A stretch of DNA of 20,383 nucleotides from a virus. Shown here in pieces: positions 1-20,383 of this stretch (its first letter is position 1; each line of letters opens with the position of its first letter). A program made the position numbers and the translations under genes. The DNA lies in the IMG/VR virus record IMGVR_UViG_3300021138_002045, positions 1-20,383 of that record, one strand, 5' to 3'. Under the pieces are notes generated by a model. It did not search any database and was not told the origin of the DNA. It saw nothing but the letters and a program-made list of their open reading frames with translations.

Positions 1-13
1 TGGTACCAAACTA

Positions 14-472
14 ATGGCATACTCATCTCAGGTAATTGATCACTATGAAAACCCACGAAACGTGGGTAGCTTTGCCAAGGACGAAGAAGGTATTGGCACA
101 GGTATGGTCGGGGCACCTAGCTGCGGAGACGTGATGAAACTTCAAATAAAGGTAAATGATGCTGGAATTATTACAGACGCCCGATTTAAAACTTACGGCT
201 GTGGCTCGGCGATCGCTAGTTCGAGTCTTGTCACTGAATGGGTTAAGGGCAAAACGTTGGACCAAGCAGGAAGCATCAAGAACAGCCAAATTGCTGAAGA
301 GCTGGCGCTCCCGCCCGTCAAAATACATTGTAGCATACTCGCCGAAGATGCTATCAAGGCTGCAATAAAAGATTATCAAGAAAAAGGAAAACTAAATGAA
401 GCAACGCAATTACACGCAGGAAACAGTACAGAAGCTATCAAGGCACTAGAACAAGCAGTAAACAATTTATAG
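14..472 (+). CDS. iscU: IscU-type iron-sulfur cluster assembly scaffold
   Basis: IscU is the scaffold on which a [2Fe-2S] cluster is built from sulfur supplied by the desulfurase IscS; HscA/HscB then help pass it on. The 152-residue product has the three cluster cysteines in their usual settings: C37 (GAPSCGD, with D39), C63 (YGCGSA) and H105-C106. It also has the HscA recognition motif LPPVK at 99-103. These positions match E. coli IscU numbering. The family is usually about 128 residues, so roughly the last 25 residues are an extra tail. The ATG overlaps by one base a stop (TAA, 12-14) of a frame entering from upstream, so another gene probably precedes it; whether that is a desulfurase cannot be seen. 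iscA follows one base after the stop. The family call is near certain; its use by the phage is inference. Confidence 0.96.
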   Translation: MAYSSQVIDHYENPRNVGSFAKDEEGIGTGMVGAPSCGDVMKLQIKVNDAGIITDARFKTYGCGSAIASSSLVTEWVKGKTLDQAGSIKNSQIAEELALPPVKIHCSILAEDAIKAAIKDYQEKGKLNEATQLHAGNSTEAIKALEQAVNNL

Positions 473-473
473 C

Positions 474-794
474 ATGATCCATGTAACACCCCGAGCCGCC
501 AGCAAGATAGCCACCAACCTTGACCGTAGGGGGCATGGTGTTGGCATACGTATCGGTGTCCGAACTACCGGTTGCTCAGGGCTGGCTTATGTGTTAGAAT
601 ATGTAGATAATCCCGCAGAATCAGATGTGTTGTTTGATTCTGATGGTTTTAAAATTGCAGTAGACCCTCGAGACCTGCCCATAATCGATGAAATCACAGT
701 GGACTATGTGCGTCAAGGACTCAACGAGGGTTTTGAGTTCCGCAACGAAAAAGAACGAGATCGTTGTGGTTGTGGCGAATCATTTAGAATATAA
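474..794 (+). CDS. iscA: IscA/HesB-family A-type iron-sulfur carrier
   Basis: A-type carriers bind iron or an Fe-S cluster and hand it to target enzymes. The 106-residue protein is family length and carries the three invariant cysteines: C34 in TTGCSG, and C98 and C100 in the C-terminal CGCGESF. It lies one base after iscU, so the two are probably co-transcribed and translated together, giving scaffold plus carrier without a visible desulfurase or chaperone. IscA, SufA and ErpA share these motifs, so the exact subtype is uncertain; the symbol is chosen from the pairing with IscU. The role in infection is inferred: supplying clusters to phage or host enzymes. Confidence 0.93.
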   Translation: MIHVTPRAASKIATNLDRRGHGVGIRIGVRTTGCSGLAYVLEYVDNPAESDVLFDSDGFKIAVDPRDLPIIDEITVDYVRQGLNEGFEFRNEKERDRCGCGESFRI

Positions 795-797
795 CAC

Positions 798-1514
798 GTG
801 TTTAATCCAAAATTCAATTATCAACCCATACCCAGGGAAACTGTAGACGGTCGTAGACTGTATGCCACTCCAGATGGTCGCAAGCTACCCAGTGTGACCA
901 CAATCTTGGAAGCTACCAAGCCCGAAGAAAAACGACAAGCTCTTCAAAATTGGCGAAATCGAGTAGGACATGTACAGGCACAGGCCATTACCACAGAAGC
1001 AGCCAATCGCGGCACTAGGATGCACAAGTATCTAGAAGACTATACCAAGACCGGTGCCATCTCCGAAGCCGGTAGCAATCCTTACAGCCGACAAAGTCAT
1101 GTCATGGCCTCCACGGTGATCGAACAGGGCCTGTGTAATGTGTCTGAGTTTTGGGGTTACGAAGTTCCTTTGTACTTTCCGGGCATCTATGCCGGAACTA
1201 CTGATGCGGCTGGCGTACACTTGAACGAACAGAGTATTTTAGACTATAAACAAACCAACCGGCCCAAACGACGTGATTGGATCGAAGACTATTTTCTACA
1301 GTTATGTGCCTATGCCGAAGCACACAACGAGGTACATGGCACCCAAATTCAAAAAGGTGTGGTGTTGATGTGTGTCAAACCCGAAATGGACGACCAAGGC
1401 AATTTAACCACTCAGCCCGAATATCAAGAATTTGTGATATCGGGTGCAGAATTTGAACAGTACCGTCGTCTCTGGTGGCAACGAGTCGAACAGTACTACT
1501 TGCAGAATCACTGA
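798..1514 (+). CDS. PD-(D/E)XK exonuclease, MGME1/RecB-nuclease-like
   Basis: This is a 238-residue nuclease of the PD-(D/E)XK fold, resembling phage exonucleases of the MGME1 type that trim single-stranded DNA ends. The order of motifs is typical: an N-terminal LPSVTTIL motif (30-37), a conserved RGTRMHKYLE helix (71-80), GTTDAAG with D136, the catalytic DYK at 149-151, and QLCAYA at 169-174. The start is GTG at 798, three bases after the iscA stop; no in-frame ATG lies nearby. It has only three scattered cysteines and lacks the Cas4/AddB four-cysteine arrangement, so it is unlikely to hold an Fe-S cluster despite its neighbours. The probable role is DNA recombination, repair or host DNA degradation. 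The fold is confident; the substrate is not. Confidence 0.85.
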   Translation: MFNPKFNYQPIPRETVDGRRLYATPDGRKLPSVTTILEATKPEEKRQALQNWRNRVGHVQAQAITTEAANRGTRMHKYLEDYTKTGAISEAGSNPYSRQSHVMASTVIEQGLCNVSEFWGYEVPLYFPGIYAGTTDAAGVHLNEQSILDYKQTNRPKRRDWIEDYFLQLCAYAEAHNEVHGTQIQKGVVLMCVKPEMDDQGNLTTQPEYQEFVISGAEFEQYRRLWWQRVEQYYLQNH

Positions 1515-1708
1515 TTGGTAGGCACACCGCCCAAGACTTCGTTGCCGTCTTGGTCGATATCATCGGGCACATCAATCTGATTTCCACCACGACTGCTTAC
1601 TACGCCAGCACCGACCAGCTGTTGCATCAAAAAGTGTATTTTCATTTCGAGTATTTTTAACGGTGAATCTGGATCGATTCTTTCATCTCTTTCCCAATAG
1701 CCTGCCAT
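1508..1708 (-). CDS. Small reverse-strand protein of unknown function
   Basis: This is a 66-residue protein, one of only two reverse-strand genes in the window. The chosen start (CAT on + at 1706-1708) has a near-perfect AGGAGG ribosome site seven bases upstream, so the longer open frame back to 1798 is not needed. The product begins MAGYWERDERIDPDSPLKILE, has a predicted helical middle rich in M, L and Q, and ends in an acidic tail. There is no membrane helix, signal peptide or recognised domain. Its 3' end overlaps the exonuclease stop by seven bases, so the two genes converge. A GATAAATA motif 22 bases upstream may be its promoter. It is likely a real gene because of the strong start context. 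Confidence 0.72.
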   Translation of the reverse strand: MAGYWERDERIDPDSPLKILEMKIHFLMQQLVGAGVVSSRGGNQIDVPDDIDQDGNEVLGGVPTNQ

Positions 1709-1730
1709 GTTGCCTCCTGTTTTATCAGGA

Positions 1731-1738
1731 TATTTATC
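1731..1738 (-). promoter_or_regulatory. Candidate T4-type late promoter (GATAAATA)
   Basis: On the reverse strand GATAAATA lies 22 bases before the ATG at 1708, with the AGGAGG ribosome site between. It is one base from the T4 late consensus TATAAATA. It is back to back with CTAAATAC on the + strand at 1744-1751, making a compact divergent promoter region. This is a motif match only. Confidence 0.4.
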
Positions 1739-1743
1739 GCCGA

Positions 1744-1751
1744 CTAAATAC
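1744..1751 (+). promoter_or_regulatory. Candidate late promoter (CTAAATAC)
   Basis: CTAAATAC lies 23 bases before the ATG of the putative tail protein at 1775, followed by the ribosome site AAAGGA. CTAAATA-like elements are used as late promoters by some T4-type cyanophages. The same TAAATAC core recurs upstream of several other starts in this window. No -35 element is visible, as expected for a T4-type late promoter. Confidence 0.42.
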
Positions 1752-1774
1752 AACATAGACACAAAGGACAACAA

Positions 1775-2344
1775 ATGGCTATTGTACAAATAAGTCAAAT
1801 CACCAATCGTTTGGGATTACAAGAAAATCTACCACAATTGGCCGGTGGTGAATTGGGCTGGAGCACAGATTCACGTCGCTTGTTTATTGGCAATGGCACA
1901 CCGGGTCAACCACCGGATGGGCAAGGCGCTCCGGTAATTGGCAATACCGAAATTCTCACCGAATTTTCAAACATATCTGCCTTGTTATCTAACACCAGCT
2001 CACAACTGAGTCAAGGCAGTTTTACACGACTAAATGGTCAAACTGTTACTTTGCTAAACAACACAGGCAGTAGCACTCCGATTTTCACTATCGATACCAC
2101 ACTTACTCCAACTTTTAGTTTTGATTATTCAATTGCCCGAAATCAAACTTATCGTACAGGAACCATACGAGTGGCCAGTGCCGGATCGGCTACCTTGGTA
2201 TCCGCCGATAGCGGCGTTGAAAATGCCAGCACTGGAGTCGTCATCACAGTGACTCAAAATTTGACCATAGTAACAGTGGGTTATACCACTACCAATACCG
2301 GGCTTAATGCCACGTTCAATTATTCAGTTTACTATCTAGCTTGA
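1775..2344 (+). CDS. Putative tail fibre/tip structural protein
   Basis: This is a 189-residue protein whose N-terminus (residues 1-60) has the pattern GGELGWSTDSRRLFIGNGT followed by an APVIGNTEILTE segment. That pattern is common at the N-terminus of phage tail fibres and receptor-binding proteins, the major tropism determinant N-terminal type. The remaining 120 residues are rich in T, S, N and alternating hydrophobics, suggesting a beta-structured domain. There are no cysteines or membrane helices. The start has the ribosome site AAAGGA and an upstream CTAAATAC candidate late promoter. The following gene begins inside its stop codon (TGATG), so the two are translationally coupled. The structural assignment rests on the N-terminal motif; which tail part it belongs to is unknown. 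Confidence 0.6.
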   Translation: MAIVQISQITNRLGLQENLPQLAGGELGWSTDSRRLFIGNGTPGQPPDGQGAPVIGNTEILTEFSNISALLSNTSSQLSQGSFTRLNGQTVTLLNNTGSSTPIFTIDTTLTPTFSFDYSIARNQTYRTGTIRVASAGSATLVSADSGVENASTGVVITVTQNLTIVTVGYTTTNTGLNATFNYSVYYLA

Positions 2345-2769
2345 TGTGGCCTGCTACCTTTGCTGGCCGACTGGAAAGTTGGTACAGCATGCGACAACAA
2401 TGTCAGTCAATGCCGGCGGAATCTGCATTGGAAACCATCAACACCTGGTGGTTACAGACACCGTGGCAACCCTACTACCTACATTGGGACGACCAGAACA
2501 CCTGGCCCGATCCGTGGCAACTTTTGAACGACAACATCTATTGTGATCTTGCAAGAGGCCTAGGAATCCTGTATACTATAAGTTTACTAGACCGTGCAGA
2601 TTTGGCGGATGCTGACTTGGTTTTGACCGAAGATGGTTATAATTTAGTCTTGATTGGAAAATCAAAATATATACTTAATTGGAACCCAACTACCATTGTA
2701 AATACCAACCCAGAGATCAGAATCAAGCGACAACTGTCGCAAATGCAAATAAAACAGCAGTACAATTAG
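2344..2769 (+). CDS. Unknown tryptophan-rich protein, possibly virion-associated
   Basis: This is a 141-residue protein with many tryptophans, for example INTWWLQTPWQPYYLHWDD and TWPDPWQLL, then a YTISLLDRADLADADLVLTE stretch and a basic Q-rich tail. No domain with a known function is recognised and no membrane helix is present. The start ATG shares one base with the preceding stop, so it is probably co-translated with the putative tail protein and may be a partner or chaperone of it. That role is inferred from position alone. A TTG one codon earlier is a less likely start. A GTAAATAC motif (2698-2705) near its end may serve nrdA. Confidence 0.65.
   Translation: MWPATFAGRLESWYSMRQQCQSMPAESALETINTWWLQTPWQPYYLHWDDQNTWPDPWQLLNDNIYCDLARGLGILYTISLLDRADLADADLVLTEDGYNLVLIGKSKYILNWNPTTIVNTNPEIRIKRQLSQMQIKQQYN
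2698..2705 (+). promoter_or_regulatory. Candidate promoter motif GTAAATAC before nrdA
   Basis: GTAAATAC lies within the end of the preceding gene, about 80 bases before the nrdA start. It is identical to motifs before rpsU (17915) and clpS (18730). Because it is inside coding sequence it could be coincidental. Confidence 0.2.
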
Positions 2770-2784
2770 AAAACGAGAGTAAGA

Positions 2785-5106
2785 ATGACACAAATCACAG
2801 TAGTCAAAAGAAGTGGACGCAGAGAGCCATTGGATTTAGAAAAATGGCAAGCACAAATAGCCAAAGTATGTAAAGGTATAGCCGATGTCAGTCAGAGCAT
2901 GATTGAGATCAAGAGTCAATTGCATTTTTATGATGGAATCACCACACAAGAAATCGATGGCATTACCCTGAGATCTATTGTGGATCTTATCGATGTGGAA
3001 GCCAATCCTGAAGTGGGTCACACCAATTATCAATATGTGGCCGGCAAACAGCGACTCAGCATGCTGAGAAAAGATGTTTATGGCTCCTACGATCCGCCCC
3101 ACCTGTACGAAATCGTAAAACGCAATGTGGAAGTGGGTCTTTACACGCCCGAGCTGTTGGAGTGGTACACTCCGGACGAGTGGAATCGCATGAACGACAT
3201 GATTGATCATGACAAGGATGAGCAATACAGTTATGCCGCCATTGAACAGTTGATCGAAAAGTATTTGGTACGCAACAGAGCTACCAAGGAAATTTATGAA
3301 ACCCCACAGGTGCGTTACATGATTGCATCCGCCACAGTGTTTCATCGAGAGGAACCCAACTCGGCCCGTATGCGTTATATCAAAGAATATTACAATGCCG
3401 CCAGCGATGGCCTGTTTACTCTGGCCACTCCGGTCTTGGCCGGTCTAGGTACTCCGACCAAACAGTTTAGTTCCTGTGTGTTGATCCGTAGTGATGACGA
3501 TCTCGACAGCATATTTGCCTCAGGTGAGATGATGGCCAAGTATGCGAGCAAACGTGCCGGCATCGGTCTCGAAGTTGGTCGATTGAGACCGTTGGGCAGT
3601 CCCATACGTGGTGGTGAGATCATGCACACCGGCATGATTCCATTCTTGAAAAAATGGTTTGGTGATTTAAGAAGTTGCAGTCAAGGAGGTATTCGTAATG
3701 CTAGTGCTACTGTATTTTATCCTATATGGCATCATCAGTTTGATGATCTCATTGTGCTTAAGAATAATCAGGGTACCGAAGAAACTCGAGTACGCCACAT
3801 GGACTACGGGGTTGTCCTTTCCGCTTTCTTCTGGAGACGCTTCAAGAATAAGGAAAATATAACATTCTTTGACCCTAACGAAGTTCCCGACCTGTACGAA
3901 GCATTTTATAAAAACACTGCACTGTTCGAAGAACTGTACGTCAAGTATGAACGCCGTAAGGACCTAAGAACCAAGGTCATGGCTGCTGAAGATGTGTTCA
4001 AGGGTGGCATCCTGAAAGAGCGTACCGATACTGGTCGTATCTATCTGGTGTTCATTGACAACGTGCAGAACCAAGGACCATTTGATCCCGAGTATCACAC
4101 AATCTATCAAAGTAATTTGTGCTGTGAGATCTTGTTGCCTACTCGGCCTTTTAAACGCCTTGATGATGAATCAGGACGTATCGCATTATGCACACTGGGT
4201 TCAATCAACTGGGGTGCATTCCGCAATCCCGAAGACATGCGTCGTGCTTGCCGTATACTACAGCGTAGCCTATGCAACATACTAGACTATCAAGATTTCC
4301 TCAGCATACAGAGTCAATTGAGCAATGACGAAATACAACCGTTAGGCATTGGTATTACCAACTTGGCCTATTGGCACGCCAAGCGTGGGCTCGAGTACGG
4401 TGACAAGGATGCACTTGCTGAAGTCAAAAGCTGGATGGAACATCAGGCATTTTATCTAACAGAAGCCACAGTTGAACTGGCCCGCGAACGTGGTGCCTGT
4501 TTACACAGTGCTCACACACGCTATGGTAAAGGTGAGTTTCCGTGGGAACGCAGAGCCGCAGCCGTGAACGAATTGACCGACTTTACCCCCGAACTGGACT
4601 GGGAAACCTTGCGTGACAACATGCGACAATACGGTGTACGCAATGCCACCTTGATGGCCATTGCACCAGTTGAAAGCTCCAGTGTGGTAATCAACAGTAC
4701 TAATGGTATTGAAATGCCCATGAGCCTGATCACAGTCAAGGAAAGCAAGGCCGGAAGTCTAATACAAGTGGCACCCGAGTACAACAAACTCAAGAATCGC
4801 TATCAACTCATGTGGGAGCAAAAAGATTGTATTAATTACTTAAAAACTGCCGCGGTTATACAAGTGTATGTTGACCAAAGCATAAGTACTAATACATTTT
4901 ATTCACCAAAGCATTTTCCAGATAGAAAGGTACCGTCGACATTGATTGCTAAGAATTTAATGTTGTTCCATAAATGGGGCGGAAAAACTTTTTATTATAG
5001 CCTTATTGATAAGCAAGGTAGTAAGTCTGATAAAAGTGACGAAGTTGTTGAGTTACCAGTAGATGCTTTTGGCGACGAAGAGTCCTGCGAATCTTGTAAG
5101 TTATGA
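2785..5106 (+). CDS. nrdA: Ribonucleoside-diphosphate reductase class Ia, alpha (large) subunit
   Basis: This is the catalytic subunit reducing ribonucleoside diphosphates to deoxyribonucleotides for phage DNA synthesis. The 773 residues run from an N-terminal ATP-cone-like region (about 3-90, KRSGRREPLDLEKW) to the ten-stranded barrel. Active-site residues are all visible: C231 (SSCVLI) and C469 (ALCTLGS) form the redox pair, N444, C446 and E448 lie in SNLCCE, and Y737-Y738 carry the radical relay. The C-terminal C768-x2-C771 re-reduction pair is intact and is expected to be served by the glutaredoxin downstream. Codons from about 4828 to the stop are noticeably richer in A/T at third positions than most of the gene, next to the homing endonuclease. 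No intron interrupts the gene. Confidence 0.97.
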   Translation: MTQITVVKRSGRREPLDLEKWQAQIAKVCKGIADVSQSMIEIKSQLHFYDGITTQEIDGITLRSIVDLIDVEANPEVGHTNYQYVAGKQRLSMLRKDVYGSYDPPHLYEIVKRNVEVGLYTPELLEWYTPDEWNRMNDMIDHDKDEQYSYAAIEQLIEKYLVRNRATKEIYETPQVRYMIASATVFHREEPNSARMRYIKEYYNAASDGLFTLATPVLAGLGTPTKQFSSCVLIRSDDDLDSIFASGEMMAKYASKRAGIGLEVGRLRPLGSPIRGGEIMHTGMIPFLKKWFGDLRSCSQGGIRNASATVFYPIWHHQFDDLIVLKNNQGTEETRVRHMDYGVVLSAFFWRRFKNKENITFFDPNEVPDLYEAFYKNTALFEELYVKYERRKDLRTKVMAAEDVFKGGILKERTDTGRIYLVFIDNVQNQGPFDPEYHTIYQSNLCCEILLPTRPFKRLDDESGRIALCTLGSINWGAFRNPEDMRRACRILQRSLCNILDYQDFLSIQSQLSNDEIQPLGIGITNLAYWHAKRGLEYGDKDALAEVKSWMEHQAFYLTEATVELARERGACLHSAHTRYGKGEFPWERRAAAVNELTDFTPELDWETLRDNMRQYGVRNATLMAIAPVESSSVVINSTNGIEMPMSLITVKESKAGSLIQVAPEYNKLKNRYQLMWEQKDCINYLKTAAVIQVYVDQSISTNTFYSPKHFPDRKVPSTLIAKNLMLFHKWGGKTFYYSLIDKQGSKSDKSDEVVELPVDAFGDEESCESCKL

Positions 5107-5862
5107 GTAACTATTCAACGATATGTAGCGTAAATGATAAATACTATTATACATTAGGAGAAATAATGGAAAATATATTTTACGTTTACGCATATCTACG
5201 AGAAGACCTAACACCTTACTATATAGGTAAAGGTAGCAAAGATAGAGCATGGAAATCACATACTAGAACTAATGGTACCAATTTATTGCCCAAAGATCCT
5301 ACTAGGATTGTACTTCTTAAAGAGTCACTAAGCGAATTTGAAGCATATGATTATGAATCAGATCTGATTAAGCAATATGGGCGCAAGGATTTAGGAACAG
5401 GAATACTTCATAATTTAACAGACGGTGGAAGGGGTAATGAATCTGGGTATAAACATAGTGACTCCGCCATAGAAAAGTTGCGTAGTGCTGGAAAAAGAAA
5501 TGCACAGAAAAGAATAGATAGCGGCACCCACAATTTTGTCAATGACCCTCCAAAAGTAAACGCTGGTGGTAAAATAACTAAAAGGTTAGTGGCAGAAGGA
5601 AAACATAATTTATTAAAGCGTCCAGATGGCACAAGTGTGGCGTCTGACAGGGTAGCAAGTGGCACACATCATTTTGTTGATCCTGAATGGAAAAAACAAC
5701 ATGGACTTAACCATTCAAAATGGATTAAAGAACAAATAGATAAAGGCAATTATTATTTAATAAACAACAATCCGGCTAAAATTAAGGTTTGTTGTATCGT
5801 GTGCCAAAAAGAAACTAATCCAATGGGGTTATCTAGATTTCACAATCATCAAAAGGAAAAAA
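5107..5862 (+). mobile_element. Intergenic homing-endonuclease insertion between nrdA and nrdB
   Basis: The 756 bases between the nrdA stop and the nrdB start hold a free-standing GIY-YIG endonuclease gene with its own ribosome site and candidate late promoter. The segment is clearly more AT-rich than its surroundings. In T4-type phages nrdA and nrdB are repeated targets of such free-standing homing genes. The insert supplies the nrdB ribosome site (AAGGA at 5853-5857). Exact insertion borders cannot be fixed without a phage that lacks the element. Confidence 0.75.
5136..5144 (+). promoter_or_regulatory. Candidate late promoter for the homing endonuclease (GATAAATAC)
   Basis: GATAAATAC lies 21 bases before the endonuclease ATG, followed by the ribosome site AGGAG. 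It resembles the T4 late consensus TATAAATA, and free-standing homing endonuclease genes in T4-type phages often carry their own late promoters. Motif evidence only. Confidence 0.42.
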
Positions 5863-5882
5863 ATGAGCAGACAGCAATATGA
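5166..5882 (+). CDS. Free-standing GIY-YIG homing endonuclease
   Basis: This is a 238-residue site-specific DNA endonuclease that would spread its own gene by cutting phage genomes lacking it. The N-terminal GIY-YIG domain (residues 5-90) shows VYAYLR, YYIGKG (18-23), R27, E64 in YESDLIKQYG and N83 in HNLTDGG. Residues 94-200 contain a NUMOD3-like GYKHSDSAIEKLRSAG and four spaced repeats of the form G-T/K/N-H/Y-N/H/Y-F/L-V/L/I (SGTHNFV, EGKHNLL, SGTHHFV, KGNYYLI), a likely modular DNA-contacting region. The C-terminus has a finger-like C209/C210, C213, H226, H228. ATG 5166 is chosen over 5103 because AGGAG lies five bases upstream. The last 20 bases overlap nrdB. Catalytic residues look intact, so it is probably active. 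Confidence 0.88.
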   Translation: MENIFYVYAYLREDLTPYYIGKGSKDRAWKSHTRTNGTNLLPKDPTRIVLLKESLSEFEAYDYESDLIKQYGRKDLGTGILHNLTDGGRGNESGYKHSDSAIEKLRSAGKRNAQKRIDSGTHNFVNDPPKVNAGGKITKRLVAEGKHNLLKRPDGTSVASDRVASGTHHFVDPEWKKQHGLNHSKWIKEQIDKGNYYLINNNPAKIKVCCIVCQKETNPMGLSRFHNHQKEKNEQTAI

Positions 5883-6966
5883 TTTGTCTAAAAAATCGGA
5901 CTATCTGAATAGAAAAATGTTTTTGGATCCGGCTGGACCAGTGGTCGTACAAAGGTTCGAAGAAATTAAATATCAAAAACTTGGCAAGTTTGAGCAAGAG
6001 CAACGAGGATTTTTTTGGGTACCTGAAGAAATCTCATTGACCAAAGATGCCAATGACTTCAAAGAAGCTACCGAAACTGTGCGACATATATTCACAAGCA
6101 ACTTATTACGACAAACTGCCTTGGATAGTTTACAAGGACGCGGTCCAGTTCAAGTATTCAGTCCTGTGTGTAGTTTGCCCGAACTCGAAGCATTAGTAAT
6201 GGCATGGTCGTTTATAGAGACCAACATCCACTCAAGAAGTTACAGTCATATCATACGCAATATCTACAATGTGCCCAAGGATGTGTTCAACACAATCCAC
6301 GACACAGAAGAAATTGTAGGCATGGCCAGTAGCATTGGTCGATACTATGATCAACTGCACGAACTCAATTGTTTTAAAGAAGTACAGCCTGGATCAGTCA
6401 CAGAAAAAAGCCACATACAAGCTATCTGGTTGGCTCTCAATGCCAGCTACGGTCTCGAAGCATTCAGATTCATGGTAAGTTTTGCAACCAGTCTGGCCAT
6501 GGTAGAAAATCGTATCTTTATCGGCAACGGCAACATTATTAGCCTGATCCTACAAGATGAGATCCTGCATCGAGATTGGACTGCCTGGATGATCACGCAA
6601 GTGGTCAAAGAAGATCCCCGCTTTGCCCAGGCCCGCATTGACTGCGAAGAAGAAGTGTATGCCATGTACGAAGATGTGATCCGTGAGGAAAAAGAATGGG
6701 CCACGTACCTGTTCAAGAAAGGACCCGTGATCGGTCTTAACGCCAATATTCTCAGAGACTTTGTGGACTTTACTGCGGTAGCAGCCTTGAAAGAAATTGG
6801 CGTCAAGTATCGAGGTACAGCACCGCGTAGTACACCTATTCCGTGGTTTATGAAACACGTGAATACCAGCAACAAACAGACAGCGTTACAAGAATCTGAA
6901 AGTACCAACTATGTTATTGGAGCGATGTCAGATCAACTTGACTACGACCAATTGCCTACGCTATAA
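5863..6966 (+). CDS. nrdB: Ribonucleoside-diphosphate reductase class Ia, beta (radical) subunit
   Basis: This subunit holds the diiron centre and tyrosyl radical that start catalysis in NrdA. The 367-residue protein has the expected ligands D88 (ALDSLQGR), E119, H123, E199 (GLEAFRF), E233 and H236 (DEILH), and the radical tyrosine Y127 in HSRSYSHIIRN. Spacings match E. coli NrdB for D-E (31), H-Y (4) and E-E (34). The E119-to-H123 segment reads ETNIH, one residue longer than the usual E-x-x-H. The start overlaps the homing endonuclease by 20 bases, and its AAGGA ribosome site lies inside that gene. Glutaredoxin follows 18 bases after the stop, completing a dNTP-synthesis operon. Confidence 0.96.
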   Translation: MSRQQYDLSKKSDYLNRKMFLDPAGPVVVQRFEEIKYQKLGKFEQEQRGFFWVPEEISLTKDANDFKEATETVRHIFTSNLLRQTALDSLQGRGPVQVFSPVCSLPELEALVMAWSFIETNIHSRSYSHIIRNIYNVPKDVFNTIHDTEEIVGMASSIGRYYDQLHELNCFKEVQPGSVTEKSHIQAIWLALNASYGLEAFRFMVSFATSLAMVENRIFIGNGNIISLILQDEILHRDWTAWMITQVVKEDPRFAQARIDCEEEVYAMYEDVIREEKEWATYLFKKGPVIGLNANILRDFVDFTAVAALKEIGVKYRGTAPRSTPIPWFMKHVNTSNKQTALQESESTNYVIGAMSDQLDYDQLPTL

Positions 6967-6984
6967 TATAAAAAGGAGAATTTT

Positions 6985-7212
6985 ATGACAAAAGCAGTAG
7001 TTTGGAGCAAGTACCACTGCCCTTATTGTGATCAGGCTAAAGCACTATTAACACAACAGGGCATCGCATTTGAAGAACGAAAGATCGGCGACGGATATAC
7101 CCGTGAAGATTTATTAGAAGCAGTACCCACAGCAAGAACTCTGCCACAGATTTTTTTAGACGATAAATTAATTGGTGGATTCGCTGAATTACGACAACAC
7201 CTACAAGGATAG
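6985..7212 (+). CDS. grx: Glutaredoxin
   Basis: This is a 75-residue thioredoxin-fold reductant. It has the dithiol active site C12-P-Y-C15 near the N-terminus, the cis-proline loop TLPQIF, and a GG motif (LIGGFAEL) that contacts glutathione. The ribosome site AAGGAG precedes the ATG by a good distance. Its position directly after nrdA and nrdB argues that it re-reduces the C-terminal cysteine pair of NrdA, as in T4 (nrdC). The family is confident; pairing with this reductase is inferred from the operon. Confidence 0.94.
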   Translation: MTKAVVWSKYHCPYCDQAKALLTQQGIAFEERKIGDGYTREDLLEAVPTARTLPQIFLDDKLIGGFAELRQHLQG

Positions 7213-7213
7213 C

Positions 7214-7513
7214 ATGACACTAGAATTAGATCAAGTTTACACAATCAAGATTGCCAACGGTGATGAAATAGTGGCCAAAATCACAGCCGAGGACACCGAT
7301 AACTATACAGTGGGTCACCCACTTACTGTGGTACCTGGTCGCGAAGGAATACAGATGATTTTTAGCCTGTTTACCGCAGATCGTGAAAAACCCGTGACTA
7401 TAAATAAAGCACAAGTGTCAATTATTGCACCCAGCAGAGAAGAAGTGTGCGACAGTTATCTTGAAGCAACAACTGGTATCAAACCAGTACGCAGTAAAAT
7501 TTTAATGGGATAA
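7214..7513 (+). CDS. Small beta-rich protein, possible Sm-like fold
   Basis: This is a 99-residue protein of unproven function. The N-terminal half reads YTIKIANGDEIVAKI, then a short acidic loop and YTVGHPLTVV. Hydrophobic-x-hydrophobic-x-N-G-D/E-x-hydrophobic followed by a second strand is the layout of the Sm1 motif in Lsm/Hfq-type RNA-binding proteins. The C-terminal half (SREEVCDSYLEATTGI) is probably helical. ATG 7214 is chosen over an upstream in-frame ATG at 7172 because it follows the glutaredoxin stop by one base and has AAGGA before it. An Sm-like identity is a guess from pattern; other small beta barrels fit equally. Confidence 0.6.
   Translation: MTLELDQVYTIKIANGDEIVAKITAEDTDNYTVGHPLTVVPGREGIQMIFSLFTADREKPVTINKAQVSIIAPSREEVCDSYLEATTGIKPVRSKILMG
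7399..7406 (+). promoter_or_regulatory. Candidate late promoter (exact TATAAATA) ahead of PAAR operon
   Basis: This is an exact match to the T4 late promoter consensus TATAAATA, inside the preceding gene and about 110 bases upstream of the PAAR gene. The three downstream genes are putative virion genes and would be expected to be late. Its position inside coding sequence lowers confidence. Confidence 0.33.
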
Positions 7514-7516
7514 ACC

Positions 7517-7801
7517 ATGCCGGGATTTGTACAAAGAATTGGTGATACCAACGTTGGGGGCGGAGTAATACTGACCGGTGACCCTACTGTGTTGGTCAAT
7601 TTTAGACCCATAGCCACTATTGGCAGCAAAGTGAGTCCTCACCCACCTTGTCCCAAAATACCCACGCATTGTGCCGCATTGACTACCACAAACAGTCCCA
7701 CCATCTTGGTCGGATTCAAACCAATCACCACAGCTGCAACCTTTGACACCTGCGGACATCCCAGACTAACTGGTGCCACCACAGTGATAGCAGGATTGTA
7801 A
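7517..7801 (+). CDS. PAAR-domain protein, tail spike tip
   Basis: This is a 94-residue PAAR-repeat protein. Such proteins form a small metal-bound cone that sharpens the tip of the membrane-piercing spike (T4 gp5.4 in contractile tails, VgrG spikes in type VI secretion). Visible hallmarks are the N-terminal RIGDTNVGGGVILTGDPTV, the repeated T-I-L-V/V-L-V-N-x-x-P-I/A units, and candidate metal ligands in HPPCP (about 42-46), THC (51-52) and CGH (79-80). The length is typical for a stand-alone tip protein. It begins three bases after the previous stop and is followed two bases later by two putative structural genes. This fits a baseplate/spike module and supports a contractile-tailed phage. Confidence 0.85.
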   Translation: MPGFVQRIGDTNVGGGVILTGDPTVLVNFRPIATIGSKVSPHPPCPKIPTHCAALTTTNSPTILVGFKPITTAATFDTCGHPRLTGATTVIAGL

Positions 7802-7802
7802 A

Positions 7803-8765
7803 TTGTCCACCAGTTACTTGACCGCACTACAACTGGATGCCAGCCCGGGTCTGTTACAAAATACCGGATTAGCCGCCAATGCGGCTTTGACCACCGAAAT
7901 CGCGGCCTATAACAGCACAGCTTTGATCGCACCCTTGTTGGCCACCTTGGCCAACTCAAACTCGGCCAGTTTGTCAAACGCCACGATTTCAACTCTGGAG
8001 ACCTTGGCTAGTAATACCTGTCCGGCTTTGGCCGACAGCTTGCCGGCCGGATATGCATCACTGTCAGTGGGAACCACTCTGTTTACCGGTCTCTTATCTA
8101 CCACGGCTGCCACCTACATGGGCGACGGTGACTTGACCAAATTTGTACAGGCCCTGAACCAAGCACAAAGTTATGCCGATCAGGCCAGCATTTTTATCAA
8201 CACTGCTGTGAACAGTCAGACTTATCTGGGCAATACCTTTACCACCATGAACAACATGATCACGGGTGGAATAACCGAAGTCAACTTGGCCATGCAGGCT
8301 CTTGGGCAAGATCTGGCCAATCTGGGCAACTTGATCAACCTGTCAGACCTGGGCAATTTTGGCAGTCCCCTGGGCTTGATTCAACAGATTTACAGCGTGA
8401 CCGGAGCCATACCCAGCGTCAGTATCTTGTTTGTAGCAGCCGGTATTCCGACCAATGTGGTTTTGAACCTGACTGATCCCACAGTCAGCGTGACCGACAG
8501 TGTGCAACGTCTCATGTACAAGGCCATGACACAGATTACCGGTGTTGCCCTGGATCAAATCTTGAGTGTGATGGGCGTGACCACCGCAGGTATTGAAACC
8601 ATGGCTGATCTACTCAACCCGGTCAAACTGTTCCCTAACAGTTACCAGAGTCTCACTGTGCCGACCAAATATGGCAGCCGAGCAATTTATGTCAATGCGT
8701 CGGGCAGTGTCAATCAACTGTTGCTGACTGAATTACCACCTTACGTGACACAGAGTCTAACATGA
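7803..8765 (+). CDS. Putative baseplate-associated virion protein
   Basis: This is a 320-residue protein very rich in A, T, S, L and N and poor in charged residues, a composition typical of phage structural proteins. The best start is a TTG at 7803 right after the PAAR stop, with AGGA seven bases before it. The middle is predicted helical (for example FVQALNQAQSYADQASIF), and the C-terminal part has ETMADLLNPVKLFPNSYQSL and a short beta-like tail. No enzyme motif or clear transmembrane segment is seen; the hydrophobic AIPSVSILFVAAGIP stretch (about 200-214) is short. The following gene overlaps by four bases (ATGA) and resembles it in size and composition. The virion role is inferred from composition and the adjoining PAAR gene. 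Confidence 0.68.
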   Translation: MSTSYLTALQLDASPGLLQNTGLAANAALTTEIAAYNSTALIAPLLATLANSNSASLSNATISTLETLASNTCPALADSLPAGYASLSVGTTLFTGLLSTTAATYMGDGDLTKFVQALNQAQSYADQASIFINTAVNSQTYLGNTFTTMNNMITGGITEVNLAMQALGQDLANLGNLINLSDLGNFGSPLGLIQQIYSVTGAIPSVSILFVAAGIPTNVVLNLTDPTVSVTDSVQRLMYKAMTQITGVALDQILSVMGVTTAGIETMADLLNPVKLFPNSYQSLTVPTKYGSRAIYVNASGSVNQLLLTELPPYVTQSLT

Positions 8766-9694
8766 TAACATACGATCAATTGAGTCAGATAGTTCCGGCC
8801 GATCAGGCTCTAGCCTGTAAAGCTCTCAGCGTGAGCTTGACACAGATAGCCGGTCTATCAACCATGACCATGCCCAGCTTGGCCAATGCAGTATCTGCAC
8901 AAGAGACCACGTACGACCTACCATTGATATCGGCCTTGACCACAGCAGTGCCTCCAGCCGTGGCCCAATATTTTGCCAACACAGCCACTGGTACCGGTCC
9001 TGGCAACAGCGTGGTAGTCTGCGATGTACTGGGCACAGCCGCCGGATATGTCAGTGTGGGAGCCTTGGCCAATACCGTCAGCAACTTGGCCACGATCAAT
9101 GTGTCCAATCTCACTGTGACTTACAATACCATGGCCAATGTGGTCAACGGTGTTTATGGCGATCCGGTATCTGGTCCAATAACCATACCCACTGGCCCTT
9201 ATGCCAACACCTATACCGATGCCGAGGACGCTTTTGCCAATGCCCTAATCCCCGGAGCACAAAGTCAAATCTCAACGGCGGTATCCACTTACCCCAGTGC
9301 CACTGCCAATCTCAACACCAACTGGAATGCCATGGCCTCACAGTTGACCTTGGAAAAAAATCTACAGGCACAGGCCGGATTGAATTTTGCCAATCTACAA
9401 CCAAACAGTACCACCTCCATGTACGGTTTTATTTTCAACTTGCCCGCATACGGTCGCGATCTACAGGTGGGTGGAACTGGTCAATTGGTAGAGTCAGTGG
9501 CCGATTATACCACATTCACCGGTCAGGCCGTGATTGCCAGCCTGCGTGAAGGTCGCAATCAAATCGCACTACAATCAGTTGGCATCTCTACCAACAGCTC
9601 AATTCCGGCAGATCCCAATCCACCTCCACCAACTGCCAACCTGATTCCCAGCACTTACACAGCTCAACAAGCCGCAAATATAGTCGTTGTATAA
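8762..9694 (+). CDS. Putative virion structural protein, companion of the preceding one
   Basis: This is a 310-residue protein, again dominated by A, T, S, N and L. The N-terminus (MITYDQLSQIVPADQALACKALSV) reads like a soluble helical start. The centre contains many A-N-T/L repeats such as GALANTVSNLATINVSNLTV, and a segment near 220-250 reads YGFIFNLPAYGRDLQVGGTG. A proline-rich linker (DPNPPPPTANLIP) precedes the last 20 residues. It starts in the stop codon of the previous gene, so the two are probably made in a fixed ratio. No catalytic motif is visible. A spike-adjacent or baseplate role is suggested by position only. A stem-loop and the first early promoter follow the stop, so this is probably the end of the operon. 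Confidence 0.68.
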   Translation: MITYDQLSQIVPADQALACKALSVSLTQIAGLSTMTMPSLANAVSAQETTYDLPLISALTTAVPPAVAQYFANTATGTGPGNSVVVCDVLGTAAGYVSVGALANTVSNLATINVSNLTVTYNTMANVVNGVYGDPVSGPITIPTGPYANTYTDAEDAFANALIPGAQSQISTAVSTYPSATANLNTNWNAMASQLTLEKNLQAQAGLNFANLQPNSTTSMYGFIFNLPAYGRDLQVGGTGQLVESVADYTTFTGQAVIASLREGRNQIALQSVGISTNSSIPADPNPPPPTANLIPSTYTAQQAANIVVV

Positions 9695-9710
9695 AAACAA
9701 CACTTTTCAA

Positions 9711-9734
9711 GCCCTGTTTGACGGGGTCAATTTT
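9711..9734 (+). terminator. Candidate stem-loop terminator before the early-promoter cluster
   Basis: CCCTG (9712-9716) can pair with CGGGG (9722-9726) around the loop TTTGA, and a TTTT run follows at 9731-9734. The stem is short, so termination would be weak. Position fits: it separates the putative late virion genes from the first early promoter. T4-type phages often place a stem-loop just before early promoters. Confidence 0.4.
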
Positions 9735-9742
9735 GGTTGACC
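9725..9742 (+). repeat. Inverted repeat GGTCAA-6-TTGACC covering the -35 box
   Basis: GGTCAA (9725-9730) and TTGACC (9737-9742) form a perfect 6-base inverted repeat with a 6-base spacer. The right arm is the -35 box of the first early promoter. The other two copies of the promoter lack the left arm, so an operator specific to this copy is possible but unproven. Confidence 0.35.
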
Positions 9743-9765
9743 AAAAATGCCCGTTCGGGTATAAT
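9737..9765 (+). promoter_or_regulatory. Early sigma70-type promoter, copy 1
   Basis: The -35 TTGACC (9737-9742) and -10 TATAAT (9760-9765) are separated by exactly 17 bases, close to the bacterial sigma70 consensus. It drives the 69-residue gene at 9795. The -35/-10 pair, part of the spacer (AAAAATGCC) and the downstream AGTAGTATAGT are repeated nearly unchanged in copies 2 and 3. Confidence 0.88.
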
Positions 9766-9794
9766 AGTAGTATAGTAAACGATTAGGAGCTGAA

Positions 9795-10004
9795 ATGAAA
9801 TTAAATGTTAATGATAAAATTACCTGGGTTAGTGCTGCCGGTAAGTTAAACGGAACAATTAAAAACATTGCATTATCCGAAAATGCCGCAGGAAAAACAG
9901 TTCCTTGGATTGATGTGCTTTACGGTGAAAACAACTGTAATGGCGTTAGAATTTGTGCTACAGACAGCAATCTTAAAATGATGAAAATAGCAAAAAACGG
10001 TTGA
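9795..10004 (+). CDS. Small early protein of unknown function
   Basis: This is a 69-residue protein directly under a strong early promoter, with ribosome site AGGAG. The sequence (VNDKITWVSAAGKLNGTIKNI, then NAAGKTVPWIDVLY) suggests a small beta barrel of SH3/KOW-like layout: short strands, a G-x-L-x-G-T-I turn, and a basic C-terminus (KMMKIAKNG). No function is recognised. Early, strongly expressed tiny proteins in phages are often host-takeover factors, but nothing here identifies a target. Its stop codon (10002-10004) lies inside the -35 box of the next promoter. Confidence 0.78.
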   Translation: MKLNVNDKITWVSAAGKLNGTIKNIALSENAAGKTVPWIDVLYGENNCNGVRICATDSNLKMMKIAKNG

Positions 10005-10029
10005 CCAAAAATGCCATTTTGGTTATAAT
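10001..10029 (+). promoter_or_regulatory. Early sigma70-type promoter, copy 2
   Basis: TTGACC (10001-10006), a 17-base spacer and TATAAT (10024-10029). The stop codon of the previous gene is embedded in the -35 box. The AGTAGTATAGT after the -10 is identical to copy 1. It drives the gene at 10062, whose ribosome site is AAGGAG. Confidence 0.88.
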
Positions 10030-10061
10030 AGTAGTATAGTTAAATTTTTTAAGGAGCCCAA

Positions 10062-10283
10062 ATGTTTAATGCAAAACAAACCCAATTGATGAATACCTTA
10101 GGTATTGTAAGCGACGCAGATCGCGAGCGTATGTACGAAAATTACTGCGAAATCAAGTTCGAATTACAGGCCAACGGTATGAAATCATACAGTTCTTTCA
10201 CCAGTTTTCTTGAGAAAAAAGTGCAATTTGCCCTGATGCGTGCCCGTGAAAATGCCGATAAAACCCTGGCACAGTTGGCCTAA
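10062..10283 (+). CDS. Small early helical protein of unknown function
   Basis: This is a 73-residue protein under early promoter copy 2, with a strong AAGGAG ribosome site. It is predicted almost entirely helical, with alternating charged residues (SDADRERMYENYCEIKFELQ) and a C-terminal amphipathic helix (KKVQFALMRARENADKTLAQLA). There is one cysteine and no membrane segment. No domain is recognised. Expression timing implies an early role; nothing more can be claimed. Confidence 0.78.
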   Translation: MFNAKQTQLMNTLGIVSDADRERMYENYCEIKFELQANGMKSYSSFTSFLEKKVQFALMRARENADKTLAQLA

Positions 10284-10289
10284 AAACGG

Positions 10290-10318
10290 TTGACCCAAAA
10301 TGGCCCGTTTGTTATAAT
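10290..10318 (+). promoter_or_regulatory. Early sigma70-type promoter, copy 3
   Basis: TTGACC (10290-10295), a 17-base spacer and TATAAT (10313-10318), followed by ATTAGTATAGTTAAATTT as in copy 2 with one change. It starts seven bases after the previous stop and drives the 36-residue gene at 10349 (ribosome site AAAGGAG). Confidence 0.88.
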
Positions 10319-10348
10319 ATTAGTATAGTTAAATTTAAAGGAGTCGAA

Positions 10349-10459
10349 ATGTTTAAAGAAAAGTTAAATGATATAGTTTTTGCAGTATTTGCCGTGTTAT
10401 GCGGAATCACAATTGGCCTCAATTTGGCTGAAATCATCAGCAAAAACTGTCATCTCTAA
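10349..10459 (+). CDS. Tiny early membrane protein (36 residues)
   Basis: This is a 36-residue protein with a short charged N-terminus (MFKEKLND), one hydrophobic helix (about residues 9-28, IVFAVFAVLCGITIGLNLA) and a short tail ending KNCHL. It is preceded by a strong promoter and an AAAGGAG ribosome site, which supports a real gene despite its size. It probably inserts in the inner membrane. Its last codons and stop form the left arm of a long stem-loop, so translation termination and RNA folding overlap. No function is recognised. Confidence 0.68.
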   Translation: MFKEKLNDIVFAVFAVLCGITIGLNLAEIISKNCHL

Positions 10460-10472
10460 TCGACAGTTTTTG
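10441..10472 (+). terminator. Strong stem-loop terminator at end of early cluster
   Basis: CAAAAACTGTC (10441-10451) pairs perfectly with GACAGTTTTTG (10462-10472), an 11-bp stem with a 10-base loop. The T-run of the right arm makes it plausible as an intrinsic terminator, and the A/T arms could work in both directions. It closes the transcript from early promoter copy 3. The GC core is only four pairs, so efficiency is uncertain. Confidence 0.6.
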
Positions 10473-10488
10473 ATCATCAGGAGCCCAG

Positions 10489-10671
10489 ATGGAACCTAAC
10501 AAGAAAATAAATGTGCTGAGATATACCCTGACCCGCGATCAGATCATGACCTTTGTGGGCGGATTACACGACATACAGGCCGACATGATCGAAGCCATGG
10601 TAGAGAACAAAGGTCTCAAGGGCTATCCTGAGGCTAACGAAGTCATCAATCACATCCGAGGATTACGATAA
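10489..10671 (+). CDS. Small protein of unknown function
   Basis: This is a 60-residue mostly helical protein (YTLTRDQIMTFVGGLHDIQ, then MIEAMVENKGLKGYPEANEVI) with a basic C-terminus. The ribosome site AGGAG lies seven bases before the ATG. No membrane helix, cysteine or known motif is seen. It follows the terminator by 17 bases with no obvious new promoter, so it probably depends on read-through or an upstream promoter. The next gene starts in its stop codon (TAATG), which supports reality and coupling. Confidence 0.68.
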   Translation: MEPNKKINVLRYTLTRDQIMTFVGGLHDIQADMIEAMVENKGLKGYPEANEVINHIRGLR

Positions 10672-11096
10672 TGGGCTTGGACATGTATGCTTATACCGCA
10701 AGTCGTCCAGGACAATATGACGAGTGGTGGTCGGGTGCCGATATCGATCCCGAAAACAACAGTCTTGTAAATCCCAACATGTCCAAGCCGGTTGAAATCA
10801 GTTATTGGCGTAAACATCCTAACTTGCACGGCTGGATGGAACGACTGTGGCAAAAGAAAACCGACGGTATCATCAGAGAAAAAAGTGAGTTCAACGGCGT
10901 TGAACTGGAACTGACCCGAGAAGATATCGACCTTTTGGAACATGATGTCACTCAAGGATTTTTACCTGAAACAACAGGATTCTTTTTTGGTGATTCTGCT
11001 GACAAATACTACATGGAACAAGATTTAGCATTTGTTCGACGAGCACGGGCCGACTTGTTTTTAGGTCTGCGTGTATTTTATAACTCCAGCTGGTAG
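10671..11096 (+). CDS. Conserved-type phage protein beginning MGLDMYAY, unknown function
   Basis: This is a 141-residue protein whose opening MGLDMYAY is a recurring start among uncharacterised phage and bacterial proteins. Other features are VEISYWRKHPNLHGWMERLW (about 41-60), acidic helices (LTREDIDLLEHDV), an aromatic-glycine TTGFFFGDS, and a C-terminal EQDLAFVRRARADL helix. No metal-binding or catalytic motif is evident. It overlaps the preceding stop by one base and sits upstream of the ligase. The function is unknown. Confidence 0.75.
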   Translation: MGLDMYAYTASRPGQYDEWWSGADIDPENNSLVNPNMSKPVEISYWRKHPNLHGWMERLWQKKTDGIIREKSEFNGVELELTREDIDLLEHDVTQGFLPETTGFFFGDSADKYYMEQDLAFVRRARADLFLGLRVFYNSSW

Positions 11097-11103
11097 TAAA
11101 TAT

Positions 11104-12483
11104 ATGACAACTATAGATTATGGATCAGAACAATTTAATGAGATCAAAGTGGCCGCAGACTGGATTAGAGACCTAGAATCAAGCGACAGTCGATTACACA
11201 AAGAATCTGTGATTGAAAAAGCCTTGATGGCGGCCCGGTTAGGATCGGCTAATGCTCAATGCTTTTTGTTCAACTGCTACCAAGCCTACAATCCTTATTA
11301 TGTGTTTGGTGTCAAGAAAGTACCTGAAACAGAAGGTTTAACAGATCGTCCTAATCCTTGGCCCAAGTTCTGGGCCATGCTGGAAGGTTTACGCACTCGT
11401 AGTCTTACCGGACACAATGCCAAGACAGCCATTGAGTTCATGAGCGAACAGTTTGACAGCGTGGAATGGAACAACTTATGCCGTAGAGTCATAATCAAAG
11501 ACCTACGCTGTGGCATCAGTGAAAAGACATTAAACAAGGTGCTGGGCAACACCGAATGGAAGATTCCGGTGTTTACTTGCCAATTGGCCACCGATTCGGA
11601 AAAGCATACAGCCAAGATGACTGGCCTAAAACGCATTGAACAGAAGTTAGATGGTGTGCGTGTGCTTGCGGTAGTGACCAAGACCGCAGTCAATCTATAT
11701 TCGCGTAATGGCAAACCGTTTGATAACTTTCCGCATATTGTAGAGTCACTTGAGGACATCAAGAACCGTTTTGCCAAAACGTTTCAATCATGGCCGCATG
11801 GTTTTATCTTGGACGGTGAAATCATTGGTGAGAGTTTTCAAGCCCTAATGAAGCAAGCACAACGCAAGAGTGACGTGCAAACGGAAGGTATGGTTTATTC
11901 GGTATTTGATTTTATACCAATGGCCGACTTTGAACGTGGATTTAGTAATGCCCAACAACAAAAACGTTTGGATCTTTTGGAAAAATATCGCGAGGTATTT
12001 GATTCGACTGATTGTGTGCGACTCATGGACGGTATTACTGTGGACTTGGACACAGCCGAAGGACACGATGTCATGCGTAGATTTGCCACTGATTCTGTTG
12101 CGGCCGGTTATGAAGGTATCATGATCAAAGACGTTGATGCACCTTATGAATGTAAGCGTAGCACTTTTTGGATGAAATGGAAACCGGTCATGACTGTAGA
12201 CTTAAATATTATTGGATTTGAAGAAGGAACTGGTCGTAATCTTGGGCGCCTGGGTGCTATAATATGTGAAGGAGTTGATAATGATCGTAGTATTCGTGTT
12301 AATGTGGGCAGTGGCCTTTCCGACGCTGATCGCGATGAATATTGGACCTCCCGAGATGACCTGCTTGGTCGAGTGGTTGAGGTGGCGGCAGATGCTGTCA
12401 CCCAAAACCAAGATGGCTCTTACAGTTTGAGATTTCCAAGATTTATCCGTTTTCGTGGGTTTGAAGCAGGAGAGAAATTATGA
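11104..12483 (+). CDS. ATP-dependent DNA ligase, T4 gp30-like
   Basis: This enzyme seals nicks in duplex DNA using ATP, in replication and repair. The 459-residue protein shows the nucleotidyltransferase motifs in order: motif I EQKLDGVR with the lysine that accepts AMP (about residue 181), SRNGK (Ia), ILDGEIIG (III), GYEGIMIKD (IV) and WMKWKP (V). An N-terminal helical domain of about 165 residues precedes the catalytic core, and an OB-fold domain with LGRLGAIIC and DGSYSLRFPRFIRFR ends it. This layout and length fit T4-type ligase. ATG 11104 is chosen because the open frame further upstream overlaps the previous gene. It has no clear ribosome site and lies just after a TAAATAT motif. Confidence 0.94.
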   Translation: MTTIDYGSEQFNEIKVAADWIRDLESSDSRLHKESVIEKALMAARLGSANAQCFLFNCYQAYNPYYVFGVKKVPETEGLTDRPNPWPKFWAMLEGLRTRSLTGHNAKTAIEFMSEQFDSVEWNNLCRRVIIKDLRCGISEKTLNKVLGNTEWKIPVFTCQLATDSEKHTAKMTGLKRIEQKLDGVRVLAVVTKTAVNLYSRNGKPFDNFPHIVESLEDIKNRFAKTFQSWPHGFILDGEIIGESFQALMKQAQRKSDVQTEGMVYSVFDFIPMADFERGFSNAQQQKRLDLLEKYREVFDSTDCVRLMDGITVDLDTAEGHDVMRRFATDSVAAGYEGIMIKDVDAPYECKRSTFWMKWKPVMTVDLNIIGFEEGTGRNLGRLGAIICEGVDNDRSIRVNVGSGLSDADRDEYWTSRDDLLGRVVEVAADAVTQNQDGSYSLRFPRFIRFRGFEAGEKL

Positions 12484-12498
12484 TTGGAATAAAAATTA

Positions 12499-12744
12499 AT
12501 GGTATTCGACGTTGATGCAATAGCCGTAGTAATTGGCACAGCCGGTTTTCTTGCTGGCTACACTCTTGCCAGTAACAAGCGACCATCTGTGATTACCGAC
12601 GAGGATCTTAAACGTGATCTTGAATACCATCGCAATTTGACTGACAGTCTCAGACAAGATGTCACGGATCTACGCAAAAAGAACAACGACTTGATGGAAA
12701 AAAATTATGAACTACACAGTCAGCGAACAAACAGCAGTAAATGA
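12499..12744 (+). CDS. Small membrane-anchored coiled-coil protein
   Basis: This is an 81-residue protein. Residues 5-24 (DAIAVVIGTAGFLAGYTLA) form one membrane helix. The remainder is charged and heptad-like (DLKRDLEYHRNLTDSLRQDV and DLRKKNNDLMEKNYELH), a probable coiled coil. A cytoplasmic rod on an inner-membrane anchor, with the layout of small phage spanin or lysis-accessory proteins, is possible, but nothing specific supports it. The ribosome site is weak (GGAA about ten bases upstream). The next gene overlaps its end by 38 bases in another frame. Confidence 0.7.
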   Translation: MVFDVDAIAVVIGTAGFLAGYTLASNKRPSVITDEDLKRDLEYHRNLTDSLRQDVTDLRKKNNDLMEKNYELHSQRTNSSK

Positions 12745-12904
12745 ACACTCGGTGACATTTTTGTGTGGCGGTGATGAAATGCTCCGAGTCAGCCGGACGG
12801 GATTTTATGTACGTGGTCAACGACTCGAACAGGATGACCGCGAAGCTGAACAAGTGTATAATAGTTTTACGCAGTGGCTAGCGTGGCAACAACTTCAACG
12901 ATAG
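12707..12904 (+). CDS. Small protein of unknown function
   Basis: This is a 65-residue protein with a beta-like N-terminal half (HSVTFLCGGDEMLRVSRTGFYVRG) and a C-terminal helix ending in aromatics (VYNSFTQWLAWQQL). The pattern M-L-R-V-x-x-x-G-F-Y-V-R-G-x-x-L followed by an acidic helix is common in uncharacterised small phage proteins. It overlaps the preceding gene by 38 bases, with GGAAA as a possible ribosome site. The next gene follows after nine bases. The function is unknown. Confidence 0.72.
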   Translation: MNYTVSEQTAVNEHSVTFLCGGDEMLRVSRTGFYVRGQRLEQDDREAEQVYNSFTQWLAWQQLQR

Positions 12905-12913
12905 GAGAATCAA

Positions 12914-13108
12914 ATGGCATCAAAATTAAAGAAATTGGCAAAAGTAAATGAATCGATCACACTCAATCGCTATGACAATGGATGGATGGTAGAAATTGGT
13001 GGTCGTGATGACGAAGGCGATTGGAAGAATTGTAAAATTCTCTGTAACACAGAAGAAGAAATGATTGCTGTGATCCAAGAGTGGAACACAATGGACTTGG
13101 ATAACTGA
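12914..13108 (+). CDS. Small protein of unknown function
   Basis: This is a 64-residue protein with a basic start (MASKLKKLAKVNE), a short beta-like stretch containing ITLNRYDNGWMVEIGGRDD, and a C-terminal acidic helix with EEEMIAVIQEW. The ribosome site AGGAG is well placed seven bases before the ATG, a strong sign of a real gene. It resembles small phage proteins with a strand-strand-helix fold. Nothing identifies its function. The next gene starts two bases after the stop. Confidence 0.75.
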   Translation: MASKLKKLAKVNESITLNRYDNGWMVEIGGRDDEGDWKNCKILCNTEEEMIAVIQEWNTMDLDN

Positions 13109-13110
13109 TC

Positions 13111-13617
13111 ATGGCTATATGGACCGTCAAAACTTACTACAAAAAAAATGTACAAGAAGTTGAACACTGGGTTCAACGCGATGGTGAAGGCCGTATCACA
13201 GTCACTAATGGATTCCGTTGGGGCGAGTGGACAGTGGAAACCACAGATGATCTTCCACCCGAGTTTGAATTTGCCGAAGTACCCGGCGGCAATGGTGCAC
13301 GAGACAGTATCAACATGTTGGACTGTGCAGTCAACAATATTGGCGATGTAGAACTGGTCAACATGGATGACGGCGGATGCTGGTATGACGTTGATATCAC
13401 TGGTGTTGATGAAGAAGCCGAACAAGAGCTTGAAGAATTTATTGATGAAAACGGCATCTATGACCTAGAAGATAGAGATGATGACATCTGGTACCAAGAT
13501 GAAACCGAATGGTGGATCTGGGGTCCGATTGAAATCTTAAACGAGTCCGGCGAGCGTGTGCGTATTATCTCGGCCGATGACCAAGGTAACGTAGTAGACT
13601 TCAAGGAACAAGAATGA
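13111..13617 (+). CDS. Acidic protein of unknown function
   Basis: This is a 168-residue, strongly acidic protein. The N-terminal half is beta-like (ITVTNGFRWGEWTVETTDD); the centre has NMDDGGCWYDVDITGVDEEA; then come an acidic helix (EQELEEFIDENG) and a final beta-like tail with tryptophans (ETEWWIWGPIEIL). Strong net negative charge is seen in DNA-mimic and anti-restriction proteins, but the globular look and tryptophans do not specifically support that. It overlaps the next gene by four bases (ATGA). The function is unknown. Confidence 0.75.
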   Translation: MAIWTVKTYYKKNVQEVEHWVQRDGEGRITVTNGFRWGEWTVETTDDLPPEFEFAEVPGGNGARDSINMLDCAVNNIGDVELVNMDDGGCWYDVDITGVDEEAEQELEEFIDENGIYDLEDRDDDIWYQDETEWWIWGPIEILNESGERVRIISADDQGNVVDFKEQE

Positions 13618-13769
13618 TTCCAGGACTTTTCCAAAAATACAAACTGTTTAGATTCGAAGCGTTCTTGCTGGTGTATGTGCTGTTTAGCATAGTTGGTGCA
13701 TACAATCTTGCTCACTTGGCTGTGTTTTCTTATATCATACTGTTGTTAGAATCCATGGCGGATCGATGA
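13614..13769 (+). CDS. Small membrane protein (51 residues)
   Basis: This is a 51-residue protein with a basic N-terminus (GLFQKYKLFRFE) and a long hydrophobic region (about residues 16-46, FLLVYVLFSIVGAYNL then LAVFSYIILLLE), probably two short membrane helices in a hairpin. It is joined by ATGA overlaps to both neighbours, which strongly supports a real gene. The basic start suggests the N-terminus stays in the cytoplasm. No function is recognised. Confidence 0.72.
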   Translation: MIPGLFQKYKLFRFEAFLLVYVLFSIVGAYNLAHLAVFSYIILLLESMADR

Positions 13770-14410
13770 GCACGAAAGATTTTTGGACCTATTTTGAGCA
13801 AGAAGCCGAACCCAGATTAGAAAAACGAGCCGGAACATTTAGGAAGATGTTTGAATATTTGGATCAGCAATCGGGCCCGATCCTGATCATTGAAACTGGA
13901 GTCGCTCGTCAACCCGATAACTGGGCCGGAGATGGACAAAGCACGGTGTTGTTTGATCGTTATGTCTCAGCTCGTGGACCCGACAGTCATGTTCATGCTG
14001 TAGATATCAGTGCCGATTCGGTCATGGCCTGTCGCAGCATGGTTGGCAATCAAACCACGGTACACTTACAAGACAGCGTGAAGTTTTTAGATGAACTAGC
14101 AAGAGATGCCGACGGTATAAGACCAAACTTGGTGTATCTTGACAGTTGGGATCTTGATTGGGATTATTGGTTCCCAAGTTCTGCACACTGTCTCAAGGAG
14201 TTTGCCGCGATCACGCCCCTGTTGAACCCGGATACCTTGTTGGTAGTGGATGATAGCCCTCCGGTCACACACATCTTGGAATCTGGCGAGCGTACTATTA
14301 TCGCACCCAGCAAGATTGCTGGCAAAGGTCGATTATTGGCCGAATACGCAAATCAAATTGGTGTGTTACCTTATTTTGCACAATATCAAGCAGGATGGAT
14401 CGGCTTATGA
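13766..14410 (+). CDS. Class I SAM-dependent methyltransferase-like protein
   Basis: This is a 214-residue protein with a Rossmann-like layout: a first strand IIETGVAR (about 41-48) in place of the usual G-x-G-x-G loop, an acidic end of strand two in VHAVDIS (about 76-82), a conserved VHLQDSVKFLDEL (about 98-110), LVYLDSWDLDWDYW with the strand-four aspartate, and LLVVDDSPP. This resembles the Methyltransf_24 family, which acts on small molecules or sugars. A catalytic assignment is not possible, and a decayed or non-methylating member is an alternative. It is joined by ATGA overlaps to membrane-protein genes on both sides, so it probably works with, or near, the membrane. Confidence 0.65.
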   Translation: MSTKDFWTYFEQEAEPRLEKRAGTFRKMFEYLDQQSGPILIIETGVARQPDNWAGDGQSTVLFDRYVSARGPDSHVHAVDISADSVMACRSMVGNQTTVHLQDSVKFLDELARDADGIRPNLVYLDSWDLDWDYWFPSSAHCLKEFAAITPLLNPDTLLVVDDSPPVTHILESGERTIIAPSKIAGKGRLLAEYANQIGVLPYFAQYQAGWIGL

Positions 14411-14634
14411 ACCCTATCACACTACTGACAAGTGGCATCAATGATTTATGGATTTGGACTTACAGTATCGTTGCTGGCTGGGGACTCACTGTCACTGCCA
14501 TGGTTGTGGCCGTGGTAATATTGCTAATTCGTACCATAAATCTGCAAAAAAGAATTGAGAACCTCGAAAATCGTGTGGTAGCCAATGAACGTGACTTTAA
14601 TTTGATGACCAAAACATGGCCGGGCAAACGATAG
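14407..14634 (+). CDS. Small membrane protein with C-terminal coiled coil
   Basis: This is a 75-residue protein. A hydrophobic helix (about residues 17-41, including AGWGLTVTAMVVAVVILLI) is followed by a charged heptad-like segment (LQKRIENLENRVVANERDF). The ATG at 14407 lies in the stop of the methyltransferase-like gene (ATGA) and is preferred to an in-frame ATG 12 bases earlier. Its design resembles the anchored coiled-coil protein at 12499. The next gene overlaps its end by 19 bases. The function is unknown. Confidence 0.7.
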   Translation: MNPITLLTSGINDLWIWTYSIVAGWGLTVTAMVVAVVILLIRTINLQKRIENLENRVVANERDFNLMTKTWPGKR

Positions 14635-15185
14635 ACACACACGTCTGTTCGGTATGCAGTTGTGATTACACCGACGACGAAGGTGGTATACAAGGTTATT
14701 TTGGCATATTGCCCGTGAATTTTTGTCCAACCTGTTTTAGTTGCATGTGTGACATGGCCGCACAGTATCTGGATATTGGTCTGGATGACGAATCAAATCC
14801 CGAACACGATCGCCTGATCGAACATCTTAAAGGCATACGTCATGTTGTGATAAATGCCACCTATGGTGGATTTGGCCTAAGCCGAGCGGCCGAATTGGCC
14901 TATCTACATCGTACTGGCACAGCCTACACCTTGGAGGATCGTGAAGATCGTGCCGCAACAATACAACAGGGACAACGTATCTGGGTCAATCGATCCTGGT
15001 GGAACAGTCGAGCTCTCGAACGCGATGATCCGGTCCTGGTCGGCATAGTGCATGAAATGGGCACAGCAGCCAATGGTGAACATGCAAATTTGTCCATAGT
15101 ACAAATTCCTGCCGATGTTGAATGGCAGATTGAAGAATATGATGGTCGCGAATGGGTAGCTGAAAAGCACCGCACCTGGAGTTAA
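14616..15185 (+). CDS. Cysteine-rich N-terminal protein, unknown phage family
   Basis: This is a 189-residue protein. The N-terminus has a probable zinc ribbon: C11-x2-C14 (and C16), then C37-x2-C40-x2-C43 and C45. The C-terminal part (about 75-189) carries INATYGGFGLSRAAELAYL, RDDPVLVGIVHEMG, and a final VEWQIEEYDGREWVAEKHRTW. The YGGFGLS, RDDP and EYDGxExVxExHRTW blocks are shared by many uncharacterised phage proteins, some without the cysteines. No catalytic site is obvious. Here a metal-binding head seems to be fused to that domain. It overlaps the previous gene by 19 bases. Confidence 0.75.
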   Translation: MAGQTIDTHVCSVCSCDYTDDEGGIQGYFGILPVNFCPTCFSCMCDMAAQYLDIGLDDESNPEHDRLIEHLKGIRHVVINATYGGFGLSRAAELAYLHRTGTAYTLEDREDRAATIQQGQRIWVNRSWWNSRALERDDPVLVGIVHEMGTAANGEHANLSIVQIPADVEWQIEEYDGREWVAEKHRTWS

Positions 15186-15201
15186 AAACGGTAAATATGC
15201 A

Positions 15202-16752
15202 ATGATATTTGGATTCACAATTTTGGCCACAGCATTACTATTGAGCTTGGTGGCAGCTTATTATTCAATCATGGGTCTCACGGCTATTTTTGCCGCGGCC
15301 ACTGTACCGGTGATCATCATGGGCGCCAGCTTGGAACTGGGCAAAATAGTTGCCACTGTATGGCTGCACAATAACTGGCGTCGTGCTAGTTGGCTATTTA
15401 AAACCTATCTTGTGCCGGCTGTGTTCTTTTTGATGTTGTTGACCAGCATGGGAATTTTTGGCTTCTTGTCGAAGGCCCACAGCGACCAAAGTCTTGTAAG
15501 CGGAGATGTCACAGCCAAGATTGCCATATACGATGAAAAAATTCGAACCGAACGGGAAAATATAGATGCAGATCGCAAATCTCTCAAACAAATGGATGAG
15601 GCTGTGGACCAAGTTATGGCACGCTCAACTTCGGAAGAAGGGGCAAGTAGATCCAGTGCAATTCGAAAAGGCCAGCAGAAAGAACGTGCTCGCCTGCTTG
15701 CGGACATTACAACGGCTCAACAAAGGATCACCGCTCTCAACGAGGAGCGAGCGCCTGTTGCCGCAGAAGTTAGGAAAGTGGAAGCGGAGGTCGGGCCGAT
15801 AAAATATATCGCGGCCCTGTTGTACGGCGACAATCCCGATTCGGGCATACTGGAACGAGCTGTGAGATTTGTGATCATCATGATTGTGCTGGTGTTTGAT
15901 CCCTTGGCCTTGTGCCTGATCTTGTCGGCCAACAAACAATTTGAGTGGGCCAGGCACGGCACAGGTGGCTGGGTACACGACGAAGAGTCCGAAGAAGAAT
16001 CGGTAGAATCATGGTTTGACCACGCACGGGAACGAGCACGATTTTGGGATCAACAACCCAAGCACGAGTTTGAAGGAATCAGAGAGCCTGGTGGAGAGTG
16101 GATCCAGACCGGCCCTACATTTGACCCGCCTCACCAGACCGGTACCAACGACCCGATTGATTTCCCCAAATATGAACCCGATGACGGTCCATTGACCAAA
16201 GAGCAAGTCGAAGCAATTAAAGAAACGGCCAAAGACGAATTACCAACAGGTGAACTGATTGCCAGAGAAGAATTATTCCCTGCAGTTCCAGAAGAGCCAC
16301 CATTGCCGGCTCCGATCGTTGGTCGGGTAGTTTCAGCCGGCGGTGAATATGTGGAAATAAATGGCAAACGCATGCATCACAAAGCATTTGACATACACAG
16401 CGAGGACGCTGGTCATGCAGTTGAACGCCATGAACGAGCACGATTGCAAGCCGATAATGATCCGACCGCAGCCGCTACCACATCAGGCTTTGGTATAGCA
16501 TTTCCTGATTCGCCCAACAAGGGCGATACCTATCTACGTGTGGATCGCCTGCCCACTGTGTTGTACAAGTTCAACGGTCGTGACTGGATCGAAGTCGACA
16601 AAGAAGTCAGCAACAGTTATATCTACGAAGATTCTTATATAGATCATCTCATTACCAGAATTGGATCAGGCGAATACGATCCTGATTTGTTGAGCGAAAC
16701 CGAGCGTGAAGCCATTGCTCAAAGATTGAAAAACAACCCACCAACGGTGTAA
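15202..16752 (+). CDS. Large membrane protein with coiled coil and C-terminal phage domain
   Basis: This is a 516-residue protein of unknown function. Likely membrane helices lie at about 3-24, 26-48, 68-90 and 220-242. Residues 100-198 between helices three and four are charged and heptad-like, a probable coiled coil (DEKIRTERENIDADRKSLKQ). The C-terminal 270 residues are soluble and acidic. They end with a block containing FPDSPNKGDTYLRVDRLP, LYKFNGRDWIEVDKE, and an acidic tail with DHLITRIGSGEYDPDLLSE. No enzyme motif is visible. With an even number of helices both ends are probably cytoplasmic, leaving the coiled coil in the periplasm if the first helix enters from the cytoplasm. The start lacks a clear ribosome site; a GTAAATAT motif is four bases upstream. 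Confidence 0.8.
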   Translation: MIFGFTILATALLLSLVAAYYSIMGLTAIFAAATVPVIIMGASLELGKIVATVWLHNNWRRASWLFKTYLVPAVFFLMLLTSMGIFGFLSKAHSDQSLVSGDVTAKIAIYDEKIRTERENIDADRKSLKQMDEAVDQVMARSTSEEGASRSSAIRKGQQKERARLLADITTAQQRITALNEERAPVAAEVRKVEAEVGPIKYIAALLYGDNPDSGILERAVRFVIIMIVLVFDPLALCLILSANKQFEWARHGTGGWVHDEESEEESVESWFDHARERARFWDQQPKHEFEGIREPGGEWIQTGPTFDPPHQTGTNDPIDFPKYEPDDGPLTKEQVEAIKETAKDELPTGELIAREELFPAVPEEPPLPAPIVGRVVSAGGEYVEINGKRMHHKAFDIHSEDAGHAVERHERARLQADNDPTAAATTSGFGIAFPDSPNKGDTYLRVDRLPTVLYKFNGRDWIEVDKEVSNSYIYEDSYIDHLITRIGSGEYDPDLLSETEREAIAQRLKNNPPTV

Positions 16753-16753
16753 C

Positions 16754-17953
16754 ATGTCCATGCTCAACGCCTGCAGTTTTTGTTCCAAGTCCAAAGATCA
16801 AGTGTTGAAGCTGATAGTAGGTGAAAATTCGGCCATTTGTAACGAGTGCGTGAATCTCTGCAGTGGCCTGTTGATTGATACCAAAAAAACACGTCGTAAC
16901 AAAACTAGCCCAGTATCAATACCGGATCCACGAGCAATATGCGAGTATCTTGATCAACACATAGTGGGACAACACACGGCCAAGCAGGTGTTGAGTGTGG
17001 CCATAGTCAATCACTACAAACGCATAAACAATCTGGATCCTGACCTGGAAATACAAAAGGCCAATATCTTGATGTTGGGCCCAACCGGTACCGGCAAGAC
17101 CTTGATGGCACGCACCGTGGCACGCTATTTGAATGTGCCGTTTGTGATAGCAGATGCTACCACTCTTACCGAAGCTGGATATGTGGGCGATGATGTTGAA
17201 AGCCTAATTTCCCGACTGTATATCGCAGCCGATGGAGATGTAGCACAGTGCGAAAAAGGTATCGTGTTCCTGGATGAAATTGACAAGATTGCCAGAAAAA
17301 GCGAAAGCAGTACAGTGAGTCGCGATGTGTCAGGTGAAGGTGTACAACAGGCCCTGCTGAAATTGGTCGAAGGTACTCGGTGCCGTATATCGCCTCAAGG
17401 ATCAAGACGCACTCCCACTACCGAATCGGTCGAAATCGACACCACCAACATCTTGTTTATAGGTGGTGGAGCATTCGTGGGCCTGGATCAAATTGTGAAA
17501 AATCGTGTGCAAGGAACTGCTATTGGATTCGGTGCTCAATTGACAGCCAATACAACCGACGCCACCCAGCCCACTCCTGACGACCTGGTACGCTATGGAT
17601 TGATACCAGAATTTGTGGGCCGATTCAGCAGCACGGTGAACTTGCAAGATCTAAGCAAGGCCCAGTTGATTGACATATTGACTACAATCAAAAACAATTT
17701 TGTTGCTCAGTACAAATGGTTGTTTGAACAAGACGGTGTCAACTTGGACTTTGATGCAGACAGCCTGGACTTGATCGCCGAACGCACCTTGACATCCCGG
17801 ACCGGTGCTAGAGGATTGCACGCCGAACTTGAACGTGTGCTGTTACCACACATGTTTGATCTACCTCGCTACAGCAAGCAGAACATACTTCATGTGGTCA
17901 TCAACAAAGACCAGGTAAATACCCCCATGACACTTGCACAGGAAAACCAATGA
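16754..17953 (+). CDS. clpX: ClpX AAA+ unfoldase
   Basis: ClpX unfolds tagged proteins and threads them into the ClpP peptidase. The 399-residue protein has the full plan: an N-terminal zinc domain with C7, C10, C29 and C32; Walker A GPTGTGKT (109-116); pore loop GYVG (142-145); Walker B VFLDEID (171-177); arginine finger GRF (R290); and sensor 2 GARG (R353). The ClpP-docking loop IGFG (257-260) is intact. The usual RKH pore-entrance triplet reads RRT (218-220). It is about 25 residues shorter than E. coli ClpX. ATG at 16754 or 16760 is possible; neither has a strong ribosome site. bS21 starts in its stop codon (ATGA). No clpP is in the window, so it probably uses host ClpP. Confidence 0.95.
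17915..17922 (+). promoter_or_regulatory. Candidate promoter motif GTAAATAC before rpsU
   Basis: GTAAATAC sits inside the end of clpX, 28 bases before the bS21 ATG, with AGGAAA between as ribosome site. It is the same octamer as before clpS and nrdA. It could give the ribosomal protein gene its own late transcript. Confidence 0.33.
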
Positions 17954-18171
17954 AACTATACGGACGATCAGTCTTGGTCAAGGATGGCAATGTAGAAAAA
18001 GCTCTACGCAAATTCAAGAAAAAAATAGCCGACAGTGGTCTCTTGGTCGAACTGAGAGAACGCGAAACTTACGAAAAACCCACCACTCGTCGCAAAAGAA
18101 AAAAATCCGCCGCCAAAAATCGTTGGCGCAAACAGGTGGCCGGTCAGCAATTACCTAAAAAATTGTTCTGA
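17950..18171 (+). CDS. rpsU: Ribosomal protein bS21
   Basis: bS21 binds the small ribosomal subunit near the anti-Shine-Dalgarno end of 16S rRNA and affects initiation. The 73-residue protein matches the family along its length: [20 protein letters not shown], the hallmark [11 protein letters not shown], and a very basic C-terminal tail ([16 protein letters not shown]) ending KKLF. E. coli bS21 is 71 residues. Large phages, including some pelagiphages and huge phages, are known to carry this gene. It starts in the clpX stop codon with AGGAAA upstream. Replacing host bS21 in ribosomes is the expected mode of action; bias toward phage mRNAs is inference. Confidence 0.93.
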
Positions 18172-18184
18172 TCGCCGAATAATC

Positions 18185-18219
18185 TTTTCCTATAATTCAA
18201 TTTAGTGTATAATAAATAC
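18185..18219 (+). promoter_or_regulatory. Candidate promoter for hsp20
   Basis: TATAAT (18208-18213) overlaps ATAAATAC (18212-18219), so the site could work as a sigma70-type -10 or as a T4-type late promoter. The -35 at 17-base spacing is poor (TTTTCC, 18185-18190). Transcription would start near 18220, right where the following stem begins. Confidence 0.55.
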
Positions 18220-18251
18220 TAATACGAATGCCGCAGTTTGGGTTCGTATTA
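18220..18251 (+). promoter_or_regulatory. 5' UTR stem-loop of hsp20
   Basis: TAATACGAA (18220-18228) pairs perfectly with TTCGTATTA (18243-18251), a 9-bp stem with a 14-base loop. It sits at the expected 5' end of the transcript, 16 bases before the ribosome site AAAGGAG (18267-18273), and does not include it. A stem at the 5' end can protect mRNA from decay. Because the ribosome site is free, a classical heat-sensing thermometer is not supported. Confidence 0.5.
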
Positions 18252-18279
18252 TGTCACTTGCTTAATAAAGGAGAAAACA

Positions 18280-18720
18280 ATGACTAAATTCACATCACTA
18301 GACCTCACCCCGTTTTATCGCAACAGCATAGGCGTAGATCGCTTGTTTGATAGACTTATCGATCAAATGGATCATGCCAGCGGGACCAACTATCCACCCT
18401 ACAACATTATCAAGACTGGCGAAAACAGCTTTGAAGTTCAGATCGCCATAGCCGGCTTTGGCGAAGGCGAAATTGAAATCACTGTCAATGATGGAAATCT
18501 GGTAGTTACCGGAAACAAAGATCCTGAAATTGAAACCGACACCACCGCCTATCTTTACAGAGGTATCAGTGCTAGACGTTTTGTACGCAGTTTTAGTCTG
18601 GCTGACTATGTTGAAGTGGTCAATGCTGTAAGCCGTAATGGTATCTTGAGTATCACACTAGAAAGAAAGATTCCTGAAGAACTCAAGCCAAAGACCATTG
18701 CAATCACCTACTCAAATTAG
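18280..18720 (+). CDS. hsp20: Small heat-shock protein, Hsp20/alpha-crystallin (IbpA-like)
   Basis: This is an ATP-independent holdase that binds unfolding proteins. The 146-residue protein has an N-terminal arm (FYRNSIGVDRLFDRLIDQM), the alpha-crystallin domain (about 40-130) starting at YPPYNIIKTGENSFEVQIAI and containing the signature NGILSITLER, and a C-terminal I-x-I motif (IAI) for oligomer assembly. Hsp20 genes are common in T4-type cyanophages and related phages. ATG 18280 is chosen over an upstream in-frame start because AAAGGAG lies six bases before it. It has its own candidate promoter and 5' stem-loop. A probable role is protecting capsid or other phage proteins during assembly, in concert with clpX and clpS alongside. 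Confidence 0.94.
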   Translation: MTKFTSLDLTPFYRNSIGVDRLFDRLIDQMDHASGTNYPPYNIIKTGENSFEVQIAIAGFGEGEIEITVNDGNLVVTGNKDPEIETDTTAYLYRGISARRFVRSFSLADYVEVVNAVSRNGILSITLERKIPEELKPKTIAITYSN

Positions 18721-18737
18721 TATAATAGTGTAAATAC
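18698..18737 (+). promoter_or_regulatory. Candidate promoter for clpS
   Basis: TTGCAA (18698-18703), a 17-base spacer and TATAAT (18721-18726) make a fair sigma70-type promoter whose -35 lies in the end of hsp20. GTAAATAC (18730-18737) follows directly, so an overlapping late promoter is also possible. The layout parallels the hsp20 promoter. Confidence 0.6.
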
Positions 18738-18763
18738 AGTGGAGGACCTGGTCCTCCACTGTA
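18735..18763 (+). repeat. Perfect 14-bp inverted repeat in clpS leader
   Basis: TACAGTGGAGGACC (18735-18748) and GGTCCTCCACTGTA (18750-18763) are exact reverse complements around a single T. As RNA this gives a GC-rich hairpin of about 12 pairs with a 3-base loop at or near the 5' end of the clpS mRNA. No T-run follows on either strand, so a terminator is unlikely. The clpS ribosome site AAGGA (18779-18783) lies outside it; an internal GGAGG is buried in the stem. It could also be a protein-binding site as DNA. Confidence 0.75.
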
Positions 18764-18790
18764 CCACAAAACAAGTAAAAAGGAATCGAG

Positions 18791-19099
18791 ATGGCACACG
18801 CCGACACAGTTACAAAAATAGAAATCAATCACAGCTTGCAAGAGCCACCTATGTTCAAAGTAATCTATCTCAACGACAGTCAAACAACCATGGAGTTTGT
18901 GATAGAAACCCTGATTGATTTTTTCAATTACAACACTGAAACGGCTGTGAAAATCACCGAAGACATTCATGTCACTGGCAGTGCCACGGTCGCTGTGTTA
19001 CCTTACGAAATAGCCGAGCAAAAAGGCATCGAAGTCACTGTGCATGCTCGCAGTCAAAACTACCCGCTACAAGTCAAACTAGAACCCGAAACAGTTTAA
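18791..19099 (+). CDS. clpS: ClpS-like N-degron adaptor
   Basis: ClpS recognises proteins with N-degron residues and delivers them to ClpAP. The 102-residue protein aligns with E. coli ClpS without gaps through the core: EPPMFKVIYLND (18-29), TTMEFVIETLIDFFNYNTE (32-50) and HVTGSA (60-65). The pocket residues N28, D29, M34 and H60 correspond to N34, D35, M40 and H66, with the same spacing; the second aspartate of the usual NDD is serine. The N-terminal arm that acts on ClpA is present (about 17 residues). No clpA is in the window, so it would need host ClpA or the phage ClpX. Its 3' end overlaps the reverse-strand phosphoesterase by four bases. Confidence 0.88.
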   Translation: MAHADTVTKIEINHSLQEPPMFKVIYLNDSQTTMEFVIETLIDFFNYNTETAVKITEDIHVTGSATVAVLPYEIAEQKGIEVTVHARSQNYPLQVKLEPETV

Positions 19100-19884
19100 A
19101 ATTCAACTGTTATGCGTTTTGGATAGTAGGCTGTTTGTCGCCATTCGGTATCGCCACGCCCACGACAGTTGTTGACATAGCGTACTCCGTCCAGTTCGCG
19201 ATCAACACCTTTGTGATAGTGGCCAAAACACCAGACCTTGACTTTGCGTTCGGTATCTTCATCTAGCACCAGATCCAAGTGACTGTTGCCCATGGTGTTG
19301 AATCTGTAATCGTCAGCCAGGTCAATATCATGATTGATGATCCAAGGTGCCGGGACTGTGTGCGATATCAGTGCGATGGCCCGTACTTCTTGATGTGTTT
19401 GCAAATGTCTTACACTGTTTACCAAATAGGCTGCGTCGTGTATGGCTCGATCGGCGATATTTTCTGCGGATTCTGCGGTGACACCATAGCGATCCTGGAA
19501 CCATGACACAGTTTCATCGTACCTGACAGCAGGATCAAAATCGTATGTCCACCATCCGTTGGTGGCCAGCAAGGCCACACCGTTTACCACAACCACGTTG
19601 CTTTGCATGTAGACAACATTTTTCATGGGAGCGATAACAGCCTGGATGTCAGCATAACTCTGTTCGAGATTGTCCAATTGATAGCGATGTTCGTCGTTGC
19701 CGTCAATGTAGAATATGCCTTGATAGCATCCGCTCAGGTGACGGAGTGCATCTTCCAAGCTGGCAGGGTCACGTGCGACGTCACCGGCTATGACACAGTA
19801 AGGGCTGGTGGCCTGGTCAGTCCAGTCAAACTGGTTCCAGGTTTCAACGTGTAGGTCAGAAATTAAATCAAATGAAAAACTCAT
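19096..19884 (-). CDS. Calcineurin-like metallophosphoesterase
   Basis: This is a 262-residue protein with the metallophosphoesterase motifs in order: D10-x-H12 (SDLHVE), G34-D35 (IAGDVARD), G62-N63 (DGNDEH), H175 (LISHTVPAPW) and G221-H222-x-H224 (FGHYHKG). These would bind two metal ions and cut phosphoester bonds in nucleotides or nucleic acids. Motif III normally reads GNH-E/D; here the catalytic histidine position is D64, with a histidine two residues later (H66), so activity may be altered. This is one of only two reverse-strand genes. The start at 19884 has no clear ribosome site. It converges with clpS and diverges from the gene at 19909. The substrate is unknown. Confidence 0.87.
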   Translation of the reverse strand: MSFSFDLISDLHVETWNQFDWTDQATSPYCVIAGDVARDPASLEDALRHLSGCYQGIFYIDGNDEHRYQLDNLEQSYADIQAVIAPMKNVVYMQSNVVVVNGVALLATNGWWTYDFDPAVRYDETVSWFQDRYGVTAESAENIADRAIHDAAYLVNSVRHLQTHQEVRAIALISHTVPAPWIINHDIDLADDYRFNTMGNSHLDLVLDEDTERKVKVWCFGHYHKGVDRELDGVRYVNNCRGRGDTEWRQTAYYPKRITVEF

Positions 19885-19908
19885 GATACATATTTAAAAG
19901 GAATTTAC

Positions 19909-20271
19909 ATGAACATAATATTTGGAGGCGATCTTGTTGATGAGATAGCCAGTAAGTACACTGTACTAGAACTAGACACCATCCGAGTCATGCCCGACGG
20001 TGCAGAGTCCACAGCCTATTGCGTGATAGAAAAAATACCGTTATCCGAAATAGGTCGCCTACCTGAACTCAAACAGTTACATCATGACATGATGACTCAA
20101 TACAAGACCGGTGACTGGGTCAGTTGCGAAAAAAGCCTAAAAATTCTAAATCACTGTTGGGGCACTGAACTGGACAGTTTCTATGAAATCATGCTGAAAC
20201 GTGTGCAAGATTTGCAGGCTCAGCCACCGGGCTTGAACTGGGATCCGGTTATAGAAAAACAAGATTCTTAA
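19909..20271 (+). CDS. Unknown protein beginning MNIIFGGDLVDEI
   Basis: This is a 120-residue protein with the ribosome site AAAGGAA before the ATG. The N-terminal half is alpha/beta (IIFGGDLVDEIASKYTVLEL, then DTIRVMPDGAE and AYCVIEKIPL). The C-terminal half is helical (LKQLHHDMMTQYKTGDWVSCEKSLKIL, given here only as its layout of short helices), with HCWGTELDSFYEIML. It resembles uncharacterised proteins of marine T4-type phages by general pattern. No catalytic motif is evident. It diverges from the phosphoesterase gene, so the 24 bases between them must hold both starts. Confidence 0.75.
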   Translation: MNIIFGGDLVDEIASKYTVLELDTIRVMPDGAESTAYCVIEKIPLSEIGRLPELKQLHHDMMTQYKTGDWVSCEKSLKILNHCWGTELDSFYEIMLKRVQDLQAQPPGLNWDPVIEKQDS

Positions 20272-20300
20272 ACTACCATATAATAATACTTGAATTCCTG

Positions 20301-20308
20301 TTAAATAT
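20301..20308 (+). promoter_or_regulatory. Candidate promoter motif TTAAATAT before the last gene
   Basis: TTAAATAT overlaps TATAAT (20306-20311), 15 bases before the ATG at 20324 with the ribosome site AGGAG between. No convincing -35 is present. It resembles the other TAAATA sites in the window but lacks the final C. Confidence 0.25.
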
Positions 20309-20323
20309 AATAGGAGCTAGAGT

Positions 20324-20383
20324 ATGAACAAAAATTATAAAAAACTACTATCAACCGTGGCCCTTGTGTGGGTTGTCAATGTC
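20324..20383 (+). CDS. Start of an exported or membrane protein (cut by window end)
   Basis: Only the first 20 codons are present: MNKNYKKLLSTVALVWVVNV. The basic start followed by a hydrophobic stretch is typical of a signal peptide or first membrane helix. The ribosome site AGGAG is well placed eight bases upstream. Nothing can be said about function. Confidence 0.6.
   Translation, partial: MNKNYKKLLSTVALVWVVNV

What the first reader, a model, noticed from the sequence alone, without database searches (positions are those of the whole stretch)
18185..18763. hsp20 and clpS share a leader design: promoter followed at once by a stem at the mRNA 5' end
In both leaders TATAAT is followed within about 8 bases by a perfect inverted repeat (9 bp at 18220-18251, 14 bp at 18735-18763), with the ribosome site left open downstream. 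The sequences differ but the architecture is the same, so the structure rather than the sequence may be selected. A 5'-terminal stem is known to slow mRNA decay by blocking 5'-end-dependent RNase E attack, as in ompA.
Basis: partly seen in the sequence, partly recalled or inferred. Interest (0 to 1): 0.58.

Follow-up and report, generated by a model that had tools for sequence, protein, structure and literature searches.

The report
Phage heat-shock genes with RNA thermometers
The leader of this phage's small heat-shock gene looks like a ROSE-type RNA thermometer, a folded RNA that hides the ribosome site until it is warmed, and related phages place the same element before other chaperone genes, whereas the neighbouring clpS leader carries a different, simple conserved hairpin.

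Summary
Both inverted repeats are real and both lie just after a TATAAT, but they are not one design. The hsp20 repeat (18220-18251) is hairpin I of a two-hairpin ROSE-type RNA thermometer. So the hsp20 ribosome site is hidden, not open. Rfam ROSE_3 matches the window below its cut-off (29.9 bits, E 6e-4). Across 89 aligned elements 94.9% of cells pair, with 255 double changes (67 in shuffles). Related phages carry the same element before dnaK, before groES (mostly ahead of a short ORF) and before a phasin-like gene; in a gene-blind IMG/VR scan all 80 loci read precede hsp20 or one of these. Cultured T4-like phages (Melnitz, Syn9, S-ShM2) have weaker forms. I found no report of phage ROSE elements. 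The clpS repeat (18735-18763) is a plain hairpin, conserved as plus-strand RNA and found almost only after hsp20; a 5' mRNA-stabilising stem is possible but unproven. No temperature response was measured.

The parts
18208..18213 (+). TATAAT -10-like box of hsp20; overlaps a T4-late-like box AATAAATA (18211-18218)
   Evidence: predicted +1 falls on 18220, the first paired base of hairpin I; TAAATA-type boxes are enriched upstream of starts
18220..18251 (+).
18253..18284 (+). ROSE hairpin II: GUCA 18253-18256 with UGAC 18281-18284 across the start codon; CUU-(bulged G18260)-CUU 18257-18263 with AAGGAG 18268-18273; loop 18264-18267
18270..18273 (+). hsp20 Shine-Dalgarno site, sequestered in hairpin II
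18280..18720 (+). hsp20 (Hsp20/alpha-crystallin)
   Evidence: Pfam PF00011, E 3.9e-18
18721..18726 (+). TATAAT directly after the hsp20 stop codon
18731..18737 (+). TAAATAC box abutting the clpS-leader hairpin; more conserved than TATAAT
18735..18763 (+). plain conserved hairpin between hsp20 and clpS
18791..19099 (+). clpS; its SD region at about 18780-18785 is predicted open
   Evidence: Pfam PF02617, E 1.4e-23

Best explanation
The hsp20 leader is a ROSE-type RNA thermometer. At low temperature hairpin II pairs the SD and start codon and blocks ribosomes; on warming, the weak anti-SD pairing (a bulged G and a G.U) melts and Hsp20 is made. Hairpin I is the stable companion at the mRNA 5' end. 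In related phages the same element precedes dnaK, groES (mostly via a short ORF) and a phasin-like gene, which makes a small phage chaperone regulon. The clpS-leader stem is a separate element, a plain RNA hairpin, most likely a protective stem at the 5' end of the clpS mRNA. Shown here: structure, covariation, family resemblance and gene context. Inferred: melting, temperature control, hairpin functions.
For: Rfam ROSE_3 at window 18223-18285, 29.9 bits, E 6e-4. In 8 relative loci scanned (L025, L041, L026, L080, L070, L038, L068, L088), 4 gave ROSE_3 matches, 6 in all, at 29.8-36.3 bits; Melnitz phage 34.1 bits. A phage-derived model R1 (12 seeds) finds 71 of 73 distinct hsp20 leaders and 18 further elements among 74 sources, 582 kb, at E<=1, with no other matches. 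Pair counts over 89 rows: 94.9% of cells paired; 255 double changes against a shuffled mean of 67, 0 of 500 reaching it; sliding by 1-3 columns gives at most 47.3% paired. The motif U(U/C)GCU is in 66 of 73 leaders; the other 7 have CUUCGUUU, which still allows pairing with a bulged G one place over. Descriptor UYGCU plus SD: 101 of 550 SD-bearing starts, of which I sort 82 as hsp20, 5 dnaK, 2 groES, 7 phasin-like, 5 other. clpS hairpin: 111 double-change cells against 28.5 in shuffles; in the stem without its two basal pairs, 33 G.U cells against 2 A.C cells (my count from the table), which fits plus-strand RNA and not a DNA dyad or minus-strand RNA.
Against: No ROSE_3 match in a phage of this kind reaches Rfam's gathering score of 43 bits. 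In the 8-locus scan, 4 of 8 loci gave no ROSE_3 match at all, and the 12 further phages gave none. Alignment A4 was fitted to the model, so its counts lean towards it. ViennaRNA does not single hsp20 out: its SD in the window (0.49 open at 37 C) is not the most closed of the window's starts, and predicted opening with temperature is slight. L070's hsp20 has no element of its own. No transcript ends, melting or expression data exist here.
Confidence: 0.76

Rival explanations
1. One reading: both stems are 5'-terminal caps that slow RNase E-dependent decay, and nothing else.
For: Predicted +1 lies at the stem in most hsp20 leaders; clpS predicted +1 would lie 1-5 nt before the stem (spacings, my arithmetic); both stems covary.
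Against: hsp20 hairpin I has a conserved core and is coupled to an anti-SD hairpin; of 831 TAAATA boxes very few have such stems.
Confidence: 0.1
2. For clpS alone: the hairpin protects the 5' end of the clpS mRNA made from TATAAT 18721-18726.
For: TATAAT-like box at a fixed place after the hsp20 stop in 60 of 66 distinct leaders; SD free; hairpin precedes whatever gene follows.
Against: When another gene sits between hsp20 and clpS (L050, L053, L062), the hairpin stays after hsp20 and clpS has none. TATAAT is degenerate in several leaders while TAAATAC persists.
Confidence: 0.45
3. The clpS-leader hairpin is a 3' stabiliser or attenuator of the hsp20 mRNA.
For: It follows hsp20 even when clpS is moved; other hsp20 phages have terminator-like hairpins at this place: L100-L102 and L169, a PA5oct-like phage.
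Against: No U-run follows it; it lies downstream of a promoter-like box that is itself conserved.
Confidence: 0.3
4. A timing switch like T4 gene e: the late box TAAATAC abuts the hairpin, so early read-through RNA carries the whole stem and late RNA starts inside it.
For: Late-type boxes GTAAATA/ATAAATA are enriched upstream of starts; T4 gene e precedent (PMC3014915, passages).
Against: The clpS SD is outside the stem; basal pairs AGU/ACU are kept in nearly all leaders, which implies that they are transcribed.
Confidence: 0.12
5. The ROSE-like leader is mainly an autoregulatory site bound by Hsp20 itself, as E. coli IbpA represses its own mRNA through the 5' UTR, so it senses aggregates rather than heat directly.
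For: IbpA self-repression (PMC10474464, abstract and passages); the same element on dnaK, groES and phasin-like genes would let Hsp20 act in trans.
Against: Untested; not exclusive of thermosensing.
Confidence: 0.3
6. The clpS repeat is a DNA operator or a minus-strand terminator.
For: Near-perfect palindrome; the model matches both strands.
Against: G.U cells in the stem far outnumber A.C cells.
Confidence: 0.04

Closest known systems
Short two-hairpin ROSE-like thermometer of Pseudomonas ibpA (Rfam ROSE_3 RF02523; PMC3669281)
   Same: Two hairpins; AUGCC...GGGU core with bulged G in hairpin I; U(U/C)GCU anti-SD in hairpin II; small heat-shock gene; about 62 nt. The Pseudomonas-type leader in record OQ572409 scores 69.2 bits with ROSE_3 and 17.3 bits (E 0.015) with the phage model.
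   Different: In phages; below Rfam's cut-off; GUCA/UGAC clamp over the start codon; promoter of TATAAATA or TATAAT type; also before dnaK, groES and a phasin-like gene.
Rhizobial ROSE (RF00435) and enteric ibpA ROSE
   Same: SD-occluding UYGCU hairpin upstream of small heat-shock genes
   Different: Those have three to four hairpins (PMC3669281 passage); the phage form has two.
Known phage RNA thermometers: lambda cIII, SPbeta blyA fourU, Caudoviricetes sigma70 fourU (PMC11182007, passages)
   Same: Phage-borne thermosensing leaders
   Different: Different classes (cIII alternative structures, fourU) and single genes, not ROSE and not chaperone genes.
ompA-type 5' stem (recalled)
   Same: Stem at or near the mRNA 5' end; possible for clpS
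   Different: No decay evidence; hsp20 has an anti-SD hairpin as well.

Membership tests
ROSE RNA thermometer | Lies in the 5' leader of a small heat-shock gene | tested here: met
   Hsp20 by Pfam; 71 of 73 distinct leaders hit by R1
ROSE RNA thermometer | U(U/C)GCU anti-SD pairs with the SD with a bulged G | tested here: met
   66 of 73 leaders; the other 7 have CUUCGUUU; helix 4 pairs in 98.9% of cells
ROSE RNA thermometer | Separate stable upstream hairpin with covariation | tested here: met
   Helices 1-2: 10 pairs with changes on both sides
ROSE RNA thermometer | Rfam ROSE_3 gathering score (43 bits) | tested here: not met
   29.9 bits in the window; best phage match 36.3 bits. So I call it ROSE-type, not a filed member of RF02523.
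ROSE RNA thermometer | SD opens and translation rises with temperature | not testable with these tools
   Only ViennaRNA estimates, inconclusive
5'-terminal mRNA-stabilising stem (clpS) | Stem starts within a few nt of +1 | tested here: inconclusive
   Predicted from TATAAT only
5'-terminal mRNA-stabilising stem (clpS) | Structure, not sequence, conserved in RNA | tested here: met
   Covariation and G.U excess
5'-terminal mRNA-stabilising stem (clpS) | Stem lengthens mRNA half-life | not testable with these tools
   No decay data
Intrinsic terminator (clpS hairpin) | U-run after the stem on the same strand | tested here: not met
   18764 onwards reads CCACAAAACA; not called by the terminator scan

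The most novel reading that the evidence does not exclude
Lytic T4-like phages run their own heat-shock regulon: a shared ROSE-type RNA thermometer sits on phage hsp20, dnaK, groES(EL) and a phasin-like gene, so the virus meters chaperone supply by temperature or protein damage without the host's sigma-32. In the well-studied cyanophages a compact form with a UUCG loop may do the same for hsp20, a cyanophage core gene.
Probability: 0.58. Interest if true: 0.8.

Novelty: new variant of a known kind. Interest (0 to 1): 0.68.

Why it matters
hsp20 is a core gene of T4-like cyanophages (PMC3037559, abstract and passages), and 505 of the 50,697 deposited phage records hold a relative (a few of these look like host DNA). 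A thermosensing leader on it would mean that ocean and lake phages read temperature directly, which is testable with a reporter fusion in E. coli and relevant to infection in warming water. It also widens ROSE from bacterial small heat-shock and ABC-transporter genes to viral dnaK and groES.

Tried and rejected
One shared leader design: rejected by the survey of 831 TAAATA boxes and by the different anatomy of the two elements. DNA operator or minus-strand terminator for the clpS repeat: disfavoured by the G.U excess. Known Rfam family at gathering score: none in the 11 loci; at E-value thresholds only ROSE_3 is relevant in the window and relatives. ViennaRNA temperature series: inconclusive. 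Naming the third regulon gene: Pfam Phasin_2 only at E 0.0036-0.034 in 3 of 6 proteins, below its cut-off, and a weak phasin match in NCBIfam, so 'phasin-like' is tentative. Bacterial origin of the element: the one genome-contig scan gave 2 loci, of which the Chelativorans leader is a true ROSE RF00435 at 52.1 bits; no wider host search was possible. Literature searches for ROSE or thermometers on phage heat-shock genes (open-access PMC only) listed none; the two papers on cyanophage small heat-shock proteins (PMC5028025, PMC3827213) hold neither 'thermometer' nor 'untranslated' (term search only).

Full report
What was claimed.

The observation. The two perfect inverted repeats are at the stated places. 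The 14-bp repeat is unmatched in 10 Markov resamples of the window; the 9-bp repeat alone is only mildly unusual. The window is a 20,383-base virus record. It encodes a ClpX-like AAA protein, S21, Hsp20 and ClpS in a row.

The hsp20 leader. Rfam's ROSE_3 model aligns end to end with 18223-18285 at 29.9 bits, E 6e-4, below its gathering score of 43. Hairpin I is a lower stem, a U.G pair, a bulged G and a short inner stem. Hairpin II pairs CUUGCUU with AAGGAG around a bulged G, and GUCA with UGAC over the start codon. Thus the ribosome site is not open.

Relatives. Scans of IMG/VR gave 80 clpS loci (594 candidates, best 80 kept) and 21 hsp20 loci. The hsp20 leaders fall into 74 distinct ones; one (L070) has no element, so 73 were aligned. 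A model R1 from 12 of them finds 71 of the 73 at E<=1 and misses L100 and L101. On the 89 matched rows, 15 of 23 pairs have changes on both sides, 255 cells in all against 67 in shuffles; slid structures lose it. The alignment was fitted to the model, so this leans towards it, but the plain MAFFT alignment shows the same stems by eye.

A regulon. The other 18 matches lie about 2 to 2.7 kb upstream of hsp20. Five precede dnaK directly (L026, L038, L068, L070, L080; Hsp70 by Pfam in L026). Thirteen precede groES-groEL with a short ORF in between; nine of the thirteen were read and all nine show groES and groEL, the other four (L011, L019, L036, L044) were placed by their short ORF or position. 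Cpn10 and Cpn60 are confirmed by Pfam in L041. In 20 phage records R1 finds 33 elements at E<=0.01: 20 at hsp20, 5 at dnaK or groES, 8 elsewhere (sorted by me). The 8 precede a protein of about 80 residues that is weakly phasin-like.

Cultured phages. Of 17 deposited phage hsp20 leaders read (5), R1 finds 10: Melnitz-3 strongly (42.4 bits), S-CREM1 and P-TIM40 weakly, and 7 of 12 at 12.3-25.1 bits, E 2e-5 to 0.07. The anti-SD descriptor is present in 14 of the 17, if the start is moved in S-SRM01, S-CAM3 and S-SSM4, and absent in L162, L169 and L170 as annotated. Rfam reports none of the 12. So in cyanophages the case is weaker and rests on the motif and a short hairpin, often with a UUCG loop.

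Promoters. Predicted +1 from the -10 hexamer lies within 3 nt of the first paired base of hairpin I in 55 of 68 leaders, and at 0 in the window. A TTGAC -35 is present in 27 of 68. Boxes of the type ATAAATA, TAAATAC and GTAAATA are enriched about 10- to 18-fold upstream of starts in pieces of two of these phages, like T4 late promoters. I cannot say which promoter is used.

The clpS leader. The hairpin abuts TAAATAC; TATAAT or a near form starts right after the hsp20 stop in 60 of 66 distinct leaders. The model R2 finds a match in 17 of 18 phage records, in 16 of them in the hsp20-clpS region (G017 has none and G011's single weak match lies elsewhere) (places compared). The arms change together: 111 double-change cells against 28.5 in shuffles. 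G.U cells far outnumber A.C cells in the stem (33 against 2), which points to plus-strand RNA. Where another gene sits between hsp20 and clpS (L050, L053, L062), the hairpin stays after hsp20. A 5' cap on the next mRNA, a 3' end of hsp20 mRNA and a gene-e-like timing device all remain open; I prefer the first at about 0.45.

Known or new. ROSE elements are known in bacteria (PMC3669281, PMC11342760, passages). Phage thermometers named in print are lambda cIII, SPbeta blyA and a sigma70 fourU (PMC11182007, passages). Seven searches of the open-access library listed no ROSE element in a phage; most subscription papers and all preprints were not covered. Hence a new variant of a known kind. Temperature control itself is inferred.

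Noticed in passing
L003 748-960, L010 1286-1480, L041 1288-1484 and similar: Between the ROSE-type element and groES lies a short ORF of about 8 codons, often MSK...LT with a conserved TGACCTAGCGTC around its stop, followed by what looks like a second promoter; its role is unknown.
   Followed up: partly
L142 569-808, L136 1561-1782, L143 561-806, L144 561-833, L141 14451 onwards: A family of about 80-residue phasin-like phage proteins under the same RNA element.
   Followed up: partly
window 9737-9765, 10001-10029, 10290-10318: Three near-identical strong promoter modules (TTGACC, 17 nt, TATAAT, then AGTATAG) before three small genes.
   Followed up: no
window 10441-10472: An 11-bp hairpin flanked by A-run and T-run that looks like a two-way terminator before the ORF at 10489.
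   Followed up: no
L003, L021, L037, L043, L048, L083, L086 hsp20 leaders: Seven leaders have CUUCGUUU in place of CUUGCUU: the bulged G appears moved by one position while pairing with the SD is kept.
   Followed up: partly
L159 (NC_031906.1) 286 and 361: The annotated hsp20 start of S-CAM3 is probably too far downstream; an upstream ATG at 286 has the ROSE motif and SD before it.
   Followed up: partly
L169 620-760: A Pseudomonas jumbo phage (30-3, PA5oct-like) also has hsp20 followed by clpS, with an apparent terminator between them.
   Followed up: partly
L156 (OQ572409.1), L158 (CAKLQH020000043.1): Two records filed as phages appear to be host DNA (an ibpA-type leader; argC, clpS and clpA).
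   Followed up: no
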